Source: a virus
Virus record (IMG/VR): IMGVR_UViG_3300050132_000038
Coordinates: 62,001 to 126,000 of that record
Reading direction: 5' to 3' (one strand)
Length of the DNA stretch: 64,000 nucleotides
Shown: positions 1-64,000 of the stretch, piece after piece
Numbering within the stretch: position 1 is the stretch's first letter
Layout: each line of letters begins with the position of its first letter
The notes under the pieces: model-generated
What the model saw: only the letters and a program-made list of their open reading frames with translations
What the model was told of the DNA's origin: nothing
The model's database searches: none
Translations under genes and position numbers: made by a program

Positions 1-1
1 C

Positions 2-10
2 TATTTACAT
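2..10 (-). promoter_or_regulatory. CTGTAAATA-type late-promoter-like motif
   Basis: The minus strand reads TGTAAATA directly after the stop codon of the exported-protein gene at 10-417. It would serve a gene lying to the left of the window. It belongs to the recurrent T4-late-like motif described in the findings. Confidence 0.4.
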
Positions 11-417
11 TAGTGCTGAATAGGAGTGGTCAGCGGAAGTGTTAATGTAATTGATTGACGGAAGACTGGACGCACATAAATGTCCTCACCACGTTCAAGC
101 ACACCATCGACGTGATAACCATTGCAGTACCACACGCCTCTAATCGGATCGCAGCTAACGTCTACAACACGAGGCCAGATCGTGCCTGCACTAGATTGCA
201 GTGGAAGATAACCAGGGACGTGATACAGGCCATCGGCAACAGGAGTTGCTGAGGAGTAACCGATAGTCTGTCCAAGGCTCGGCACACCAGAACCCATCGG
301 CACGTTAGCTACCAGGATGGATGGTGGATCGCCTGGAGGCATTCCACCATTGGTGAGTTCTTGTGCTTGCGCACTGAAGGCTACACCAAGCAGTGCTACT
401 AGTAAGAGTTGCTTCAT
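10..417 (-). CDS. exported protein of unknown function
   Basis: 135 residues. Residues 1-18 form a textbook signal peptide (basic n-region, Leu/Val/Ala core, cleavage after AQA), so the product probably goes to the periplasm or outer envelope. The mature part is Pro/Gly-rich and has two cysteines near residues 89 and 98 (SCDP..WYCNG) that could form a disulfide. The start is supported by AGGGAGCA seven bases upstream. It is the last of three signal-peptide genes in a row, which suggests a shared envelope-directed job. I recognise no family. Confidence 0.8.
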   Translation of the reverse strand: MKQLLLVALLGVAFSAQAQELTNGGMPPGDPPSILVANVPMGSGVPSLGQTIGYSSATPVADGLYHVPGYLPLQSSAGTIWPRVVDVSCDPIRGVWYCNGYHVDGVLERGEDIYVRPVFRQSITLTLPLTTPIQH

Positions 418-426
418 CGTTGCTCC

Positions 427-600
427 CTACTCCGTAGTTGAGTCCTTAGATGCATCGGCCTCTACACTAAGCTTGGCAACCAGTGCATCAACCTGATCCT
501 GCGTTGCGTGACCTTCTGCACGCGCTTCATCAGCCCGGTCCAGCCACTTTGCGTCTTCATTACCTCCGCTCGGGTCTTCATTACTATTATTTTCAGACAT
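427..600 (-). CDS. small acidic hypothetical protein
   Basis: 57 residues starting MSENNSNED. I chose the ATG at 600 because AAAGGAAC lies just upstream; the longer frame would need a TTG at 627 with no ribosome site. It is acidic, highly charged and probably partly disordered. It sits between two exported-protein genes in the same transcription direction. Function unknown. Confidence 0.65.
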   Translation of the reverse strand: MSENNSNEDPSGGNEDAKWLDRADEARAEGHATQDQVDALVAKLSVEADASKDSTTE

Positions 601-629
601 GATTAGTTCCTTTATGAGTTTATTCAAAA

Positions 630-1328
630 TTACTTGGTAACAGACTGCGCACGCATTTCCGCATTGGCTTTGATGATAGCGGCGTGTGCTTGAATTTCTT
701 CGGCGGTCTTCATCTGCGGCGTTACCGTCATCAGCACACCCTTCGAGTCCAACAAAGCGAGAGGGCGTTGAACAACGGCTGCTGCTACGGGTGCCGGAGT
801 AACGACCGAGCCAGGAGCAACTGCTTGGCCGGTATCAGGATCAATTAGAGGACGACCGGCTGCAACCCACTCGGCCTTCGTCATTGGGCAACCACGGCGA
901 ATGGTGGCCCCATCTTTGCGACGATCAATAACACCACCCGACACAGAGATCGAATAGCGAATGTCGTCATTGGTACAGAGAAGGGCCATTGCTGCGGAGT
1001 GCTCGCCCATGTTCCATTCTTCACGCGCGTTCTTCAACATCGTGCAATTGGAATCTGTCCAGGTCGAACCAAGGGCTACACCGAACGACATACCGGTCGC
1101 ACCCATCGACGAACTACCCATACACGTATCATTTGAAGAGGTGAGCGAGGGAGCGAATGCCGAGGAGGTTGCGTAGCGAACGGTACTATCAGAAACAGGG
1201 GCGAACAACAGGGAACCACCTTGTGCTGCACTCTGCGTACTTGCATTCGATGCCGTGCTTGCAGTCTGTGCAAAGGCTACAGCTGACGATAGAGAAAGTA
1301 CAGTTGCTACTAGGAGCTTCTTATTCAT
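630..1328 (-). CDS. exported protein, phage periplasmic type
   Basis: About 232 residues from the ATG at 1328 (MNKKLLVAT); the longer frame uses a TTG at 1340. A signal peptide ends near AFA|QTAST. The middle holds a cysteine-containing segment (STWTDSNCTMLKNAREEW..MALLC) of a type seen in exported proteins of phages and prophages of Gram-negative hosts. The C-terminus is Ala/Pro/Val-rich, then helical and charged. Function unknown; envelope location inferred from the leader. Confidence 0.75.
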   Translation of the reverse strand: MNKKLLVATVLSLSSAVAFAQTASTASNASTQSAAQGGSLLFAPVSDSTVRYATSSAFAPSLTSSNDTCMGSSSMGATGMSFGVALGSTWTDSNCTMLKNAREEWNMGEHSAAMALLCTNDDIRYSISVSGGVIDRRKDGATIRRGCPMTKAEWVAAGRPLIDPDTGQAVAPGSVVTPAPVAAAVVQRPLALLDSKGVLMTVTPQMKTAEEIQAHAAIIKANAEMRAQSVTK

Positions 1329-1362
1329 GTTTTCGTCCAATTAAGGAGGGCAAATGTGAAAA

Positions 1363-1396
1363 GAGGTGGATAGGGAACTTAATCCCTATCCACCTC
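1363..1396 (-). terminator. rho-independent terminator
   Basis: A perfect 13-bp stem (GAGGTGGATAGGG with CCCTATCCACCTC) with an 8-base loop lies just after the Ser/Gly-rich gene at 1432-2175. On the minus strand it is followed by TTTTC. It separates that gene from the next exported-protein gene. Confidence 0.85.
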
Positions 1397-1431
1397 AGTC
1401 TAGCTAGATGTTACGTGTGAAGCTTTGTTGA

Positions 1432-2175
1432 TTACGGGTTGTTGCTGACTGGGTTGTTGATAAGCGTTGCGCCTGCGCCTTCACCCGTCGTGATAGCACC
1501 GCCGAAGTTGAAACCACCATTCGTGTTAACAGTGATGGTGCTCGGATCGCTAAGAGCTGTACTACCAACCGTCAATCCCGAACCTTGGGTGGTAGCCGTT
1601 GCGCCCCAGGCGTCGCCCGTCAGCGTCGACGTAATATCCGTGGTGGACGTCGAACCGGTGGTCTTGTTTACGCTAGAGCTATTCGTGGACGAGAGGCTCG
1701 TGGTGTAGCTACCACCCTCAGCTGAACCAACAGCCCCACCTTGGTTTCTACCAGCAACAATGTTATTGCCACTGACCAGCGTAATATTACCGGAGCTGCT
1801 ACCGCCGTTTACTGTGGTATTCTCACTGGTGTTGGCGTCAGCCGAACCAGTCGAGACTGCGCTACCCGTGCCTGCGCCCGAGCTGAGGTTCCAGCCGTAT
1901 GCGCTACCGCTATTAGCAATAGTACCGGAGGTGGTTGCTACGCCGCTCTTGCTGATACCTGCCGTCGAGGTAACTGCAGAACTTTCGCTATTGAAAGCTT
2001 GAGACTCGCTCGATCCACCATTGAAAGAACTAAAGCTACCGCTAATCGTGTTAGCAACTCCTGCGCCACCACCAGTACTGGCCGAGACACCAGCAGGAAT
2101 AGTCGAAGGGCTACCTGCAAAAGCCGAAGCTGCGAACATTGCGGAAATAGCTGCGGCGATAATGATCTTGTTCAT
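1432..2175 (-). CDS. exported Ser/Gly/Thr-rich low-complexity protein
   Basis: 247 residues. Residues 1-20 are a signal peptide (MNKIIIAAAISAMFAASAFA). The rest is Ser, Gly, Thr, Ala and Asn with almost no Lys, Arg, Cys or aromatics, as in secreted fibrous or surface proteins. Spaced imperfect repeats such as STAG, STGS and TTGS are visible. Single-gene unit: a terminator follows at 1363-1396, and a long leader with a CTGTAAATA motif at 2326-2334 precedes it. Likely secreted or surface exposed; exact role unknown. Confidence 0.75.
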   Translation of the reverse strand: MNKIIIAAAISAMFAASAFAGSPSTIPAGVSASTGGGAGVANTISGSFSSFNGGSSESQAFNSESSAVTSTAGISKSGVATTSGTIANSGSAYGWNLSSGAGTGSAVSTGSADANTSENTTVNGGSSSGNITLVSGNNIVAGRNQGGAVGSAEGGSYTTSLSSTNSSSVNKTTGSTSTTDITSTLTGDAWGATATTQGSGLTVGSTALSDPSTITVNTNGGFNFGGAITTGEGAGATLINNPVSNNP

Positions 2176-2325
2176 GTGTGTGATATTCCAAATTGGATTT
2201 TGAATGAAGGTTTGTTTTCTCTACAGCTTACTGCGATCTATACTACGGGTGCTGCTAATCAGTGAAGCTATAGAGTCAAAAGATCTTAATCATTACTTTT
2301 CTATTTGTTGGAATTCGTTACTTGT

Positions 2326-2334
2326 TATTTACAG
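2326..2334 (-). promoter_or_regulatory. CTGTAAATA late-promoter-like motif
   Basis: CTGTAAATA on the minus strand, about 150 bases upstream of the secreted Ser/Gly-rich gene and just downstream of tRNA-Gln. The rest of 2176-2347 is AT-rich with no convincing gene. Confidence 0.5.
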
Positions 2335-2347
2335 CAGTGAAAAACTT

Positions 2348-2422
2348 TGGCAGGGGAGGAAGGGATCGAACCTTCGCGTGCTAGTGTCAAAGACTAGTGC
2401 CGTACCACTTGGCTACTCCCCT
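2348..2422 (-). tRNA. tRNA-Gln (anticodon TTG)
   Basis: The minus strand folds into a full cloverleaf. The 7-bp acceptor is AGGGGAG/CTCCCCT, the D arm has AGCCAAGTGGT, and the anticodon stem is CTAGT/ACTAG around the loop CTTTGAC, giving anticodon TTG. The T arm has GGTTCGATCC. The 3' CCA is encoded. It would read CAA and CAG codons. A CTGTAAATA-type motif lies 13 bases upstream, so the tRNA may be made late from a phage promoter. It is the only tRNA I see in the window. Confidence 0.93.
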
Positions 2423-2435
2423 ACTTCATACTCTT

Positions 2436-2444
2436 TATTTACAC
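2436..2444 (-). promoter_or_regulatory. TGTAAATA late-promoter-like motif before tRNA-Gln
   Basis: GTGTAAATAAAGAG on the minus strand, overlapping the stop codon of the 86-residue gene and 13 bases upstream of the tRNA 5' end. The spacing suits transcription start at or near the tRNA. Confidence 0.5.
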
Positions 2445-2704
2445 TAGTACGAACAGCGACTAGCAATGGTCTTGCCATTCTCGTTCATAACGTAGGCGTT
2501 ACCTACTAGTGGATAGGGCATCTCGGAACCATCACGGCGTTTGATAAGTGCCACTACCTTGCAGGTGTACTCACGATATGTTTCAGACTCACCTGTACGA
2601 AGGAACTGCAATACTTCGTCATCGGTGATCTGGACGAGGGTGAAATCCTTGGCTGGATCGTCGTCAGGCATATCTTGTTCTGACATTAACTTCAATGTAA
2701 GCAT
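2444..2704 (-). CDS. hypothetical protein
   Basis: 86 residues, acidic N-terminal half (EQDMPDDDPAKDF) and a C-terminal half with short predicted beta strands (CKVVALIKRRDGSEM..NAYVMNENGKTI). The start is supported by AGGAGTAGG five bases upstream. No family recognised. Confidence 0.7.
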   Translation of the reverse strand: MLTLKLMSEQDMPDDDPAKDFTLVQITDDEVLQFLRTGESETYREYTCKVVALIKRRDGSEMPYPLVGNAYVMNENGKTIASRCSY

Positions 2705-2757
2705 TTTCCTACTCCTAGTAATTGAGCATCTCTGCTCATTGATAAACCTTGCACTCT

Positions 2758-2859
2758 TTAGTTACAGTGTATACCCGATACTATGTCGAACAGCACTATG
2801 CCAACCATTGCTACGAATAGAATAGCCTCTAGCCAGCTACCACCATCAGAATCACGCAT
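2758..2859 (-). CDS. 33-residue single-pass membrane peptide
   Basis: A short frame starting MRDSDGGSW with GGAATAAGG just upstream. Residues 9-30 are a hydrophobic helix (WLEAILFVAMVGIVLF), so the product should span the inner membrane once. It follows the bPH membrane protein gene and could share its location. A CTGTAAATA motif stands 47 bases upstream. Small membrane proteins of this type recur in the window. Confidence 0.6.
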   Translation of the reverse strand: MRDSDGGSWLEAILFVAMVGIVLFDIVSGIHCN

Positions 2860-2905
2860 CCTTATTCCTTATTTGAAGGTCTAGCAAAAGTAGGAATCTA
2901 CTCTT

Positions 2906-2914
2906 TATTTACAG
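2906..2914 (-). promoter_or_regulatory. CTGTAAATA late-promoter-like motif
   Basis: CTGTAAATAAAGAG on the minus strand. The TAA inside the motif is the stop codon of the bPH-domain gene. The next gene is the 33-residue membrane peptide. Confidence 0.5.
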
Positions 2915-3310
2915 TTGAGCCTCAGAAAACTTTTTACGGAACTCCAGGGGCTTCGAGATACCCAGGAACGGCTCTTGGGGATTACCAGCACCTGCCACAA
3001 CCACCGAACCGTAATTCAAGATGCGACCCATGAAGGTTTGATCCACGCGAATCGTTTCAACTTTTGACAACGGGATCTCGATCACTCTACGACTGATAAA
3101 ACCTTTCTTCGACACCAACCGCTTGTTTGTAATCACCAACTCAGTTGTGGCAAAGTTGCAGAACACCAGCAATAGCAAGATCAAGCCGATACCAAACACT
3201 GGAATAAGGATGATGCCGAGGACGATCATCCAGAAGGAATTCCACAAACTAAGTGATGCGGTGTAGACAACGTGCTCGCCTTGCGTGAGTGTCTTTTCAG
3301 TGTACGTCAT
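2909..3310 (-). CDS. membrane protein with bacterial PH domain (bPH2/YdbT type)
   Basis: 133 residues. Two adjoining hydrophobic segments (about residues 22-56) form a membrane hairpin. They are followed by a bPH2-type domain: ELVITNKRLVSKKGFISRR, then IPLSKVETIRVDQ and GRILNYGSVVV, the diagnostic strands of that family. bPH2 proteins are membrane-anchored with a cytoplasmic PH-like fold; their biochemical role is poorly known. A CTGTAAATA motif ends only six bases before the ATG, so a transcript from it would have almost no leader. The last Leu codon and stop lie within another copy of the motif. Confidence 0.8.
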   Translation of the reverse strand: MTYTEKTLTQGEHVVYTASLSLWNSFWMIVLGIILIPVFGIGLILLLLVFCNFATTELVITNKRLVSKKGFISRRVIEIPLSKVETIRVDQTFMGRILNYGSVVVAGAGNPQEPFLGISKPLEFRKKFSEAQL

Positions 3311-3316
3311 GTTCTT

Positions 3317-3325
3317 TATTTACAG
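3317..3325 (-). promoter_or_regulatory. CTGTAAATA motif immediately before the bPH gene
   Basis: CTGTAAATAAAGAAC then ATG on the minus strand. The motif includes the stop TAA of the upstream gene. If it works as a T4-like late box, transcription would start at or next to the ATG at 3310. Confidence 0.5.
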
Positions 3326-3610
3326 GGGGTAATCAGGTGCAGCTGCAAGTATGGCACGGTAAGCAGCTTCCATACTACTGTATCGTCCAGTATGTTCCGC
3401 CTGTTCACAGTGAACACCTGCGATAACCATCTTGTCTGTAGGCTCCAGAGGTACCAACTTCCATCCGGCTAACAGAGCTTGATGCGCACGCCAGAATCGC
3501 TGCAGCACGGCACGTTCAGTAGGACAACCGTCGGCTTCTTTACATACACTGTCGGCACTCTCTGCATCACACGATACACAAGCCTTCGGGAACTCGACAA
3601 CATTGCTCAT
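3320..3610 (-). CDS. phage hypothetical protein, cysteine-rich N-terminus
   Basis: 96 residues. The N-terminal part has CVSC..VCKEADGC, a possible metal-binding cluster. The C-terminal part (AGWKLVPLEPTDKMVIAG then YRAILAAAPDYP) is a short module common in small phage proteins (KLVPxEPTxxM...YxAxLxAAP). The start has AAGGACG upstream. Function unknown. Confidence 0.7.
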   Translation of the reverse strand: MSNVVEFPKACVSCDAESADSVCKEADGCPTERAVLQRFWRAHQALLAGWKLVPLEPTDKMVIAGVHCEQAEHTGRYSSMEAAYRAILAAAPDYPL

Positions 3611-3642
3611 CTTACGTCCTTGTTGGTAATACGCATACAGGT

Positions 3643-3651
3643 TATTTACAG
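3643..3651 (-). promoter_or_regulatory. CTGTAAATA late-promoter-like motif
   Basis: CTGTAAATAACC on the minus strand, containing the stop TAA of the gene at 3646-3867 and lying 33 bases upstream of the start at 3610. Confidence 0.5.
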
Positions 3652-3867
3652 TAGGTTTCCGTTTTCATCGTAGGTGGCGACTATGCCGCGGGTATCCCAC
3701 TTTATCTTTGCTTGCTGATCCCTAGCTACTTGGTGTTTGACGTGATCTTCAGCGTCACCCCTATAGAAGAACGGTTTACTGCAGGTACACCAGAAGAAGA
3801 ACTCGCGTCGCTGTACTACATGATACCCGTCTGCTCTACGCTTAATTCGATACTTTGGTTTGTTCAT
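3646..3867 (-). CDS. small basic hypothetical protein
   Basis: 73 residues from the ATG at 3867 (MNKPKYRIKRRADGYHV). The longer frame to 3984 would run deep into the neighbouring gene. It has one WCTCSK cysteine pair and ends YDENGNLL. It overlaps the upstream gene by 26 bases in another frame, and its ribosome site is weak, so translation may be coupled. No family recognised. Confidence 0.6.
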   Translation of the reverse strand: MNKPKYRIKRRADGYHVVQRREFFFWCTCSKPFFYRGDAEDHVKHQVARDQQAKIKWDTRGIVATYDENGNLL

Positions 3868-4153
3868 AGTTTGCGGTGATTGGACATACGTGGAGAGGGC
3901 ACACAATACGCAGCCACGACTTCTCAATCTTATACTCGAAGGTTGAACTCTCGTTGAATAACTCGTGCTCCTGCCCACTTGCATGAAGCATCCGCATACT
4001 ATTTACAGTGAGTGCAAGTGTCTCAGGGGTGTGCGGTTGAGTAGATAATTCATACAGCACTTCCTTCACCGTTGGGTTCGAGTCAAACCTCAACGTGAAG
4101 TGCTGGGTGCGTACTGGCGTTACCATCACCACATAGTATACATGCTGCTCCAT
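3842..4153 (-). CDS. hypothetical protein
   Basis: 103 residues with a strong CTGAGGAGTC ribosome site. The N-terminal half looks like alternating beta strands (MEQHVYYVVMVTPVRTQHFTLRF) followed by an amphipathic helix. No recognised motif. It overlaps the 73-residue gene downstream. Confidence 0.65.
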   Translation of the reverse strand: MEQHVYYVVMVTPVRTQHFTLRFDSNPTVKEVLYELSTQPHTPETLALTVNSMRMLHASGQEHELFNESSTFEYKIEKSWLRIVCPLHVCPITANYEQTKVSN

Positions 4154-4188
4154 TTTCGACTCCTCAGAATCCGAAGAGCCGAAGCTCC

Positions 4189-4506
4189 TCAGTAATGAAC
4201 AGTAGGGAGTGAATAGCGGATCTTCCAGGTCGGCCTACATCTTTCAAACTCCCAGATGTTTAACGGCTTTCCTATAGCGCTCTCGTTGCCCACCCACTCC
4301 CTAACCTTACGCGCACAGTGCGCTCTACTTTGAGACTTGAATGTTGAAACCCGCAAGAGTTCCAGAACTGTTATTGCTTCATCGGTATTACAAGCACGTA
4401 CAATCTTAAGGTACTGCTCAAGTGTGAGATCAACCTGGGCAGCGAACAGTGCTTGTCGTTCTCTCAATACACTAACAATATCAACACCCTCAATAGCGGC
4501 ATACAT
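4189..4506 (-). CDS. hypothetical helical protein
   Basis: 105 residues, mostly helical (VSVLRERQALFAAQVDLTLEQYLKIVRAC). The start follows AGGAGGATCG. It follows the sigma-like gene on the same strand. No family recognised. Confidence 0.65.
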   Translation of the reverse strand: MYAAIEGVDIVSVLRERQALFAAQVDLTLEQYLKIVRACNTDEAITVLELLRVSTFKSQSRAHCARKVREWVGNESAIGKPLNIWEFERCRPTWKIRYSLPTVHY

Positions 4507-4564
4507 AGCGATCCTCCTGTGTTACTGGGAAGGGCTTGTACCGATGACCTACAGTTCTGTTTTT

Positions 4565-5524
4565 TTATACTAACTCTGTGCGGAGCTTCTCGAACAGGTT
4601 TTGAACTTGCGTCTCAGTAAAGCTAAAGTATTTTGAAGCCTTGCGTAAGTATCGTGGATAGGAAATCTCCTCTATCAAACTTGAGTTATCGACCTCTAAG
4701 TAATCCGAAAACCCTTCGTCGTGGTGCCCTGCACAACACATTAAAAATCGTTGAACGTCCTCACGCATACCCTTCTTCTCTGCCAGGGATACCAAGGTCT
4801 CCAACTTGTCTTTGAGGTCACGCTGCGGTTCATCGTCAACCGCTACGTGTGCCAGTGTGTCGTATGCAACATGGCGAGCTTCAAACAATCCCTCTGCCGT
4901 CTTTTGCAATCTATTGCGAGACGGTGCCGTGTAATACTGAATCTGATTCTGCCCGCAGTTGTGAATCGCAGACTTCGCTACGTTGGTTACGTGAAGCAGC
5001 GATTCAAAACGAGGATACGTTACATAGATGGCTCGCATCGCCCACGTGGTCATCTCTGTTTCCAGAAGCGACCGTTCAATGCCATAGGACCGAATCAGGA
5101 ACAGCAAACACTTTGAAATGTATTTACCAATGTACTGAGACATTGCCTGGCAGTTCAACGTGTCACCAACGATTGCGTCCAGGTCGTCAGGGGTCCACGC
5201 GTCAAACTTGATACTCAGGTGCTTCAGGTTCAGCTTCGATAGCAAACGATAATCGGAGGAGGCGATGCCATACGCTTTATACTTCGGTGCCTCTGTGTTG
5301 TAGTGCCGTGCTTTATGCACAGCCCACGCATACGTCTTGCAGTTCTTGAGAACGTAACCATCCTTGCGAATGGAGTGCAACACCTTATCTGAAATCTCAC
5401 GGTCGTCGATGAAGTGAACGAGTTGGATCTGAGTGATACGGTGAAACAGGTAGGCGAATACTGCACCGCCTACCTTGAGCACAGTCTTCTGATCTAGGTT
5501 CCAAAGTTTCGACAGTGAAGTCAT
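4565..5524 (-). CDS. putative phage sigma-like transcription factor
   Basis: 319 residues. I see no diagnostic motif, but the middle resembles sigma70-family regions 2.3-3.0: the stretch around residues 185-215 (TNVAKSAIHN, then APSRNRLQKT) has the spacing of the heat-shock sigma pattern WIKAEIHE...TTKAQRKL. The C-terminus (SYPRYLRKASKYFSFTETQV) reads like a region-4 helix-turn-helix. If correct it is the natural candidate to recognise the CTGTAAATA motifs, as gp55 does for T4 late promoters. The alternative is an unrelated helical protein. The stop of the upstream Zn-finger gene lies four bases before its ATG, so the two are co-translated. Confidence 0.4.
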   Translation of the reverse strand: MTSLSKLWNLDQKTVLKVGGAVFAYLFHRITQIQLVHFIDDREISDKVLHSIRKDGYVLKNCKTYAWAVHKARHYNTEAPKYKAYGIASSDYRLLSKLNLKHLSIKFDAWTPDDLDAIVGDTLNCQAMSQYIGKYISKCLLFLIRSYGIERSLLETEMTTWAMRAIYVTYPRFESLLHVTNVAKSAIHNCGQNQIQYYTAPSRNRLQKTAEGLFEARHVAYDTLAHVAVDDEPQRDLKDKLETLVSLAEKKGMREDVQRFLMCCAGHHDEGFSDYLEVDNSSLIEEISYPRYLRKASKYFSFTETQVQNLFEKLRTELV

Positions 5525-5527
5525 GGC

Positions 5528-6205
5528 TTACCTCCCCTTGATAGTGAACTCAAGCGGATCAGTCTTGCGCCGCGTCTTCTTTTCTTCTTTGTTGTACCAG
5601 TCAGAGGGGACTGAGTCGATGCTCGGTGGTTCATAGTTATCGACGACCGATGCCTTCTTGATAATCTTGTTCTGTGGATCGAATATCAATCCAGCCTCAG
5701 TCAGCTCTGCTTTCTTTTTCTTCCACTCCGAGAACACCATAAGGTCTTCACTGGAAGTGAGAAACGATGTGAACCGTGATCCCCTGGTTTTCATACTGGG
5801 TGAACCAATCAACATCAGCTCACCACTGCTGGTATACCCTGCTGAATACGCTGCCAAGTAATTCGAGATGTAATCGCGACCAACACGGAAGAACAACTTG
5901 GTGCCAATCGGAAACTTCTTTTTCTTCTGACCACGAAACATGCCTAAGAGAATTCGACGCTGCTTGTGCGTCGTGCTTTGGAACAGTGCTGCGATTTGAA
6001 CAAACTGATCGGTGTTCGTTGCCAATGCCGTGATGTCAGGTGTGAAGCACTTTGGTGCTAAACCAACTGCTCGTACTCCTTCCGCTGAACAAACTGCCTC
6101 TCGGGTTGAATGAGCATGATGACGGAAATGGAGGCACTCGCCACAGCGAAACGCCTCATCCAAAGATTTAGCACTAGCTGTGCCGAGCACGTTCTTTTTC
6201 AACAT
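5528..6205 (-). CDS. hypothetical protein with N-terminal zinc-finger-like motif
   Basis: 225 residues. Residues 21-53 hold CGECLHF...CSAE...KCFTPD, a four-cysteine pattern that could bind zinc. The rest is basic, with KKKKF and SEWKKKKAEL patches and a Lys/Arg-rich end. A short Cys motif of the same kind (CKECKYL) occurs in the protein at 19068-19400. It is cotranscribed with the sigma-like gene; a nucleic-acid role fits but is inferred. Confidence 0.65.
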   Translation of the reverse strand: MLKKNVLGTASAKSLDEAFRCGECLHFRHHAHSTREAVCSAEGVRAVGLAPKCFTPDITALATNTDQFVQIAALFQSTTHKQRRILLGMFRGQKKKKFPIGTKLFFRVGRDYISNYLAAYSAGYTSSGELMLIGSPSMKTRGSRFTSFLTSSEDLMVFSEWKKKKAELTEAGLIFDPQNKIIKKASVVDNYEPPSIDSVPSDWYNKEEKKTRRKTDPLEFTIKGR

Positions 6206-6260
6206 ATTGGGATAGGGTTTTCTATAATTCTAGTTGATGGAAATTTCGTTATTCCGTCAG

Positions 6261-6282
6261 TAGCGTGAGTCCGTTCACGCTA
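6261..6282. terminator. stem-loop
   Basis: An 8-bp perfect stem TAGCGTGA/TCACGCTA with a 6-base loop in the gene-free stretch 6206-6366. It may end transcripts from the gene at 6367-6531. There is no T-run, so its role is uncertain. Confidence 0.4.
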
Positions 6283-6321
6283 GGTTCTCCGTTGTGCCGA
6301 CACCTTATTATCGCATGAAAA

Positions 6322-6359
6322 TGGGGGTCATGTCAATACCCCCACTTTTCGGGGTATTG
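6322..6359 (-). terminator. overlapping alternative hairpins (attenuator-like)
   Basis: Two stems share one arm. CAATACCCC/GGGGTATTG is 9 bp (6334-6342 with 6351-6359). TGGGGG/CCCCCA is 6 bp (6322-6327 with 6339-6344) and on the minus strand is followed by TTTTC. They cannot form together, as in a terminator/antiterminator pair between the 54-residue gene and the Zn-finger/sigma-like operon. Confidence 0.5.
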
Positions 6360-6366
6360 CACAGAA

Positions 6367-6531
6367 TTATTCAGTGATCTCGCCTTCTGGGTAGTGAATA
6401 GCTTCCCAGGCCATCATAGCATCAGTGATCTCGATGAACTCAGGATTCACCCAGGGATCCTCGTCCGTGTCCACAATAGCGTTGCCCTTAGCTGTGGCCT
6501 GCCTGTACTCTTCTTCAGTACTGATAATCAT
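6367..6531 (-). CDS. small acidic hypothetical protein
   Basis: 54 residues (MIISTEEEYRQATAKGN...), acidic, with a strong AGGGAGGT ribosome site. Its ATG overlaps the stop of the upstream gene as ATGA, so translation is coupled. No family recognised. Confidence 0.7.
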   Translation of the reverse strand: MIISTEEEYRQATAKGNAIVDTDEDPWVNPEFIEITDAMMAWEAIHYPEGEITE

Positions 6532-6809
6532 AAGACCTCCCTGGTATCTGTAAAATCCTTTGCGAGCAGGATCGGCTTGTCTAGTGCTTCGAGCATTCTA
6601 TGCAGAACTCTTTTAGCACCGTCATCCCCTGCATCTACGTCCCACACAATAGTGGCCGGGCGCGTACTGTACGACTGTGGAACATCATTATAGTAAGAGA
6701 CTTCGTGTACTGCTCTCCAAGTCTCTTTCTCGCCCCCAACTAAGGCAGTGCTCTCCACTACGCGATAATTCCAACTACTCTTGGGTTCGGTCGTATCAAT
6801 GATCGTCAT
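6528..6809 (-). CDS. hypothetical protein
   Basis: 93 residues, mixed alpha/beta, with several aromatic residues (SSWNYRVVES, WRAVHEVSYYNDVP). The ribosome site is TAGGGG, 7-8 bases before the start. It is translationally coupled to the 54-residue gene. No family recognised. Confidence 0.65.
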   Translation of the reverse strand: MTIIDTTEPKSSWNYRVVESTALVGGEKETWRAVHEVSYYNDVPQSYSTRPATIVWDVDAGDDGAKRVLHRMLEALDKPILLAKDFTDTREVL

Positions 6810-6824
6810 TCAGGCCCCTAGTGG

Positions 6825-7151
6825 TTAGCGAACGATTGCAATGCCTGAGGTGTTCTCGAGGTAGATGTCTTCCAGCTGCTTGGGTACCGGACGCATGAGA
6901 ATGTACATCTCCGTGTCAAAGTCGATCTCGTCTAGTGCAGGGAATACACCGAGCGTTAGGTAAGGCATCATCGAGATTGACAGTTGACCTTGTTGACCCG
7001 TGCCTTGAACAATCAATGACATTGGCTTCTTGAGGGTTGCATACAGCATATCGTTTACTACTAGGCGCCCCAGTACGGTACTACCATTAGTAAGGTGAAT
7101 GGCAACTACGTCGTTGAGTTTCGGCTGGTGGGTGTTATTGATTTCAGTCAT
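6825..7151 (-). CDS. phage Sm-like (LSm/Hfq-fold) protein
   Basis: 108 residues. Residues 12-45 show the Sm1 pattern, NDVVAIHLTNGSTVLGRLVV followed by LYATLKKPMSLIV. A second half (MMPYLTLG, then YILMRPVPKQLEDIY) and the end ENTSGIAIV match small Sm-like proteins frequent in T4-like and marine phages, which end xxTSGIxI. Such proteins form rings and are presumed RNA binders. Homology is inferred from pattern alone. It lies directly downstream of the HNH/RHH gene. Confidence 0.7.
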   Translation of the reverse strand: MTEINNTHQPKLNDVVAIHLTNGSTVLGRLVVNDMLYATLKKPMSLIVQGTGQQGQLSISMMPYLTLGVFPALDEIDFDTEMYILMRPVPKQLEDIYLENTSGIAIVR

Positions 7152-7155
7152 TGTG

Positions 7156-7611
7156 TTACTCCTGGGAACAGTGTTTGTTGTAGAGGGTATCGATAGCGAA
7201 GCTCACAATCGCTTCTCTGCTCTTAAGTTGTGGGTAGATCTTTTTCAGGTAATCCAGCTTGCTTTGTAGTTCTCGGTCTAGTGTTAGGAGCACCGAGGTA
7301 GTCTTATTCGGATCTCCCTTTACTAACTCGAAGGCATTGAACACGCGGGTCGCTAACCAGAGCAACTTCTTAGTGTGCTCACTAGACTCTCCTGCTAGTA
7401 AATCAAAGTACGGCTTCTTTGAAGAAAGCCGATTTGCAATCTTATGCAGCTTCGCATGATGGGAGTCGCACAGGCTCACTAACGGCCCATCTGTACCACC
7501 CGCCTTCCTCGGGATTATGTGGTGTTCCTCTCGGAGGCAGGGGCCAGGAGGAACTGAATCTACGAAGCGTCTCTCGCAGACCCAGCAATACGGCAATGTG
7601 ATACTTTCCAT
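7156..7611 (-). CDS. HNH endonuclease fused to a ribbon-helix-helix domain
   Basis: 151 residues. The N-terminal half is a compact HNH nuclease: CWVC at 9-12, then EEHHIIPRKAGG and LVSLCDSHHAKLH, giving the catalytic His and zinc ligands. The C-terminal part (about 105-145: TTSVLLTLDRELQSKLDYL, then SREAIVSFAIDTLY) looks like a ribbon-helix-helix DNA-binding module. A nuclease with an RHH targeting domain fits a free-standing homing endonuclease or a regulated nicking enzyme. The ribosome site is weak (GGACAATTCC). Confidence 0.75.
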   Translation of the reverse strand: MESITLPYCWVCERRFVDSVPPGPCLREEHHIIPRKAGGTDGPLVSLCDSHHAKLHKIANRLSSKKPYFDLLAGESSEHTKKLLWLATRVFNAFELVKGDPNKTTSVLLTLDRELQSKLDYLKKIYPQLKSREAIVSFAIDTLYNKHCSQE

Positions 7612-7654
7612 TTGGAATTGTCCAGCTAGAAAACGGTTTCAGTGCCGCTGTGTA

Positions 7655-7918
7655 TCATTCCATTACTACATGCACACCGGCTTGCGCCAAGATGTTGCGG
7701 AGAACCGTGATTGAGATGTCAGCGGTGGTTTTGCGACCACCCAAGAATTCTTGAACCTCCATCGTGTACTTATCTGCATCTTCGTGATCGCTAGGGTACG
7801 CGCTGACGCCGATAGCTGCACCGTTTACGAACAGATACACGATAGGCTTGGCGTCCTTCTTGGCTTCATGCTGTTCGACCTTACCCGAACCCCAAGGGGT
7901 TGCCCACTCTTTATTCAT
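7655..7918 (-). CDS. hypothetical protein
   Basis: 87 residues from the ATG at 7918, with AAGGA six bases upstream; the ATG at 7924 would touch that site. It resembles small phage proteins with a short beta sheet (PIVYLFVNGAAIGVS) and a C-terminal helix (ITVLRNILAQAGVHV). Function unknown. Confidence 0.65.
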   Translation of the reverse strand: MNKEWATPWGSGKVEQHEAKKDAKPIVYLFVNGAAIGVSAYPSDHEDADKYTMEVQEFLGGRKTTADISITVLRNILAQAGVHVVME

Positions 7919-7932
7919 GTTCATTCCTTAAC

Positions 7933-8433
7933 TTAAACAAGGGTTGCCATTTGGGACACGTAGAAATCAGTGTCGGGTACGTATTCAAAATTCTGAGACA
8001 TTACGAACTCAGCGTCGAACACTAGAGGCATTCGATTGGCGTACAACACATCCGACACACTGTTAAGAAAGCCTCGGAAGTGTTTAGCCTTCGGTGGCAT
8101 GTATCGCTTCAATACTAAGAAGGGGTGGTAGTAATCACCGTAGAACAGTGACGGGGCATTCTCCCGTACCACCTGACACCGCTTACTCAATTCCGAACTA
8201 ACTAAGGGAAGTAGTAGGGACGATGACTGGGTAGACGAGTCATACCAGATGTTCATCGAACCAGCTTCTGCAATGTACACGTTTGAAGCTTCGGCCTGCA
8301 TGTTACCTAGCGAACTGTTGACTTCCACGTACGCCTGACTAAGATCAAGCTCGAAGGGACACGCGCTGAATATCTGCCGGAGGTAATTCAGTGTCCCTTC
8401 ATCCGGCAACACAAGCAATTGATTAACTAGCAT
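7933..8433 (-). CDS. hypothetical protein
   Basis: 166 residues, mixed alpha/beta. A segment LFYGDYYHPFLVLKRYMPP stands out but does not match a catalytic motif I can name. The start has TAGGAGTA upstream. It sits in a run of unknown small genes. Confidence 0.65.
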   Translation of the reverse strand: MLVNQLLVLPDEGTLNYLRQIFSACPFELDLSQAYVEVNSSLGNMQAEASNVYIAEAGSMNIWYDSSTQSSSLLLPLVSSELSKRCQVVRENAPSLFYGDYYHPFLVLKRYMPPKAKHFRGFLNSVSDVLYANRMPLVFDAEFVMSQNFEYVPDTDFYVSQMATLV

Positions 8434-8441
8434 TACTACTC

Positions 8442-8747
8442 CTAGAGTCTACTAACCATAGTAAGTTTGTAGTGGCGAATTGCACCGTACAAGATACCTG
8501 ATTCAAATCCTTGTCTGTTAGCGAATGGTGCTTCTAGTTTCTTTGTAAGCGAGTCTGCGTATTCTGCGTACAGCTCTACTAGACCCGAGGAACTAAGCTT
8601 AGACGCACAGCTATACCCTGCTAGAAAGCCTGCCCTGAATTCATTCTTGCACCTACCGAAGATACGACAGGTGTACGGGTATCCATACTGCTGGAGATAC
8701 CGGGATAATGCCTCTTCTGGCGTGGGTTCTTTCTTAGTAAATTCCAT
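8442..8747 (-). CDS. hypothetical helical protein
   Basis: 101 residues from the ATG at 8747 (MEFTKKEPTPEEALSRYLQ). The longer frame overlaps the end of the upstream gene. It contains FRAGFLAGYSCASKL and FESGILYGAIRHYKL, Gly-containing helices of the sort seen in the many small phage proteins with an xxGFxxGxxxA pattern. Function unknown. Confidence 0.65.
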   Translation of the reverse strand: MEFTKKEPTPEEALSRYLQQYGYPYTCRIFGRCKNEFRAGFLAGYSCASKLSSSGLVELYAEYADSLTKKLEAPFANRQGFESGILYGAIRHYKLTMVSRL

Positions 8748-8748
8748 G

Positions 8749-9771
8749 TTAACCGCCACTCGCAAATCCCCAGTTAAGTAATGTCACTGCCTTGCCCGGG
8801 AACGCCGAGGCAAATAGATCGAGTTCACGTTCAGGCATCAACCAGAACCATGCACCACCGGCTGCGCCGTATGCGCGCTCATCCACGAATTGATACTTCT
8901 GCTTGGTTTGCTTTTGCACAAGTTTGCGAATCGAGTCTGCGACTTCCAACCACTTCTCACGCGGGATCGATTTGCCCTCAGCCTTCTGCTTTTCGGTTAG
9001 CCCAACTGCCTTGGGGTTAATACCGATCACCAATTGATTGTGCAACACGGGATAACCACCCAAGGACTCTGCTTTCAATCCCGCACGTTGCAGCGCTTGC
9101 ACAGAGAGGAATCCGGTTGCTGCTTTGTTCGATGCTTTGGCGAGAGGGATAACAGGCATACGTGACACCACGAAGTCTTTGTCTTTCAGTGACGCGAGCT
9201 TCTTTGACTCCTCTGCAGTCTGCTGGATAACCTTTGTGATTTCCTCAGTCCACAGTGCATCGTCTGGCCCTGCCGTTACCTTCTTCGCTTCATAGCTTGC
9301 GGTGGCCTTCACAATCAATTCATCTACGTGCGTCAGGGCATCCGTGCAACTGACGATGGACAGCGCCTTCTGCGATGTTGCGGCTCCTACGTACACACCC
9401 TCACGCAAACTCGTGAGTTCATTCATTGCTGCCTTCAGATGCTTCGACACTCCGACGGGTGGCTTGCTTTGTGCAATAGTCTGAATCGTTTTCAATGCAG
9501 CGGTCAGCTTCTTCAATTGCTGTGGCTTCTCCACAACATACAGACGGGAGACTGCAGTGGTCGCCTTAGCTAACGATATGCGTAACTCCTTCAATGCAGT
9601 AACACGATTCTCGGCCTTGAGCAGAATCTGTGCGTCGTCCGGGCCAGCCTTACTCCCGATCTGCAACATGGCCGTAATCTTTTCCATCTGTGAGTTGTTC
9701 TTGGTGGCCGTGCCCTTGCGTGCTTGAAGCCGGTCAAAGTTTGAGTCTACGATACGCATGGGGTTCTTCAT
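8749..9771 (-). CDS. large helical hypothetical protein
   Basis: 340 residues, rich in Ala, Lys, Leu and Thr. Residues 40-200 are predicted long helices or coiled coil (LKELRISLAKATTAVSRLY). The C-terminal third is more globular (GGYPVLHNQLVIGINPKAVG, then GAAGGAWFWLMPERELDLF). The start has TAGGAGC upstream. No family recognised; virion or nucleoid roles are both possible. Confidence 0.65.
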   Translation of the reverse strand: MKNPMRIVDSNFDRLQARKGTATKNNSQMEKITAMLQIGSKAGPDDAQILLKAENRVTALKELRISLAKATTAVSRLYVVEKPQQLKKLTAALKTIQTIAQSKPPVGVSKHLKAAMNELTSLREGVYVGAATSQKALSIVSCTDALTHVDELIVKATASYEAKKVTAGPDDALWTEEITKVIQQTAEESKKLASLKDKDFVVSRMPVIPLAKASNKAATGFLSVQALQRAGLKAESLGGYPVLHNQLVIGINPKAVGLTEKQKAEGKSIPREKWLEVADSIRKLVQKQTKQKYQFVDERAYGAAGGAWFWLMPERELDLFASAFPGKAVTLLNWGFASGG

Positions 9772-9858
9772 GACTGCTCCTACTTGGTAACTTGATAAAA
9801 GGTAGAGGATTATCCGAGAACAAGCCTCTAACTTCTAACTTCTAGAGCGCAAAACGAC

Positions 9859-9907
9859 AAAAGGGAACAGAGCAAACTAGTGAGACTAGAATACGCTGTT
9901 CCCTTTT
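9859..9907 (-). terminator. terminator after the histone-like gene
   Basis: A 12-bp perfect stem AAAAGGGAACAG/CTGTTCCCTTTT with a 25-base loop, directly downstream of the gene ending at 9940. On the minus strand the stem ends in a T-rich run. Confidence 0.8.
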
Positions 9908-9939
9908 AACTAAACTACGATTTGACTGTTACTTCTGGA

Positions 9940-10416
9940 TTACGGAATCAGGAAGTCGTCATTGCCAGCCTTTGCCTTCTTCACCGGCTTTGCTGCAACC
10001 TTCGCTTTACCTGCCTTAGCAGCCGGTTTTGCTTTCGGGCCTTTGGCGGTTGCTGCCTTGACCGGTGCCTTGCCAGCCTTGGCTGCTTTCGCCACAACCT
10101 TACCAGCCTTTGCGACCTTGCCTACAACCTTCTTCGTTTTGGCCGGTGCTTCGTCGGCTGCTGCGGCCTTCGCTTTCGGACCCTTCGTTGCCTTCACTGC
10201 CTTGGCGGTAGCGCCGGCCTTTGCTTTCTGCGTGCGAGGTGCCTTAGCGACCTTCCCTGCTGCCTTCGCTTCCTTTGCGGCTTCAATGCGAGCTTGTGCG
10301 CGCTCCAGTTGCGTCGTCAATCGTGCAATCGTGCGGTCGCCAGTTGCGATCATCTTTGCTGCGGCCTTCAATGCGGTTGCGATTTGTTTGGCTTGGGAGA
10401 TTTGTGCGGTTGCCAT
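9940..10416 (-). CDS. histone-H1-like Ala/Lys-rich DNA-binding protein
   Basis: 158 residues. Residues 1-50 are a helical region (MATAQISQAKQIATALKAA), then about 100 residues of Ala/Lys/Pro repeats (AKAGK, KGPKAK, AAKAGKA). The end is acidic (AGNDDFLIP). This composition is that of the eukaryotic H1 tail and bacterial H1-like proteins of betaproteobacteria, so DNA compaction or charge neutralisation is likely. It has an AAAGGAAAC ribosome site, a sigma70-type promoter at 10466-10494 and its own terminator, suggesting an abundantly made monocistronic product. Confidence 0.8.
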   Translation of the reverse strand: MATAQISQAKQIATALKAAAKMIATGDRTIARLTTQLERAQARIEAAKEAKAAGKVAKAPRTQKAKAGATAKAVKATKGPKAKAAAADEAPAKTKKVVGKVAKAGKVVAKAAKAGKAPVKAATAKGPKAKPAAKAGKAKVAAKPVKKAKAGNDDFLIP

Positions 10417-10465
10417 TTTATGTGTTTCCTTTGTTTCAGTTTGGGAGGGTTAAGACTACAGGTTA

Positions 10466-10494
10466 ATTGTATCACACTTTTTATGTTTGTGAAA
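10466..10494 (-). promoter_or_regulatory. sigma70-type promoter for the histone-like gene
   Basis: The minus strand has TTTCAC, a 17-base spacer, then TACAAT, preceded by GTGTGA. The start codon is 50 bases downstream. The core resembles the promoters at 12441 and 40700 (GTG.TA.AAT). Confidence 0.7.
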
Positions 10495-10513
10495 TACAAA
10501 TTACTACATTGTA

Positions 10514-10522
10514 TATTTACAA
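10514..10522 (-). promoter_or_regulatory. TGTAAATA late-promoter-like motif
   Basis: TTGTAAATATACAA on the minus strand, about 20 bases upstream of the sigma70-type promoter. The histone-like gene may therefore have both an early and a late promoter. Confidence 0.45.
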
Positions 10523-10561
10523 CAGTTTGCGAAAAACTTTACTACATTTTGAATAGTTAAA

Positions 10562-10585
10562 TTGGGAGTTGGTTAAAACTCCCAA
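10562..10585 (-). terminator. rho-independent terminator
   Basis: A perfect 9-bp stem TTGGGAGTT/AACTCCCAA with a 6-base loop, right after the gene ending at 10594. On the minus strand TTTAAC follows. Confidence 0.8.
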
Positions 10586-10593
10586 CCAGGGAA

Positions 10594-11670
10594 TTACTTG
10601 GTAATCGGGTAAATCGGGAATACCTTCGTGGACTTCTTGAAACGACATTTGACACTTAGGTCTATAGTTGTTGCGTGTGCTAGATATATAAACGGGTCGC
10701 GAATTTCGCGCTGTGGGTAGTCGTCAAAGGCTACCGGAACTGCGATGGCCGAAGTGTTGCCGACTTTTACGTAACTCACCGGACGAGGATATTCAAGAGT
10801 CGCACGATTCAACTTGGCCTCTTCCATGTAGAAGCCACACAGCAAAGGGAGTGAGTCGAAACGAACTGGCTCACGCTTAGTCTCGACGACCTCCGTGAAC
10901 TCTACCAGGTTAGAAGCATTAAAGACTGCCATACCACCTACTGCGACCAGCGAGACAGTCGCAAGATCATCTCCATCAGGGTGCTTCTGAATCCTTACCA
11001 CATTACCGAGCAGTGTGTCAGGAACATCAACGTGTGCGACGTTCGTACCGATCGAGAACACAGGGGCGGGTTCGATCTTATCGAAGACTGGCTTCTCGGC
11101 TTCGATCTGTGCCGGGACCAGCTCGAGCTCATCAAGATCCCACTCCTCGCCATCGTCTGCCTCTGGATCAACTGCTACCGCCGCAGTGTTACTCATATCG
11201 TCGATAAAAAATATCGTACCCAGAAACTTGCGGTTTATAACCAAGCGCACTGCGTCACCGACTTTGAATTTGGGCTCAACTACTTTCACTTCTGTGGGAG
11301 CCTCGACCTTGTTGAGATCGATAATCTCAAACGTGTAGGCCCAACCCTCATGGTAGAAGTTTGCGTTCCCTGCTTTCTTCAACGAGCGTCGAAAGTCTTG
11401 GTGCTGCCGATCCGGCAACTTGTGGGAGGTGAATGCCTTGCGAAGTGACGTGTGTTCCGTGGTGCATCCGTTAACCGTGACTCGCACGCCATCACGTTTG
11501 GTGCGGGCTGCACGGGTTGCAGGATCTTCCCAGCTCGTTTTGACACTGTTGGCAATCTTCTGATTGATAGACTTGGTGGTCGGGAATGCAAAGGCCTTCA
11601 CTTGCTCTTGGTTCTTTGCGATCTTCGCTTGCGTGTTCTTTGTTGCTGCTTGTGCTTTCTTCGATGCCAT
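10594..11670 (-). CDS. protein with basic N-terminus and SH3/KOW-like repeats
   Basis: 358 residues from the ATG at 11670 (MASKKAQAATKN), with TAGGAATTA upstream. Residues 1-55 are Lys/Ala/Gln-rich. Residues 57-120 (GVRVTVNGCTTEHTSLRKAF, then FRRSLKKAGN) look like a small phage DNA-associated module. Two copies of an SH3/KOW-like stretch follow (KFKVGDAVRLVINRKFLGT and FSIGTNVAHVDVPDTLLGN). A nucleic-acid or chromatin-like role is inferred from composition and neighbours. Confidence 0.65.
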   Translation of the reverse strand: MASKKAQAATKNTQAKIAKNQEQVKAFAFPTTKSINQKIANSVKTSWEDPATRAARTKRDGVRVTVNGCTTEHTSLRKAFTSHKLPDRQHQDFRRSLKKAGNANFYHEGWAYTFEIIDLNKVEAPTEVKVVEPKFKVGDAVRLVINRKFLGTIFFIDDMSNTAAVAVDPEADDGEEWDLDELELVPAQIEAEKPVFDKIEPAPVFSIGTNVAHVDVPDTLLGNVVRIQKHPDGDDLATVSLVAVGGMAVFNASNLVEFTEVVETKREPVRFDSLPLLCGFYMEEAKLNRATLEYPRPVSYVKVGNTSAIAVPVAFDDYPQREIRDPFIYLAHATTIDLSVKCRFKKSTKVFPIYPITK

Positions 11671-11737
11671 GATGATAATTCCTAGAAGTGCGCGGGACGT
11701 TTGGCAAGGGAGCCCCGCTAAAGCCCTGTGAGACAAG

Positions 11738-12118
11738 TTACGCGTGACAGAATGTCCGGAAGATAACTACTGATTCTTTAGGGTTGCGTTTAATGACGAG
11801 CGCTGAGTGCGTGAGACCGAACGTAATAGTTACACCAATGTCTTCAATATCGGATTGTACGAAGGGTAGTGCCTTACTCCACAGCTTCTCGGTCGCTTTC
11901 TGCTTAGGGATTTTTAAGAGGCGCTTTATAGCTTTCTTCTGACTGCAATCTACGACAACAGAGACCATCGTCCGCGCTGCATTCGACTCAAACTGAAGCC
12001 AGGCGGTGACCGGATTTAAACCTGCGTCCCGTGCGAACATAAAGGCACGGCCTACTACGTCAGTCTCAAAACCGGGTGTCTGCTCCCGTAGTGGGATTGC
12101 CTGTTTGAATTTCTGCAT
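11738..12118 (-). CDS. hypothetical protein
   Basis: 126 residues, alpha/beta, with a basic central helix (QKKAIKRLLKIPKQKATEKLW). Good AAAAAGGAAAC ribosome site within the recurrent AACGAAAAGGAA-type leader. No family recognised. Confidence 0.65.
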   Translation of the reverse strand: MQKFKQAIPLREQTPGFETDVVGRAFMFARDAGLNPVTAWLQFESNAARTMVSVVVDCSQKKAIKRLLKIPKQKATEKLWSKALPFVQSDIEDIGVTITFGLTHSALVIKRNPKESVVIFRTFCHA

Positions 12119-12144
12119 GTTCTGTTTCCTTTTTCGTTAGGTTA

Positions 12145-12158
12145 GGGGCCGAAGCCCC
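12145..12158 (-). terminator. short GC hairpin with TTCG loop
   Basis: On the minus strand GGGGC TTCG GCCCC, directly after the gene ending at 12168. UUCG-capped stems are very stable; there is no T-run, so it may stabilise an mRNA end rather than terminate. Confidence 0.5.
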
Positions 12159-12167
12159 GTATCAGAA

Positions 12168-12395
12168 TTACTGGGTTACGAAGGGTACGAGGAATTCGGC
12201 GAGGGCACATCTATGCTCAGGGCCAAAGTCCATATCGAGTGAAAGCAAAACCATATAGTCATCGGTCAGCACTCGGCCTACAACCCCGATGCGCTTTTCA
12301 GGTTTCGATTTCAATGCCACCTGGGTTCCCACCGTGAATTCCGGGAAGCGATAGTCAACAGTGACTTTCTTGAGATGGGAAGTGCTTACTTTCAT
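12168..12395 (-). CDS. small beta-rich hypothetical protein
   Basis: 75 residues from the ATG at 12395 (MKVSTSHLKKVTVDYRFP). The pattern FTVGTQVALKSKPEKRIGVVG is SH3/KOW-like, similar to repeats in the gene at 10594. It is the first gene after a sigma70-type promoter, with the CGAAAAGGAA leader. Confidence 0.65.
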   Translation of the reverse strand: MKVSTSHLKKVTVDYRFPEFTVGTQVALKSKPEKRIGVVGRVLTDDYMVLLSLDMDFGPEHRCALAEFLVPFVTQ

Positions 12396-12440
12396 TTGAT
12401 TTCCTTTTCGTTGGGATTTTCTATCCTTCACCTACACCCT

Positions 12441-12469
12441 ATTGTAACACGTTTTCCCAGTCTGTGCAA
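12441..12469 (-). promoter_or_regulatory. sigma70-type early promoter
   Basis: Minus strand TTGCAC, 17 bases, TACAAT. The sequence ACGTGTTACAAT before and in the -10 box is shared with the promoter at 40700-40728. An upstream block TGCCTAAATTT..TTGTGCA (12513-12532, plus-strand reading) is shared too. Confidence 0.8.
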
Positions 12470-12538
12470 ATTATTTTCAATTATTTTGTTGTATTTTCAC
12501 GACACCTGGGTTTGCCTAAATTTTTTTGTGCAAACTAC

Positions 12539-13735
12539 CTACGCACCCTTGACGCACATTACCTGCTTCAACACATGTACCACGTCTATCAGATCCTTTG
12601 AATTCTCGATCACGGTATCAATGTTCTTGTAGGCTGCTGGAATCTCATCGAGGACAGAATCATCCTTCAAGCATTCCACGCCCTCAGTTTGCCTCACCAG
12701 ATCAGCAACGGTGAAACGCCTACGAGCTTCCGTCCTGGACATCGAACGTCCCGCGCCATGCGAGCATGAGCAGTAACTCAGCTTGTTTCCCTTACCCTTA
12801 ACGATGTAAGATTTCTGGCCCATCGATCCAGGAATGATCCCTAGCTCACCTTCCTTCGCGGAGATAGCGCCCTTACGAGTGATCCACAGATTCTTCCCGA
12901 AGTGGTTCTCCTTCGTGACGTAATTGTGGTGGGTGTTAATGGCTTCCTGGGTTACAGAGAACTCGATTGGTATGTGCCGCTGTAATGCAGATATAACACT
13001 CAACATCATTACCTTGCGATTCAACAAGGCGTAGTCTTGTGCCCACCCTACAGCTTCCATGTATGCGTTGAAGTCTTCGCTGTCTTCGGGAAGGTACGCC
13101 AGATCCTCATCCGGGAGATTGATGAACCATCCTTGCATTGCCTTCTTCGCCTTCTCGATGAAGTGAGAAGCAATCATGTTGCCTATACCACGAGAACCAG
13201 AGTGGAGCATAATCCACACGTCCTGATTCTCGTCTATGCAGATTTCGATGAAGTGATTACCAGAACCAAGGGTACCTACTTGTTGTGCTGCCTTACGTGT
13301 AAGCCTATCGATTTTTCCGATCCCAGGGCTGCGTTCTTGGATAGAGGACAGTTCGGAACTATGAGTATCAGACCACTCCCTAGGAATTCGATCCTCCTTG
13401 TGTTCATAGCGACCAGTTGGTACATCCCGTTCGATCTGGTTCCGAATCTCTTTCAGGTTATCTGGTAGGTCTGAAGCTTTGAGCGACAGGCGGACAGCGT
13501 TCATGCCACACCCAAGATCTACGCCGACTGCCGCAGGGATGACTGCCTTCTCAGTTGCGATCACCGTACCGATTGTTGACCCCTTACCTGCGTGTACATC
13601 GGGCATGAGTGCCACACCGTTGTGGTGGATGAAGGGCAGACGCGCAATGTTCTTCGCCTGGTTTAACGCCGCGTCTTCAATATCGTCAGTCCACAACCTA
13701 ATCAACCTAGACCCTTCGTCAGCAATAACTTTCAT
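12539..13735 (-). CDS. rtcB: RtcB-type RNA 3'-phosphate ligase
   Basis: 398 residues from the ATG at 13735, close to E. coli RtcB (408). RtcB joins RNA 2',3'-cyclic phosphate or 3'-phosphate ends to 5'-OH ends using GTP and Mn2+. All signature residues are visible: GVDLGCGM (Asp73, Cys76), GSGNHFIE (His161), HSGSRGIG (His178), THHNYV (His270) and the guanylylated His326 in CSHGAGR. In a phage it would mend tRNAs cut by host anticodon nucleases or restore RNAs after toxin cleavage. It follows a 45-residue basic protein gene with two bases between stop and the ATG region, so the two are co-translated. Confidence 0.95.
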   Translation of the reverse strand: MKVIADEGSRLIRLWTDDIEDAALNQAKNIARLPFIHHNGVALMPDVHAGKGSTIGTVIATEKAVIPAAVGVDLGCGMNAVRLSLKASDLPDNLKEIRNQIERDVPTGRYEHKEDRIPREWSDTHSSELSSIQERSPGIGKIDRLTRKAAQQVGTLGSGNHFIEICIDENQDVWIMLHSGSRGIGNMIASHFIEKAKKAMQGWFINLPDEDLAYLPEDSEDFNAYMEAVGWAQDYALLNRKVMMLSVISALQRHIPIEFSVTQEAINTHHNYVTKENHFGKNLWITRKGAISAKEGELGIIPGSMGQKSYIVKGKGNKLSYCSCSHGAGRSMSRTEARRRFTVADLVRQTEGVECLKDDSVLDEIPAAYKNIDTVIENSKDLIDVVHVLKQVMCVKGA

Positions 13736-13736
13736 C

Positions 13737-13874
13737 TCAGTCCTCGTTACGATTCTTATGTTTGCCGTACCCTTGCTTCTGCAAGTGCTTGCGATTGGCA
13801 AACCTAGAGCATCGGTTAATCTTCAACCCATATCTTGCTACTGGGTTACGAACCGAAGTCCGTACCTTAGTCAT
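13737..13874 (-). CDS. 45-residue basic hypothetical protein
   Basis: MTKVRTSVRNPVARYGLKIN..., about one third Lys/Arg, with a strong AAGGAGTAGC ribosome site. It sits between the P-loop gene and rtcB and ends at the rtcB start. The charge suggests RNA or DNA binding; a role beside RtcB is a guess from position. Confidence 0.65.
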   Translation of the reverse strand: MTKVRTSVRNPVARYGLKINRCSRFANRKHLQKQGYGKHKNRNED

Positions 13875-13877
13875 ATG

Positions 13878-14213
13878 CTACTCCTTGTCGAATTGGTGCA
13901 GCATTTCAAGCATCGTGGCATACCGTGATTCAATCGCCCAATGGTCAACCAGCACCCTCTGGTTTGCGGAACCCCAGGGAAACCGCATGAACACCCAATC
14001 GAAGTCCCGCTCATCTGCTTGAGCTGCAGGCATAACCCGAACCTCGTGGCCATCTAGCTTAGTTAAGTCCTCTAGCATTATTCGGAGCATATTCGCGTGG
14101 CTATGGCTATGGGTAATCACGCACACCTCGTAGCCCTCGCTGGATAATCGAATTGCCTCCTCTAACATTCGAGTTGTGCGCCCTGTCCCACGTTGCGTAT
14201 CAACATCGTACAT
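13878..14213 (-). CDS. small P-loop NTPase-like protein
   Basis: 111 residues. RGTGRTTRML at residues 8-17 is a Walker-A-like loop (GxGRTT in place of GxGKT, as in several short phage ATPases). VFMRFPWG and VLVDHWAIE later may supply a Walker-B strand. It is much shorter than a helicase, so a compact accessory ATPase is more likely. Good AAGGAGAATC ribosome site. Confidence 0.65.
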   Translation of the reverse strand: MYDVDTQRGTGRTTRMLEEAIRLSSEGYEVCVITHSHSHANMLRIMLEDLTKLDGHEVRVMPAAQADERDFDWVFMRFPWGSANQRVLVDHWAIESRYATMLEMLHQFDKE

Positions 14214-14225
14214 AAAAGATTCTCC

Positions 14226-15740
14226 TTAGACCACTGTCAGGGTTTCATTATCCTTGGCGTGTTTGAAGCTTCGATCCTTCTCGATTGCTGCCCGTGTGTC
14301 AGCCAGGTCTAACAGGATTTTCGACTTCGGCTTCTTTTGCCACGCCTGTAATTGTTTCAATACGCCTTGCTGCTCCTTCATCTTGGTATTTAGCGCCTGC
14401 TCTTCCAAACGTGTTAACTGGTCGAGCCGCAAAGCCAAGATTTGCTTCACTTGTTCGACAGTGAGTTTCAGCTTTTTCACAATGTACGCCGTAGGATCTG
14501 GTGTCTTCCGCACCGCGTAGATAACCGTATCCAACTTGTCCACTGCGAAGATCAACAGCTTGGAGTAGGCAATCGCTGCCTCCTGCTTATGCACACGATA
14601 CGCCAAACTCTTGAGTTCCAACTCGATACGCATCTTCAGCCATTGCACAATCAGCTGTGGAACAGACAAGGCCAAGAACTTGGTCTCGAACGTTGTAATG
14701 CCATCGACTGTTTGTGCTTCTCGCTTCGTTACGTTGATCTTGAACGAGCATGACTGACGAGTTGCCAGTTGCACCTTCTCCACATACTTATCGAACTGGG
14801 TAAAGTTGTATGCAGCTTTGCATTCGATGGTGAGGGTGGCTGAACCTTTAGAGTTATAGCACCGTTGGGTTTCAGGCATAGCCCTAACCTTATCAATGAA
14901 GCGTTGCAGGTTGGTACCTGGAGGCCAGTCAGAGATCACCATCTTCTTATGATCCCGGTCTACCTCAATGTCAGATTCAAACTTCACGTTCGTTTCCGAC
15001 TCCCTGAACATCTTGATCCACGCTTCCTTGTTCTCCTTGGTATTGAGAAGATGCCCGCCCCACTTGTGGGCGAACTTCAACGCTTTGGCGAAGTCTAAAG
15101 ATTGAAGCTTCTCACCTTTCAACAAACGTTCGAGTACACCGATCACTGATTCGGGAGTGAACGTTGGTAGTGAGGTAGTGATACCCACACCGATACCCTC
15201 ACCTCCGTTGATAATGACATTAGGCAACTGTGCAGGTAATGTTACTGGCTCAATATCCTTGTCGTCGTAGTTAGGCACAAATGTTGTAACATCTTTGTGG
15301 ATGTAGTCCGACAGGAAGAACGATTGACCGTACGCAGAGAGGCGCATATTCGTATAACGCATCGCAGCTGCGTCGTCGATCATGTTACCCCAGTTCCCCT
15401 TACCGTGAATGGCAGGCGTGGGGTGATTGACGATTGTAGTGATTGCACCTGCGATGGAACTATCTCCGTGAGGGTGCCACCTACCCATAACCAACCCCAC
15501 TACACGCGCTGTCTTCTCAAACGTGGAGAAGGACTCCTTAGACGCTCCCCACAGGATACGCCTCTGCACCGGCTTGAGACCGTCGTACAAGTCAGGCACT
15601 GACCGATCAAGATTAACTGCTATGGCGTACGTTGTCATGTTACGCTTACCGAAGTCGCGCAGTGCCTCGTCCTTCACATGCTTATCAGCAGCAGGTACCA
15701 GACCACCAGTAGGTGCCTTAGTTTTCTTCTTCGTTACCAT
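14226..15740 (-). CDS. type II DNA topoisomerase, GyrA/ParC-like subunit (T4 gp52 type)
   Basis: 504 residues, the short phage form lacking the C-terminal wrapping domain of host GyrA. The breakage-reunion core is clear: DGLKPVQRRILW, then GRWHPHGDSSIAGAI, and the catalytic Tyr129 next to Arg128 in AAMRYTNMRLS. GEGIGVGITTSLP follows, then the coiled-coil and tower region. It cuts and rejoins both DNA strands with the ATPase subunit encoded immediately upstream. Both subunits share a transcript, with eight bases between genes. Phage topoisomerases relieve torsion during replication. Confidence 0.95.
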   Translation of the reverse strand: MVTKKKTKAPTGGLVPAADKHVKDEALRDFGKRNMTTYAIAVNLDRSVPDLYDGLKPVQRRILWGASKESFSTFEKTARVVGLVMGRWHPHGDSSIAGAITTIVNHPTPAIHGKGNWGNMIDDAAAMRYTNMRLSAYGQSFFLSDYIHKDVTTFVPNYDDKDIEPVTLPAQLPNVIINGGEGIGVGITTSLPTFTPESVIGVLERLLKGEKLQSLDFAKALKFAHKWGGHLLNTKENKEAWIKMFRESETNVKFESDIEVDRDHKKMVISDWPPGTNLQRFIDKVRAMPETQRCYNSKGSATLTIECKAAYNFTQFDKYVEKVQLATRQSCSFKINVTKREAQTVDGITTFETKFLALSVPQLIVQWLKMRIELELKSLAYRVHKQEAAIAYSKLLIFAVDKLDTVIYAVRKTPDPTAYIVKKLKLTVEQVKQILALRLDQLTRLEEQALNTKMKEQQGVLKQLQAWQKKPKSKILLDLADTRAAIEKDRSFKHAKDNETLTVV

Positions 15741-15748
15741 TTTAGTCC

Positions 15749-18292
15749 TTACGCTGCTTTACGTTTAATGAGGGCCTTCTTAACGGCTACCACTTTCTTT
15801 ACGGGAGCTTCCTCGGCGTCATTGCCCGTAGAACTGGAAGGTAAGCCTAGCATGTCTCTTCGGTACTGAACATTATCGTCCATCAACTTTACAAAATCCA
15901 CCTTATCATCGGATTCGATAGCTTTGATACGTATCACCTTACGAGTCTCTGGATTCATTGCGAGGATCCGCATGAGATTTGCGTCTAGCTCACCCCACCC
16001 TTTAATATGATTTACAAGGACCGTGGAGGGGGCTTTGAACTTCAGCAGTTTCTTCTGCGTCTCGGATACAGTGTCTCCTGTAATCAACTGCCCTTTGTGA
16101 ACTGCATAGAACTCAGGGGCATTTGACACGTACACCATACCCTTCTTGAATAGTTCGGGTAGGTAACGGTAGAATAGGGTTAGCAGCAGACTATTGATGT
16201 GACAGTTACTGGAGACGATACCAGAAGGTAGAATGAAGTTATGATAACGCGGGACCGTCAAACAGTAAACAGGTACAGGCTCCTTCAACTTCTGAATCCG
16301 CATCTTCGACACAGGGGCAAACCCAAGGCCGGTCAGCTTGTCACAGCTCGAGGGATTGCGTGACTTGTTGGACGAGGGAAGGAATACCCGATCGCCAATC
16401 TTCAAGTCCTCTGATGCAACATACACCAGATTATCGAAGTTTGTCGGCTGAGTACGACGACCATACATTGCATTGGTGACCAAACACATCCACTTATGCG
16501 ACATATCCACTTTGTACTTGGTACCTCCGATCTCCAAGGCAACGAGCGTGTCCACATTCTTAACTAGCTCTGCTGTTGCAGGTGCCCATGTCTCTTTAGC
16601 GCCAGTCCACACCGGAACTTCGAAGATGGGAGCTGCTACAGAGTACGGGCCACCGCGGTCTACGGCAGTAAGTTCGTAAATCTCCCGCTCATACTCTGAA
16701 CCATTTATACGAACTCGAATTTTGGTGTCACGCACAAACGGGCCGTCTGGGTCCGGGTCGGCCAAGCAGATGATCTTACCGATAGTCAGCTTCGAGTAGG
16801 GATCACTTGCTTTCACGTCGTAGCCAATTGCTGCCAGAATGTTAATCACTTCCTCTGACTCTAATGCCTTGCCCTTATTATCCTTTAAGCTGTTGAGAAT
16901 TTTCCCGCGAAGTGGAAGCACCCCTTGATATGGAAAACGAGCCTCCTTGGTCGTGCCCCCGGCACTGTCTCCCTCTACTAAGAACAGCTCCCGGTCCTGC
17001 GGTTTAGTCCGACTGTCGAATGCGGCATACTTTGCGGGTAGCCCATTGCGCTTTACCGCGTTGAGCTTGCCTGCTGCCTTCTTCGACATTGTGAACTTGG
17101 TCTTCAACTCATTCATCTGCGTAGCGCGGTCTGCAATGCGCTGAGCCAATGCCTTGTTCTCTTTGAAGAACTTCGTTGTCGCAAGCGTGAGGGCCGTTTC
17201 AAAGTCCTTACCCACTCGATCGTCAGTCAGCTTTGCCTTATCCTGGGAACTGAACTGTGCCTTGTGCAACTTTGCATTCACGAGGCCCACCAAACCTTCC
17301 TTCAAGTCGGCCTCACGGAATACCGGAACCTGCTTGCCGTCCACCTTCTTCGTTTTGATGAATGGCTTCAAGCCTGCATACAGAGCACCCGTTACTGAAT
17401 CAACGTGCTTACCGCCCTGCCCGTTGTTCAAACCATTAGTGAAGCCTCGCACATCACAGCCATCATAGTTTGAGAATGCGACAACCACATCAGCAAGGCT
17501 TGAGCTGTTCTCAAACATCTGACGCTCGCCCTCAGTCTTTAGCTTCAGCATACGCTGGGCTACGTACTCCGTCGGACCCTTCTTCGACAGAAATTGTTTT
17601 GCACCCTTTGCGCTACTTATAGTGATGGAGAACCCAGGGTTGAGGTATGACATAATCTCAGCCCACTCTACCGCCATTGATGCAGGAAATGACTTGGCTG
17701 AGAAGATGGTGGAGTCAGGCTTGAAATGGATCACCGTACCAGATGTAGGGCGCTTACCATTCCACAGCTTAGGTGCTGTCTTAGCCGCAGCAACAGGGGA
17801 CGTAAGTTTACCTTTCTTGAAACCAATCGTGTGCCATTTGCCTTTGAAGAAGGTACACGCGTCGAAGAAGTCAGCCGTGGCATTCGTGCCCTTCGCGCCT
17901 ACGCCGTGCGTGCCCACTGAAATCTTGTAAGCGTCATCACGATATTTGCCTGACGTATGCAATTCCCCGAACACTGCTTGCATAGTGGACATGGTGAAAA
18001 TCTTTTCACCGCTTCCCGTAGTTGCTTCCCACTTCTTAATGCCCTGCGGAATGCCGTGTCCATTGTCCGTCACCCAGTACGAACCGTCTGAGTCAACATG
18101 GAGATGCACCGAGTCGTTACGCCCAGCCAAGTGCTCGTCCAGTCCATTGTCGAGGAGCTCTCGGGCGCAAAGCCATACCCCGGAGGCATCCACACTGCCA
18201 AGATACATAGAGGGGTTTCGGCGGATTGATTCCGGGAATCGTAATGTCTCGATGTGACTGCTATCGTACTCTGCTACCTTCTTGGTTGCCAT
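15749..18292 (-). CDS. type II DNA topoisomerase, GyrB/ParE-like ATPase subunit with intein
   Basis: 847 residues before splicing, about 668 after. The GHKL ATPase is at 1-190: ELLDNGLDEH (N box), VTDNGHGIP (G1) and SVGTHGVGAKGTNA (lid). The transducer follows, then the Toprim domain with FLVEGDSAGG at 437-446 and ICLADPDPDG at 508-517. There an intein interrupts it, and the second half resumes CHINSLLLTLFYRYL, the counterpart of GSHIRTLLLTFFYR in GyrB. Without splicing the Toprim metal site would be split, so splicing is probably needed for activity. A Lys/Ala-rich tail ends the protein. It partners the GyrA-like subunit downstream. Confidence 0.95.
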   Translation of the reverse strand: MATKKVAEYDSSHIETLRFPESIRRNPSMYLGSVDASGVWLCARELLDNGLDEHLAGRNDSVHLHVDSDGSYWVTDNGHGIPQGIKKWEATTGSGEKIFTMSTMQAVFGELHTSGKYRDDAYKISVGTHGVGAKGTNATADFFDACTFFKGKWHTIGFKKGKLTSPVAAAKTAPKLWNGKRPTSGTVIHFKPDSTIFSAKSFPASMAVEWAEIMSYLNPGFSITISSAKGAKQFLSKKGPTEYVAQRMLKLKTEGERQMFENSSSLADVVVAFSNYDGCDVRGFTNGLNNGQGGKHVDSVTGALYAGLKPFIKTKKVDGKQVPVFREADLKEGLVGLVNAKLHKAQFSSQDKAKLTDDRVGKDFETALTLATTKFFKENKALAQRIADRATQMNELKTKFTMSKKAAGKLNAVKRNGLPAKYAAFDSRTKPQDRELFLVEGDSAGGTTKEARFPYQGVLPLRGKILNSLKDNKGKALESEEVINILAAIGYDVKASDPYSKLTIGKIICLADPDPDGPFVRDTKIRVRINGSEYEREIYELTAVDRGGPYSVAAPIFEVPVWTGAKETWAPATAELVKNVDTLVALEIGGTKYKVDMSHKWMCLVTNAMYGRRTQPTNFDNLVYVASEDLKIGDRVFLPSSNKSRNPSSCDKLTGLGFAPVSKMRIQKLKEPVPVYCLTVPRYHNFILPSGIVSSNCHINSLLLTLFYRYLPELFKKGMVYVSNAPEFYAVHKGQLITGDTVSETQKKLLKFKAPSTVLVNHIKGWGELDANLMRILAMNPETRKVIRIKAIESDDKVDFVKLMDDNVQYRRDMLGLPSSSTGNDAEEAPVKKVVAVKKALIKRKAA
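16205..16741 (-). other. class-3-like mini-intein in the topoisomerase Toprim motif
   Basis: Residues 518-696 (179 aa) of the ATPase subunit. The first residue is Pro, not Cys or Ser (PFVRDTKIRVR, matching block A). Block B is DMSHKWMCLV, with Trp two after the His. Block F is PVYCLTVPRYHNFIL, with Cys where class 1 inteins have Asp. The end is GIVSSN followed by extein Cys697. The Trp/Cys pair plus a non-nucleophilic first residue is the hallmark of class 3 inteins, in which the block-F Cys starts the reaction. There is no room for a homing endonuclease, so this is a mini-intein. Deviations: Ser instead of Thr at block G position 5 and Ser instead of the penultimate His. Confidence 0.88.
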
Positions 18293-18294
18293 TC

Positions 18295-19071
18295 TTATTC
18301 TGCCGGGTTATCAAAATTATGTTGATCGAAGTTTGGGATGGACATGAGTGCTGCAATCAATGGCTTGACCGTTGAGAGCTCTGTGTATGTACACCGGGTG
18401 CTATGTAACGGCTTGTAGACACCGCCCTGGGATACCTCAATCAAGAGATGCACATACCCAATGCGATGTTCCTTGCCACGCTCTTGAGACATAGGCGGAG
18501 GTGCCACACTGACCGTCTTCGATTTATAATTGTCGAAGGTGAATGTCAATCGGGTGAACCCGAGCTTCAAACGAATCGGGGTCAATTCCTCAGGATCTTG
18601 CTCTAATTCTATGACTGGCAACTTCTCTGAGTCCAACCAATAGTTTACATTGAGCCGCATACGGGTTTTCACTTGCGACAGCTCGAACGTAAATCCATAG
18701 CCCCAGCGGGTGAAGAACTTCTCCAACACTGCTTGCAGCTTGGGTATCGTTTCCGTAGCCTCAGCGAATGACTCAGGCTTCACCGCGTCGAACCGCATGG
18801 ACGTCGCTTGAATGTCACAGCGCCTATTGTCTTTGCGTAACCACGATGCACCAACCTTATCGAGGAAGGGTTCAAGTATAGTTGTCTTGAAGTTTACTTC
18901 CTTGGCCCTGATCTTGTTCTTGACCATGAGACCAAGGGTGGGGATGAAGTCTTGATGAATTCTTAGTAAGGGGACGCCCGCTTTTCTTAGGGCTAGATAG
19001 GACTCAGTGTTAGCCGGTATGTACCATTGTTTGATTTTGGTTAGCTGAATTTCTTTGACAGGAGCTTTCAT
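18295..19071 (-). CDS. hypothetical protein upstream of the topoisomerase
   Basis: 258 residues, alpha/beta. Notable stretches are IRLKLGFTRLTFTFDNYKSK and HLLIEVSQGG, which look like a beta sheet. It overlaps the upstream Cys-rich gene as ATGA and ends two bases before the topoisomerase start. It is therefore in the topoisomerase operon, but I recognise no family. Confidence 0.7.
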   Translation of the reverse strand: MKAPVKEIQLTKIKQWYIPANTESYLALRKAGVPLLRIHQDFIPTLGLMVKNKIRAKEVNFKTTILEPFLDKVGASWLRKDNRRCDIQATSMRFDAVKPESFAEATETIPKLQAVLEKFFTRWGYGFTFELSQVKTRMRLNVNYWLDSEKLPVIELEQDPEELTPIRLKLGFTRLTFTFDNYKSKTVSVAPPPMSQERGKEHRIGYVHLLIEVSQGGVYKPLHSTRCTYTELSTVKPLIAALMSIPNFDQHNFDNPAE

Positions 19072-19400
19072 TGCTCTATGATCTCCGAGGGATTTTCTAA
19101 CGCTGCGTAGAATCGCTCTTGGAATGCGGGACTCTGCTTTGCAACAGTAGCCAGGATGCGTGCCTCCGCCTCTGCGTCTCTTGAGTTGCGGGCTTGCAGT
19201 ACGTGCTGGGCGTATCGGTATGCCTTACCGACTACGACTATTTGAATCTCTGCAGCAGGGCAATGCTGGTTGCCCTTGGTGTAATGACAGTTGGTGAACT
19301 TCTTTGTTGCTTGTGCATCTAGATACTTACATTCTTTGCACTGATTCGAGTACAGTGCTACGAATTCTTTCTCTGTGCTTCTAATTTTGTTTTTGTCCAC
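19068..19400 (-). CDS. small zinc-finger-like protein (GTG start)
   Basis: 110 residues. The GTG at 19400 has GGAAGAG upstream, and the nearby ATG is out of frame. Residues 21-49 carry CKECKYL...NCHYTKGNQHC, four Cys plus His in a zinc-binding layout. The rest is helical. It heads the topoisomerase operon. Possible DNA- or RNA-binding adaptor; function unknown. Confidence 0.65.
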   Translation of the reverse strand: MDKNKIRSTEKEFVALYSNQCKECKYLDAQATKKFTNCHYTKGNQHCPAAEIQIVVVGKAYRYAQHVLQARNSRDAEAEARILATVAKQSPAFQERFYAALENPSEIIEQ

Positions 19401-19431
19401 TTCGCTCTTCCATGTGAGAAAAACGCAAATA

Positions 19432-19455
19432 GGCCCAGGGATTTCTCCCCAGGCC
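19432..19455 (-). terminator. imperfect terminator hairpin
   Basis: GGCC/GGCC plus GGG/CCC around a 2x2 internal loop, just after the acidic-tail gene ending at 19471. A T-run (TTTTTC) follows about ten bases later on the minus strand. Confidence 0.55.
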
Positions 19456-19470
19456 CGTAGTCACTACATA

Positions 19471-20331
19471 TTAGAACAGTGCATCTTCATCGTCGTCTTC
19501 TGCTTCGTCGTCTTCATCATCTTCCTCTTCCGACTCGTCATCTTCGTCGTCTTCTTCCGACTCGTCATCTTCGTCGTCTTCTTCCGACTCGTCGTCTTCT
19601 TCTTCCTCTTCTTCTTCCTCGACTACCTTCTTAGCCTTACCGCGCTTCTTCGGTGCCGGCTCTTCCTCTTCCTCTTCCTCTTCTTCGTCGTCCTCTTCTT
19701 CCTCTTCTTCCTCGGCTTCATCATCTTCCGACTCGTCGTCAGCTTCGTCTTCCTCGTCAGCTTCGTCTTCTTCGGATTCGTCGTCAGCCTCTTCTTCGGC
19801 TTCGGCTTCGACTGCACCACCGAACGGGTTGATACTACTGATGAACACTGCTGCCGGGTCCAACACGCCAACCGCACCCTGGTCCGTCACGTACACAGTC
19901 TTGCCGCGCACTTCCTTGACTTCCTGGATGATACCGATTGCAACCAATGCCTCATGCACAATCGTTGTGCCCACAACAGCCTTCACCGTAGCCATCGGGA
20001 TAATCGAACCGTCTGCGCCAAAGTATGCTGCTGCCGTCGGCTTGTTACCACCAGCTTCGGTCTGCACGGTCATCTTGATGAACACCTGTGCGCCAATCGG
20101 ACTTGCTGCTTCGGCTGCTGCCGCGGCTTCCGCCTCTTCCTTCGCTGCTAGGCGCGCTGCTTTCTTTGCGGCCAGTGCTTCCTTCTTCGCTGCTGCTTCT
20201 TTCGCTGCGATACGTGCTGCTTTCTTTTCTGCGAGTGCCATTGCTTTTGCCTTTGCTGCGTTTACCGGAACCTTCTTTGCTGCAACAGTCTTAGCCGCAA
20301 CCTTACCTGCTACTTTCTTTTGAATCGCCAT
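19471..20331 (-). CDS. basic/acidic bipartite protein with SSB-like acidic tip
   Basis: 286 residues in three parts. Residues 1-75 are Lys/Ala-rich and H1-like. Residues 76-160 are a compact beta-rich core (GAQVFIKMTVQTEAGGNKPT, then VYVTDQGAVGVLDPAAV). Residues 165-286 are almost only Glu, Asp and Ser, with one basic island PAPKKRGKAKK. It ends DDDEDALF, like the acidic Phe-ended tip of SSB, T4 gp32 and T7 gp2.5 that docks partner proteins. A DNA-binding or histone-chaperone-like role is inferred. Good AGGAAGTT ribosome site. Confidence 0.7.
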   Translation of the reverse strand: MAIQKKVAGKVAAKTVAAKKVPVNAAKAKAMALAEKKAARIAAKEAAAKKEALAAKKAARLAAKEEAEAAAAAEAASPIGAQVFIKMTVQTEAGGNKPTAAAYFGADGSIIPMATVKAVVGTTIVHEALVAIGIIQEVKEVRGKTVYVTDQGAVGVLDPAAVFISSINPFGGAVEAEAEEEADDESEEDEADEEDEADDESEDDEAEEEEEEEDDEEEEEEEEEPAPKKRGKAKKVVEEEEEEEEDDESEEDDEDDESEEDDEDDESEEEDDEDDEAEDDDEDALF

Positions 20332-20406
20332 GTTTGATAACTTCCTAGGATGTTGGAAAAATTCCAGTGTTGCGCGAGCACCGGAAACTCGTTTACTTAT
20401 ACAACG

Positions 20407-20414
20407 TATTTACA
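20407..20414 (-). promoter_or_regulatory. TGTAAATA late-promoter-like motif
   Basis: CTTGTAAATACG on the minus strand, 76 bases upstream of the basic/acidic protein. The gap 20332-20470 holds two such motifs and no gene. Confidence 0.45.
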
Positions 20415-20454
20415 AGAGAACTTTAAAAGTGAAAATGCTGAACTACGTATTGCA

Positions 20455-20463
20455 TATTTACAG
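20455..20463 (-). promoter_or_regulatory. CTGTAAATA late-promoter-like motif
   Basis: CTGTAAATATGC on the minus strand, the second copy before the basic/acidic protein gene and eight bases after the stop of the gene at 20471. Confidence 0.5.
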
Positions 20464-20470
20464 TCTGAAT

Positions 20471-21277
20471 TTATTCTTCGTCTGCGTCAGCTTCAACCTT
20501 CTTGCCTCGCACCTTTTTCGGGGGCATGAGGACAGTCTTGAATGCTGCCGGGAGGATACGCGAGGCTTTACGGAATGCACGATACACCGGATCATTCTTC
20601 TCCAGGTCAACTGCGGACATGCGACCAGTCTTCGCCGACTTCACGCCCTGGGCAATCGACTTCACAATAACCGAGATCGAACCATCCGCTGCTTTACGAT
20701 TGATACGCAAAAGAAGCTTGAAGCTCGTGTTAGCCGGGAGGCGCATTGCTGCACGATGCACCAGACGCGTTTTCTTTTCGCCGTCAGTTGCCGTGAACTT
20801 CTCCGTTGTCATACGCTCTTTCAAGTCAGCCGGGTACTTCTTGTCATTCGTTGCCTTGAACGTGACTGCCGAGAAACGCGACATGATACCGATCATCGTC
20901 ACGGGGTCGTAACCCATCAGATCAAACTTCTTCTTGTCGTCAGCGTTCGGATCATATCGACCTACATAACGAGTGGCCTTGATTTGCGAACCCAGGAGGC
21001 CGTCCTTCTCAGTACGCAGCGATACTTCCAAGAAGTGCGGCTTGAAGTCTGCAGGTGCTTCAAACGTCGGCAGTGCATTCTTCTTTGCTTTGGCCTTCGG
21101 CTTAGCCGTACCGTTTGCGCGAGCGATACGCGCCTTCTCCAGCGGCGTCATATCCTTGGTTGCCTTCGCAGGTGCCTTCGTGGACTTCACCATCGTGCCA
21201 ACCTTCTTGATCGGGATAACCTTTGCCTTGGTTTTAACGGGTGCCTTTGCTGCTACTTTCTTAGTTGCGATTGCCAT
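20471..21277 (-). CDS. Lys/Ala-tailed hypothetical protein
   Basis: 268 residues. The first 80 are a histone-like basic tail (KKVAAKAPVKTKAKVIP, KSTKAPAKATK). The remaining 190 form a folded domain with strands such as FKPHFLEVSLRTEKDG and SFKLLLRINRKAADGSIS, ending in an acidic EADADEE. Together with the genes at 9940, 10594 and 19471 it makes a set of basic, probably DNA-associated proteins. No family recognised. GGAG ribosome site. Confidence 0.7.
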   Translation of the reverse strand: MAIATKKVAAKAPVKTKAKVIPIKKVGTMVKSTKAPAKATKDMTPLEKARIARANGTAKPKAKAKKNALPTFEAPADFKPHFLEVSLRTEKDGLLGSQIKATRYVGRYDPNADDKKKFDLMGYDPVTMIGIMSRFSAVTFKATNDKKYPADLKERMTTEKFTATDGEKKTRLVHRAAMRLPANTSFKLLLRINRKAADGSISVIVKSIAQGVKSAKTGRMSAVDLEKNDPVYRAFRKASRILPAAFKTVLMPPKKVRGKKVEADADEE

Positions 21278-21394
21278 TTGATGCTCCGGGTTTGGTGAGT
21301 CTTGAAATTGGGTGTGTGGCTCTTTGCTGCATATCAGTGAAGCTACCTACTCGATGAATCTAAATTCCCCTTGCTGCCACTTATATTGAATTCG

Positions 21395-21403
21395 TATTTA
21401 CAG
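21395..21403 (-). promoter_or_regulatory. CTGTAAATA late-promoter-like motif
   Basis: CTGTAAATACG on the minus strand, two bases after the stop of the 97-residue gene and about 118 bases upstream of the basic-tailed gene at 20471-21277. The gap 21278-21405 has no gene. Confidence 0.5.
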
Positions 21404-21405
21404 GG

Positions 21406-21699
21406 CTACCAGCAGATTAAAAATTCTACCTCGCGGCGTCCATCTTTGCCAGGGACTGAAACAAATTCGTCTTCGTACTTGAATTCTTCGTACTTGAATC
21501 CGGCACTCCTCAATCCCTGAACGACCGCAGTGAACTCTGCGTCATTAAGAAACTCGATGTACTCAAGCTCGCGTCCAGTAGACGCGTGGGCTCGGATCTG
21601 TGTATCCAGCCTAGACAGAATCCGGGCTATACGTTCTTCCTGAGATTCATCTTCATTAGAGCGATGGTGCAGATCAGTTGCTTCTTGTGCGGTAATCAT
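21406..21699 (-). CDS. hypothetical acidic protein
   Basis: 97 residues, helical and acidic in the first half (EDESQEERIARILSRLDTQI), beta-like at the end (KYEEFKYEDEFVSVPG). Good AAAGGAAATA ribosome site. No family recognised. Confidence 0.65.
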   Translation of the reverse strand: MITAQEATDLHHRSNEDESQEERIARILSRLDTQIRAHASTGRELEYIEFLNDAEFTAVVQGLRSAGFKYEEFKYEDEFVSVPGKDGRREVEFLICW

Positions 21700-21722
21700 C
21701 TGCTATTTCCTTTAGCTGGTTA

Positions 21723-22394
21723 TCAAAGGTCTGCAAGCTCTCGCTGCAATTCAACAATCGACGCCCTGAGGCGCTGCTCGGCGTACTCTGCTGCCTTCTT
21801 CGGTTTACCTAACACATGCTGCCTCACGATTTGAAACTCGGCCGTGTTTTGCAAAAGATTCAGGGAAAGCCTGGGGCGCTCCTTTTCCTGTTCACAATAA
21901 TCAACAGATTCCTGGGAACTCCTCCAGAACAGACTGTCCCGTGTAAGGATTATATACAGTTCTTGCAAAAATGTATAGTCTTTTAACCGATATGCCGTTA
22001 AAACTTGCTGAAATAACTCGTTTGACCCCCCTCTGTCAGGGTGAACCAGGGGGGCAAGCATTCGATACGCGGTTTTCAACAGGTGGGCTTGGGCATTATA
22101 AAGCTGCTCCGTGCCATTCGGTATGAAGCCTGCTGCCGTTATCGAATCCTGGGCAATCGTTGCGGGGGTTCCCTTAGTGTTGATTCGGATTTCATACCGC
22201 AGATGCTTAACCAGCTTGGTTAGTCCTTCGTGCTCTGCATAATACAAATTGCAAACTGTCAGAACCTGCTGATATAGCTTCTTGAACTTTTGACGTTCCT
22301 TTTCAACTTGAGACCACAGGACGGTGTATCGATGAACGTTACCTAAGTCAATCACCGCCTTATCGGAACATACTAACGCGGTACACTTACTCAC
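21723..22394 (-). CDS. J-domain-like protein (GTG start)
   Basis: 223 residues from the GTG at 22394, which overlaps the upstream stop and has GGGGGAG before it. Residues 105-135 hold a J-domain core: KTAYRMLAPLVHPDRGGSNE with HPD at 118-120. The J motif is internal rather than N-terminal as in DnaJ, with long helical flanks. J proteins stimulate Hsp70 (DnaK) ATPase, so it may steer the host chaperone toward phage complexes. A second J protein is at 58806. Confidence 0.7.
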   Translation of the reverse strand: MSKCTALVCSDKAVIDLGNVHRYTVLWSQVEKERQKFKKLYQQVLTVCNLYYAEHEGLTKLVKHLRYEIRINTKGTPATIAQDSITAAGFIPNGTEQLYNAQAHLLKTAYRMLAPLVHPDRGGSNELFQQVLTAYRLKDYTFLQELYIILTRDSLFWRSSQESVDYCEQEKERPRLSLNLLQNTAEFQIVRQHVLGKPKKAAEYAEQRLRASIVELQRELADL

Positions 22395-22668
22395 GCTCGT
22401 TCTCCCCCTTCTTAAATCCACACCAGTTACAGCGGGTACAGCCAGGAGGATGGACACACGGCCTCTCGTTCTCCTCCTTCTCCAAGAGTTCCGCGTACTC
22501 CGTGAAGTCTATCTCGTCCTGTGCAAACTTTCTAAAAGCGGGATCAAACGGCCTCATACCTTGTTTGAACTGTGATGCATCGAGGGCAATAAGCAGTGCT
22601 TCACTGCTCGTCATTGCGCCGAACTTACCACGATAGCGATTGATTCGCATCAAGTCGAACTTAGTCAT
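22387..22668 (-). CDS. small Cys-rich hypothetical protein
   Basis: 93 residues from the ATG at 22668 (MTKFDLMRINRYRG). The C-terminus has CVHPPGCTRCNWCGFKKG, a likely zinc knuckle. It overlaps both neighbours, so all three are co-translated. Confidence 0.65.
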   Translation of the reverse strand: MTKFDLMRINRYRGKFGAMTSSEALLIALDASQFKQGMRPFDPAFRKFAQDEIDFTEYAELLEKEENERPCVHPPGCTRCNWCGFKKGENERE

Positions 22669-22951
22669 AGTAACCCTGCGCCTCATGCGTCATTGCAACC
22701 GGATCAGCCCACGCGCCTTTACCAGTTGGTTGAATTGCGGAAATCCTTATATGAGTGGTATACATCGTCGGCTCGTCATTCAGAAACACAATGAAGCCGC
22801 GACGTACATCTGCGGGGTTACTCACCCACTGCTGTTCCTTCTCAGAATACACAATGCGGCAGATGTGTGTATGTTCGTCTGCGGAAACCACGGTGTCACC
22901 CTCTTGAACTGCAACCAGCGTGCCGACTGGCGGGATCATATACTTGTTCAT
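22661..22951 (-). CDS. small beta-rich hypothetical protein
   Basis: 96 residues beginning MNKYMIPPVGTLVAV with an SH3-like opening (VGTLVAVQEGDTVV). AAGGACAAT ribosome site. It overlaps the upstream gene as ATGA and the downstream gene by eight bases. Confidence 0.65.
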   Translation of the reverse strand: MNKYMIPPVGTLVAVQEGDTVVSADEHTHICRIVYSEKEQQWVSNPADVRRGFIVFLNDEPTMYTTHIRISAIQPTGKGAWADPVAMTHEAQGYYD

Positions 22952-23274
22952 GCTGATTGTCCTTGCAAGAATTGATCTGGGGTAGAGAAAGAAAACAGGG
23001 AGCGCAAACCACCTTCCTGCGGACGTGCTTTCCGAACATTATTCGGGACGTTGAGTTCTACCCATTGTTCGGCTGCTGCTTGCGTAGGGAAGGGCTCGAT
23101 CGCCGCATACGTTTTAATCGCGGTTCCAAATTCATTCTGCACCGTAACCTTGCGAGTTGCAGAGCGCACGGGTATCCACTTGGATTGTCCAGGGCTACGG
23201 ATCAACACGATGAAATGAGGGGCGCGGTATTCAATAGCGACTGCGGGGAGATGTGATTTGTTTGTGTTGAACAT
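22948..23274 (-). CDS. hypothetical protein
   Basis: 108 residues, beta-rich N-terminal half (AVAIEYRAPHFIVLIRS) and basic C-terminal half. TAAGGAACAC ribosome site. First gene of the 22.4-23.3 kb unit, with a CTGTAAATA motif 46 bases upstream. Confidence 0.65.
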   Translation of the reverse strand: MFNTNKSHLPAVAIEYRAPHFIVLIRSPGQSKWIPVRSATRKVTVQNEFGTAIKTYAAIEPFPTQAAAEQWVELNVPNNVRKARPQEGGLRSLFSFSTPDQFLQGQSA

Positions 23275-23320
23275 TTTCGTGTGTTCCTTATATCATTGAA
23301 AATTTAAATTGTGAAACTTG

Positions 23321-23329
23321 TATTTACAG
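23321..23329 (-). promoter_or_regulatory. CTGTAAATA late-promoter-like motif
   Basis: CTGTAAATACAAG on the minus strand, upstream of the gene at 22948-23274 and directly after the gene ending at 23332. Confidence 0.5.
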
Positions 23330-23331
23330 TG

Positions 23332-23688
23332 CTAATAAGTGTAGCCCTTCGGTTTCTTGATTGCGCCTTCGATATAGGCGGTCTCCACACGCTCAAGTCG
23401 GAGTTCAAGCACTACTACCCAACCATCGCCCTGAGTCTTCTTGTTACACAGGCCAAGTGCTGAGTGCTTCATCACGTTAGGGGACAGCCCACCATCAGAG
23501 AACACACGATCAGGACCGTTAATAATGCTGTTCAGCTCAGTCCGCATACGCCGATGATCTTCTTCGCTGTCTGAATACTGCTCGGCGCTCCGGAGATGAT
23601 TTGACCAGTAAGGATAACCACCACTCTGTGAATCAATGGCGAGGTACTGATACGTTTTGTTGTCAAGAGTACAGGCAATGACTTTCAT
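23332..23688 (-). CDS. hypothetical protein
   Basis: 118 residues, alpha/beta (MKVIACTLDNKTYQYLAIDS, then GWVVVLELRLERVETAYIEG). AAAGGAAAAC ribosome site. No family recognised. Confidence 0.65.
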   Translation of the reverse strand: MKVIACTLDNKTYQYLAIDSQSGGYPYWSNHLRSAEQYSDSEEDHRRMRTELNSIINGPDRVFSDGGLSPNVMKHSALGLCNKKTQGDGWVVVLELRLERVETAYIEGAIKKPKGYTY

Positions 23689-23738
23689 TTGGTTTTCCTT
23701 TAGTTTAATTTAACGTGCGAAACGCTGAGCGAGGGCTT

Positions 23739-23966
23739 TTAGAAAAAGTGGATGTGTTGTTCTGGACCTTCTTTAGGCTTGAAAACGATTGCGGTCCCTT
23801 CGGCCTGCTTAGACATGATTAGTTGATAGACAGCTAAGGCACGACGTACGACTTCCGACAGGCTCTCGATGCCGTGGGCGTCACGCAAAGCCTCGATCTT
23901 CTCTTTGACCTCAACAGGCATATCGAGGTTTAGGCGAACCTTAGGAAGCTTCTTCTCCGGGCGCAT
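23739..23966 (-). CDS. ribbon-helix-helix DNA-binding protein
   Basis: 75 residues. After a basic start, VRLNLDMPVEVKEKIEALRD and SLSEVVRRALAVYQLIM fit an Arc/MetJ-type strand-helix-helix. It is a likely dimeric transcriptional regulator. The C-terminus (FKPKEGPEQHIHFF) is not part of the fold. AAAGGAATA ribosome site. Target unknown; the recurrent promoter elements in this window are candidates. Confidence 0.75.
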   Translation of the reverse strand: MRPEKKLPKVRLNLDMPVEVKEKIEALRDAHGIESLSEVVRRALAVYQLIMSKQAEGTAIVFKPKEGPEQHIHFF

Positions 23967-23977
23967 GATTTATTCCT

Positions 23978-24418
23978 TTACAGTGGTGTCGTGAACTTCA
24001 GCTTATACTTACGTGCAACCCTCGCAAACTCTTTAATCCAGTAAGCCCGGACTCGGTTTCGATAGTCTTGGTTCTTTGGACCTTGCTCTAAATTCCCCTT
24101 GTGGGGAGCACCGTCGTGTGCATCTTGCAAGCTCTGTATTACATTCTCATGGGTCTTTAGTGCATTGAAGTAATCAACATGCCTGGCGTGGTAAGCGCGG
24201 CCGTCGCGTATCACGTCCTGGGATAGAACGTTCTCCATTCTCCAGTGGTAGATAGAGTCAGGAATAACACAACCAAAAGCGCACATAAGGCCTCCGTTGC
24301 CACGGTACGCACAATTACCATCGCCATCTACTGATGGCTCGCCTTGCTTAAACAAGAAGGTCGTGATGTAGTCGAACAGCTCTTGTTTTGTAGTGTTAGC
24401 AGTCAGTTCAGTAATCAT
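23978..24418 (-). CDS. phage protein with conserved CAxRGxGGLxCAxGCxIPD motif
   Basis: 146 residues from the ATG at 24418, the one correctly spaced from AAAGGG. Residues 34-56 hold NCAYRGNGGLMCAFGCVIPD, a Cys-rich signature I know from a widespread phage family without assigned function. Three cysteines may bind metal. The rest is helical. Confidence 0.7.
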   Translation of the reverse strand: MITELTANTTKQELFDYITTFLFKQGEPSVDGDGNCAYRGNGGLMCAFGCVIPDSIYHWRMENVLSQDVIRDGRAYHARHVDYFNALKTHENVIQSLQDAHDGAPHKGNLEQGPKNQDYRNRVRAYWIKEFARVARKYKLKFTTPL

Positions 24419-24433
24419 AGTCATCCCTTTAGT

Positions 24434-24880
24434 TTAGCGTGCGAAACGCTGAGCGAGGGCTGCGAGCTTATCAGCAGCTGCAGGAACTTTGTATGCTTCA
24501 TCAATCGTCTGGAGAGTGCTCGACTGTGAAGTACGAATAAGGTATTGATTGTCGATGTACGCCGTGACTTTCACTTCCGGGTTTGCCCGTAACATCAGCA
24601 GCCGCAACTCCTGAACACGCTGAGCGTCGTACTCACGATACCACTTGCGAATAATCGACGTCGCAAGCTTCAACTTCTCTGAAGCACGGAACGTGTTAGA
24701 GGCATTGAGACGATACCAGCCCATCGAGCGGTAGAACATACGAACACCATGCGGGAATGCCACTCGGCCATTCAGCTCTTCGACGTGCATGAAGGCGCGC
24801 AAGCTTAATTCTTCGTCTTTGGTGAGACGCAGAGTAACGTGAGCAACTTCGTCGTTTTGGAAGTGGGGGAACATTTGCAT
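24434..24880 (-). CDS. hypothetical helical protein
   Basis: 148 residues, rich in Arg and Leu, with long amphipathic helices (SIIRKWYREYDAQRVQELRLL). ACGGAGATTC ribosome site. No family recognised. Confidence 0.65.
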   Translation of the reverse strand: MQMFPHFQNDEVAHVTLRLTKDEELSLRAFMHVEELNGRVAFPHGVRMFYRSMGWYRLNASNTFRASEKLKLATSIIRKWYREYDAQRVQELRLLMLRANPEVKVTAYIDNQYLIRTSQSSTLQTIDEAYKVPAAADKLAALAQRFAR

Positions 24881-24926
24881 TTTTGAATCTCCGTTTCTTA
24901 GGGAGTTTGAAATCGGTGATACTAGT

Positions 24927-25232
24927 TTACCGGCAGAACTCAGAGAGGAAATCCGACAGCTTCATACCCATACTACGGTTGCGGCTTGAGTCAAAACCAA
25001 TGCCCTTACTATTAAGGTACGCTTGCAGTGCAAGGCCGTTAGCATCATCCGTGACACCGTGACAGCTCATCATCTTGATGTATATGTCGTCTTCATAACC
25101 ATCACACTCAAGAACCATAGTGGATCCGTGATCCGGGGTCAGTCCCGGTAATGCCAGAATTGCGGCGTCTGCTTTATCCAGAATAGCAGCCTGTTCAGAG
25201 TCATCGAGTGCGTAGAATTGAGCGATGTTCAT
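24927..25232 (-). CDS. hypothetical acidic protein
   Basis: 101 residues, pI clearly acidic (YALDDSEQAAILDKADAAIL, then CDGYEDDIYIKMM). It has the recurrent CGAAAAGGAA leader. No family recognised. Confidence 0.65.
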   Translation of the reverse strand: MNIAQFYALDDSEQAAILDKADAAILALPGLTPDHGSTMVLECDGYEDDIYIKMMSCHGVTDDANGLALQAYLNSKGIGFDSSRNRSMGMKLSDFLSEFCR

Positions 25233-25271
25233 TTGAGAATTCCTTTTCGTTAGGGATAATCAGTTTAAAAC

Positions 25272-25658
25272 TTAACGGGTAACTGAGTGCTTGTTGATTG
25301 GGAGATACACACCGTATGCGTCTTTGTGTCGGCACGAGCGATTGCAGGAGGCATCAACCAACTCGATGTGAACTTCACGCTCGCCACTGTATTGAGTAAG
25401 TCGAACTTGGTTGCCAGCAAACCAGATCTCGATGATATTGGCAGCGCCGTAGTTTGCCTTCTTGAGGCGCTTTACTGTTGCACCCTTCACACTAGCGAGC
25501 ACAAGCTTGGCGTGTGCGAACAACTCGTCCATAGGAACATGTTTGATAAACGTAGCAGCAAACAAAGCATTGCTGTTCTTCTCATTACGAACAAGTGTTG
25601 CTTCAACTGCGAACACCATCTTGATAAACTTCTTAGCTTGCTTTACATTGGCTTTCAT
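25272..25658 (-). CDS. hypothetical protein
   Basis: 128 residues, basic N-terminus (MKANVKQAKKFIKMVFAVEA), C-terminal CNRSCRHKDAYGVYLP with two cysteines and a His. Carries the CGAAAAGGAA leader. No family recognised. Confidence 0.65.
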   Translation of the reverse strand: MKANVKQAKKFIKMVFAVEATLVRNEKNSNALFAATFIKHVPMDELFAHAKLVLASVKGATVKRLKKANYGAANIIEIWFAGNQVRLTQYSGEREVHIELVDASCNRSCRHKDAYGVYLPINKHSVTR

Positions 25659-25700
25659 TTGTTTTCCTTTTCGGTGGGAGTGTGAAATCAGTTTACAGTA

Positions 25701-26063
25701 TTAAACTTTCTGGAGCTCGTCACGCATATCATCATCTAGGAACGTGTCATCGTCCCAGAAGCGCTGAATGACTTCCCTGTTCAACGCTATCCAATCTCGA
25801 ACCTTGGACAACTCCGACTGGGAAATCTTTACATCACCATTTCGATGGACACCCTCAAGATCAAGAGTGAAGTTATCGTCGGGTGAATAAGTGTTTCGTA
25901 TGTTTGAAACTTTAACGCGACAAGCATGTTGGGGGTAGCGTTTTGAAATCCAAACCAGAATGTTACCCAAGCCTGTTCGCTTACCTTGCAACGTTGCCAT
26001 TGCCTCAATTCTGAATGACGCTTCAAGTCTTTGCGCCGCATTCAATTCTATTTTCTTGTCCAT
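25701..26063 (-). CDS. DUF4160-like hypothetical protein
   Basis: 120 residues. The second half (ISQSELSKVRDWIALNREVI then RFWDDD) resembles the end of DUF4160 proteins (..VREWIELHKEEL..W), small proteins linked to toxin-antitoxin-like loci. This is a weak pattern match. It has a near-perfect AAAGGAGGT ribosome site and its own sigma70-type promoter, so strong early expression is likely. Confidence 0.55.
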   Translation of the reverse strand: MDKKIELNAAQRLEASFRIEAMATLQGKRTGLGNILVWISKRYPQHACRVKVSNIRNTYSPDDNFTLDLEGVHRNGDVKISQSELSKVRDWIALNREVIQRFWDDDTFLDDDMRDELQKV

Positions 26064-26090
26064 TCTGAACCTCCTTTGCCTTACGCTTTC

Positions 26091-26121
26091 AGTATATCAC
26101 AGTTTTAGGGGTTTTGTACAA
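26091..26121 (-). promoter_or_regulatory. sigma70-type promoter
   Basis: Minus strand TTGTAC, 19-base spacer, TATACT, with CTGTGA just before the -10 box. The ATG at 26063 is 27 bases downstream. The spacer is longer than ideal. Confidence 0.55.
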
Positions 26122-26180
26122 TAAATATCGTCTGGAAGGTCAAATTTGCGTAAAAACAACAGAAAAACGACCTCTTTTGC

Positions 26181-26372
26181 TCAGAATTTAGGCGGGTATT
26201 TGAGGGTTAGCCATGCCTCAAACTTGCGGATTGCCTCCCTCCGGCCCTCTGCGGGGAAATAGTGAACCGATTGACCGTTGACCGACACCCTATAGAGGAC
26301 ACCATCGAAGAATGCTAACACTACATGGGTGTTCGGGTAATGTTTCAGATTCAGATGCCTTAGCGAACTCAT
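26181..26372 (-). CDS. small basic hypothetical protein
   Basis: 63 residues from the ATG at 26372 (MSSLRHLNLKHYPN), which overlaps the upstream stop as ATGA and has GGAGGG upstream. Beta strands HVVLAFFDGVLYRVSVNG are followed by a helix. Function unknown. Confidence 0.65.
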   Translation of the reverse strand: MSSLRHLNLKHYPNTHVVLAFFDGVLYRVSVNGQSVHYFPAEGRREAIRKFEAWLTLKYPPKF

Positions 26373-26707
26373 GGGAAGACCCTCCTGCATCCGCGCTTTG
26401 CGTAAAAGCGACGCATCATAGTCAGATCGTTAACTCGGGCAAAGACAAAGTTATAACGTAGGAAGCGAGACGTTCGCCGCTGACCGAGTAGCTTGCGATC
26501 TGAGCCTAGTGGGCCGAAGGAAGAGAAGCGACCGTCATTGCCTAGAGACGCTACTTGGTGAGCACTAAGTTGAAACAATAGGGTGAGCTTTGACGCTTTA
26601 GCACCACGCTTACGTAGGACGAAACGATATACTGCCTCCAGCTTATGAATACCCATGTCAGGTAGGGTTTTAAAGTCACGACGGTTGAGCTTACTTAGTA
26701 TTCTCAT
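26369..26707 (-). CDS. small very basic hypothetical protein
   Basis: 112 residues, about one quarter Lys/Arg (FVLRKRGAKASKLTLLFQL, RRTSRFLRYNFVFARV). Probably binds nucleic acid. ATGA overlaps on both sides place it in a tight operon. Confidence 0.65.
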   Translation of the reverse strand: MRILSKLNRRDFKTLPDMGIHKLEAVYRFVLRKRGAKASKLTLLFQLSAHQVASLGNDGRFSSFGPLGSDRKLLGQRRTSRFLRYNFVFARVNDLTMMRRFYAKRGCRRVFP

Positions 26708-26946
26708 TGCTTATCATCCCTAACATGAGTGTACGGTTTATCCACGGCACCCCTGTCGATGACCTCCAGCAGGTTGATACCCAGCTTGTCAGAGATGACA
26801 CCAACTAATTGTGCCAAGCGTTGTACCTGCTCCTCTAGGCAGGGGGCTTTCTCCCAGGATCTTGAGTGAGTAATATAATCTTGTACTATGTCGGCCCCAC
26901 TAGCACTTTGTTCCCAGGCGGAATTAGGGTAAGTTATTTTGTACAT
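26704..26946 (-). CDS. hypothetical protein
   Basis: 80 residues, one predicted long helix in the middle (EEQVQRLAQLVGVISDKLG). Overlaps the downstream gene by four bases. No family recognised. Confidence 0.65.
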   Translation of the reverse strand: MYKITYPNSAWEQSASGADIVQDYITHSRSWEKAPCLEEQVQRLAQLVGVISDKLGINLLEVIDRGAVDKPYTHVRDDKQ

Positions 26947-26949
26947 AAG

Positions 26950-27237
26950 TTAGCCCCGTATAATTACGAGAGGTGCCACCTGCTCCTCGTGCTTAAGCCT
27001 GTAGCTTGGATCAACTGTGTCGAAGTCTATAGAGGCGAGCAGCGTGTCCTTCCTGTTCTGACGGAACACAACTAGGATAGCGTGGGCTACATCCTCTACA
27101 CCGTCGACCTTCTCCGCACAACGAACGATAACCGTGGAACCCAGTTCCATGTCACCTACATTGTACTTGTGCGACTGATCGTACCGGTCCTTCAACGTGT
27201 TAGCGAGAAGCTCTTTCTCTTTCTGTGTGAGTTGCAT
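26950..27237 (-). CDS. hypothetical protein
   Basis: 95 residues: helical start (MQLTQKEKELLANTLKDRY) and beta-rich remainder. TAAGGAACG ribosome site. No family recognised. Confidence 0.65.
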   Translation of the reverse strand: MQLTQKEKELLANTLKDRYDQSHKYNVGDMELGSTVIVRCAEKVDGVEDVAHAILVVFRQNRKDTLLASIDFDTVDPSYRLKHEEQVAPLVIIRG

Positions 27238-27246
27238 GATCGTTCC

Positions 27247-27441
27247 TTACACTTTCGTACATAGTAAGTCATAGACGGTATGACGAAACAGATCATGTGC
27301 CGCTATGATCTTCTCAGCAACGTCCTTTGGTATACCATCAAAAATATCCCCACGTTGGTCTGCCACGTCTACAGTACCGTCAGGACGTGTTCCCCAGATC
27401 ATGTAGATGCCAATCTTCTCGTCCACATACTTTTCACGCAT
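27247..27441 (-). CDS. hypothetical protein
   Basis: 64 residues, acidic (GTRPDGTVDVADQRGDIF). TAAGGAATAA ribosome site. No family recognised. Confidence 0.65.
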   Translation of the reverse strand: MREKYVDEKIGIYMIWGTRPDGTVDVADQRGDIFDGIPKDVAEKIIAAHDLFRHTVYDLLCTKV

Positions 27442-27450
27442 CGTTATTCC

Positions 27451-27663
27451 TTAATCTTCAAGTCGAAGACGTGCGTCCTTAACCCGATCGAGATTGCGTT
27501 CACTTAGATTCTCTATGATGAAGCACCCATGACCGTCCTCATGCGAAAGGGTAAGGCCATGCACACGACATAGTTCGTCGTACGCCGCTATGAAGTCCTC
27601 AACCTTCTGCGGAGACTCCACTCGCGCACCCTGTATTTTATCCCACCGCTTAACTTTACTCAT
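27451..27663 (-). CDS. hypothetical protein
   Basis: 70 residues, helical ends around a short beta hairpin (GCFIIENLSE). Its ATG overlaps the stop of the transposase-like gene as ATGA. Confidence 0.65.
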   Translation of the reverse strand: MSKVKRWDKIQGARVESPQKVEDFIAAYDELCRVHGLTLSHEDGHGCFIIENLSERNLDRVKDARLRLED

Positions 27664-28370
27664 GATCTTTCCTTTGCCAGAGTAGAGACTACAGGTAGTC
27701 CATCTTTACGAGGGCGGCCTCGGGACAGCTCGTCAATTCGACGGTTAGCTTTTGGTGCCACGGTAGCACGGTACTCCTCGCCACCCAGTACCCAGCCTGC
27801 GTGAGCATACTTGATAATTGTCTTGGCGTGCTGCTCAGATACAGACTCCGCTACAAGCTTCGAGTATGCCGCCTGGCGCGCGAAGGGAGTATTGCCCAAG
27901 GCCCAGTACTCAGCGTGAGGCGTCAAATTTGTATCTAGGGAAACGCCTAGGTTGTGTAGCTGACTAGATGCTTTGCTAGGTAACTGATGCGTAGCAGCCT
28001 CTGCGTCAATTAGAACAGAGCAACGTAGGAACCACTCAGCGGAGTCTACAACGGTAGCGCGATAACGGCCTTGCCACAGCGTGCCACTCCGCTTGTAGGC
28101 CCTATTGTATAGAGCAACATATGTGCGGCCTACACCTTGAATTGTTTTCGATAAACTTTGATCGTTACCTGGGGTAACAAGTAGTTGAACACCGCTAGGG
28201 AGCATAGAGTACGCATGGATCTTCAAGTCGTGGCGTTTGGCATTCGCTACGAGCAGATTATAAAACTTTGCTTGATCGGCCAGGGCAGGGAACGGATTGA
28301 CTCCAGATATGGTGTCAAGAATCACGTACTGTACTTCGTTAGGAATGAATAGACGGGGAAGGCGTGCCAT
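27660..28370 (-). CDS. REP-associated tyrosine transposase relative, catalytic residues lost
   Basis: 236 residues aligning by eye end to end with the RAYT/Y1-transposase family: MARLPRL...HAYSMLP, then TPGNDQSLSKTIQGVGR, YNRAYKRSGTLWQGRYRA, AGWVLGGEEYR and SRGRPRK. The HUH metal site, normally MPNHVHLL, reads LPSGVQLL, so both His are replaced (Gly60, Gln62). The nucleophile Tyr of RYIELNPV is Val119. It therefore cannot cleave DNA by the known mechanism. Full length, intact frame and operon position argue for domestication, perhaps as a DNA-hairpin-binding regulator. AAGAGA ribosome site. Confidence 0.85.
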   Translation of the reverse strand: MARLPRLFIPNEVQYVILDTISGVNPFPALADQAKFYNLLVANAKRHDLKIHAYSMLPSGVQLLVTPGNDQSLSKTIQGVGRTYVALYNRAYKRSGTLWQGRYRATVVDSAEWFLRCSVLIDAEAATHQLPSKASSQLHNLGVSLDTNLTPHAEYWALGNTPFARQAAYSKLVAESVSEQHAKTIIKYAHAGWVLGGEEYRATVAPKANRRIDELSRGRPRKDGLPVVSTLAKERS

Positions 28371-28421
28371 TTGTTTTCTCTTTTTATGTTGTTAGTTAGC
28401 GCCTCTCGGGGCGCCAGCATG

Positions 28422-28805
28422 TTACGCTTTGAGTTGACCTTCGACTGCACGCTTGATACGATCTTCAGTGCGCTGCTTCAACCAGTTAAGTGCTTGAACT
28501 ACGTGATGCAGTGCCATATCATTCTCAGCGCAGGGATAGGGACCAATCTGAAATGAGTTAAGCCGATCTGCTACGATTGCCAACAGGACTTCGTGAGTAA
28601 CGCCGTTGATACCATTCACAGGGATCGGCCCGTTCTGGAAATTGATATTCACAATAGGGCTTGCGTATTCTATACCTTCTGGGTCTGGAGAGTAGTACGC
28701 AACATACTCGTGGCTAGCACCGCCGGCACCTGGCTCGTCTGTTACGGCAATAAATAGTTCATTCTTTTCGTTGCCTGCTACTTTGTGGCTCGTGACTTGT
28801 CGCAT
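28422..28805 (-). CDS. Acb2/Tad1-like putative anti-defence protein
   Basis: 127 residues. Residues 54-124 match the phage helical-hairpin family known as Acb2/Tad1: INFQNGPI, NGVTHEVLLAIVADRLNSFQ, GPYPCAENDMALHHV and WLKQRTEDRIKRAVEG. Acb2 (T4 Vs.4 type) and Tad1 bind and sequester cyclic nucleotide signals made by host CBASS or Thoeris defence. The first 50 residues are a beta-rich extension (FIAVTDEPGAGGASHEYVAYY) often seen with this domain in phages. Family call is by pattern memory; ligand unknown. Confidence 0.7.
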   Translation of the reverse strand: MRQVTSHKVAGNEKNELFIAVTDEPGAGGASHEYVAYYSPDPEGIEYASPIVNINFQNGPIPVNGINGVTHEVLLAIVADRLNSFQIGPYPCAENDMALHHVVQALNWLKQRTEDRIKRAVEGQLKA

Positions 28806-28825
28806 TTTTTTTAATTCTCCAGGGG

Positions 28826-29407
28826 TTAAGCTGCAATTACAAAACGATAGTAGAAGTGTTTCTGTAGATTATGTCCCCAGGCTTCTGACTCGATGCACCG
28901 TAGCCACAGCCTAAAGGATGAATCGTCCTGCCAGTCAACCGGATTCGTATCAAACATAACACCTACTTTATGTCCAGACTTTGTTGCTTTGCCCAATAGG
29001 TCTAGCCAGAAGCGCTTCCCATCATCACTCTGAGACGCATCTGAGACTATATAGTTATACCTATGCAGAAGAATCTCGAACACTACAAACTTCGCTAATC
29101 CGGTAACGGCTGAGTTACCTGCGCGGCGCCACACCGCTACTTGGGTAACGCTATTTGAGGGTAGCTGAAGTAACTTCTCTGCTTTGAGATGTACTAGATA
29201 CACGATCTCCGCTTCATCGGAAATCGCAACAATGTACGATTCTTTACTAGAGATCTTAAACTCTACCAGTGGTAACTCATTATAAATCGAGATTTGCTCA
29301 TGTGTGTACTTCGTGTACAGCTCTTGTAACTTACGTCTGTTGTCTTCAAAATCTTTTAGACCGAACTGAACTGGGTCTACTAGATATGGGGCCGAAGTTA
29401 CTTCCAT
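28826..29407 (-). CDS. hypothetical protein, paralogue of 36837-37415
   Basis: 193 residues. About half the residues are identical to the protein at 36837-37415, including LVHLKAEKL, GLAKFVVF.ILLHRY.YIVSD and the end HFYxRFVIAA. The layout (strand, strand, GLAKxVxFxILL helix, IVSD) is compatible with an acetyltransferase-like fold, but I see no clear acetyl-CoA loop, so this stays a guess. It is co-oriented with the Acb2-like gene. Confidence 0.7.
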   Translation of the reverse strand: MEVTSAPYLVDPVQFGLKDFEDNRRKLQELYTKYTHEQISIYNELPLVEFKISSKESYIVAISDEAEIVYLVHLKAEKLLQLPSNSVTQVAVWRRAGNSAVTGLAKFVVFEILLHRYNYIVSDASQSDDGKRFWLDLLGKATKSGHKVGVMFDTNPVDWQDDSSFRLWLRCIESEAWGHNLQKHFYYRFVIAA

Positions 29408-29418
29408 GATTTTTCCTT

Positions 29419-29841
29419 TTAGGTTTTCTTAACTAGCTTAGAGAGCAGGGATGATACTTTCGGTTTGTCTTTCTTGTGTAGACGCGCTTCGAGTTGCTTC
29501 TTTGGGGTCTTCGCCTTGTTGAAGTCTTGCTCAGGTCCATCACCGAGCCACTCCTCAGTCGGAGTGCAGTCGCGGTCGCTGAATCGTAGATACTCTGTTT
29601 GCATCCGCAGGAGTTTATCAGGGAAGGGATTAGGATTACTGTAACGTTCCGTAAACAAGATGGTCTTCTCGAGGCTTCGACTGAAAGCATTCTGAAACAT
29701 GGAGTTGATCGTCTTTCCCGAGAGGGGAACAGGTTGTAGCTCAGGTTCCGGTTTTACTGTTCTACCAGTAGGGCTTAATCCTTTTTCTTTCAACATAGCC
29801 ATTATGCGTTGCTGGTGCGGCTGAATTTTATCGTCGGTCAT
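29419..29841 (-). CDS. basic hypothetical protein
   Basis: 140 residues, with Lys-rich C-terminus (KTPKKQLEARLHKKDKPKVS). The middle part (MFQNAFSRSLEKTILFTERY) may be helical. ACGGAGTAGG ribosome site. Last minus-strand gene before the inverted cassette; first transcribed of its unit. Confidence 0.65.
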   Translation of the reverse strand: MTDDKIQPHQQRIMAMLKEKGLSPTGRTVKPEPELQPVPLSGKTINSMFQNAFSRSLEKTILFTERYSNPNPFPDKLLRMQTEYLRFSDRDCTPTEEWLGDGPEQDFNKAKTPKKQLEARLHKKDKPKVSSLLSKLVKKT

Positions 29842-29870
29842 CGCCTACTCCGTTGGTGGGGTATATGCTA

Positions 29871-29879
29871 TATTTACAG
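29871..29879 (-). promoter_or_regulatory. CTGTAAATA late-promoter-like motif
   Basis: CTGTAAATATAGC on the minus strand, 29 bases upstream of the gene at 29419-29841. The remaining divergent gap to 30083 has AT-rich stretches (for example ATAGAATTATAGAAC on the plus strand) but no decisive plus-strand promoter. Confidence 0.5.
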
Positions 29880-30083
29880 GAATTCGCATATCGCATTTTT
29901 AATGTGTAAGAGGAATTCACACATTCCACAATTTTACACAAATCCAAAACACAGGATTTATCTTTAGACTGACAGATAGCCATAGAATTATAGAACAAGG
30001 CTCTGTTACGTATCTTAGCCTCGGGACTAGCCGGATTGATAGCTGTATTGATCTCTCCTAAACTAGTTAAAGAGGAACTCAAA

Positions 30084-31136
30084 ATGGCTGATCTTGTTAA
30101 TCCCACGGTACTGAGCACTGGCGGTCTCATGGGTAGTGGTTATGGCAACAACGGTGGCTTGATGGGCGGGGATGGTATTGGCTCCTTGCTTATCGGTGCT
30201 CTTCTGTTTGGCGGTGGCCTGGGTGGTGGCTTTGGTGGCCGTAATGGTTTGGCTGCTACTGCTGGGGATACTGTGACTACTGCTCATCTTCAATCGGCAT
30301 TGAATCAACAAACCCAGAGCCAGAATACCAACAACATTCTGCAAAGCTTGGCTACCATCCAGCAGCTGATCCCTGAGAACGAGGGTCGCGTTCAAGCGGC
30401 TATCGCCGGTGCTCAGATCGCTTTGGGCAATCAAGCTTCACAAGGTCAACTGGCGGCAGCTAACCAAGCTTCGCAAGGGCAGTTGCAAGTTGCTGCTTCC
30501 ACGGCCCTGCTGACCAACAACGTTGCAGACGCACGCCACAACATCAACGATAACATCCATGCAGGTGTGCTTTCCCAACTCGCAGGGCAAGCCGCGATTA
30601 CGGCAGGTGTAGTTGAAGCCCGCAAGGATATTAACGATAACATTCACCTGGGTCGCTCGGAAGCAGCAAACGGTTTCTCTAGTGCTTCGTTGCAAGCTGC
30701 AAACTATAGTGCCGCAACCCAGTTGGGTATTGCTAACCTGGGTCTTCAGACTGCTCAACAAACGTCTGTTCTTACGGATCAAATCCGTGATGACGGCGAT
30801 AAGACTCGTTCCCTCATTGTTGCTCAGTACGAAGCTAACCTGCAACGGTTGCTCACGACTGCTCAGAATGAGATTATCGAACTGCGCGGTGATCGCAACA
30901 TGCGTGAAGCACATCGTGGCACGGAAGTTACTGTTAGCCAGAACGTGTCGCAAGCTTCTGCTCAGGCTCAACAGCAACAACAGCAACAACAGCAGTTTGC
31001 TATCCTTTCGCAAATTGCAGCTAGCTTGTCCGGTCTTACCCAGATCGCTCATGCTACGAACCAGAATGTGATTTCTGGTAACAGTGGTGCTGTGCAGACT
31101 GGTCCCCAGAATGCCAATCCCACGAACGTCGCCTAG
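30084..31136 (+). CDS. Gly/Gln-rich probable structural protein
   Basis: 350 residues from the ATG at 30084 (MADLVNPTVLS), with AGAGGAACTC upstream. The N-terminal 60 residues are Gly-rich with a hydrophobic stretch (IGSLLIGALLFGGGLGGG). The middle is Ala/Gln/Asn-rich helix with internal repeats (NQASQGQL twice; NINDNIH and DINDNIH). A run of glutamines lies near 305. The last 27 residues (ATNQ.VI.GN.GAVQTG) recur in the next gene. Probably a virion or membrane-associated component; the inference rests on composition only. Confidence 0.75.
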   Translation: MADLVNPTVLSTGGLMGSGYGNNGGLMGGDGIGSLLIGALLFGGGLGGGFGGRNGLAATAGDTVTTAHLQSALNQQTQSQNTNNILQSLATIQQLIPENEGRVQAAIAGAQIALGNQASQGQLAAANQASQGQLQVAASTALLTNNVADARHNINDNIHAGVLSQLAGQAAITAGVVEARKDINDNIHLGRSEAANGFSSASLQAANYSAATQLGIANLGLQTAQQTSVLTDQIRDDGDKTRSLIVAQYEANLQRLLTTAQNEIIELRGDRNMREAHRGTEVTVSQNVSQASAQAQQQQQQQQQFAILSQIAASLSGLTQIAHATNQNVISGNSGAVQTGPQNANPTNVA

Positions 31137-31167
31137 TCTGTAAGTAGATTAGGTGTATGGAGGATCA

Positions 31168-31196
31168 GGGGTTCAGTCTCACGAGGGTTGAACCCC
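31168..31196 (+). terminator. stem-loop between structural genes
   Basis: 8-bp stem GGGGTTCA/TGAACCCC with a 13-base loop and no T-run. It may attenuate or protect the transcript between the long gene and its short relative. Confidence 0.5.
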
Positions 31197-31218
31197 ATCT
31201 GAAAGACGGAGGACTAAT

Positions 31219-31401
31219 ATGTTAAGCGCACCACTGTTTGCAGCTCGTCAGGACCAGCTGTTGTTTCAACTACGTAACATGAGCCTGCTTAGTGCTATGC
31301 GTCTGCAGGCGTCAAAAGCAACTAACCAGACTGTCATCACCGGCAACTACGGAGCGGTGCAGACGGGCTACCAGAACGCGAATCCTACGAACGTAGGTTG
31401 A
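31219..31401 (+). CDS. short paralogue of the preceding protein's C-terminus
   Basis: 60 residues with a strong ACGGAGGAC ribosome site. Residues 34-60 (ATNQTVITGN then GAVQTG then NANPTNVG) match the last 27 residues of the 350-residue protein almost exactly. The shared tail suggests a conserved docking or sorting peptide. Confidence 0.75.
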   Translation: MLSAPLFAARQDQLLFQLRNMSLLSAMRLQASKATNQTVITGNYGAVQTGYQNANPTNVG

Positions 31402-31441
31402 ATTCATTTATACACACGTAAGTACCTTATAAGGAGTTATC

Positions 31442-31771
31442 ATGCCTAATGTTATTGGTGGTTCAATTCATGGGGACGGCCCCAGTGTGATTGGTGGATC
31501 GATTGGTGAGGAGCATCATTACGAAGGGGTGGCTACGCCCGCACCGGTGCGTACCTACGCGCAAACTATTGGTGATGGTGTTACCACAGTGTTTGCAATT
31601 ACTCACAACCTGGGAACTTTGGACACGCAGACTCAAGTGTACAATCCGATCACGGGTCTTCAAGTACCGCCGACGGCGTACACTGCTGTTCACACGAGTG
31701 CTAACGTTACGACGTTGACCTTCACCACAGCACCTGCTGCCGGTGCTGCACGGGCTGTTATCGAAGCCTAA
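31442..31771 (+). CDS. small modular structural-type protein A
   Basis: 109 residues with AAGGAG upstream. N-terminal IGGSI repeats (VIGGSIHGDGPSVIGGSIG) are followed by a beta-rich module, YAQTIGDGVTTVFAITHNLG. That module recurs in the protein at 32224. Likely a decoration or fibre-related protein; function inferred from composition. Confidence 0.7.
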   Translation: MPNVIGGSIHGDGPSVIGGSIGEEHHYEGVATPAPVRTYAQTIGDGVTTVFAITHNLGTLDTQTQVYNPITGLQVPPTAYTAVHTSANVTTLTFTTAPAAGAARAVIEA

Positions 31772-31772
31772 G

Positions 31773-31800
31773 TGAAGCCGGGAGGATCCTCCCGGCTTCA
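31773..31800. terminator. perfect 28-base palindromic terminator
   Basis: A fully self-complementary GC-rich stem (TGAAGCCGGGAGG and its complement) beginning two bases after the stop of protein A. Strong hairpin on either strand; no T-run. Confidence 0.75.
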
Positions 31801-31852
31801 TCGTTAGACGCCAGTTCTCCCCACTGAGCCAGTTCCAATCTATGGAGTTACC

Positions 31853-32164
31853 ATGGCTGACGTTATTGGTGGTTCAATTAGCGGTGAAGGTCCTTCTGTT
31901 ACCGGCGGATCGATTGGTAGCGGATCAGGTACCAGTGGACCTGTAGTACCTACCGTACCAGTAGATGTAACTTCGTTCACCTTTAGTCAACCTACTCCTG
32001 CAGCCTCTTGGTTGATTACGCATAACTTAAATGGGTTCCCTTCGGTCACTACCACCGACTTAGCAGGTAATGTAATAGTTGGGCAGGTGCAGTATCTAAA
32101 CGCTAATACTGTATTGGTTGTATTCTCTACACCAGTAGCAGGGGTAGCATATTTGAATATGTAG
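31853..32164 (+). CDS. small modular structural-type protein B
   Basis: 103 residues beginning MADVIGGSISGEGPSVTGGS, the same N-terminal repeat as protein A. The rest differs but keeps ITHNLN, echoing the THNLG motif. ATGGAGTTACC ribosome site. Same inferred class as protein A. Confidence 0.7.
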   Translation: MADVIGGSISGEGPSVTGGSIGSGSGTSGPVVPTVPVDVTSFTFSQPTPAASWLITHNLNGFPSVTTTDLAGNVIVGQVQYLNANTVLVVFSTPVAGVAYLNM

Positions 32165-32223
32165 TGATGTAAAAGAGCCTTATTGAGTTAGCAGCATTGA
32201 ATCTAACTTAATGGAGTTCTATC

Positions 32224-32622
32224 ATGGCACTTCAAATTTATGCAGCTCTTGGTCTGAACCAAAACCAGATCAATAGCATGGCTTTGGACAACCAAGCCAC
32301 AGCTCCCTTAACACCTGTTGTAGGGCAGATTTACTACAATACAGTTAGCAACACCCCATTTGTGTGGGACGGCACGGCCTGGACATCTATGTTCTCTACA
32401 GGCGGTGCGAGATTCGCGCAGACGATTGGCGATGGTGTAGCTCTATCCTATGCTATAACGCACAACTTGGGAACTCAGGATACAGTTGAATCAGTGTACT
32501 CATCAGCAGCCCCGTTCGCTGAGATCATATCTGTAATTCAGCATACAAGTATAAATACGACAACCTTCATCTTTACCATACCTCCTGTTCTTAACTCAAT
32601 TCGGGTTGTTATCCATTCGTGA
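32224..32622 (+). CDS. small modular structural-type protein C
   Basis: 132 residues. The first half (LGLNQNQINSMALDNQATAP, then YYNTVSNTPFVWDGTAW) resembles a short phage tail-fibre or receptor-binding element with VGQIYYNT..xxxWDGTxW. The second half is the FAQTIGDGVALSYAITHNLG module shared with protein A. ATGGAGTTC ribosome site. Confidence 0.7.
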   Translation: MALQIYAALGLNQNQINSMALDNQATAPLTPVVGQIYYNTVSNTPFVWDGTAWTSMFSTGGARFAQTIGDGVALSYAITHNLGTQDTVESVYSSAAPFAEIISVIQHTSINTTTFIFTIPPVLNSIRVVIHS

Positions 32623-32680
32623 ACGTCTATCGAAATACCTAGCCTTCCTGATCGATAAATACTTTCTAGGAATTTCACAA

Positions 32681-32992
32681 ATGGCACGTAATGTAACCTT
32701 CACCGTAACAACCGCTCCTGCTGTACTCCCAGCTGGTGTAGCAGATGGTGCTATGCTGCTAATGCAGATTCTTAGTACGGACGCTACGCCAGTTGTAGTG
32801 GCCACCGCTAACGTACCTGCTCCTCTGCTGACTTATACGTTTACCGGTATCGAAGATGGATCGTACATCGCGAGTGTCACAGCGCTGGACTCTACAGGGG
32901 CACCTCTGGGTATAGCAGTACCCCAGCCGTTTGACGTATCTGATCTGTTGTTCAACCAACCGGTATCCCCTATCGCCATCGTGGTGACGTGA
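32681..32992 (+). CDS. Ig-like/beta-sandwich hypothetical protein
   Basis: 103 residues from the ATG at 32681 (MARNVTFTVTTAP). Alternating strands, LLTYTFTGIEDGSYIASVTALDS being typical of a fibronectin or Ig-like domain. Such domains decorate phage surfaces. The ribosome site is weak (TAGGAATTTC). Confidence 0.65.
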   Translation: MARNVTFTVTTAPAVLPAGVADGAMLLMQILSTDATPVVVATANVPAPLLTYTFTGIEDGSYIASVTALDSTGAPLGIAVPQPFDVSDLLFNQPVSPIAIVVT

Positions 32993-32993
32993 T

Positions 32994-33149
32994 ATGCCAG
33001 GGCCACTAGTACACCAGGTAGAAGATATTATCGAGGATGTGGTACACCTGGTAGAAGAGTTTGTAAAAGAGTTTGTAAAAGAGGTTGTGGAGTGTGTTGG
33101 GGGCTCGACCTACGCACAACCCATAACGTTGAACGTATCAATAGTCTGA
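32994..33149 (+). CDS. 51-residue hypothetical protein
   Basis: Starts one base after the previous stop (MPGPLVHQVEDIIEDVVHL). Residues 6-34 form a strongly amphipathic acidic helix with repeated VEEFVKEFVKEV. Ends in a beta-like PITLNVSIV. Probably translationally coupled. Confidence 0.6.
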   Translation: MPGPLVHQVEDIIEDVVHLVEEFVKEFVKEVVECVGGSTYAQPITLNVSIV

Positions 33150-33157
33150 GGAGGACA

Positions 33158-33185
33158 GGGCAGAAGCATTGCCCTTTCTCTTTTT
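33158..33185 (+). terminator. rho-independent terminator
   Basis: GGGCA/TGCCC stem with a 7-base loop followed by TTTCTCTTTTT, ten bases after the 51-residue gene. Confidence 0.8.
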
Positions 33186-33204
33186 AAGATAGTGGGAGGA
33201 AACT

Positions 33205-33405
33205 ATGAGAAGGCCCTGGGTGCCCCCAACACCAGAACCTAACCAACTTGAGAACTTGATTCAGCAACATCAGTGTTGCACCAATCGGAGTCCTAGCTTC
33301 CTTGAAGGTAATGGGTTGGCCTTACTTGCCGTTGCCTACTTGCTAGGGCGTAGTAGTGCTCCCCGTCCACAGGTGTGGATTATAGACGGAGCGATCAGGA
33401 GGTAA
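33205..33405 (+). CDS. hypothetical protein
   Basis: 66 residues with GGGAGGAAAC upstream. Contains HQCCTNRS and a short hydrophobic helix (GLALLAVAYLLG) that may associate with membrane. Function unknown. Confidence 0.65.
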   Translation: MRRPWVPPTPEPNQLENLIQQHQCCTNRSPSFLEGNGLALLAVAYLLGRSSAPRPQVWIIDGAIRR

Positions 33406-33406
33406 T

Positions 33407-33616
33407 ATGTACCCGTACGGATTTGGTTTCGGTGGCTTTGGTGGCCCGTTCGTAGGAGGCTTTGGCTCCCCGTTCGGTTTTGGTTTCAATGGATTAGCGT
33501 TCCCCACTCCGTATGTGCGTCGGTCGTTCTTCCCTGGGCCGTTCCTTGGTGGGTACCTTGCACCATATGGACCCTACCTTGCAGCAAGTGGATGGGGTAG
33601 AGGTTGTCGTTGTTGA
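33407..33616 (+). CDS. Gly/Phe/Tyr-rich small protein
   Basis: 69 residues, more than half Gly, Phe, Pro and Tyr (YPYGFGFGGFGGPFVGGFGS), ending in RGCRC. Low-complexity aromatic-Gly sequences favour aggregation or structural packing. AGGAGGTAAT ribosome site. Last gene of the inverted cassette. Confidence 0.7.
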   Translation: MYPYGFGFGGFGGPFVGGFGSPFGFGFNGLAFPTPYVRRSFFPGPFLGGYLAPYGPYLAASGWGRGCRC

Positions 33617-33622
33617 AAGCAG

Positions 33623-33663
33623 AAGAGGGCCACCTAACTTTTATTAGCTTAGGTGGCCCTCTT
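33623..33663. terminator. bidirectional terminator between convergent genes
   Basis: A perfect 15-bp stem (AAGAGGGCCACCTAA and its complement) with an 11-base loop. It lies between the plus-strand cassette and the minus-strand gene ending at 33671 and can stop both. Confidence 0.9.
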
Positions 33664-33670
33664 CCATTTG

Positions 33671-34246
33671 TTACTCAGTCTTCAATTCAGGATTCAGATG
33701 CAGTGGAATCTGAAACTCACTCAGGGGAATCATCACCACTGCCCCTGCTGCGTTCTTAACCTCAACGTTCTTCCAGTTATTATACAAGTCGCGGTCGAAC
33801 TTCTTGACTACCTCAACGGGTTCTCCGTTGTAGAATCCCTTATCTGCCAGTAGCTGCGAACCATAGGCTACTGTATAGTAGTCGTCCTGCTCCTCCTCAG
33901 GATCAATGATACTGAATTTAGGCTTTGGTCGGGTGCTTTCCAGGTAGGACCGCAATTCAAGCGCAAGCTCTTCACTAACGAACTCATACTCGGTATCACT
34001 CTTGCGGGCTGTTTGCCACGAGTAACCTGCTAGGCGGTCATCGAAGTAGATTGCCATGAGGCCAACCCACGTATCAGTGCAATTCCACTTGATTACATAG
34101 TAAGCCTTAACACGGTCATCGAAGTCCTTTGGCAGGTCGTGGTAATAGAGGTCAGGCGGCAAGCCTAGCTCTCGGGCAAGCTCCTCACCGTCTGCGTACT
34201 GGGAATCACTGCGGTCTACATTGCGTAGTGCGTCGATTAGTTTCAT
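33671..34246 (-). CDS. hypothetical protein
   Basis: 191 residues, acidic, alpha/beta ([19 protein letters not shown], then [20 protein letters not shown]). It overlaps the acyl-carrier gene as ATGA, so the two are co-translated. No enzyme motif recognised. Confidence 0.7.
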
Positions 34247-34692
34247 TTTCTGCTGGCCTCCACAAGGGTGCGAATACGATCTTTAAATTCTTTATGTGAC
34301 TTGCTGTGTGCTTCCGGATCGCGTGCGGCAGCCTCGTAGCCTACGGCGAAGAAGTAAGCCTGTAGCATTATGCTTTCCACCTCCTCTTCTACAGAAGGAA
34401 CTTTAACCACAGAGGCAATTGCCTCTGTGGGCCTAGGTTTTATTACCCAGGAGCTGTTTGCGATTGTGTTGATAATCGATTGCACAGTAGAGCACTGTTC
34501 GGCCTCCTCATCGCTAACCTCTATGTTGAATTCATCTTCGAGAGCCATGATGAGTTCAGCACAGTCCAGACTATCAGCCCCTAAGTCATCGATGATCCTA
34601 GCGTCGTTCTTTATCTCAAGACGGGAGGTACCGAGTTGGAACTCGATAACTTTCTTAACCCGCTCTTCAATGCCTTCTTTAGTATCGTTCAT
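34243..34692 (-). CDS. acyl carrier protein with C-terminal extension
   Basis: 149 residues. Residues 8-76 are almost an Acp[36 protein letters not shown] and [16 protein letters not shown], with the phosphopantetheine-carrying Ser41 in the DSL motif. AcpP carries growing fatty acyl chains and also docks other proteins. The extra 70 residues are a Pro-rich linker and a helical domain not found in AcpP. A phage ACP could divert host acyl groups or partner proteins; no acyl-transfer enzyme is visible nearby. A 24-base palindrome lies in the linker coding region. Confidence 0.88.
34407..34430. repeat. 24-base perfect palindrome in the ACP linker
   Basis: CCACAGAGGCAA followed by its exact complement, within the coding sequence joining the ACP domain to its extension. 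It could form a hairpin in mRNA or be a protein binding site. Confidence 0.7.
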
Positions 34693-34889
34693 GCTTCATC
34701 TCCTTTCTTTGATGCGTCGCCATGACGCTCTTCTCGAATCTGATATTTAGCAAAATTAGTAAGGACTCTACCCAAGATCGACATAAGTTCACCACACGTC
34801 AGCTCATTTGCATCTGCAATTTTCAATATTCCCAGCTCAATATCACACTGGGCGATGGCTACCATACGTGTACGATCATGTAGTTTCAT
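34689..34889 (-). CDS. small hypothetical protein
   Basis: 66 residues, helical. ATGA overlaps both up- and downstream, so it is translated with the ACP gene. No family recognised. Confidence 0.65.
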
Positions 34890-35518
34890 TTGCTTTCCTT
34901 GGTGGTATTCTTCCAGTTGGCGAAACCTAGGAGCTCTCGTTCTACTGCAGTCAGGCGACTCAGTATGATATTGCGTGCCTCTTCCTTAATCTTCTCTTCC
35001 TCGTGCTCCTGTTTCAACTTATTGAGTTCGGCTTCTAGTTCATCGAACTCCCAGTCAGGACTATCTACACGCACGTAGAATTCAAGCGGGCCTTTGGCGT
35101 GTGGGTGGCGTATGTGGATAACAATGGCGAGACCTGGCAACTTGAGATCACCGGTGCGTCCCCTGAACTCCATCTCCGGATCGAACCGCCACGTCACCGT
35201 AGTGGAGTAGTGCTCGCCAGCTAGTATTGCATGGGTGAGAATATCGAACAGGCGAGCTTTGTTATCCCGTAGGTGCGCTGCTTCCGCATCTCGGTCTTTG
35301 GTTTTCCTCGGGTTAAATGGCTCGTCCTCAGTACCAAGCGATTCAAGAGATGCCTCTTTGGGCATGTAGTCATCTATCCCTTCGCCCTCCGCAGTCCCTT
35401 GTATGAAAATCTCACGGCTCGGTGGCCAGGGCTTAAGTGTCGTTAGCTTCTTTGCTTTATGCTCCGGCCGTTGATCTATCGTCGGGCCTACTACCTTGCG
35501 TTTCTTTTCGAGTTCCAT
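34886..35518 (-). CDS. hypothetical protein with coiled-coil C-terminus
   Basis: 210 residues. Disordered charged first 90 residues, a beta-rich core (HYSTTVTWRFDPEMEFRGR, then LAIVIHIRHPHAKG), and a coiled coil from about 165 (FDELEAELNKLKQEHEEEK). No family recognised. Confidence 0.65.
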   Translation of the reverse strand: MELEKKRKVVGPTIDQRPEHKAKKLTTLKPWPPSREIFIQGTAEGEGIDDYMPKEASLESLGTEDEPFNPRKTKDRDAEAAHLRDNKARLFDILTHAILAGEHYSTTVTWRFDPEMEFRGRTGDLKLPGLAIVIHIRHPHAKGPLEFYVRVDSPDWEFDELEAELNKLKQEHEEEKIKEEARNIILSRLTAVERELLGFANWKNTTKESK

Positions 35519-35522
35519 TCTA

Positions 35523-36326
35523 TTATTCCTTGGTTAGCTTACGTTCGATGAATGCGCGGAGCTGCGTCAACAGTCCGCCGAGGGTTACAAAGTTATCAAT
35601 CTTGTTTGTGCCTTTGACGTGGTTCGAGTATTTAATCATTTGCACCACAAAGTGATAATGGTTAGCGGTCTGCTGTATCTTGTGTAGACCAGGAGTCTGC
35701 TCCATGAATAGGAAGTCCACACGGTCCTTATACTCTTGAGTAATCAAATCCTTCTGACCATTTAGCAATCCGATAACACATATCTTGAGTTTGAAGACTT
35801 CGGCCGTAACCACTGCTTCCTCCACGGGTTCAACGTCCGGGGCCAGGATACCAGGGAGGCGACGATCCAACACTGCATTAACTTCTTGGCGTATTAGCGA
35901 TTGCAAGCGATCGGCACTAGTGGCTTCTTCAATGCGGCGACCTAACTCTGCCCACAGATCAGCCAAGGGGAATTCAGATAACTTGGGAACAGGTGCTGCT
36001 GCCTTCTCCACCTCGGGGTTGAACACTGGCTTGATTGCTTGAGGGTGCCGTGCCTCTACAGATACTACTTTGAGTGCGCTTGTACTGCGCTTCCGCTGAG
36101 GCCTAGGTGCGTCCTCATTGATCGTTACAGCACCTAGACTAGTAATAGCCACTACCGTCTCCGGTTTGGGAGCAGGCTCGACCCCCGCCGTGCCGTTAGC
36201 CATACGACCCAACGTGTTATGGACAGCATGAGCACGAAACTCAGTCATCAGCTCAACCCAGTAGGGACGTATCCATTCAATCTTCTGCGTGGAGTTGAGA
36301 ACTCGATGCTCTTCAATAGGAATCAA
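35523..36326 (-). CDS. hypothetical protein (probable TTG start)
   Basis: 267 residues if the TTG at 36326 is used; it has AGGAC upstream and a stop codon three codons before. The next ATG is at 36248. Central part Pro/Lys-rich; the C-terminal 80 residues look like a Rossmann-type or receiver-like fold (FKLKICVIGLLNGQKDLI, then YKDRVDFLFMEQ). No family recognised. Confidence 0.6.
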   Translation of the reverse strand: MIPIEEHRVLNSTQKIEWIRPYWVELMTEFRAHAVHNTLGRMANGTAGVEPAPKPETVVAITSLGAVTINEDAPRPQRKRSTSALKVVSVEARHPQAIKPVFNPEVEKAAAPVPKLSEFPLADLWAELGRRIEEATSADRLQSLIRQEVNAVLDRRLPGILAPDVEPVEEAVVTAEVFKLKICVIGLLNGQKDLITQEYKDRVDFLFMEQTPGLHKIQQTANHYHFVVQMIKYSNHVKGTNKIDNFVTLGGLLTQLRAFIERKLTKE

Positions 36327-36332
36327 TTCGTC

Positions 36333-36455
36333 CTATGCTTGCCGCACGCAATGAAGGTCGGACACTTCTACGTTCTGGGGATCGTTGCGGAGTTCAAAGC
36401 TACGACGTGCTACACTATTCTTCTGCTCGTTTGACCAGTGGTTGCGGTTGCTCAT
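36333..36455 (-). CDS. 40-residue hypothetical protein
   Basis: MSNRNHWSNEQKNSVARRSF..., basic, with the recurrent CGAAAAGGAA leader. Ends six bases before the TTG start of the next gene. Confidence 0.6.
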   Translation of the reverse strand: MSNRNHWSNEQKNSVARRSFELRNDPQNVEVSDLHCVRQA

Positions 36456-36492
36456 TTGTTCGTTCCTTTTCGTTAGGGGATATATCAGTTAC

Positions 36493-36501
36493 TATTTACG
36501 G
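36493..36501 (-). promoter_or_regulatory. CCGTAAATA variant motif
   Basis: CCGTAAATAGTAACTGAT on the minus strand. It contains the stop TAA of the 52-residue gene and runs directly into the AACTGAT..CGAAAAGGAA leader of the 40-residue gene. Confidence 0.4.
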
Positions 36502-36654
36502 TTGTTTCTGCTCAACTGCTTTGCGGAGTTCCTTGCGTAACTCACGTTGAATCTGTCCAAAGTCTGCGAAGGGCTTACCTAATGCTTTTAGGTACGAAGC
36601 CACAGCCCAATCGTGAGCCAGCTGCATACAACGTTCAACCCATTCCTCGTTCAT
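36496..36654 (-). CDS. 52-residue hypothetical protein
   Basis: MNEEWVERCMQLAHDWAVAS..., helical, with ACGGAGAAAAG upstream. Its ATG overlaps the stop of the 58-residue gene as ATGA. Confidence 0.65.
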   Translation of the reverse strand: MNEEWVERCMQLAHDWAVASYLKALGKPFADFGQIQRELRKELRKAVEQKQP

Positions 36655-36827
36655 TTCTTTTCTCCGTAGTGCAAGTCTTTGCGCCAGGGTTTCTGGAGGC
36701 TATTGCCTGTTAGATACGCAGATATTGCCCAAAACGGCCAGTCCCCTACCGATCGCCTAAGATCCTTAGATTGAGCCCGGCGACCTAACGCCTCGAAGTA
36801 ACGCTTCCCTGCTAGTGGCTTTCTCAT
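36651..36827 (-). CDS. 58-residue basic hypothetical protein
   Basis: MRKPLAGKRYFEALGRRAQS..., Arg/Lys-rich, with TAGGAGCAAAC upstream. It shares with the 52-residue neighbour the idea of a short helical adaptor, but no family is evident. Confidence 0.65.
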   Translation of the reverse strand: MRKPLAGKRYFEALGRRAQSKDLRRSVGDWPFWAISAYLTGNSLQKPWRKDLHYGEKK

Positions 36828-36836
36828 TGTTTGCTC

Positions 36837-37415
36837 CTAGGCTGCTATAACGAAACGAGTGTAGAAGTGTTTATTTCCCGTACCCCATGACTCCGTCTCG
36901 ACAAGTCGCATCCATTGCACGTAGGATGTGTCACCCTTCCACTCTACTGGATCATCGTCAATAGTAACTCCAACCTTGTGGCCTAGACTAGCAGCGTCAC
37001 CAAGTAGGTCTATCCAGAAATCCCGGCCGCGTTCTGTTTGTGACTTGTCCGACACAATGTATTTATAGCGATGGAGAAGAATACTGAACACCACAAACTT
37101 TGCCAGTCCACGAGCTTGTGGGGCGCCCAGCCTACGCCAAACTTCAACTTGAGTTATGCTACTAGAAGTTAGCTGCGGGAGCTTCTCCGCTTTGAGATGC
37201 ACCAAATATAGAATCGCTGATGTAGGATGCACCAGTACAATGTACGATTCTTTTTCCGATACGGTAAACTCGATGAGTGGTAGTTCACGGTGCAACCCAA
37301 TCTTCTTGTTCGGGTATTTGTCGTAGAAGTCCTGAAGCCTACGCTTGTTAGACTCAGGGTCCTTGAGGTTGAAGTGGGTTGGGTCTAGGAGATACGGTGC
37401 AGAGGTTATTTCCAT
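36837..37415 (-). CDS. hypothetical protein, paralogue of 28826-29407
   Basis: 192 residues, roughly half identical to the protein at 28826-29407 along the full length, from MEITSAPYLLDPTHF to FYTRFVIAA. The two copies lie 8 kb apart and on the same strand. Conserved GLAKFVVF, ILLHRYKYIVSDKSQT and LGHKVGV blocks define the family. Catalytic role not evident. Confidence 0.7.
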   Translation of the reverse strand: MEITSAPYLLDPTHFNLKDPESNKRRLQDFYDKYPNKKIGLHRELPLIEFTVSEKESYIVLVHPTSAILYLVHLKAEKLPQLTSSSITQVEVWRRLGAPQARGLAKFVVFSILLHRYKYIVSDKSQTERGRDFWIDLLGDAASLGHKVGVTIDDDPVEWKGDTSYVQWMRLVETESWGTGNKHFYTRFVIAA

Positions 37416-37525
37416 GATTTATCCTTGTTGTAGAAGTCGATCGGTGTGCCCTGAGCGTCTACGATGCACACAGCTTTTCGTTTCAGCACCGCGATGAGAA
37501 TGTGTGGGTCAATCGTTATAGTCAC
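37406..37525 (-). CDS. 39-residue hypothetical protein (GTG start)
   Basis: VTITIDPHILIAVLKRKAVC..., start GTG with GAGGCACG upstream. It ends eight bases inside the next gene. Overlaps the small membrane gene upstream by 17 bases. Confidence 0.5.
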   Translation of the reverse strand: MTITIDPHILIAVLKRKAVCIVDAQGTPIDFYNKDKSWK

Positions 37526-37613
37526 TACGTGCCTCAGCTAAATCTTTAATTACTACATAGGCAACGGCGATCACGCAAATGGTGATGCCAACTAAAATGA
37601 ATGCTACTGTCAT
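37509..37613 (-). CDS. 34-residue single-pass membrane peptide
   Basis: MTVAFILVGITICVIAVAYV then KDLAEARSDYND: an N-terminal membrane helix and a short charged cytoplasmic end. GAGGATTAAC ribosome site. Confidence 0.6.
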   Translation of the reverse strand: MTVAFILVGITICVIAVAYVVIKDLAEARSDYND

Positions 37614-37654
37614 ATGTTAATCCTCAGTGAAGCTACAAGCCCAGTGTACGGGGT

Positions 37655-37663
37655 TATTTACCC
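37655..37663 (-). promoter_or_regulatory. GGGTAAATA variant motif
   Basis: GGGTAAATAACC on the minus strand, containing the stop TAA of the gene at 37658 and lying 41 bases upstream of the small membrane gene. A weaker relative of CTGTAAATA. Confidence 0.35.
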
Positions 37664-38074
37664 AGGGAAACGCCACTTGGCGGGAGGGGCATCGGGATCA
37701 GCCTTTGCCCGCTCTTCAATCTCTTTGTCGGTGAATGGGCCACCGCCGAACATATCCTCTTCGTCCTCGTCTTCCTCTTCGTCGTACTCGCCGTAGTCCT
37801 CTTCATCGTCATCATCGACTTCACTGTTCGTGAAGTCTTGCCTAGGCGTAGGGAAGGGCCACACGGCCGCCGCGTTTACTTTCTTGTCTTCGATTGTCAT
37901 GCTCACTCCTTGGTCGGTAAGGGGAGTAGGCTCGTGTAATTGCGAGCCTTGGTTCTCAGGGGTCGTACGGCAGTACTGTGCGAAGATAAGGCAGTCATCG
38001 CGCCATATCCTACCGTGACAGTGGGTAATTGCCACGCCACAGTGGCGGCATATTGATTGTTCTACCATGTTCAT
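37658..38074 (-). CDS. zinc-motif plus acidic hypothetical protein
   Basis: 138 residues. The N-terminus has CRHCGVAITHCHG, a zinc-ribbon-like opening. Residues 86-112 are nearly all Asp, Glu and Tyr. An internal ATG at 37900 (MTIEDKKVNAAAVW) carries a very strong AAGGAGTGAGC ribosome site, so a shorter 80-residue acidic product is probably made as well. Confidence 0.65.
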   Translation of the reverse strand: MNMVEQSICRHCGVAITHCHGRIWRDDCLIFAQYCRTTPENQGSQLHEPTPLTDQGVSMTIEDKKVNAAAVWPFPTPRQDFTNSEVDDDDEEDYGEYDEEEDEDEEDMFGGGPFTDKEIEERAKADPDAPPAKWRFPG

Positions 38075-38086
38075 ACTTACCCCTGG

Positions 38087-38221
38087 TTACTTGATCTGAC
38101 GCCAATCCGGTGTCAGCTTGTCTCGTACCCAGACGTACGCGGAATGCAATAGAGTGGCTGCTGCCACTAGCGGTGCGAATAAGCACCCGAAGAGTGCTAT
38201 TCCAACAGCAAGATCGCTCAT
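38087..38221 (-). CDS. 44-residue membrane protein
   Basis: MSDLAVGIALFGCLFAPLVA...: one membrane helix (residues 5-30) then a basic end (WVRDKLTPDWRQIK). GGGAGAAAAT ribosome site. Overlaps the upstream gene by four bases. Confidence 0.6.
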   Translation of the reverse strand: MSDLAVGIALFGCLFAPLVAAATLLHSAYVWVRDKLTPDWRQIK

Positions 38222-38529
38222 ATTTTCTCCCGGTAGAATAGTGGAGCAACTCGGTAAGGGTCAACCTGAATGAGTGAACCGAAGTCGTCCATCACATAGG
38301 TTCCAGGCTTGGCGTCATGTTGGTGATACAGCCACCACGTCACACGGGAGTGGCTGATTGCGGGGTTGCGAATTGGATGGAACATAGGTTCTGACATTTT
38401 CAAAATCCCAAGGGAACATAGGTGAACATAGGTTCTGACATTTTCTTGCTCCTCGTCCGGTACGTCTTCGTCTTCGAGCCACTCCTGAGTGTCATCTTCA
38501 AAATCCCAGGGGAACACAGGTTCTGACAT
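38218..38529 (-). CDS. hypothetical protein with duplicated start region
   Basis: 103 residues from the ATG at 38529 (MSEPVFPWDFEDDTQEW). A second MSEP (MSEPMFHPIRN) begins at residue 45. The DNA around both starts is repeated (AACA.AGGTTCTGACATTTTC and CAAAATCCCA.GGGAACA). The ancestral gene probably started at the inner MSEP, and a local duplication added the acidic front part. The C-terminal 59 residues look like a small beta domain (KPGTYVMDDFGSLIQVD). Confidence 0.6.
   Translation of the reverse strand: MSEPVFPWDFEDDTQEWLEDEDVPDEEQENVRTYVHLCSLGILKMSEPMFHPIRNPAISHSRVTWWLYHQHDAKPGTYVMDDFGSLIQVDPYRVAPLFYREKI
38380..38521. repeat. local imperfect direct repeats
   Basis: AACA.AGGTTCTGACATTTTC occurs at about 38381, 38425 and 38513. 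CAAAATCCCA.GGGAACA occurs at about 38401 and 38499. They cover the start of the gene at 38218-38529 and indicate a recent slippage or unequal recombination. Confidence 0.75.
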
Positions 38530-38540
38530 TTTCTTATTCC

Positions 38541-38648
38541 TTAGATTTTCTTGCGGCGTGGACGATCTGCTAACTCTTCGTCCACTGAGTGATCGTCGAT
38601 GATTTCCTCTTCCAATGGAAGCCACGGACGCTCCCACCTGTCAATCAT
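38541..38648 (-). CDS. 35-residue hypothetical protein
   Basis: MIDRWERPWLPLEEEIIDDH..., acidic middle and basic end (RPRRKKI). GAGGAATAAC ribosome site. Confidence 0.55.
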   Translation of the reverse strand: MIDRWERPWLPLEEEIIDDHSVDEELADRPRRKKI

Positions 38649-38649
38649 G

Positions 38650-38994
38650 TTATTCCTCGTCTGTGTAGGCTAGGGGAACTAGCTTTGGCGCCTCAATCTG
38701 ATACAGCAGGGCTTCGCGGTTAGTCTTGCATACAATCGACCAACCACCGGCACACCCAGGCTCTAGAAGGTACACCCGAGTAAACCGTGCGACTTCACCA
38801 TGTGCGGTCGCAGCGTTTGATGCAGAGGCTAACCTTGAGTAGAATACGGTGGGGCACTCATACGCTACGTACTCCTCATCCGGATACGTGATTTCACAAT
38901 AGTGCGCACCCGGCGCAGGTTCATGCAACACACCCTTCTCGCTTTCGAGAACCCGGATGAGGTCCATCATTTCAGTAAGAATCTTGGTCTTCAT
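38650..38994 (-). CDS. hypothetical protein
   Basis: 114 residues from the ATG at 38994 (MKTKILTEMMDLIRVLES), chosen for TAAGGAATAAG upstream. The pattern HYCEITYPDEEYVAYECPT, then YLLEPGCAGGW, suggests a beta-rich core with conserved Cys. Function unknown. Confidence 0.65.
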   Translation of the reverse strand: MKTKILTEMMDLIRVLESEKGVLHEPAPGAHYCEITYPDEEYVAYECPTVFYSRLASASNAATAHGEVARFTRVYLLEPGCAGGWSIVCKTNREALLYQIEAPKLVPLAYTDEE

Positions 38995-39005
38995 TTTCTT
39001 ATTCC

Positions 39006-39683
39006 TTAGTAGCTGATTAGTGTATCGCGTATATCCGGGCGACCGTAGTGCTTGACCGGCAACAGCGGGTTCTGTGTACACGTGTCGTCTTCAATTTCCA
39101 CAGGGACGAATGAGATACGAAAGAACGTGCGCTGTGTCCCTGCTGTTACAGGTGGCCGACGATGTACGATGTACGGATCAATCTGATACAGACGTTTGGG
39201 TTTGAGCACCCGTATGTTTTGTTCCCCAGCACGGTCTTGGAAGAACGTGTGTACGTTATGTTTGAATGGGTCGAAGTCTTCCGGGAATTCAAAACGCTGG
39301 TCCAACACTTCGGTAGGCTGAACGTCAGTCCAAATGTAATTCTGTTCGGGTGCGTGGGGTACGCGCATTGAGAACCCATCGCCGTGCCATTGATCGTCTG
39401 TCACTGACCGTACTTCACCAGAGCGCACAGTCACGTACACGAATGGGTGATCCACGCACAACTGGTTCTGCTGATACACACAACGGGCGATGGTATGGCT
39501 GAGCCAGTGGAGTTCTTTGGGAATCTGCAATCCCTTCGACCACGGCGACTTCACCATCATGCGAAGTATGTATTGATCCTTCGGTGTGGTAGGATCACAC
39601 GCGAAAGATTGCAATGTTTGATCGGCCACAGCATAAGTGGCGAGACTAAGATTTTGTTTAGCGCGCTGTGCAAGAGTTAGCAT
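39006..39683 (-). CDS. putative 2OG-Fe(II) dioxygenase-like protein
   Basis: 225 residues. The facial triad of the family can be placed: WHGDGFSMRVPH gives His100 and Asp102, and PYIVHRRPPVTAGTQRTFFRISF gives distal His174 and Arg185 for 2-oxoglutarate. Such enzymes hydroxylate proteins, nucleobases or small molecules; phage members may modify DNA. Strong spacing match, but no substrate evidence. It lies next to a coiled-coil gene, with four bases between stop and start. Confidence 0.6.
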   Translation of the reverse strand: MLTLAQRAKQNLSLATYAVADQTLQSFACDPTTPKDQYILRMMVKSPWSKGLQIPKELHWLSHTIARCVYQQNQLCVDHPFVYVTVRSGEVRSVTDDQWHGDGFSMRVPHAPEQNYIWTDVQPTEVLDQRFEFPEDFDPFKHNVHTFFQDRAGEQNIRVLKPKRLYQIDPYIVHRRPPVTAGTQRTFFRISFVPVEIEDDTCTQNPLLPVKHYGRPDIRDTLISY

Positions 39684-39686
39684 GGC

Positions 39687-40022
39687 TTATTCCTCCGAGA
39701 CGTAACTGATTTTCGTTTGAACCCATTCCGAAGTCTTCATCGGAACTGCCTTACCCAACTTTGCAAATATCGCCTGCACCTTCGTGGCGTCAATATCCTT
39801 GCGAGTACGATGTGAGAATTCCAATTGCATGAGATACCCTTCATCGCCGTTGAACTGGAAATTTTCATTTGCTGATTTCGCCGCCAGAAAGTCTGTCAGC
39901 GATTCTTCCTCGGCCTTCAATGCTTTGAGCTTCTCGCGCAACTCAGCGAGCTCTTGTTTAACTCCGTTCAAGCGGTTGGCGTACTCGCGAGGTTTTTTAC
40001 TATTTACAAATTTATACGACAT
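39687..40022 (-). CDS. coiled-coil hypothetical protein
   Basis: 111 residues. Residues 12-50 are a strong coiled coil (YANRLNGVKQELAELREKLK, then LKAEEESLTDFLA). AACTGAT..CGAAAAGGAA leader with an AAAAGGAAAAA ribosome site. Immediately upstream of the oxygenase-like gene. Confidence 0.65.
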   Translation of the reverse strand: MSYKFVNSKKPREYANRLNGVKQELAELREKLKALKAEEESLTDFLAAKSANENFQFNGDEGYLMQLEFSHRTRKDIDATKVQAIFAKLGKAVPMKTSEWVQTKISYVSEE

Positions 40023-40054
40023 GATGTTTTTCCTTTTCGATGGGGGTTATCAGT

Positions 40055-40312
40055 TTACACGCGGTCGTTCTGGGAGATAACAATACTAGCCGTACCTCTG
40101 GGGTGAACCTTCGCCATGTGCTCGCGGAACTTGCGACAACTCCTGACAACATTGCGAATCTCGTTACGGACCACAGTGACGTTACCAAAATTCTCCTGAC
40201 GGCGCAGACGTTTTAGGGTCGCGTTAAGGGCACGCTTTAACTTACGCGGCTCGCCTTTCTTAAGAGCCCGATTGATAAGCCACTCGGCGTACTGGATGGC
40301 AGTTCTTGTCAT
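40055..40312 (-). CDS. small very basic hypothetical protein
   Basis: 85 residues from the ATG at 40312 (MTRTAIQYAEWLINRALKKG), with CGAAAAGGAAAG upstream. About one quarter Lys/Arg (KLKRALNATLKRLRRQENFG). Probable nucleic-acid binder. The longer frame to 40492 has no ribosome site. Confidence 0.65.
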   Translation of the reverse strand: MTRTAIQYAEWLINRALKKGEPRKLKRALNATLKRLRRQENFGNVTVVRNEIRNVVRSCRKFREHMAKVHPRGTASIVISQNDRV

Positions 40313-40334
40313 GATCTTTCCTTTTCGATGGGGG

Positions 40335-40649
40335 TTAATCGAGATATTCAATTTGGTCGCGCCGCACCATTGCGTACTTGCCGTCGCAGTGGATAACAAC
40401 ATCACGACCCTTGCTAAGTTCAATGTTGTGACGAATCCAGCTTGGTACGTCGCCGCAGACGTCATTGTGGACACGTACAAAATCGTACACATCTTCTTTC
40501 TCGTAAATCTTGTCGGACTTCGTGGTGTACGGCTTCCAAGGTGCCGTGTCAGTCAGTGAACAGTCGCCGCTGTTCACTGTGCGAGGGCCATTGATTTTGC
40601 CAAAAGGCGCATTTATGCGAATAACTGTATTTGCTTTGACGAGCCACAT
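40335..40649 (-). CDS. hypothetical protein
   Basis: 104 residues, beta-rich (MWLVKANTVIRINAPFGKIN, then VVIHCDGKYAMVRRDQIEYL). ACGGAGAATAG ribosome site. First gene after the sigma70-type promoter at 40700. Confidence 0.65.
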   Translation of the reverse strand: MWLVKANTVIRINAPFGKINGPRTVNSGDCSLTDTAPWKPYTTKSDKIYEKEDVYDFVRVHNDVCGDVPSWIRHNIELSKGRDVVIHCDGKYAMVRRDQIEYLD

Positions 40650-40699
40650 TTTCTATTCTCCGTTTTCTATCGGTTTTCTATCTTGTGCCTCTACACCTC

Positions 40700-40728
40700 A
40701 TTTTAACACGTATTTCGACAGGAAACAA
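40700..40728 (-). promoter_or_regulatory. sigma70-type early promoter
   Basis: Minus strand TTGTTT, 17 bases, TAAAAT. ACGTGTTAAAAT matches ACGTGTTACAAT of the promoter at 12441, and both -10 boxes lie just before GGTGTAG. An upstream block (40755-40771) is also shared. The stretch 40650-40981 holds this promoter, the terminator at 40930 and no credible gene. Confidence 0.8.
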
Positions 40729-40929
40729 CAATTTTGTTGCAAATAACACGAATCTGCCTAAATTTTGTGCAGCGTTTAAGCCTTTTTGACCCTCTTTTAA
40801 CCATTTTCCGTGATTCATGGGTATTTCATCAAAAGCCTGTATTTTGGCCCGCCAGAGGGTGCCTACGACGCTGTAGCCTACCTGCAATGGAAGGTTTCCC
40901 TGATATGAATTTAGCCCATGAAATGCAAA

Positions 40930-40967
40930 GAGCCCCGCACCGATCATTTAAGACCAGAGCAGGGCTC
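40930..40967 (-). terminator. terminator after the 148-residue gene
   Basis: Nine-base arms GAGCCCCGC and GCAGGGCTC pair with one mismatch around a 20-base loop, directly downstream of the gene ending at 40982. On the minus strand TTTGCATTTC follows. Confidence 0.6.
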
Positions 40968-40981
40968 GCTTGAAACTTGAA

Positions 40982-41428
40982 TTACAGGATGACCTGATTG
41001 CGAAGGTATTTAATACGATCGATCAGGCGCTCAAGATTGTCTAAGGAAATGTTTAACGCAACCTGCGTAGGGGACAAGGTCGAGCCTACAGTGGGACGAT
41101 AAACACTCGTGTCAGCTTCGGCCTTATCATTGTTCTCCTCAAACAGGAAACGCGGTAGATAGGGCTCGAGCGTGTTCATAAGGTTAAGCAGTTCGCCGTG
41201 ACCAGTAGCTATCAGCTGGTCGAGCTGCTTCAGGGCTTCGGCAACTGGTGCTTCATCTTTAGCCACGTCAGCTACTGGAGCAGGTGCCTGCGTAATTATC
41301 GAGGGCGGTACCCGATTAATCTTGTCTGCGAAAGCCTGCGCTGCCATATCAGGGGGTAGCTTGGTACTGCTCAGGGTGCGCTTAACGTCATCAGCTGTTC
41401 GGGTCTTCTTACTGGATGAGGTTGCCAT
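40982..41428 (-). CDS. hypothetical protein
   Basis: 148 residues. Ser/Lys/Pro-rich first half, helical second half (LKQLDQLIATGHGELLNLMN, then NISLDNLERLIDRIKYL). AAGGAGCAACC ribosome site. Overlaps the upstream gene by 20 bases. No family recognised. Confidence 0.65.
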   Translation of the reverse strand: MATSSSKKTRTADDVKRTLSSTKLPPDMAAQAFADKINRVPPSIITQAPAPVADVAKDEAPVAEALKQLDQLIATGHGELLNLMNTLEPYLPRFLFEENNDKAEADTSVYRPTVGSTLSPTQVALNISLDNLERLIDRIKYLRNQVIL

Positions 41429-41873
41429 CTGCGGTTGCTCCTTGTTGGTAGGTTTCGATAATCTGGTCGAGATCGATAAGTGCTTGCTCTAGGCACTTCG
41501 TGTAGGTCGGAATCTTTAGCGAGTCCAAAAGGTTCATGTACAACTCACGCACAGGTGAACCGACGGCCTCTACATCTATTACACGGTCGATCAAATCGAA
41601 GTGTCGTTCAGTAAGATCTGGGTTGGACACCACATCTCGGCCACTGGGCGTAGTAGCGCATAGAGTAATGAGGCGGGTGATCTCACGATTGATATACTCC
41701 TTCGCGGTGTTCAAGTCCTTAAGAGGTTCCGGAGAGGCATCAAGGTGAAAAACATAGGTGAAGGCAAAGCCTACATTGAACGATAGGACTTCGGAGATCC
41801 AACCGCTCCTTACACCTGACTTATGCTGAGGAGAGCTCGACGTCGCAATGACAGAATTAGTATTGTCTTGCAC
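41409..41873 (-). CDS. hypothetical helical protein (GTG start)
   Basis: 154 residues, GTG start with GGAGGCGTAA upstream, touching the previous stop. C-terminal helices (LKIPTYTKCLEQALIDLDQI) resemble those of its 148-residue neighbour, which also ends in a short Leu/Ile helix. No family recognised. Confidence 0.65.
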   Translation of the reverse strand: MQDNTNSVIATSSSPQHKSGVRSGWISEVLSFNVGFAFTYVFHLDASPEPLKDLNTAKEYINREITRLITLCATTPSGRDVVSNPDLTERHFDLIDRVIDVEAVGSPVRELYMNLLDSLKIPTYTKCLEQALIDLDQIIETYQQGATADGNLIQ

Positions 41874-42221
41874 TTACGCCTCCAGTTGAGGTTGGTTGCC
41901 TGCTTCATTCTCGCGCTTGCGTAGAATACGTTTTGCGTAGTGTACGATTTTCTGAGCACCATACAAGGAACCGTGTCCTGGCTTGCCGTTGCCACTGCGT
42001 GCGTTAGCCGACCGCCAAATCTCTTTGAAGATGTTCGCTTCATCGAACGTCAAGTTCAGGGCGTCGATAATATCTTCGCACTCTGCGGTGTACGCGGGTT
42101 GGGTTTCACGCTGAGGGTTGGGCACCTGCACTAGGTAGTAATTCGTGCGGCCGCCTTTAACTTCGGTCTCGGCTACTATAGCAGGGGCAGTGGGTACTGG
42201 TGGGGATTCGGTGGTGGTCAT
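41874..42221 (-). CDS. phage hypothetical protein
   Basis: 115 residues of a type I know from phages: NYYLVQVPNPQRETQPAYTAE, then IIDALNLTFDEANIFKEIWR and ARSGNGKPGHGSLYGAQKIV. Probably a structural scaffold or DNA-metabolism accessory; unassigned. Overlaps the downstream GTG gene. Confidence 0.7.
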   Translation of the reverse strand: MTTTESPPVPTAPAIVAETEVKGGRTNYYLVQVPNPQRETQPAYTAECEDIIDALNLTFDEANIFKEIWRSANARSGNGKPGHGSLYGAQKIVHYAKRILRKRENEAGNQPQLEA

Positions 42222-42403
42222 GGGGAACCTAAATTACGGATTGCGTTAATTACCAGTCGGGGAACTAGCGTAGGAGTTCTGTTCTTTGCAAGGGCAACCA
42301 ACATCGATGCCCTGGTCTTAGGTAGACCGTTAGGCAGCGAGTTGAGTGCTTTGTGAACTTCTTCGATACGTGACTGCTGGGTAATTGCGAACCTCTGAGT
42401 CAT
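42218..42403 (-). CDS. small basic hypothetical protein
   Basis: 61 residues, helical (SRIEEVHKALNSLPNGLPKT, then SMLVALAKNRTPTLVPRL). ATGA overlap downstream. GTGAAGTAG ribosome region is weak. Confidence 0.55.
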   Translation of the reverse strand: MTQRFAITQQSRIEEVHKALNSLPNGLPKTRASMLVALAKNRTPTLVPRLVINAIRNLGSP

Positions 42404-42437
42404 TCTACTTCACTTAACGGAGGAGGTGAAATCCGTC

Positions 42438-43157
42438 CTACACTGCAGCCGACTTGGAAGCCTTAGACATAGCACTCAGCTTGGTCTTGACTGCTGCTAC
42501 AGTCTTCGGATGGTTCTTCAGGTTGTCACGCAGATACTTCAGCTCACGGCGATTGAAACGGGCACGGGTACGCAAAGCATTCAATGCCTTAATATCCGCT
42601 TCCGTTGCAACCTTGTCGGCAAACATAACGAAAGAAGCGGTGAGGCCGTTCTCGTCAGTTTCCAATCCTGCCTTAGCTGCCGAAGCCAGTGTGATTTCCT
42701 GATTGGGTCCGATCACCGAAACTGGGTTCTCTTCGTCTTCTTTGAAACCATCAGTGCGAGTAATCGACACGTTGGAATCAGCGATAGTACGAGGAGCACC
42801 TGCTTCCTTGATGTGCTGCGTGATGGCGAACAAACGTTGACGTTCTTCCTTGGCACCATCTTCACGGAGAATCTTTTGTGCGGTAGGTTCGTCGATGATA
42901 GTCAACAAACCATTACGCACTGCTGCCCGAAAATCTGTTGATTCGAGGATACGATGCTTCGGGAAGTTGGTGGTCAAGTCAACAGGCAACCAAGTCGAGG
43001 GAACCTTGAGAGCTTGTCCTTGTTGACCAACGTTACCTGGGATGGACAACAAGATGTCTCCGTTGATTTCCAGGAGGGACTCTGCGCCAGTGTTACGAAC
43101 CCAAACAGAACCCAGGGGGCCGAGAGTTTCCAATTGTGCAACGGTAAGCGTCTTCAT
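42438..43157 (-). CDS. hypothetical protein, paralogue of 47071-47763
   Basis: 239 residues. Shares VPSTWLPVDL...GLLTIIDEPTAQKIL...EERQRL with the protein at 47071, which has IPQTWLPINV...SILIIDPSVARRLL...EKDRL. N-terminal beta-rich half and basic C-terminal helices. This family is common in large phages but its role is unclear to me. Weak ribosome site. Confidence 0.7.
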   Translation of the reverse strand: MKTLTVAQLETLGPLGSVWVRNTGAESLLEINGDILLSIPGNVGQQGQALKVPSTWLPVDLTTNFPKHRILESTDFRAAVRNGLLTIIDEPTAQKILREDGAKEERQRLFAITQHIKEAGAPRTIADSNVSITRTDGFKEDEENPVSVIGPNQEITLASAAKAGLETDENGLTASFVMFADKVATEADIKALNALRTRARFNRRELKYLRDNLKNHPKTVAAVKTKLSAMSKASKSAAV

Positions 43158-43230
43158 TTTGATTTTCCATTATAGTCCTGGGAAGGGTGGTTGACCGGGA
43201 TGGTCTTTGTGAACTCGTTGGTTCACGGGA

Positions 43231-43479
43231 TCACGAGTCTTGTAGCTCGTGTTTGATCTTGAATGCTAAACTATTGCGTAAGATATTTACAACAGCAGAA
43301 TCAATTGGTGGTAGACCTACTAAGGCTGCGAACTCAACTGGGGTAAAGTCTGAGTTTGCGAATACCTCACTATATTTACAGAGGCCGTTGACGCGGTGCT
43401 TCCACATACACTGAGAAGTCTCCAGTGGGCACTCTGCTACCGATAACTGTTTGTGGATGATAATGCAGTAGGCAGTCAT
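43231..43479 (-). CDS. small Cys-rich hypothetical protein
   Basis: 82 residues from the ATG at 43479, with GGAG upstream; a GTG at 43482 is the alternative. CPLETSQCMW and GLCKYSEVF give a possible zinc site. The second half (FTPVEFAALVGLPPIDSAVV) looks like a short HTH or helix pair. It begins inside the stop of the HNH gene. Confidence 0.6.
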   Translation of the reverse strand: MTAYCIIIHKQLSVAECPLETSQCMWKHRVNGLCKYSEVFANSDFTPVEFAALVGLPPIDSAVVNILRNSLAFKIKHELQDS

Positions 43480-44150
43480 CACGATACTCCATTAAGTATT
43501 TTTCGACGTTGATAGCGAATACGTTTTCTCAACTCTTCATCGACGTCCAAGGACTTCAACCACTCTTTGAACGGGAAGTCAACCTGCTTAGGCTGAACTA
43601 CCTTAGTTCCGTCATTAGCAAATTCCTTGTGTAGAACTTTTCGTTTAGCTTCAACGACAGCAGCCGCTTCATGAAGATCGTCGAAGTATCCTAGGTAGTA
43701 CAGAACACCGTTAGACCTAATCTGAGCGAACCACTTGTTCTTCCTAGCAGCCCAGCTAACACCTTTAATTCCAGATTTGTTATTTGATGCTAGAGAGGAG
43801 TTGGCTTGATTCTGTGCGTTAGTTGCTAGTCTGAGATTCTTCCAGCTGTTGTTAGTGTTATCTGTGTCGGCGTGATCCACTTCAAATTTCCCAGGGTCTT
43901 TACCAGTAACCAACTTCCAGATGATTCGGTGTATGTAGAAGTTAGAGTGGTTAAGCTGAACAATCGGGCGGCCTCCTGAGGTAGTACTGGATAACACTTT
44001 ACCGGAGAAGCGGGAATTCCAGCCATCCGCATTACCACTCGAAGGGAAATGACTATAAGGGCGAACTCTCCACACTAAGTTTCCCGTCTCTGGATCGTAG
44101 TCAAAGCACTCTTTGAGAAACTTCAGGCGAGGTAGTTTCTTAAAACGCAT
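43479..44150 (-). CDS. HNH homing endonuclease with AP2-like domain and gp47-like tail
   Basis: 223 residues in three modules. Residues 70-120 are the HNH core (NFYIHRIIWKLVTGKDPG, VDHADTDNTNNSWKNLRLAT). Residues 125-180 are an AP2-like DNA-binding repeat (KGVSWAARKNKWFAQIRSNG, then YYLGYFDDLHEAAAVV). The last 30 residues copy the C-terminus of the phosphoesterase upstream (19 of 30 identical: WLKSLDVDEELRKRI..., RRKILN.VS). TAGGAGCTCCC ribosome site. It is a mobile gene that probably inserted at the end of the nuclease gene. Confidence 0.85.
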   Translation of the reverse strand: MRFKKLPRLKFLKECFDYDPETGNLVWRVRPYSHFPSSGNADGWNSRFSGKVLSSTTSGGRPIVQLNHSNFYIHRIIWKLVTGKDPGKFEVDHADTDNTNNSWKNLRLATNAQNQANSSLASNNKSGIKGVSWAARKNKWFAQIRSNGVLYYLGYFDDLHEAAAVVEAKRKVLHKEFANDGTKVVQPKQVDFPFKEWLKSLDVDEELRKRIRYQRRKILNGVS

Positions 44151-44160
44151 GAGGGAGCTC

Positions 44161-45180
44161 CTAACTTACAGTGTTAAGAATCTTTCGTCTAATAGATTTT
44201 ATTTTCTTCCGCATAGCCTCGTCTACATCTAGGCTGGAAACCCAGGTGCGAAAGAAGTCTTCCGTCTTGAACGACACAGCCTGTCCCTCGGTTAAGTCTT
44301 CGGTGAGGACCATCTGCAGGTCCTCCTTCGACTTGAATGGCTTAATCATTACGATGTTTGAAAACTTACCGTAGTCCGATGCCGATACATCCGCCCCATC
44401 CTGGATGACTAGCTTCACTAGATTGAACCCACCCTCTGGAATAGTTGCCAGGTCATCTCGAGTGTTCAGTACGATAGTGTGCAGCTTGTATTTGGGGTCG
44501 TGCTTGACCAGCCGGATTTCGTAATCCTTCGGCCCGTTGAATTCTATGTGATGGAAATACTTTGGAAGGCTTTCTCCAAAGTTTTGTTGATATAGTGTTC
44601 CGCTGTAATACGTGTTACGGACTCTATGAGCGGTATGCAAATGTCCAGCGACGATAACGGACTTGGAGTCTGTAAGATCATCTGATCCCATGACACGCCC
44701 CGCGTCGTTCTTACTTCCGCGAACTTCTTTATGGTAGACATTGAGAGCCTTACTATCGAAGGATTCGTGAGGGTACGGGAGGAACCGAACTGGAGCACCG
44801 TCGATCTCTACCGTCTTTGGTTTAGTGTAGAACTTCACGTTAGACTTAGAGTACAAGAGCTTCAACAGTTCTAGGGAATGCCCGGTGTCCGGTGTTTCTC
44901 CATAGAGGTCATGGTTCCCTAGGATGATATGGAACGTGAAGTCATCGTTTGATGCAAGGAATCTTGAGAGGGCCATCATCCCCTGATACGAACCCCTGGG
45001 TGAATCAAAAATATCCCCGTACAGCAGAGTGGTATTGATCCCATGCTTCCTCCCGTATTGTAAAACCTTTTCCATCTCCTCCGTTACCATTTGATCGGAG
45101 TCCTGCACGTACTTCGATAGTCCACCCGACCCGTCTGCGCTCGACAGGTGCAGGTCCCCGATGCCCAAAAATTCAGCCAC
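44161..45180 (-). CDS. Mre11/SbcD/T4 gp47-like recombination nuclease subunit
   Basis: 339 residues, the same length as T4 gp47. All five metallophosphoesterase motifs are present: GIGDLHL (I), LLYGDIFDS (II), ILGNHDLYG (III), IVAGHLHTAH (IV-V). gp47 forms the Mre11 part of a Rad50-type nuclease that resects DNA ends for recombination-dependent replication; its Rad50-like partner gp46 is not in this window. GTG start with GGAGAATTGC upstream. Its last 30 residues are repeated in the HNH gene downstream. Confidence 0.85.
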   Translation of the reverse strand: MAEFLGIGDLHLSSADGSGGLSKYVQDSDQMVTEEMEKVLQYGRKHGINTTLLYGDIFDSPRGSYQGMMALSRFLASNDDFTFHIILGNHDLYGETPDTGHSLELLKLLYSKSNVKFYTKPKTVEIDGAPVRFLPYPHESFDSKALNVYHKEVRGSKNDAGRVMGSDDLTDSKSVIVAGHLHTAHRVRNTYYSGTLYQQNFGESLPKYFHHIEFNGPKDYEIRLVKHDPKYKLHTIVLNTRDDLATIPEGGFNLVKLVIQDGADVSASDYGKFSNIVMIKPFKSKEDLQMVLTEDLTEGQAVSFKTEDFFRTWVSSLDVDEAMRKKIKSIRRKILNTVS

Positions 45181-45190
45181 AGCAATTCTC

Positions 45191-45382
45191 CTACTTCTTT
45201 AACTTAATACGAATCTCTACAGTTTCTTTCTTAGAGAAGTTTTCAGTTCCTACGTGATAGCGCCTACGAAGTACGATAGGGTCTAGGTTATCGCAAGCCT
45301 GTATCCAGCTGGAGGAAACAACATCGAGTTCCAGAGTGGAAGCACCGTCCTCGTCTAAACAGCTAATACTGAATACGCTCAT
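45191..45382 (-). CDS. small hypothetical protein
   Basis: 63 residues, mostly beta (MSVFSISCLDEDGASTLELD, then TVEIRIKLKK). ATGA overlap with the upstream gene. No family recognised. Confidence 0.6.
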   Translation of the reverse strand: MSVFSISCLDEDGASTLELDVVSSSWIQACDNLDPIVLRRRYHVGTENFSKKETVEIRIKLKK

Positions 45383-45594
45383 ATCAATACGCCACTAGGC
45401 CATGCTTTAGCTTCATTAAGACACCAGCCTAGGTAAAGACCCTCTACATAATCATCTAGATATCTACCGGCAGTGTCCTGAGTAAAATCAATTTTGGCGT
45501 CTGGGTAGTTGTCCTCAATCATAGATATGAATTTCTTCTGATTGTCCTCAGAGCCTAGTAGGGTTTTCCAACGCACACTACGATTAACTCTCAT
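45379..45594 (-). CDS. small hypothetical protein
   Basis: 71 residues, helix (NQKKFISMIEDNYPDAKIDF) then YLDDYVEGLYLGWCLNEA. Starts within the stop of the frameshifted gene at 45594-45778, with GAGGAGGAATAC upstream. Confidence 0.65.
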   Translation of the reverse strand: MRVNRSVRWKTLLGSEDNQKKFISMIEDNYPDAKIDFTQDTAGRYLDDYVEGLYLGWCLNEAKAWPSGVLI

Positions 45595-45778
45595 TAGTAT
45601 TCCTCCTCGTCAAACTCTAGTTCAAATCTAGCTTTGTGCTCTGTGCAGAACGTGTTGTACTTGCGATACTTGTTACCATCGTCGTCAGTAGGTAAAGTAT
45701 ATCCTACAGGTGCTCACAGTATTTGGCAACTACACCAGGAGAGTTAGGTATGAGGACCCATCTACAATTGTGAACCAT
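45594..45778 (-). pseudogene. frameshifted zinc-motif small gene
   Basis: An ATG at 45778 opens MVHNCRWVLIPNSPGVVAKY then CEHL and stops at 45704. The next frame, open from about 45710, continues GYTLPTDDDGNKYRKYNTFC then TEHKARFELEFDEEEY to 45594. Joined by one -1 shift it would be a 60-residue protein with CxW, YC and FCTEH, a zinc-binding layout. There is no start for the second part. Either a mutation, a sequencing error or a programmed shift; I see no classic slippery heptamer. Confidence 0.5.
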
Positions 45779-45779
45779 A

Positions 45780-46043
45780 TCAAATACCAATCAGTGTGTA
45801 GCCGTTCTCAAAAGCTTCGGCAGGACTGTAGGAGGTGTAGCCGTCTTCGTACACAACGTAGTAACCACCGGCTTGCGGTCTGTGTTTATAGTACCAGTCA
45901 TAGTCTATATACACAGGAGATAAGTTTGGGTCTGTAGGTACTATACACACGAGTGAGATACCATCCGGTGTTTCTTCATAGCTAACAGCGAGGATTTTGA
46001 AGGCGTGTACTTTCTTGTGGCTCTGGTATTGTGGCAAGTTCAT
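45780..46043 (-). CDS. phage hypothetical protein, VHAFKI/GGYYVVYEDGY family
   Basis: 87 residues: KKVHAFKI then AGGYYVVYEDGYTSYSPAEA. This layout, a short substrate-like N-terminus followed by GYxVxYxDGYxSWSPxxxFE, occurs in many phages without known role. The protein upstream (46040) is a divergent paralogue. Confidence 0.7.
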   Translation of the reverse strand: MNLPQYQSHKKVHAFKILAVSYEETPDGISLVCIVPTDPNLSPVYIDYDWYYKHRPQAGGYYVVYEDGYTSYSPAEAFENGYTLIGI

Positions 46044-46411
46044 TTCGATTCTCCGGTAAATAATTCCAAGATCTCATTCATCGTCGAACGAGAGAATGCT
46101 GTGTTACTTTTATCAGCGGCATGAATACGAAGGCGTTCAATTAAACTTGCATCTGGAACTTTGTTGGACAGGGGTTCCCAATCACGTTCAAAGACTTCAG
46201 CTGAGACAATCACTGCTTCCTCGCCGGATACAACGTAGTAGCTACCGGCCTCTATGTTGTGCCATTCTCGACGGCATAATGCCTTACTTATGTCGATATG
46301 CTCGCCGTCCTCTACTATAAGAACACCACGAAACGAATCTGGACCCGAGGCAATCTCTATGCGGGTAATCTTTGCGGCCATTACCCGTTCTTTCTGTTGG
46401 TACTCTTTCAT
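46040..46411 (-). CDS. phage hypothetical protein, paralogue of 45780-46043
   Basis: 123 residues: QKERVMAAKITRIEIASG, then AGSYYVVSGEEAVIVSAEVF, the same plan as its neighbour, plus a C-terminal helix extension. ATGA overlap with the downstream gene. Confidence 0.7.
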   Translation of the reverse strand: MKEYQQKERVMAAKITRIEIASGPDSFRGVLIVEDGEHIDISKALCRREWHNIEAGSYYVVSGEEAVIVSAEVFERDWEPLSNKVPDASLIERLRIHAADKSNTAFSRSTMNEILELFTGESK

Positions 46412-46425
46412 TTTAGCTTTCCTGG

Positions 46426-46659
46426 TTAGCCGAAGCGGTTACGCTGTTCCGTAACTGCGTAGTCAGCCCATAGACCTGCTAACTTCACTTTCCCCTCACC
46501 GGAGGTTACTAGTGTACCTTCTATCTTCCAGCCAGATGCTGAGATAGCAGTGGGGAGTAGTTTAAGAAAGGCAGCTGTCCAGAGCGTCTTGTCAGCGTGA
46601 TCCATCCCGTTTGTGGATACTGCTAGGTTAGGTATAGCTTCTTGAGCAGCGGTATTCAT
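46426..46659 (-). CDS. small hypothetical protein
   Basis: 77 residues, helical (DKTLWTAAFLKLLPTAISAS) then beta. ATGA overlap with the upstream gene. No family recognised. Confidence 0.6.
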   Translation of the reverse strand: MNTAAQEAIPNLAVSTNGMDHADKTLWTAAFLKLLPTAISASGWKIEGTLVTSGEGKVKLAGLWADYAVTEQRNRFG

Positions 46660-46937
46660 TTTAGTTTCTTCTCCTCGTTCAACATCTCTGCCATGATCTC
46701 CTGCTTCGTACTGAGGAAATCTTGCATCGCCACGTTCCGGTCTGCATGGTGTTTCGCCCAGATGTCCTCCACCTGGTACATACGGAAGTCCTCAGGAGCA
46801 CGGAAGAACACGCTATACATTGATCTATGTGGGACGTGGGTGATAGAGATAACTGTTGCGCCTTCGTCCTCAACTATGTTGGCGAGGATTGCGGCGTCGT
46901 GTGTATCACTCGCAAACATCAAGTGTATCTTACTCAT
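46656..46937 (-). CDS. hypothetical protein
   Basis: 93 residues. N-terminal KIHLMFASDTHDAAILANIV resembles a Rossmann-like start or a phosphoesterase-like D-x-H, but the other catalytic motifs are missing. C-terminal coiled helix (QEIMAEMLNEEKKLK). Confidence 0.6.
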   Translation of the reverse strand: MSKIHLMFASDTHDAAILANIVEDEGATVISITHVPHRSMYSVFFRAPEDFRMYQVEDIWAKHHADRNVAMQDFLSTKQEIMAEMLNEEKKLK

Positions 46938-46957
46938 GGCTTCTCCGGTAACTAAGT

Positions 46958-46966
46958 TATTTACAG
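46958..46966 (-). promoter_or_regulatory. CTGTAAATA late-promoter-like motif
   Basis: CTGTAAATAACTTAG on the minus strand, containing the stop TAA of the 36-residue gene and lying 20 bases upstream of the start at 46937. Confidence 0.5.
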
Positions 46967-47071
46967 TGAATCCAGGAACATCTGGCCTATGTCTTCCAGT
47001 GAGGGCATAGTGGGCTGTGCGTCGGATTCTTGTAGAGCTTGTGCCTCATCTTCAGTTAGGATATTGTCCAT
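46961..47071 (-). CDS. 36-residue acidic peptide
   Basis: MDNILTEDEAQALQESDAQP..., acidic and helical, with CGGGAGTAAGTA upstream. Its ATG overlaps the stop of the gene at 47071 (TAATG). Confidence 0.6.
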   Translation of the reverse strand: MDNILTEDEAQALQESDAQPTMPSLEDIGQMFLDSL

Positions 47072-47763
47072 TACTTACTCCCGGAGGTCATGTTGTTGAT
47101 CGTAGCCTGTGCATCTTTTAGAATTGAGAGCTCTTGCGTAAGTTGTTCCCGTGCAAGAGCAGACTCCGCAACGAGCATCTTCTTATCGGCTATAGTCTGA
47201 GCCAACCGATCTTTCTCAGCTTGTGCGGCAGGTTCCGATAGCAGGCGTCGCGCTACTGAGGGATCTATAATCAAGATGGACTTGTCATTAACTCGATCCC
47301 AGAAGCCAGAGATCAATGATAACTTCGCCGGGGACACTAGGGCATGAACGTTGATAGGCAACCACGTCTGCGGGATAGTGAAGAAATCCTGATTCTGTTT
47401 AGCCTCGACTAGGCTGGCTAGAAGGTGCTTCTGTGCAGCGTGGTAATCACCCCACTTGTGCGCCCAATCCTTTTCTGCTGGAGGGTAGGGGAATATGTGA
47501 TCGTCAATAGGACGGGAGGTCAACGAGAATACAAACTCACCTGCAGCACCTAGTACATCTATTGAGTTGTTGAGTATCCAGAGCTCTTTGAGCTCAACTA
47601 CAGCGAGGACTTCGGGCTCGGCTTCTTTAGCCATAGACTCTATTGTGTCCTGCAACCGCTTGGCGTCCCAGTCTGGAGCCCATTCTATTTTGGTGAGGGT
47701 AGTTGTGGGTTTGGGTTTACCAGTCAGCCACTGCTTGAACTTGTGGTGAATTTTCTTAATCAT
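47071..47763 (-). CDS. hypothetical protein, paralogue of 42438-43157
   Basis: 230 residues from the ATG at 47763 (MIKKIHHKFKQWLTGKPK), which overlaps the upstream stop. Middle part IPQTWLPINVHALVSPAKLS and SILIIDPSVARRLLSEP match the 42438 gene. C-terminal 50 residues are a coiled coil (LAQTIADKKMLVAESALARE). Confidence 0.7.
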   Translation of the reverse strand: MIKKIHHKFKQWLTGKPKPTTTLTKIEWAPDWDAKRLQDTIESMAKEAEPEVLAVVELKELWILNNSIDVLGAAGEFVFSLTSRPIDDHIFPYPPAEKDWAHKWGDYHAAQKHLLASLVEAKQNQDFFTIPQTWLPINVHALVSPAKLSLISGFWDRVNDKSILIIDPSVARRLLSEPAAQAEKDRLAQTIADKKMLVAESALAREQLTQELSILKDAQATINNMTSGSK

Positions 47764-48212
47764 TTGTTTTTCTCGTTGAAGATCGTGATGTAGTTGTTGA
47801 GTGGTACGTCTTCCCACCGTTCATATCTAAGCTTAGTCGAGGGATCGAACAAGGCAGAGCCATCCCAATAGACGACGTGCATCTCGTTCTCAAGATTTAG
47901 GGAGGGCACCTGGATGATAGCTCGACGACCCCACAGTAGGAGCCGGAGCATCGTAGTCTTTAACTCTACTAGACCGTGTGCGTCGGTGAGAAGGTAGCCA
48001 GCGTGGATTGACTGGAAATCTTTCTCCCATGTGAACCCTGCAATGTTCATAATCTTTTCGAGAACAGGACCGGAGGTACCCTTGAGGTCCATCTCGGCTA
48101 GTTCCTCGTGGGTTAGCTTCCCTCTAATGTATGCGTGACTAACGGAAGCAGCCATCGACACACAGCAGAGGTAGCAGTCTCGGTCTCTTCGTTGAGTAAT
48201 TAGTTCAGTCAT
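47760..48212 (-). CDS. putative papain/C39-like cysteine-peptidase-fold protein
   Basis: 150 residues from the ATG at 48212 (MTELITQRRDRDCYLCCVSM). The order fits a C39-type fold: Gln-containing TQRRDRDCYLCCVSMAA (oxyanion Gln and nucleophile Cys), then EMHVVYWDG (His) and LFDPST (Asp). Such folds occur in phages as peptidases or dead binding domains. Spacing is right, but no substrate is evident. Confidence 0.55.
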   Translation of the reverse strand: MTELITQRRDRDCYLCCVSMAASVSHAYIRGKLTHEELAEMDLKGTSGPVLEKIMNIAGFTWEKDFQSIHAGYLLTDAHGLVELKTTMLRLLLWGRRAIIQVPSLNLENEMHVVYWDGSALFDPSTKLRYERWEDVPLNNYITIFNEKNK

Positions 48213-48396
48213 TGTGCCCACCGTTGTTATACATGTTGAGTAGTGCCGTGGCAATCAGTGGTACGTCCCACTCACGAACCTGCTTAGTGGAAGCCATCAA
48301 CTGGTTAGCCATTCGCATAGCCCATGGAGGAATGCCTTTGTAGTTACCATCTTCGTCGGGAGTGAAGCCCTCAGGTAGTCGCATGTCCGTGCTCAT
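48205..48396 (-). CDS. small hypothetical protein
   Basis: 63 residues from the ATG at 48396 (MSTDMRLPEGFTPDEDGNYK), with TAGGAGAACG upstream. Helical second half (PPWAMRMANQLMASTKQVRE). Overlaps the peptidase-like gene by eight bases. Confidence 0.65.
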   Translation of the reverse strand: MSTDMRLPEGFTPDEDGNYKGIPPWAMRMANQLMASTKQVREWDVPLIATALLNMYNNGGHND

Positions 48397-48415
48397 TGAC
48401 GTTCTCCTACGGTTC

Positions 48416-48607
48416 TCATTGCTGCTCCCATTTAACAACGTCAGCTTTACCAGTGAACACGAGGTATGCCAACTTGAATCGTCTGAACAGATAGAGACCA
48501 GAGTAGCCGAGAGGACGACAGGGTACCCAGCGGCCGTTTACAAGTCTCAGCAGTTCTTTAGTTATAGTCGCAACGGACTCAGGTGAGTATAGACTAGGTA
48601 CGTTCAT
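48416..48607 (-). CDS. small basic hypothetical protein
   Basis: 63 residues (SVATITKELLRLVNGRWVPC, then LYLFRRFKLAYLVFTGKADV), of the common phage plan with Trp/Arg-rich middle. ATGA overlap with the P-loop gene upstream. Confidence 0.6.
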   Translation of the reverse strand: MNVPSLYSPESVATITKELLRLVNGRWVPCRPLGYSGLYLFRRFKLAYLVFTGKADVVKWEQQ

Positions 48608-48837
48608 TTAATGCTCCCTATACGGACAAGGTCTTCAACGAGAACCACGGAAGGTTTGTACATCTCCAAGAAAGTAGTCCAGTCGGCACCCGTCATTCTC
48701 TTCTCTGAGGCCGCCGCCTCCTCGTTGGCGTAGCGAACAGGAATACCTAACGCTTTCATTAAGATTTCGATCTCGCCGAGGATGGCAGACTTACCCGAGC
48801 CTACTCTACCCCTTACTGTAATTGTGATTTCACTCAT
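48604..48837 (-). CDS. minimal P-loop protein
   Basis: 77 residues from the ATG at 48837. GRVGSGKSAILGEIEILMK is a perfect Walker A, and PSVVLVED near the end could be Walker B. It is far too short for a complete ATPase domain, so it may work as a subunit or nucleotide sensor. Its ATG overlaps the stop of the membrane peptide. Confidence 0.7.
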   Translation of the reverse strand: MSEITITVRGRVGSGKSAILGEIEILMKALGIPVRYANEEAAASEKRMTGADWTTFLEMYKPSVVLVEDLVRIGSIK

Positions 48838-48941
48838 ACGATGTTCCAAAGAAACAGGAAAAGGTCTAGTCCCATTTTACCAACTAGAAGGAGAATCATA
48901 CCTAAAACTATAATACATATTACGGCGAACAGCGCATCCAT
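48834..48941 (-). CDS. 35-residue single-pass membrane peptide
   Basis: MDALFAVICIIVLGMILLLV then GKMGLDLFLFLWNIV: hydrophobic throughout, with GGAGACACCTG upstream. Small holin-like or inhibitor peptides look like this, but nothing else supports a lysis role. Confidence 0.55.
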   Translation of the reverse strand: MDALFAVICIIVLGMILLLVGKMGLDLFLFLWNIV

Positions 48942-48953
48942 CAGGTGTCTCCT

Positions 48954-49190
48954 TTAGACGATAGCGCCAAACCGCTGCATCACAAGCTTCTGGTGAGCAC
49001 ACGCTAATAGCTCACTAGCATTAACAGGATCTGCACTGCCAAATCCTAAGACTGGTAGACCGGTAGCCTCAAGGACAACCACAGCGCCTATCGCCTTGCC
49101 GTACTTCCCATTCTCAAGATCATCGGCTAGCTGACGTAGCATTGCCGGTACGTCGCTTAAGTCTGAGGTAGGTAATTTCGTAACTGTCAT
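48954..49190 (-). CDS. phage hypothetical protein
   Basis: 78 residues: LSDVPAMLRQLADDLENGKY, then AIGAVVVLEATGLPVLGFGS. This helix plus strand plan is a frequent small phage protein. One-base overlap with the upstream gene. Confidence 0.65.
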   Translation of the reverse strand: MTVTKLPTSDLSDVPAMLRQLADDLENGKYGKAIGAVVVLEATGLPVLGFGSADPVNASELLACAHQKLVMQRFGAIV

Positions 49191-49606
49191 TATTGAGGGT
49201 CTCCGTATTCGTTCCAGTCGCTATCATCGTCTTTATCTTTGTAGCCAAGTATTGATAACCAGTCTACGTGTAGAGCTCTTGGGATCATAGGCATCTCTTG
49301 ACGCTCTCCATCCTTATAGTATTCGTACTCCTTCACTATAAGACTCTCAGGTGGGTTAAAGCCTAGGCTCCCTCGAAGGTTCAAATCGAACTCAGCACCA
49401 AACATCTCGAGTGTTGTAGGGTTTAGCACGGACACAAAGATAGAGCACGCAGTCCAGTTGTGTTGGGGATCGTCTGATCCAGCGTACTTACGTAACAGGG
49501 GTATCAGGGCTTCGGCTAGATTGTTAGAGTCGGTATCTATTGTTCCCACAAGATCAGCAGCTCCTCCCTGTTGACCGTACTGATCGGCAATGAAAACTAA
49601 GTACAT
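49190..49606 (-). CDS. hypothetical protein
   Basis: 138 residues (MYLVFIADQYGQQGGAADLV, later FGAEFDLNLRGSLGFNPPES), acidic end. GGAGTTAAGAC ribosome site. No family recognised. Confidence 0.65.
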   Translation of the reverse strand: MYLVFIADQYGQQGGAADLVGTIDTDSNNLAEALIPLLRKYAGSDDPQHNWTACSIFVSVLNPTTLEMFGAEFDLNLRGSLGFNPPESLIVKEYEYYKDGERQEMPMIPRALHVDWLSILGYKDKDDDSDWNEYGDPQ

Positions 49607-49610
49607 TGTC

Positions 49611-49784
49611 TTAACTCCTGTAGAGACGAATTACGGTGTACCATTGATCAGTGTTTCGTGGCGCTGCCTGGAGTTGCTGTATTGCATCCTCAGCTAACTG
49701 CGGCGTGGAGAAGTCTACGACCACAGAGGAAACTGCGCAGCCGTGGCTATCGCCTACGTGAGTGCTGATAAGTAGTTTAAACAT
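49611..49784 (-). CDS. 57-residue hypothetical protein
   Basis: MFKLLISTHVGDSHGCAVSS..., an alpha/beta plan (strand, FSTPQLAEDAIQQLQAAPRN helix, WYTVIRLY strand) typical of small phage proteins. AAAGGACTCC ribosome site; overlaps the upstream gene by eight bases. Confidence 0.65.
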   Translation of the reverse strand: MFKLLISTHVGDSHGCAVSSVVVDFSTPQLAEDAIQQLQAAPRNTDQWYTVIRLYRS

Positions 49785-50112
49785 TGGAGTCCTTTAGCTG
49801 TTGAACTGCTTGGTCTATAACCGAATCCATATCTAAATCGATCAAAGGTTGTTTCTTCGGATCTAAGATAACTTCAGTGTCAGAGTCTTCGTGGAGGAAC
49901 CCTGCGATCTCTGCGTTTCTCTCTGCTTGCCTGAATGTCTGAAGGGGAACCATCGCCATTAGAGCCAGACTAGTTTGCAGAAAGTTATGCAGGCGATCTA
50001 TATCTTGTTCGTCTACAAGTCCTCGTCGAACGTTGTTCAAAGTTCGTATAGTGTTCTTACGGTAGAGACCTATGATGTGATCTTTACCTCGTGAATCTTT
50101 CTTTGTGCTCAT
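49777..50112 (-). CDS. hypothetical helical protein
   Basis: 111 residues (DHIIGLYRKNTIRTLNNVRR, then LHNFLQTSLALMAMVPLQTF), basic first half and acidic second half. A CTGTAAATA-type motif is 35 bases upstream. Confidence 0.65.
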   Translation of the reverse strand: MSTKKDSRGKDHIIGLYRKNTIRTLNNVRRGLVDEQDIDRLHNFLQTSLALMAMVPLQTFRQAERNAEIAGFLHEDSDTEVILDPKKQPLIDLDMDSVIDQAVQQLKDSNV

Positions 50113-50146
50113 CTTCTAGGCAGTTCTCAGTGAGACTAGTTATGAT

Positions 50147-50656
50147 TTATTTACAAGGGTACTCTTCACCGTAGTCCTCATCGTCACCGAACGGATCATC
50201 TGTAGGTTCACCGATGGAGAGTACCTTGATAAACCTGTAGCCTTTGGGATCATCAACTAGCGTGAGCGTATACACTGCGTAATGCACTTTCGGGTACACA
50301 GTGTCCTGGTAGGGTTGGACTTGTACAGCTTGAACCTTATAGAGCTCTCCGTTACACAGCTTAAACATAGAGGGGTAGAAGTATGGATCCTGCTCGAAGC
50401 ACTCCAGGCCGGTTATTGTTGAATCCTCGTAGAATAAAGTACACATGAGCTTCTGTGAGAACCCTGAGGCTGGGTTCGTACGGGTGAAGCGGGCGTGCAC
50501 TGGGTATTGAGCACCACCAGTAGGTAACTTTGATTTGACCTCGGGCTCAGGGTTAATCCAGGACTTCAAGATCTGAATCTGCTCCTTGGCAAGCTTTACT
50601 TTGTTCCACGAGGCTTCAGCGACTACCATGTTGAAGTCTTCGTCGATGATTATCAT
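50147..50656 (-). CDS. hypothetical protein
   Basis: 169 residues, beta-rich (GGAQYPVHARFTRTNPASGF, then VHYAVYTLTLVDDPKGYRF), acidic end (FGDDEDYGEEYPCK). GGAGTAAC ribosome site. No family recognised. Confidence 0.65.
   Translation of the reverse strand: MIIIDEDFNMVVAEASWNKVKLAKEQIQILKSWINPEPEVKSKLPTGGAQYPVHARFTRTNPASGFSQKLMCTLFYEDSTITGLECFEQDPYFYPSMFKLCNGELYKVQAVQVQPYQDTVYPKVHYAVYTLTLVDDPKGYRFIKVLSIGEPTDDPFGDDEDYGEEYPCK
50148..50156 (-). promoter_or_regulatory. TTGTAAATA late-promoter-like motif
   Basis: CTTGTAAATAAATC on the minus strand. It overlaps the stop codon of the gene at 50147 and precedes the gene at 49777-50112. Confidence 0.45.
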
Positions 50657-50660
50657 TTAG

Positions 50661-51617
50661 TTACTCCTTGGTTAGAGTTGGTTGGCAGTAAGCAATTTCT
50701 AAGAAGGCTGCCAAGGACGCCGCGGTCGCCCTAAGTTCTTGCTGTCGCTCTTTAGACTGTCCCGCTAGTATTCGAATCCGTTTTATATTAGGTGCTGAAA
50801 ACGGTTTAACTTTAAATGGGGCCTCGACCTGTAAGGCAATTGCGGTCATAGGGACCTGCTCTAAGTCATCCATGCTATAAATTTTGTGAAGGTAGCCGCT
50901 ATTCTTCTTAGCGGCCCTCTCTACTTTTTCTACAGTAACGATGGCAGGTTTAACTTTCTTAATGACCCGGGACAGGTGCCCCTCAGAGGTTACTTGAGAA
51001 TAGCCGAGCAGATTACATTTCTCGATCTTCCATAGCTCATCTGACTTGTAGTTTATGTAGTGGAAAGCGGGATCAGAATTATTTGCCAGTGTGCCCGCGT
51101 AGAAGGTGTTTCTAAATCGTAATTCTCTGTGCAGGTGTCCAGCTACAGTAACAGCATCACTCTTCTTCATTCCTACCTTAAAGTCCAAGCCTAACTTCTT
51201 TTCAACTTCGGGGACAGCAGCGTGGACTACATTCAGAGCATCGAACATTAGTCGCGCATGAGGCCACGGATTAAAGTTTACGTGAGCTCCGTCTATGTCT
51301 ACCACTTCGGCCCTAGAACTGAAGACGGTAACGTTATGAGCTCTGAGCAGATCTAGGCTACAGGAGGATGCTTCCCGATTGTTAAAGAGATCATGATTAC
51401 CAGCGATGATCCAGAAGCGTAGGTCATTGTACTCGGCAAATAGTTTTCGTAGCTTGCGGACAACGGTAAGGTCACCATCCTCTACAAGGTCCCCGTACTG
51501 AAAGATATTTTGTATCCTCCTCTTTCTCGCAATGTCACAGACGTGAGAAATCCTGAACAGGCGCGATTTCATGTTGGTAGGTTCGAGATGCAGATCTGCT
51601 ATCCCTAGTGCTCTCAT
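50661..51617 (-). CDS. second Mre11/SbcD-type metallophosphoesterase
   Basis: 318 residues, a divergent paralogue of the gp47-like protein at 44161: GIADLHL, NIFQYGDLVEDG, IIAGNHDLFNN and TVAGHLHREL keep the metal ligands. Between motifs III and IV it follows the same order, including FNPWPHARLMFDALNVVHAA versus LPYPHESFDSKALNVYHKE. Two such genes in one phage suggest division of labour. It overlaps the possible Rep gene upstream by four bases. Confidence 0.8.
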   Translation of the reverse strand: MRALGIADLHLEPTNMKSRLFRISHVCDIARKRRIQNIFQYGDLVEDGDLTVVRKLRKLFAEYNDLRFWIIAGNHDLFNNREASSCSLDLLRAHNVTVFSSRAEVVDIDGAHVNFNPWPHARLMFDALNVVHAAVPEVEKKLGLDFKVGMKKSDAVTVAGHLHRELRFRNTFYAGTLANNSDPAFHYINYKSDELWKIEKCNLLGYSQVTSEGHLSRVIKKVKPAIVTVEKVERAAKKNSGYLHKIYSMDDLEQVPMTAIALQVEAPFKVKPFSAPNIKRIRILAGQSKERQQELRATAASLAAFLEIAYCQPTLTKE

Positions 51618-52921
51618 TTCGTTTGGTCCACGTAAGTAGGTTTAGAGAAGTCGAGCTTCAGTGTGGCAGCGGCCTGGGCTAATCTCTTCGACTCCCGCGT
51701 TTTAGTCAAGATACCTGATAGCTCTTCCAAGTATAACGCCGCCCCCTTCGCAGATGATAACCACCGCTTAGTATGATCCTTCGTATTGGTCAACAGCCCT
51801 GCCTGCCCCTGCAGCATAATCAGATGCGCGTCAGGTGAAATGTCTAAACTTAGGTTCAATGATTCCGCCCACGTTACTAACCGAGGATCCCACGCAACCT
51901 TCTTCTTCCCTGCGTTAGTCTTGTACTCCTCTTCCCATAGCTTCATCATCCCTCGATGCTGTAGAGCAAATGGATTGTCTACAGTCACCATGTAGGATAA
52001 GCACGTACGCTCTATAGCATAGGTCATCAACGCTTCCACCGCACCTTTCCAGCCACGCTCAGGATACTCCCGCTTCACGTAGTCATACAAACCTTTGATA
52101 GTAGGCTTGGCCCCTAAACTCCAATAGTTCTTTAGATAGTAGTTACTCACAGTAAGATCGAACCGCAATCGTTTCTCCAGGTCCTGCTCCTCTTCACTAC
52201 CCATTGCCTTCTCGTTATCACGCTTCTCCTGTGCTTTATTATAAAGACACAGATGCATTAGCTTGTTACCCTTCCCTAACTTATCGCCTTTAGCATAGAT
52301 CGCCAAGGCTATTGAATCATCGTACTGATCCCCTACGCTACGCTTCATAGCTAATTCTTGCAACAGTGATATGTAACGTTCTCCGGTGTGCAGCCGCGTC
52401 TCATACATAAAATACCAACGATCAATCAATTCTCTCATTAGCTTTTCATTCTTCAATGGTGAACTATACTGCGCGAACGTTACTGAATGAATGTTGATAT
52501 TCCCAATCTTTACCTGCTGCGTTAGCCGGGTAACGTCTACACCCTTCTTACCCAGGAACTCTAGTACAAAGTAGAATATATCCTGCACCTGTGTCCGTAG
52601 CTTCAAGTTACCGAACGTATTGTCCCCACTGAACACTGATGCTGGATTAGCTAACACATTGAAGAACCATGTGGATCCTGCACGACCATCCTGTCGTAGT
52701 GTTACTGTTATTGCTGAACCTAGCTTCTTGAACTTCCCTGGGTTCATAATGAATATGATTCCCCCATCCTTATCGCGCAGTCCTCCATTCTTTTCCATTA
52801 CAGCCATTAGCTTCTTACTTTCCTTATCAGAGCATTCAACACCATTACTCTCGAAGGTCGTATCATCAACATCTAGGTCTGTTCCCATATTGATATTGTC
52901 CACCATTGCGTATGTCTTCAT
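51614..52921 (-). CDS. possible rolling-circle-type replication initiator
   Basis: 435 residues. The segment IALAIYAKGDKLGKGNKLMH, then LCLYNKAQEKRD and EKRLRFDLTVSNYYLK, resembles the central region of gpII/X-type phage replication proteins (YNKxxEL...LRxEVRL). I do not see a clear nicking Tyr or His pair, so this is tentative. Position supports it: it faces away from the repeat-rich region at 52.9-53.25 kb and is the first gene there. Alternative: unrelated DNA-binding protein. No Shine-Dalgarno stronger than GATAGGGCA. Confidence 0.4.
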   Translation of the reverse strand: MKTYAMVDNINMGTDLDVDDTTFESNGVECSDKESKKLMAVMEKNGGLRDKDGGIIFIMNPGKFKKLGSAITVTLRQDGRAGSTWFFNVLANPASVFSGDNTFGNLKLRTQVQDIFYFVLEFLGKKGVDVTRLTQQVKIGNINIHSVTFAQYSSPLKNEKLMRELIDRWYFMYETRLHTGERYISLLQELAMKRSVGDQYDDSIALAIYAKGDKLGKGNKLMHLCLYNKAQEKRDNEKAMGSEEEQDLEKRLRFDLTVSNYYLKNYWSLGAKPTIKGLYDYVKREYPERGWKGAVEALMTYAIERTCLSYMVTVDNPFALQHRGMMKLWEEEYKTNAGKKKVAWDPRLVTWAESLNLSLDISPDAHLIMLQGQAGLLTNTKDHTKRWLSSAKGAALYLEELSGILTKTRESKRLAQAAATLKLDFSKPTYVDQTK

Positions 52922-52950
52922 TGCCCTATCCCTTACCTTGATCTATGAAT

Positions 52951-52975
52951 CTACACATACCTAAACTATGTGTAG
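52951..52975. repeat. 9-bp hairpin containing the first iteron
   Basis: CTACACATA, 7-base loop, TATGTGTAG. The right arm is part of the first TAAACTATGTGTA copy (52962-52974). Confidence 0.75.
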
Positions 52976-52977
52976 TC

Positions 52978-52986
52978 TATTTACAT
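52978..52986 (-). promoter_or_regulatory. TGTAAATA motif toward the possible Rep gene
   Basis: ATGTAAATAGAC on the minus strand, 57 bases upstream of the ATG at 52921. Confidence 0.4.
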
Positions 52987-53018
52987 GCGTATTCGTTACC
53001 TGCGTATTCACCCTGAGT

Positions 53019-53031
53019 TAAACTATGTGTA
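53019..53031 (+). repeat. iteron copy 2 (TAAACTATGTGTA)
   Basis: Identical to copy 1 at 52962-52974. It directly follows the ACCCTGAGT arm of the long inverted repeat. Confidence 0.75.
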
Positions 53032-53103
53032 ACTATTCATGCAATTAATACACTTACTCATATATATTGATATTGTTATATTATACCCAAACTCAGGGTT
53101 ACT

Positions 53104-53122
53104 CATAGTTAAACTATGTGTG
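53104..53122 (+). repeat. iteron copy 3 within a palindrome
   Basis: CATAGTTAAACTATG (53104-53118) is a palindrome; TAAACTATGTGTG (53110-53122) is the third iteron, one base different from copies 1 and 2. Confidence 0.75.
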
Positions 53123-53221
53123 AGATACCCATATCGAGATGACGTATCATTTAACGAAAATGAAATTGTAGGGTGTGGATTCCTGCGTACCTATAGTTTG
53201 GATATAAGTAAAAAAATCTAC

Positions 53222-53230
53222 CTGTAAATA
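53222..53230 (+). promoter_or_regulatory. CTGTAAATA motif for the plus-strand genes
   Basis: CTGTAAATAACTAG on the plus strand, 28 bases before the ATG at 53259. The orientation reverses together with gene direction. Confidence 0.55.
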
Positions 53231-53258
53231 ACTAGTGTTCAACGTGGAGACTTATACA

Positions 53259-53576
53259 ATGACTGATGAAGAAGCGTACCGAGGATGGTTAGCTCGCAAG
53301 AACGGAGTAGCAGCTACAGCACACGAGGCTTTCCTCGCAGGGGTCAAACGTTACAAGGAGTTGTGGCTTCGAGAGCAAGAACTCAACTTACAGATGGAAG
53401 CTGAACTTCAGAGCGGTAGTCTGCCCTCTAGTCGTTACACCTTCGATCCTCATAATGTATTCGATCAATGGTTGATCCGCAACTTCAAGACTGGTGACAT
53501 TACCTCACGAGAACATAACCTGATGTTTAGCGTGTGGTACGCTCTCAAATCTGATAAGGAGAATCACAATGATTGA
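53259..53576 (+). CDS. hypothetical protein
   Basis: 105 residues from the ATG at 53259 (MTDEEAYRGWLARKNGVAAT), with GTGGAGACT upstream; an in-frame GTG at 53235 is less likely. The N-terminus resembles phage proteins of the plan YxxWLxxxxxxxxxHxAFLAG. Helical and acidic. First gene of the rightward operon. Confidence 0.65.
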   Translation: MTDEEAYRGWLARKNGVAATAHEAFLAGVKRYKELWLREQELNLQMEAELQSGSLPSSRYTFDPHNVFDQWLIRNFKTGDITSREHNLMFSVWYALKSDKENHND

Positions 53577-53838
53577 ACTAACCGATGACCAGCTTGATGA
53601 CATTTGGGATGCAATACCTGACTCTATTGACTATCGTTCTTTTGAGGAAGCAGAACGAGACTTTCGCTTGAAGTTTGCACGAGCTGTACTGCGGGTAGCC
53701 TACCCCGAAGCACAATGGATTACAAGATTACGCGTTGAAGTTACGCTCTCCAAGATGACTCACAACTTTACGTTCACCCGCGATGAAGTCATCGAGTTGT
53801 TAGGTGGTAAATTCAATCTGTTAAAGGATTCAAAGTGA
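53569..53838 (+). CDS. hypothetical acidic protein
   Basis: 89 residues starting MIELTDDQLDDIWDAIPDSI. The opening (LTDxQxDxIWxxxP) and FRLKFARAVLRVAY are shared in style with the protein at 56264 (ERVEEIWKSLPY..LRFRFAQAMLAAQ), so the two are probably distant relatives. AAGGAGAATC ribosome site. Confidence 0.65.
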   Translation: MIELTDDQLDDIWDAIPDSIDYRSFEEAERDFRLKFARAVLRVAYPEAQWITRLRVEVTLSKMTHNFTFTRDEVIELLGGKFNLLKDSK

Positions 53839-54083
53839 ATGAAGAATGGAAACAATCTGTTATCGAAGGGCTGATGATGCTGACGGGCACTGCTAGACGG
53901 GGTACCCCTCGTAAAGCTAAACTAGCACGGAAGTACAGCTATACCCGTACCACATTATCCTTCTGGTACAAGGGAGCAGTACCCAAAGTAAGCTGTAGTT
54001 CTGCTCGCATAGACATCAAACCCGTGGAGCTCCCTTTACAAGTAACTCAGGTGCAGCTAGAGTACACAGGAGAACGCAAGTGA
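53835..54083 (+). CDS. small basic hypothetical protein (GTG start)
   Basis: 82 residues, GTG start overlapping the previous stop, AAAGGATTC upstream. Middle part (RKAKLARKYSYTRTTLSFWY) could be a winged helix or HTH. Next gene also starts GTG. Confidence 0.6.
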   Translation: MNEEWKQSVIEGLMMLTGTARRGTPRKAKLARKYSYTRTTLSFWYKGAVPKVSCSSARIDIKPVELPLQVTQVQLEYTGERK

Positions 54084-54373
54084 GTGATGACCAAATCATA
54101 CCTACTACCGTTATCAAACAGCTTCTAAACGTCTTAGCGTTCTACGGTAACGAACGCAACATCGAGTGGGTAACGTTTCAGAAGGGGAAGCGTGAGCAGC
54201 AACTTAAGCGGCTACAGAATGACTCCTCCTGGCAACAAACTGGTGAAGACCATCGGGGTCATGAGGAGTTTAGAGAGAATGGGAAACAAGCTCTCGACGT
54301 ACTATCCGCCCTTGAGCAAGCTCTACCCGATTCCTTCTGGGATAGCGTAGAAGTACAAAAGGAAACCATATGA
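54080..54373 (+). CDS. hypothetical protein (GTG start)
   Basis: 97 residues, overlap of four bases with the previous gene, GGAGAACGCAA upstream. Charged helical centre (QKGKREQQLKRLQNDSSW). No family recognised. Confidence 0.6.
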   Translation: MSDDQIIPTTVIKQLLNVLAFYGNERNIEWVTFQKGKREQQLKRLQNDSSWQQTGEDHRGHEEFRENGKQALDVLSALEQALPDSFWDSVEVQKETI

Positions 54374-54804
54374 TAGTTACATCTGACATGCTGCAAGTGT
54401 TTCTCGAACGTATGCAGTACAATCGCCACCGTCCGGTCTCGTATAAATATGCACTCTACACAGCAGTGCAAGCAGCAATTAAGTTAGACCCTACGTTAGA
54501 TCCGATGCTTGAGAGTGACCACCACGAACTTGAAGCATCTCTGGTAGCCGAATGTGTAATGAGCCATCTGTATGACTTTGCATCGTCCTACAACTCTGAA
54601 TCTATTAGTGATCCCATTCTCTACGCTAATAAGCACGAAGCCATTAAAGAGGTGTTAGCCCAATTAGCACATAAGCACGAAGCCATTAAAGAGGTGTTAG
54701 CCCAATTAGCACGAGGAACCTTCTCACTGTATGACAACCCGTACCAAGAGATCTGTTCAAGCAGTACCCACCTGACACCGAGGATTCAAAATGAGCAAGG
54801 GTGA
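54370..54804 (+). CDS. hypothetical protein with 14-residue tandem repeat
   Basis: 144 residues. KHEAIKEVLAQLA occurs twice in a row, encoded by a 42-base DNA repeat that differs at one base. The repeat probably arose by slippage and lengthens a helix by exactly two turns of heptads. The N-terminal part is helical. Overlaps neighbours on both sides. Confidence 0.65.
   Translation: MIVTSDMLQVFLERMQYNRHRPVSYKYALYTAVQAAIKLDPTLDPMLESDHHELEASLVAECVMSHLYDFASSYNSESISDPILYANKHEAIKEVLAQLAHKHEAIKEVLAQLARGTFSLYDNPYQEICSSSTHLTPRIQNEQG
54630..54713 (+). repeat. 42-base tandem repeat (2 copies)
   Basis: Copies 54630-54671 and 54672-54713 are identical except for the last base. In frame within the gene at 54370. 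Confidence 0.9.
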
Positions 54805-55054
54805 CGCTCAAGTGTGGTATGCCAGTACCAAAGCACACAGGGTAGACAAGGAAGAAACCACGAGCATATTCGATGACATAGATTATGAAGGATTCATAAA
54901 GTTTGCGAAACTCCAAGGCTACAATCTCAAGCGTACTATAGAGACTTCAGGTATAACAACTGAACTAGGAATAGGTCCAGCAACCTTCTACTATGATAAC
55001 ACTGAACATGCATGGCGTGGTTGGGCCAACCGTACTCAGAAAACAAAGGAGTAA
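54791..55054 (+). CDS. hypothetical protein
   Basis: 87 residues, alpha/beta (IKFAKLQGYNLKRTIETSGI, then FYYDNTEHAWRGWANR); the plan ending in H-x-W-x-G-W resembles phage 'AWxGW' proteins. GAGGATTC ribosome region. Confidence 0.6.
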   Translation: MSKGDAQVWYASTKAHRVDKEETTSIFDDIDYEGFIKFAKLQGYNLKRTIETSGITTELGIGPATFYYDNTEHAWRGWANRTQKTKE

Positions 55055-55057
55055 CAA

Positions 55058-55408
55058 ATGAAAACAGTAGAAGCTGTTCCATCACGTGGTAGACACTGGT
55101 TGATCTGGCCCACAGATGCAACTGAGTGGATGCTCACCTACAGCGAAGACTTGGCGAAGAAAGCTAAACAGTACTCTTGGGGCTGTATAGAGTACGCAGA
55201 AGTTGTAGAGTCTCCAGAGGTCTGTACGCCAGCAGATGCTCTGGTTCTACGCCAAGCAAACCACGCACTAGTAGACGAGCTTCAACAGGCTCGACAACTG
55301 CTAGCCGATGCTTGTGCCTACATTGCATCTCATTATGAGGAAGGCTACAAACAACCAGCGGCAGCACTAGCAGCTAAAATTATTAAATTCTTAGGAGAAC
55401 CAAAATGA
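55058..55408 (+). CDS. hypothetical helical protein
   Basis: 116 residues (ALVDELQQARQLLADACAYI, then HYEEGYKQPAAALAAKII), long helices. AAAGGAGTAAC ribosome site. No family recognised. Confidence 0.6.
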   Translation: MKTVEAVPSRGRHWLIWPTDATEWMLTYSEDLAKKAKQYSWGCIEYAEVVESPEVCTPADALVLRQANHALVDELQQARQLLADACAYIASHYEEGYKQPAAALAAKIIKFLGEPK

Positions 55409-55701
55409 GCAGCGATAGCAAACACGCTATGAAATCTATAGAGTCTCGCATCCAAACTATGTACGATGGTATTCCTGAGCACATAAAGGAGGACATCTGT
55501 GAGGCTACCGTGTGGGCTCGTGAAACGTTAACTAATTACGAAGGAGCAGGACATTGCATTTACGTTACTGCAAAGTCTAATGGCCTAGTTGTTTGTTCTT
55601 TTGCAAAGCCTGAGTGGCCAGGGGACCATTGCGGCCGAGGTATGGAGCACGGAGCAGAAGCTATAGTGATGGCAGTCTGCGAATATCTCTGCGGTGCCTA
55701 A
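55405..55701 (+). CDS. hypothetical protein
   Basis: 98 residues (GIPEHIKEDICEATVWARET, then CIYVTAKSNGLVVCSF), alpha/beta with five cysteines. AGGAGAACC ribosome site; ATGA overlap. Confidence 0.6.
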   Translation: MSSDSKHAMKSIESRIQTMYDGIPEHIKEDICEATVWARETLTNYEGAGHCIYVTAKSNGLVVCSFAKPEWPGDHCGRGMEHGAEAIVMAVCEYLCGA

Positions 55702-55715
55702 CAAGGAGAAACGAA

Positions 55716-55865
55716 ATGAGTGAGGACGAGTATCTGTGTAAACGTACACAGTTATACAATCAGAGGGAAGAGGGCTTTCGTATAATAAAGCGTGTTGACA
55801 CGGAACTTAAAGCACTAGACACCGAGTACAAAAGTTCTAAATCCCTCCTACCCAAAGTTAAATAA
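55716..55865 (+). CDS. 49-residue coiled-coil protein
   Basis: MSEDEYLCKRTQLYNQREEG..., charged helix. The leader AAGGAGAAACGAA is almost identical to that of the next gene, indicating local copying of the start region. Confidence 0.65.
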   Translation: MSEDEYLCKRTQLYNQREEGFRIIKRVDTELKALDTEYKSSKSLLPKVK

Positions 55866-55898
55866 CTCATTGCTAAGATCAACTAACGGAGAAACGAA

Positions 55899-56108
55899 AT
55901 GAGTATTGCAGATGACCTAGCAGCAGAGGTGCGTTCTCAGTGTTTAGCAGCTGAACACTTCAAGAACTTGTGGATGGCAACCAATGATGAACTGGAGGCA
56001 GTGAAACAGAAGAATGCGTTACTCGTACAAGAGTTACGCAAGGCAAAGCAAGACGATGGAGATGACGACATGTACAAGGCTATGTACCCCGGAATATTCA
56101 AGGACTAA
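55899..56108 (+). CDS. 69-residue coiled-coil protein
   Basis: MSIADDLAAEVRSQCLAAEH..., helix then coiled coil (ELEAVKQKNALLVQELRKAK), acidic end. CGGAGAAACGAA leader as in the previous gene. Confidence 0.65.
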   Translation: MSIADDLAAEVRSQCLAAEHFKNLWMATNDELEAVKQKNALLVQELRKAKQDDGDDDMYKAMYPGIFKD

Positions 56109-56111
56109 AAA

Positions 56112-56267
56112 ATGACTAGTGATCGAGACTGGACTGAGGACTTCCATCACGAGAACGGACAATATATGAACGTCTGCATTAAGTGTGAGCAGACCTTCAT
56201 TGGGTACAAGCGACGCTTCATCTGCAAACTGTGCTACACACCACTAGAGACAGGAGAACACCTATGA
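56112..56267 (+). CDS. 51-residue zinc-ribbon protein
   Basis: MTSDRDWTEDFHHENGQYMN, then CIKCEQTFIGYKRRFICKLC: two CxxC knuckles 15 residues apart, the typical phage zinc ribbon (NxCxxCxxxFxGxKxxxxCxxC). Likely metal-binding. Overlaps the next gene as ATGA. Confidence 0.7.
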   Translation: MTSDRDWTEDFHHENGQYMNVCIKCEQTFIGYKRRFICKLCYTPLETGEHL

Positions 56268-56752
56268 CACCAGAACGTGTTGAAGAAATTTGGAAATCAC
56301 TTCCGTACATAGACCTAATACCTCTAGGCCCGACGGAGTACAAGGCTGCACTACGGTTTAGGTTTGCTCAGGCTATGCTGGCAGCCCAGGCAACGGAAGA
56401 CGGTGTTCCTGCTCCCGCAGTAGAAGAAGGGCAGCGAGCTCGAGATCTAGAATTCGTGATGTTGCAGGAAGATCGTGATGGTGCATTCGCTAGACTTGCA
56501 GCACTCCAAGCAGAAGTTACGGCTTTGATAAAGGTTGCTGTGTATGCAGATAGTGTATGCCCTATTCTACGCAAGGCCGGGTACACTGGTAAAGCCCAAG
56601 CCCTGGAGCGTCGCATTAAAGAAGCGTATGACCTATCAACAGATAAACGGGTTTACGGCAAAGAGGAGGAGCAGTTCAAGATACTGGGTGAGATTGCAAA
56701 GAGTCTTGGAACTAAGACTGAAATAGGCCACAAGGAGAATCCAAATGAGTAA
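56264..56752 (+). CDS. hypothetical helical protein
   Basis: 162 residues from the ATG at 56264 (MTPERVEEIWKSLPYIDLIP), with GGAGAACACC upstream. Long amphipathic helices, including AFARLAALQAEVTALIKVAV and a basic C-terminus. Distant resemblance to the protein at 53569. Confidence 0.65.
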   Translation: MTPERVEEIWKSLPYIDLIPLGPTEYKAALRFRFAQAMLAAQATEDGVPAPAVEEGQRARDLEFVMLQEDRDGAFARLAALQAEVTALIKVAVYADSVCPILRKAGYTGKAQALERRIKEAYDLSTDKRVYGKEEEQFKILGEIAKSLGTKTEIGHKENPNE

Positions 56753-56993
56753 GCTAGTTAAGCAAAGATTCTATATCGACTTCGAGTACGACGTTAAGGC
56801 CATTCCCAAGAAGGAAGTTCAGGCGTGCATCAAACAGGCGTTACAAAATGAGCTAGTAGACCTAGCTCGTGACTTCCAGACCTCCATCAAGAGTTCTACT
56901 GTTACTGTCTCTAGTGAGCCTCGGCAGGTCCGAAAGTCTAGGCAAGCCAGTAAAGATTACGAGGTACAATACAAGCAGCGTTGGACCTACTAA
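56745..56993 (+). CDS. small hypothetical protein
   Basis: 82 residues, beta start (KQRFYIDFEYDVKAIPKKEV), helix, basic Ser-rich end. GGAGAATCC ribosome site; overlaps the previous stop. Confidence 0.65.
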   Translation: MSKLVKQRFYIDFEYDVKAIPKKEVQACIKQALQNELVDLARDFQTSIKSSTVTVSSEPRQVRKSRQASKDYEVQYKQRWTY

Positions 56994-56994
56994 C

Positions 56995-57450
56995 ATGCGT
57001 GAGTACTTCATAGCGGCAACCCTAGTTATCTGTGTGTTCTTAATTATACGTCTCCACCAGAAAGAGAAGAAGCCAAAACAATCGCTATTCCATGTCACTG
57101 CTACTCCAGAGACACGAGCACGCGCTGAACTATGGAGACAACGAGAAGCCCCTCTCGTACCTGAAGATCTAGTAGTCCTATCCAAGCTATCGTACACCGT
57201 CGAAGATATAGACTTTGGGCATTGCGTAACCTTTCCAGGACGTAGGGTTTATAACCACGTTATCCTGGTGGACTTCGGTAGTGGTAGCCCTGAGTTCCAC
57301 CTCAATGATAACCATGACAAGGTGCCTGACAAGTACCCACCATTCACTCGTAACGGATGTTTGATCTATGGGATGTTTGTTACTTCTAAGGAACCCCTGT
57401 ATAACAATGTATGGGAATGCAACATTGACTACTTTGAGGAAACCAAATGA
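56995..57450 (+). CDS. membrane-anchored hypothetical protein
   Basis: 151 residues. Residues 3-20 are a membrane helix (YFIAATLVICVFLIIRL) followed by KEKKPK, so the N-terminus is anchored with a cytoplasmic domain. The domain is beta-rich (VVLSKLSYTVEDIDFGHCVT). The start lies one base after the previous stop. Confidence 0.65.
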   Translation: MREYFIAATLVICVFLIIRLHQKEKKPKQSLFHVTATPETRARAELWRQREAPLVPEDLVVLSKLSYTVEDIDFGHCVTFPGRRVYNHVILVDFGSGSPEFHLNDNHDKVPDKYPPFTRNGCLIYGMFVTSKEPLYNNVWECNIDYFEETK

Positions 57451-57689
57451 CTAGTAGCTTTACTTTCTCTCTACCACAGTACACACCGTGTCTAGGACTC
57501 CCAGGTAACAAAGACTGGAGTCCTACAGATAAAATGACTATAAACTTTGAAGAGGTACCAGATGCTACTAGTTACCGAGTGTACTTCGGGGGTGCCCCGA
57601 GTCGCTATCAAGTTCAGAAACGTAAACTGCGTCTACAGTTCAACAAGCGCAAGAAACAACGTAGAGCAACTACCGGGAGACGCAAGTGA
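57447..57689 (+). CDS. small basic hypothetical protein
   Basis: 80 residues. First half beta (TSSFTFSLPQYTPCLGLPGN), last 30 residues a dense basic tail (QKRKLRLQFNKRKKQRRATT), suggesting nucleic-acid contact. Confidence 0.6.
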   Translation: MTSSFTFSLPQYTPCLGLPGNKDWSPTDKMTINFEEVPDATSYRVYFGGAPSRYQVQKRKLRLQFNKRKKQRRATTGRRK

Positions 57690-58036
57690 CCGATAAGGAA
57701 ATCAGCGAATCGTCTAAGCTCCTGAAGGCAGCGCTGGATAGATCAGACGCAGGCTTCCGAAGCTACGCACGTAAATTGAAGAAAGCCGGTGAGGACGATT
57801 CTATAGAAGCGCAGTACGACGCCTGCTTAGAGGACATGCTAGGTTGCTATGATGCTGCAGTGGACGCTTACGTTAAAGAGAACCTTTGTTTGCTCCGGGA
57901 GATGGCAGCTGCTCAACGTATAGCGGAGCGTACTGCCTATGCTAAGGCCTATGACACTGCTACCCGGAGGCTCTGCCAATTCGCTATCGCTGCAGTTATC
58001 GTAATTTGTCTCGTAGTTCTAGTATGCAGATATTAA
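57686..58036 (+). CDS. helical protein with C-terminal membrane anchor (GTG start)
   Basis: 116 residues, GTG start. Helical first 90 residues, then a C-terminal membrane segment (FAIAAVIVICLVVLVC). Tail-anchored topology, active part in the cytoplasm. Confidence 0.6.
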   Translation: MTDKEISESSKLLKAALDRSDAGFRSYARKLKKAGEDDSIEAQYDACLEDMLGCYDAAVDAYVKENLCLLREMAAAQRIAERTAYAKAYDTATRRLCQFAIAAVIVICLVVLVCRY

Positions 58037-58051
58037 TTGAGGAAGACTATA

Positions 58052-58441
58052 ATGTTAGATCCTACTATCGTTAAACCTAGCTATCGAGTTAGGCAACGTC
58101 TCCAGCACAAGCTGGTGAAGAAGACGATCAAACAATTGGAGGAGAGTATGCGCCGAACATCTGAGACTAGTTCCCAGCACTACCCGTTCATCAGTGGTGT
58201 CCAGCAGAATTATTCTACCCCGAACCAACTCCAACAGAATGCAGCGTACGAGGAGTGGCTAAACCAGAGTTTGCGAAACCAAGAACAGTTCCGTTCCAGG
58301 CAACCCGAGATTCCCAAACCAGAAAAACCTGAGGTAAAGTATTGTCCACCCAATACAGAAGGCACGTACTGGGATTCTTTGATTGGAGGCCTCGTGTTCC
58401 TCATAGCAGTGTCCACCATGCTTTGGGTACTTTTTCGTTGA
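58052..58441 (+). CDS. Gln-rich protein with C-terminal membrane anchor
   Basis: 129 residues from the ATG at 58052 (MLDPTIVKPSYRVRQRLQHK), TTGAGGAAGAC upstream. Basic start, Gln/Pro-rich middle (FRSRQPEIPKPEKPEVKYCP), C-terminal membrane helix (LIGGLVFLIAVSTMLWVLF). Like its neighbour it is tail-anchored. Followed at once by a CTGTAAATA motif. Confidence 0.65.
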   Translation: MLDPTIVKPSYRVRQRLQHKLVKKTIKQLEESMRRTSETSSQHYPFISGVQQNYSTPNQLQQNAAYEEWLNQSLRNQEQFRSRQPEIPKPEKPEVKYCPPNTEGTYWDSLIGGLVFLIAVSTMLWVLFR

Positions 58442-58450
58442 CTGTAAATA
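58442..58450 (+). promoter_or_regulatory. CTGTAAATA late-promoter-like motif
   Basis: CTGTAAATAAAAGG on the plus strand, immediately after the stop codon at 58441 and 18 bases before the next ATG. Confidence 0.55.
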
Positions 58451-58468
58451 AAAGGAAAGGGGAAACTA

Positions 58469-58699
58469 ATGAAAGTATGGTTGAGTGACGAACTAAGTGC
58501 CCGAGCGAAGGCCGCTGGTGTTCAAGACACGCTGAATCTGTACATAGGTCTAGAGTTTACTTTAGAACTTCTACTGGAGATCATACAGAATCCAAAGATG
58601 CCTACCGTCGTACCTACGATAATCCGTAAATACACTCTAGACGCACCGCCTGCAGCAACTATAGGTGACATACTTCTATGTCATGTTCATGAATGGTGA
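58469..58699 (+). CDS. small hypothetical protein
   Basis: 76 residues, helical (TLNLYIGLEFTLELLLEIIQ). GGAAAGGGGAAAC ribosome site. The following 106 bases have a weak sigma70-like TGCACA-17-TAATAT and no gene. Confidence 0.6.
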   Translation: MKVWLSDELSARAKAAGVQDTLNLYIGLEFTLELLLEIIQNPKMPTVVPTIIRKYTLDAPPAATIGDILLCHVHEW

Positions 58700-58805
58700 T
58701 TGCAGGTAGGCTACGATAGCGTACGACCTATCCTACGGCCTGAAAATAGGGGTTATGCACAATTACCCACAAACCGGATAATATACCTAAAGAAGAGGTT
58801 TTCTA

Positions 58806-59516
58806 ATGTCAGATCTAGCAACTGTAGTTCACGAAATTCCAAAAGATTTAACTGACCTGTACGCAGTGTTAAATGTTCCACGGGATGCCACTGTTCAGGA
58901 AATTAAAGCAGCGTACCGTTTGGCTGCTATGCTGTATCATCCAGATAGGCAGAATGGTAGCTCAGAATTATTCCAAGCAGTTCAGCGGGCGTACGAAGTG
59001 TTGATGGACCCTAAGAAGCGTAAGCATTACGACGAAACTGGAAGGCTGCCCATCGACGACGAGAAGCTCAGGGAAGAAGCGTTGTCCGTTGTGAACTTCA
59101 ACCTGATCCAGGTGATCGACCAGATTGCACAATCCCCTGATCCTACTATGGAAGTGTGGCGTGTCAATCCGGTAGCTTCGGTGAAGTCTAAACTCAGCCA
59201 AGAACTTGTTAACGCTCGACAGAACCTACTGGGTATCCACAAAGCAATCAGACGCTACAAAGCAATGCTGAAGCGGTTCAAGAACAAGAAAGCTGAGAGC
59301 TTCGAGAACTCTCCTGTTGGTTTCCTAATGAATGAGAAGCTGACCAATCTCGAAGACACCATCGAGAAGGTGGAGAATATAATTAAGATTCATGAGTACG
59401 CAGTCGAGCTGTGTGACGACTACAACTACGATCAAGCCGACGATACACCTCCACCGCAGCCCCAGTCCTATCAGGATCTGCAAACCATTTTCTTTAATAC
59501 GTGGCCTACCCGGTAG
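58806..59516 (+). CDS. DnaJ-like J-domain protein
   Basis: 236 residues. Residues 17-80 are a full J domain: DLYAVLNVPRDATVQEIKAA, LYHPDRQNGSSELFQAVQRA, YEVLMDPKKRKHYDETG, with HPD at 45-47. No Gly/Phe or zinc domain follows; instead a helical C-terminus (KAIRRYKAMLKRFKNKKAES, EKVENIIKIHEYAVEL). It likely recruits host DnaK to a phage target. Compare the internal J motif at 21723. AAGAGGTTTTC ribosome region. Confidence 0.85.
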   Translation: MSDLATVVHEIPKDLTDLYAVLNVPRDATVQEIKAAYRLAAMLYHPDRQNGSSELFQAVQRAYEVLMDPKKRKHYDETGRLPIDDEKLREEALSVVNFNLIQVIDQIAQSPDPTMEVWRVNPVASVKSKLSQELVNARQNLLGIHKAIRRYKAMLKRFKNKKAESFENSPVGFLMNEKLTNLEDTIEKVENIIKIHEYAVELCDDYNYDQADDTPPPQPQSYQDLQTIFFNTWPTR

Positions 59517-59533
59517 CCCAAGGAGAATTGCAA

Positions 59534-60403
59534 ATGAAAGTCCAACGATACTTACAGATTGGTAGTGCAATGTGCCCTGCCGTAGACTCAGGTAGCTGGG
59601 TGTCAGCTTTTGACTACGATGCCTTGGCCTCAAAGCTAGAGCAGTACAAAGATCTGTGTGCAGCACTGTACCAGATGGCAGGACTTGTAGGAGCCCCGGT
59701 ACGTTTCCTAGACGCACTACACGATGCAGCCTCTGGTGAGATTTTAGTTAATCCTATTGACGCACTGCTTCCTACTACGATAGAGGAGTACACTGATCCT
59801 CGTGGTTGTGTCACAGCCTCCTATAACGAGGAAGGTTGTATCGTAGCAGTTACAAGACAAGATGAAGAAGGGAAGATCCTATCGGTCATCGCAGAGACTC
59901 ACACTGAGTGGAAGAGCGCTACACATTATACAATCCACGAGGTAGTTGTACACCCTGGCAATCTCCCCTGGATGCCTTCGCCTGACTATCCTGTAGATCC
60001 GTCACCTAATCACCCAGGTGCGCAGTTTCACATTGAAACTAACGTAGCAGACTTACAGAAGTGTCAGCGGTACTACTTAGATCCTGCTTTTAAAGAACAA
60101 GTTGAGGCACACACGCATATTGGTTCCAACTTCGATGAAGTTCTAAAGGAAGACGGGATACTGGAAGAAGTAACGGCTAAAGCTCAGGCACGAGTCGAAG
60201 CACTAAATAAAGGTTTATATCTAGGGAAGACCATATGCTACTCCGTGCCTACTGAGAAAGGAGACCGTTGGGTTCTAGGTAGCGTCCCCGGACGAGAATG
60301 GGAGTTCTTCTCCGACGCAGTGGCTTGGGGCAACGCTAACGGCTACCTAGTGGAGATGGAGAGCTCATTACCTAAGGAACATAGAGATGACGCAGCGGAT
60401 TAA
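59534..60403 (+). CDS. hypothetical phage protein
   Basis: 289 residues from the ATG at 59534 (MKVQRYLQIGSAMCPAVDSG), AAGGAGAATTG upstream. The segment LYQMAGLVGAPVRFLDALHD is a frequent phage motif (LYQxAGxxGAPxRxLDxL). The C-terminal part is alpha/beta (ICYSVPTEKGDRWVLGSVPG). Enzyme class unclear. Confidence 0.65.
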   Translation: MKVQRYLQIGSAMCPAVDSGSWVSAFDYDALASKLEQYKDLCAALYQMAGLVGAPVRFLDALHDAASGEILVNPIDALLPTTIEEYTDPRGCVTASYNEEGCIVAVTRQDEEGKILSVIAETHTEWKSATHYTIHEVVVHPGNLPWMPSPDYPVDPSPNHPGAQFHIETNVADLQKCQRYYLDPAFKEQVEAHTHIGSNFDEVLKEDGILEEVTAKAQARVEALNKGLYLGKTICYSVPTEKGDRWVLGSVPGREWEFFSDAVAWGNANGYLVEMESSLPKEHRDDAAD

Positions 60404-60611
60404 ATTTACTGAAGCAGAGATCAAGGCGTTATCAGAATCACCCACTGCCCTCAAAGCATTGGCCTACTGGCACGAGGTACAAGCAACTATCGGAGAAGCT
60501 TCGGGCTTCTCTTGCACAGCTAATGACGAGCGGAGTCAGCAGTTACTCGCTGAATCCCGACGTCTGTATAATCGCTATGATAATGGTGACGATCCAGGGT
60601 TCACCGAGTAA
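60387..60611 (+). CDS. small helical hypothetical protein
   Basis: 74 residues, overlapping the previous gene by 17 bases. Helical (TEAEIKALSESPTALKALAY), acidic end. Confidence 0.6.
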   Translation: MTQRIKFTEAEIKALSESPTALKALAYWHEVQATIGEASGFSCTANDERSQQLLAESRRLYNRYDNGDDPGFTE

Positions 60612-60697
60612 CACGTAGTAGAGAATAGCAGCAGAGCACTAGAAGAGGATTACTATAACAACTAGCCTTACTGAGTATGCCCTTTAGAATTAATGAA

Positions 60698-60706
60698 CTA
60701 TAAATA
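60698..60706 (+). promoter_or_regulatory. CTATAAATA late-promoter-like motif
   Basis: CTATAAATAATC on the plus strand, 17 bases before the ATG at 60724. This copy equals the T4 late box TATAAATA exactly, supporting the reading of the family as late promoters. Confidence 0.6.
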
Positions 60707-60723
60707 ATCTACTGGAGTATCTC

Positions 60724-60936
60724 ATGGACCTTTTAGACGCACTTAGCATTATCGCCTCCTCGTATAACGCTCGCACTGCTGAAGAACAGCAGGTCTACAA
60801 TCGCGCACGAGACATAGCCGAAGCTCACGCAGAACAAGTAATGGCTCGAGAGTGCGGGAGAATGCAGCCTGTAGCTCGCACCGAATACCTAGAGGTAGAG
60901 TCGCACTACCACTACCAACCATTTCAACTACAGTAA
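60724..60936 (+). CDS. small hypothetical protein
   Basis: 70 residues, helical (DALSIIASSYNARTAEEQQV), ending in a Tyr/His-rich tail (VESHYHYQPFQLQ). CTGGAGTATC ribosome site. Confidence 0.6.
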   Translation: MDLLDALSIIASSYNARTAEEQQVYNRARDIAEAHAEQVMARECGRMQPVARTEYLEVESHYHYQPFQLQ

Positions 60937-60942
60937 GAACAG

Positions 60943-61701
60943 ATGACCCTATCATACGATTTTGAAGGTACAGGAGACTGGCCGGAATATAAAGCACTAG
61001 CTGAGACTGCGATGGCACTCGCTATAGCAGAGCAGCGTGAAGTGGTAGTAAAGTGGAATAACTGGGTAAAGCCTTATAACAACTATGGTGAAGTAGTTCC
61101 TGTCCAATACTTCAAGTTTAACCCTGGTATGCAGTCTCAGCATATACGAGGTCAATACCTAAACATACAAGTTAAAGAGGAGGCTGTATGGCCGCCTACT
61201 ACCCCACTGGTGAGTACAGGGCAGACCAAAGTGTATTGGACTAATGAAGATGTATTACGTTGGCTGGACTCTATAGTGCAGCAGATGATAGATGATGACT
61301 GGACTCCTGACTACATAGTAGGTGTAGCACGTGGTGGCCTAGTTCCAGCAGTTATGCTTTCACACTATTTCAAAGTCCCACTCCATGTCTTGAGTGTTTC
61401 GTTTCGGGATAACGCAAATCATAACCTATCGAAGCTGCCTGCAGTTGCTGAGGAGCTCTTCTGGCCGGCTGCTCTTGTTGTCGATGATATTAATGATTCA
61501 GGAAAGACCTTAAGCTACATCCAATCCAACTGGAGCACTGGCCTAGGGCTCCCCTGCCAGAATGTACACTACGCGGTACTCCTGAACAAGAAGAGTAGCA
61601 GCTTTAAAGATGTTGACTACTGTGGCCGTGTACTGAATAGTTTTCGCAGTGAGGTCCTGGATACCGACTGGCACGTCTTCCCTTGGGAGCAGTACCGATG
61701 A
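60943..61701 (+). CDS. phosphoribosyltransferase-fold protein
   Basis: 252 residues. Residues 1-90 are an extra domain. Residues 95-252 are a type I PRTase: DYIVGVARGGLVPAVMLSHY (substrate loop) and the PRPP-binding ALVVDD INDSGKTL at 177-190 (two acidic residues and the SGKT loop). The closing WHVFPWE resembles phage and bacterial xanthine/guanine PRTases. It probably transfers or releases phosphoribose for base salvage. It overlaps the phosphoesterase gene as ATGA. Confidence 0.8.
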   Translation: MTLSYDFEGTGDWPEYKALAETAMALAIAEQREVVVKWNNWVKPYNNYGEVVPVQYFKFNPGMQSQHIRGQYLNIQVKEEAVWPPTTPLVSTGQTKVYWTNEDVLRWLDSIVQQMIDDDWTPDYIVGVARGGLVPAVMLSHYFKVPLHVLSVSFRDNANHNLSKLPAVAEELFWPAALVVDDINDSGKTLSYIQSNWSTGLGLPCQNVHYAVLLNKKSSSFKDVDYCGRVLNSFRSEVLDTDWHVFPWEQYR

Positions 61702-62294
61702 CTACTTGGTTTACTTCCGACCTTCACTTAGGTCACGAGCCTATTCTCGAATTCACCAACCGTAGGGCGCAGTGTCCGTTATCCGCAATGCGGCCTGCTA
61801 TTACTGAACACGATGAGTGGGTTATCGGAGAGCTTAACTACTACGTCAAGCCTACAGACGAACTGTACATCCTAGGTGACGTATCGTTTCACAAGAAGTG
61901 GCATTCAGGATCTCTCATTGAGTCGATCAACGGTAAGAAGCATCTAGTGTTAGGCAACCACGATCAACGTCTGGCTGACTTCTATCAAATGTCAGGACTG
62001 TTTGCTTCCGTTAGCATCCTCTCGGAGTTCAAGCTTAATAGGAAACGGGTTATCTGCTGTCACTACCCAATCGCCCAATGGAGTGCTGGCCACCACGGCT
62101 CTTGGATGTTGCATGGGCACACCCACGGAGACTTTGATTACGAGAAAGCCAACCTTGCAGATAAACGAATCTTGGACGTAGGCTTCGACAATGCCTATAG
62201 GGTACTGGGCACCCATCGCCCTTTCTCCTTTGAGGACATTACTATACTATTTGAAGATCGGGTATCGATCGAACACCACGGGAAGGCAGACTAA
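61698..62294 (+). CDS. calcineurin-like metallophosphoesterase
   Basis: 198 residues from the ATG at 61698. All motifs visible: FTSDLHLGH (I), YILGDVSFH (II), VLGNHDQRL (III), CCHYPIAQW (IV), LHGHTHGDF (V). This compact form is typical of the phage/bacterial YfcE-like and diadenosine or cyclic-nucleotide phosphoesterase group. Substrate unknown. Translational coupling to the PRTase suggests nucleotide metabolism. Confidence 0.85.
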   Translation: MTTWFTSDLHLGHEPILEFTNRRAQCPLSAMRPAITEHDEWVIGELNYYVKPTDELYILGDVSFHKKWHSGSLIESINGKKHLVLGNHDQRLADFYQMSGLFASVSILSEFKLNRKRVICCHYPIAQWSAGHHGSWMLHGHTHGDFDYEKANLADKRILDVGFDNAYRVLGTHRPFSFEDITILFEDRVSIEHHGKAD

Positions 62295-62296
62295 TC

Positions 62297-62647
62297 ATGG
62301 GTACTCTACACTACGGTATAAATCTTAGCCGTAAAGAAATCTTCTGCCTTGGTAAGTACAGTAAGTATTCCATAGTACAGCCAATGTGGGACGGGGCCAC
62401 AGATGAGGAGATTATCAAGCAGGCGATGGGAAGCGAGACTTCTGCTATTACGCGGACACACTTCACCTCCCTAGTTGCACGAATTCGGGTCTTTAATATT
62501 CACAAGGTAATTCATGAAGACGATCTGGATCTGGATGGTGCGTGCACTGAGTACGAGGACTACATCTACAAAGACTCTGTGTACGTCAACGACTCCGATA
62601 TGTTTGGCAAGACTGTTAGGCAACATAGTGATGAAAACGGGTATTAA
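62297..62647 (+). CDS. hypothetical protein
   Basis: 116 residues (LHYGINLSRKEIFCLGKYSK, then FTSLVARIRVFNIHKVIHED), acidic end. Starts two bases after the phosphoesterase stop. The N-terminus resembles a phage family that starts YxDxxxxKxxxLGK. Function unknown. Confidence 0.6.
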   Translation: MGTLHYGINLSRKEIFCLGKYSKYSIVQPMWDGATDEEIIKQAMGSETSAITRTHFTSLVARIRVFNIHKVIHEDDLDLDGACTEYEDYIYKDSVYVNDSDMFGKTVRQHSDENGY

Positions 62648-62669
62648 GATCACTACATAGGAGGGTAGT

Positions 62670-62942
62670 ATGAACCACCAGATACTAATAGACTTTGCAG
62701 TTGTAGTGGCCGGAACCTGCTTATACATAGTGGTCACCCGGCTGTTCTCTATGAACAGCACTACCAGCAAGGTCAACTTATACAACCGAGGTTACGTCCA
62801 CGCCGCGTCAACACTACTCCGGAACGAGAGTACCCCAGACTCCCTGCTAGAGCTTGCACATAATCCCTTCCACCAAAATGAATTCGACGAAGGTATAAAA
62901 CAAGCAGTGCATGACTTTATACACTATAGGGATATCTCATGA
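62670..62942 (+). CDS. small membrane-anchored hypothetical protein
   Basis: 90 residues. Residues 6-26 are a membrane helix (LIDFAVVVAGTCLYIVVTRL); the rest is soluble and helical (LYNRGYVHAASTLLRNESTP). GGAGGGTAGT ribosome site. Confidence 0.65.
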   Translation: MNHQILIDFAVVVAGTCLYIVVTRLFSMNSTTSKVNLYNRGYVHAASTLLRNESTPDSLLELAHNPFHQNEFDEGIKQAVHDFIHYRDIS

Positions 62943-63433
62943 CTGATCTTGAATTCAATCAAGATGGTTGCCCTCTGCTACCCGACACCGTCGCCGAGAT
63001 ACAGCGTAGAATTACCGAAGCGCTTGCTGTCCCTAACATCATGCTAGAGCCTTCCCACGGACCACTAACTGAATGGCTGATGGAAGTTTCTGAGCACTAC
63101 CTGGAGTCTATGAAGAACCAGAAGTCTATTGAGGACTTCTCAGTTAATGTGGGTACCCCTTACGTCGTCTACAAGTTTCGGATCACCAAGAAGGGTTATG
63201 TGATTGAGCACCGCCGGGATACCATAACGGGAGCTCTATCTGAACACCGTGCGGATTACTGGGCTTTGAAAGGCCGCCAAGGGCCGCATAAGAGTCGTAG
63301 GCTTCTACGTAGGCTTGCACGTCATACACTCGGTGAGTACGCACCTGTGGATATGTTTTTCACACCTGTAAAGCCTGCTGAGTATATTACCTTAAACCTA
63401 ACCATTGATAAAGACGGAGCAACGTATGAGTGA
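62939..63433 (+). CDS. hypothetical protein
   Basis: 164 residues, alpha/beta; helical front (AEIQRRITEALAVPNIMLEP) and a basic section (KGRQGPHKSRRLLRRLARHT). ATGA overlap upstream and eight-base overlap downstream. No family recognised. Confidence 0.65.
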   Translation: MTDLEFNQDGCPLLPDTVAEIQRRITEALAVPNIMLEPSHGPLTEWLMEVSEHYLESMKNQKSIEDFSVNVGTPYVVYKFRITKKGYVIEHRRDTITGALSEHRADYWALKGRQGPHKSRRLLRRLARHTLGEYAPVDMFFTPVKPAEYITLNLTIDKDGATYE

Positions 63434-63713
63434 CGACGCTGGCCTAGCAAAGATTAACCTCCTGGGCGCCTTACCCTACTTTCGGCACGCTGTTTCCGAA
63501 GCGAAGAAGCTCGGTCCGGCGCAGCTAGGTATAATCGCTGTACTACCTGATGGTTCTAAGAAGCTTGAAATCAGTTTCGACTGCGAGGAGTTCTTTAAGG
63601 ACCTCGCAATTGTTTTAGGTGCCGGCCCACAGACTGAGGAAGAAACAGTCAAAGCCGACGCCCTAAAGTTCGTACAAATCCACAACATTACATCCGGAGA
63701 AGCACATGAGTAA
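63426..63713 (+). CDS. hypothetical protein
   Basis: 95 residues from the ATG at 63426 (MSDDAGLAKINLLGALPYFR), beta centre (GIIAVLPDGSKKLEISFDCE), acidic end. ACGGAGCAACGT ribosome site. Confidence 0.65.
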   Translation: MSDDAGLAKINLLGALPYFRHAVSEAKKLGPAQLGIIAVLPDGSKKLEISFDCEEFFKDLAIVLGAGPQTEEETVKADALKFVQIHNITSGEAHE

Positions 63714-64000
63714 CGCAAGTAACTTGACCGCAATGATCGACAAGCTGGTAACGGAAAAGACCTTCACGATGGATGCTCTCCAGGCAATCCAGGAGCTGAA
63801 GGTTAAGGCAGAGCACCTTGAAGACTCCAATCTAAAGTTGGAAGCTCAACTCAAGGATTCCAAGGCAGAACGTAGCACCCTCAGTAACCAACTCGCGATG
63901 GCTAATGGTCTAGTAATAGACTGGAAGACCCGTGAGCAAGAATTGGTTAAGCGTGAACTGAAGGTCACTGAGCACGAGAAGACTGCAGCTGTTGCTAACG
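63706..64000 (+). CDS. coiled-coil protein, 3' end outside the window
   Basis: 98 codons are visible from the ATG at 63706 (MSNASNLTAMIDKLVTEKTF), with CCGGAGAAGCAC upstream, and the frame is still open at the edge. After residue 20 it is a continuous coiled coil (VKAEHLEDSNLKLEAQLKDS). The opening LVTEKTFTMDALQAIQELK is a phage pattern. Role unknown. Confidence 0.7.
   Translation, partial: MSNASNLTAMIDKLVTEKTFTMDALQAIQELKVKAEHLEDSNLKLEAQLKDSKAERSTLSNQLAMANGLVIDWKTREQELVKRELKVTEHEKTAAVAN

Follow-up and report, generated by a model that had tools for sequence, protein, structure and literature searches.

The stretch of DNA analysed here, the window, comprises 64,000 nucleotides (positions 62,001 to 126,000 of IMG/VR virus record IMGVR_UViG_3300050132_000038); the whole record is 218,861 bases long, and its phage is therefore a jumbo phage. 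Within the window a leftwards-transcribed gene codes for a GyrB-like type IIA topoisomerase subunit, followed immediately by the gene for a GyrA-like partner (Table 1). The reading frame matches the Pfam profiles DNA_gyraseB (3e-20) and Toprim (5e-6), as well as the NCBIfam gyrB models, and is interrupted by an in-frame insert of 179 residues (precursor residues 518-696) located between ...LADPDPDG and CHINSL.... The window also includes an RtcB RNA ligase gene (12539-13801, - strand), which is intein-free with GVDLGCGM intact; RtcB inteins elsewhere sit at exactly GVDIG/C (slashes mark junctions throughout), the site that is empty in this gene.

Table 1. Features of the topoisomerase locus, in window coordinates.
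Feature	Position	Strand	Evidence
GyrB-like type IIA topoisomerase subunit gene, 847-aa precursor including the intein	15749..18292	-	translation, Pfam, NCBIfam
N-extein, 517 aa (GHKL ATPase, transducer, Toprim start up to DPDPDG)	16742..18292	-	intein-free relatives aligned
Toprim acidic motif DPDPDG, directly before the insertion	16742..16759	-	
Mini-intein with predicted HINT fold, 179 aa, Pro1 to Asn179	16205..16741	-	profiles, copies, AlphaFold2 model, Foldseek
Block A, PFVRDTKI; Pro1 (16739-16741) replaces Cys1	16718..16741	-	Pro1 in 8/8 distinct copies
Block B, GTKYKVDMSHKWMC	16484..16525	-	copy alignment, position table
Block B residues Asp B:7; His B:10; Lys B:11; Trp B:12	16505-16507; 16496-16498; 16493-16495; 16490-16492	-	
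Block F, PVYCLTVPRYHNFILP; Cys F:4 = Cys160 (16262-16264), proposed first nucleophile; His167 (16241-16243)	16226..16273	-	
Block G, SGIVSSN; Ser G:5 (16211-16213), Ser G:6 (16208-16210), Asn G:7 (16205-16207)	16205..16225	-	
+1 Cys, first C-extein residue, proposed second nucleophile	16202..16204	-	Cys at occupied sites
C-extein, 151 aa (remaining Toprim and C-terminal part)	15749..16204	-	
GyrA-like partner subunit gene, adjacent downstream, context only	14226..15740	-	Pfam DNA_topoisoIV 9e-74

The topoisomerase insert and its relatives

The insert scores 28.4 bits with the TIGR01443 intein C-terminal model (cut-off 15.6), the sole such match across the whole virus record; Pfam Intein_splicing matches as well (E=1.2e-5), yet its 25.6 bits are below the curated cut-off of 35.8. 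An AlphaFold2 model built from an eight-row alignment of intein copies has a pLDDT of 85.8 and a pTM of 0.82, and Foldseek matches it to 55 solved structures at E<=0.001. The 50 matches listed are all HINT-fold proteins (inteins, intein-like (BIL) domains and hedgehog domains), with Pho RadA ranked first and the class 3 AceL NrdHF intein among them; the DnaB class 3 structures are absent from these 50. A profile search of the PDB returned Pho RadA alone, at weak E, and the best match in a viral structure library is the topoisomerase of phage BcepSaruman. Two other accounts of the insert were considered and rejected: a chance reading frame is excluded by base shuffling, which left the insert open in 1 of 2000 trials, and an endonuclease-bearing intein is ruled out by length, the 179 residues leaving no room for that domain.

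Seven further, diverged phage copies are inserted at the identical codon, giving eight distinct inteins of 167-193 aa, with 40-61% identity to that of the window. They are found in six IMG/VR contigs (L008, L012, L013, L025, L026 and L034) and, at 45% identity, in Burkholderia phages BcepSaruman and BcepSauron, whose inteins are identical to each other and whose GenBank entries describe the genes as topoisomerases with no mention of an intein. Eight intein-free relatives (50-57% identity) join DPDPDG directly to xHI, for example DPDPDG-WHIN in L031, -HHIN in L030 and L032, and -SHIN in L039. The +1 residue is Cys at all eight occupied sites and at none of the eight empty ones (Fisher p 1.6e-4, ignoring kinship among the sequences), as expected if splicing requires Cys+1.

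We refer to these inteins, all of which begin with proline, as the Pro1 family. Within what was searched, it is confined to the GyrB-like topoisomerase of a jumbo-phage group: the 179-aa protein used as a query gave no match among viral contigs, where the copies were recovered by profile scans, the plasmids searched gave no match to the intein, and the genome contigs scanned yielded distantly similar class 1 inteins and nothing closer. Occupied and empty phages are interleaved in the extein tree with at least two changes, a pattern that fits either an ancient insertion later lost from some phages or multiple gains. The tree of the eight inteins alone is too poorly resolved for a congruence test against that of the exteins. 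No homing endonuclease is present in the family, and vertical inheritance is likely.

The gyrB genes of two contigs harbor other elements in addition to the Pro1 intein. On IMGVR_UViG_3300018414_000006, the contig of L012, gyrB is broken at EGDSAGG/SAKEAR (L027, 3977-5647 and 5827-7113) by what looks from its sequence like a naturally split class 1 intein; the N-half of about 100 aa starts CFLGNTQIRL and ends in a stop codon, and is followed by some 180 bases in which every frame contains stops and then by the C-half reading frame, MRIVNKRRIELQNPVPVYDLTVDDYHNFVLANGAVVHN. In L013 (2937-5981 of IMGVR_UViG_3300029993_000005) the second element is a class 1-type mini-intein of 148 aa in the ATPase domain at VSIG/THGIG, with Cys1 and the block F sequence EPVPVYGMTV.

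All eight copies of the Pro1 intein contain blocks A, B, F and G, the block B histidine (B:10), a C-terminal Asn and a nucleophile at +1. The insert is a mini-intein with a predicted HINT fold. Residues that serve no purpose but splicing persist in copies 40-61% identical to that of the window, and Cys+1 occurs only where the intein is present; from this we strongly infer that it splices. A dead or cleavage-only HINT domain, kept as a part of the enzyme, would account for the loss of both the residue 1 nucleophile and the penultimate His, and a proven pseudogene is known in a class 3 relative, Arsp-FB24 (PMC3196547); this reading is nonetheless very improbable given that the frame is open and all putative catalytic residues are kept across the copies, Cys+1 tracks occupancy, and the insertion comes between Toprim catalytic residues in a gene that is conserved in other respects. 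An earlier note, made from the letters of the window alone, had described, with no strand stated, a 179-residue mini-intein within DPDPDG/CHI, and the profiles, predicted fold, copies and empty sites all bear this out. Its placement at the metal-binding loop of the Toprim domain in a phage type II topoisomerase likewise stands, the proline start, Cys F:4 and Cys+1 that it read from one sequence recur in 8/8 copies, and the absence of an endonuclease domain agrees with the insert length.

Class signature and ancestry

A residue 1 that is not a nucleophile, together with Trp B:12, Cys F:4 and Thr G:5 (WCT), defines class 3 inteins, in which +1 is usually Ser or Thr (PMC5222942); in a set of 1701 such inteins, 6.1% deviate at the Trp and 4.6% at the Thr (PMC7891396). 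The class depends absolutely on its F:4 Cys (PMC7891396, PMC7664689, PMC5222942), and its structures show the G:5 hydroxyl in contact with the B:10 His (PMC7891396, PMC7664689). Class 2 inteins have Ala1, Thr B:7, Asp F:4, Ser G:6 and Cys+1 (PMC4031507), and class 1 inteins with an F:4 Cys are known and are polyphyletic (PMC3196547).

The window intein has the block B core VDMSHKWMC and the block F core VPVYCLTVPRYHNF, which includes Cys F:4. Pro1, His B:10, Lys B:11, Cys F:4, Ser G:5, Asn G:7 and Cys+1 are invariant in the eight copies. Position B:7 is Asp in five and Ser in three, B:12 is Trp in the window, L012, L013, L025 and L034 and Phe in L008, L026 and L002, G:6 is Ser in seven and Ala in one, and the block F His is kept in 7/8, with Gly in L034. 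The family therefore lacks the Cys, Ser or Thr that begins a class 1 intein, and shares the non-nucleophilic first residue and Cys F:4 of class 3. It departs from that class at G:5, where Ser is a conservative replacement for Thr in all copies, and at +1, where Cys has one published class 3 precedent, Bvi IcmO (PMC5222942). A proline start unique to this family was considered and rejected, as it also begins L062, a WCT class 3 terminase intein of Stenotrophomonas phage SOVA965 (GNGK/PISLETPIPT...MIPTHN/SPMAGG).

The class 1 relatives of the family have Thr B:7, Asp or Cys F:4 and Val G:5, in place of the Asp/Ser, Cys and Ser seen here. Residue 1 (Cys to Pro), B:7 and G:5 (Val to Ser) have thus all departed from the class 1 state toward that of class 3, with the B:12 Trp of five copies as a fourth such position. 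Cys F:4 by itself is no proof of class 3, since the related class 1 RtcB inteins L020 and L021 combine it with Cys1; it may simply have been inherited, which counts against a catalytic role. The class 3 first step is favored because B:7, F:4 and G:5 are shifted together and a G:5 hydroxyl supports the pairing of F:4 Cys with B:10 His. As judged from these residues, the family pairs a C-terminus of class 2 type with B:7, F:4 and G:5 residues of class 3 type.

The class 2-like features raise the alternative of a direct attack by Cys+1 on the Gly-Pro bond, like that of the archaeal Mja KlbA intein, with Cys F:4 only assisting in the role that Asp F:4 plays in KlbA. The non-nucleophilic residue 1, Ser G:6 (7/8) and Cys+1 (8/8) match KlbA (PMC4031507), and the occurrence of Cys F:4 in class 1 relatives with Cys at residue 1 fits this reading as well. 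However, KlbA (the sequence used agrees letter-for-letter with 2JMZ over 167 residues) begins with Ala, resides in another host protein and at B:7, F:4 and G:5 has Thr, Asp and Val (diagnostic string ATPVDVS) where the family has Asp/Ser, Cys and Ser, there is no detectable profile similarity between them (E 0.18), and in Bvi IcmO the natural Cys+1 cannot substitute for Cys F:4 (PMC5222942). We regard a direct attack by Cys+1 as somewhat unlikely.

Profile comparisons of the splicing-domain cores place the family closer to class 1. With hhalign, the family profile matches the class 1 set at E 8e-21 and the two RtcB inteins at E 4e-15. Several of the class 1 inteins were found by their similarity to the Pro1 family, which biases these values toward class 1; against class 1 inteins fetched without such similarity (two from the same topoisomerase genes, two at the same Toprim site and one other) the value is E 6e-16. 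Against eleven WCT-type class 3 inteins, real sequences fetched with a class 3 bait, it is 5e-4 locally, over 44 columns, and 0.05 globally. Mean identity is 11-19% to WCT inteins vs 22-30% to class 1 inteins, with the exception of Npu DnaE (19%), whose provisional sequence was left out of the trees. In trees built without the diagnostic columns, the family falls with the class 1 inteins and apart from the WCT clade, with support of 100/97 to 100/99.

These results bear on whether the family belongs to the monophyletic phage WCT clade as a divergent branch that exchanged Thr for Ser, and sometimes Trp for Phe, and lost the penultimate His. The same signature positions are used, Pro1 and the block F motif VPV-x-C both occur among WCT inteins (the former in L062, the latter in some), and forcing the family together with class 3 costs 2-5 log units and is not rejected (AU p 0.12-0.43). 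The weak and local profile similarity, the lower identity and the dissimilar character of blocks A and G (PFVGDT and SGIVSSN vs ALxxDTxIPTP and MIPTHN) make such descent unlikely. In sequence the family is nearer to class 1 inteins than to the WCT clade. The earlier note's "class 3-like" label fares better at F:4, G:5 and the non-Thr B:7, and less well at Cys+1 and the lost penultimate His, which are atypical of class 3 and common to class 2; the W-C-S variant that it proposed holds for Cys F:4 and Ser G:5 in 8/8 copies, and for Trp B:12 in only 5/8, the other three having Phe. A class-3-like active site is partly supported by these residues, whereas membership of class 3 is not established.

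The Toprim site itself hosts class 1 inteins elsewhere, L072 and L069, and these offer an obvious ancestor, although in the tree they show no particular grouping with the Pro1 family. From the sequence relationships, a class 1 scaffold has probably gained a class-3-type active site separately from the WCT clade. We put forward more tentatively, as quite possible, an independent and convergent origin in which a class 1 topoisomerase intein lost Cys1 and rebuilt Cys F:4, a G:5 hydroxyl, Asp/Ser B:7 and often Trp B:12. If true, this separate origin would be a second birth of class-3-type splicing, and would contradict the views that class 3 has a single origin and that no direct route leads to it from class 1; class 1 RtcB inteins with Cys F:4, Pro1 with Phe, and Pro1 with Trp would form a ladder of intermediates.

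Proposed splicing pathway and comparison with known systems

The best explanation overall, to which we assign a probability of about 0.6, is a working mini-intein on a class 1-like scaffold, with a separate origin, in which splicing would be begun by the block F Cys. Cys160, together with His82 (B:10) polarized by Ser177 (G:5), would attack the Gly-Pro bond at the N-terminal junction and yield an internal branched thioester, a class-3-type step. The N-extein would then move to Cys+1, Asn179 would cyclize with the aid of Lys B:11, as the penultimate His is absent, and the exteins would be ligated as DPDPDG-CHI, restoring the metal-binding loop that the insertion interrupts. We propose this order (Cys F:4, Cys+1, and then Lys-aided Asn cyclization) with moderate confidence from the conserved residues. 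More speculatively, Pro1 could assist by straining the scissile Gly-Pro bond. With the insertion directly after the Toprim acidic motif, splicing should be required for topoisomerase activity, and the position makes it plausible, if speculative, that splicing gates the enzyme. We found no prior report of this family in the open papers searched. The natural set of Pro1, Cys F:4 and Cys+1, and the exchange of Trp and Phe at B:12, are useful variants for intein engineering.

Among known systems, the RtcB class 1 inteins (L020 and L021; NCBIfam RtcB_rel_intein2) give the best profile similarity and have the block F sequence VYCLTVPKYHNF with Cys F:4, but differ in having Cys1, Thr B:7, Val G:5 and His G:6. 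The GyrB inteins L072 and L069 occupy the same Toprim codon position, at DxDxDG followed by C/S-HI, and are distinguished from the Pro1 family by Cys1, Asp F:4, Val G:5 and His G:6. L072 is a mini-intein with junctions DTDG/C..HN/CHI and Cys at +1; L069 far exceeds it in length and has a large central insert, junctions DVDG/C..HN/SHI and Ser at +1.

The WCT class 3 inteins of phage terminases and mycobacterial DnaB (L058-L067, 6RIX) share with the family a non-nucleophilic residue 1, Cys F:4, a G:5 hydroxyl, a non-Thr B:7 and, for the most part, Trp B:12; they differ in Thr G:5, His G:6, their mostly endonuclease-bearing architecture and other blocks A, F and G. Bvi IcmO is, like the window intein, a mini-intein with Cys F:4 and Cys+1 (PMC5222942), but is reported with the WCT signature, a distinction drawn here from its published description.

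The AceL NrdHF intein, a class 3 MCT variant, is reminiscent of the Pro1 family in several respects: it has no residue 1 nucleophile, requires the F:4 Cys, has a non-Trp residue at B:12 and a basic one at B:11, and lacks the penultimate His (PMC7891396). It has Met at B:12 and an Arg B:11 near the C-terminal junction, with neither the G:6 His nor the block F His (PMC7891396). The IMG/VR ribonucleotide reductase genes L018 and L019 contain mini-inteins with Cys1 and Cys F:4, Thr G:5, Gly G:6 and Arg B:11; these resemble AceL NrdHF but retain Cys1, and from their sequences may be dual-nucleophile intermediates. AceL NrdHF differs from the window intein, to which it is 12-13% identical in the Foldseek alignment, in being split, in residing in ribonucleotide reductase, and in its Ala1, Thr G:5, +1 Ser and missing block F His. 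Nonetheless, it lacks both the Trp and the penultimate His and yet is proven class 3, so that inteins with such deviations can still be class 3.
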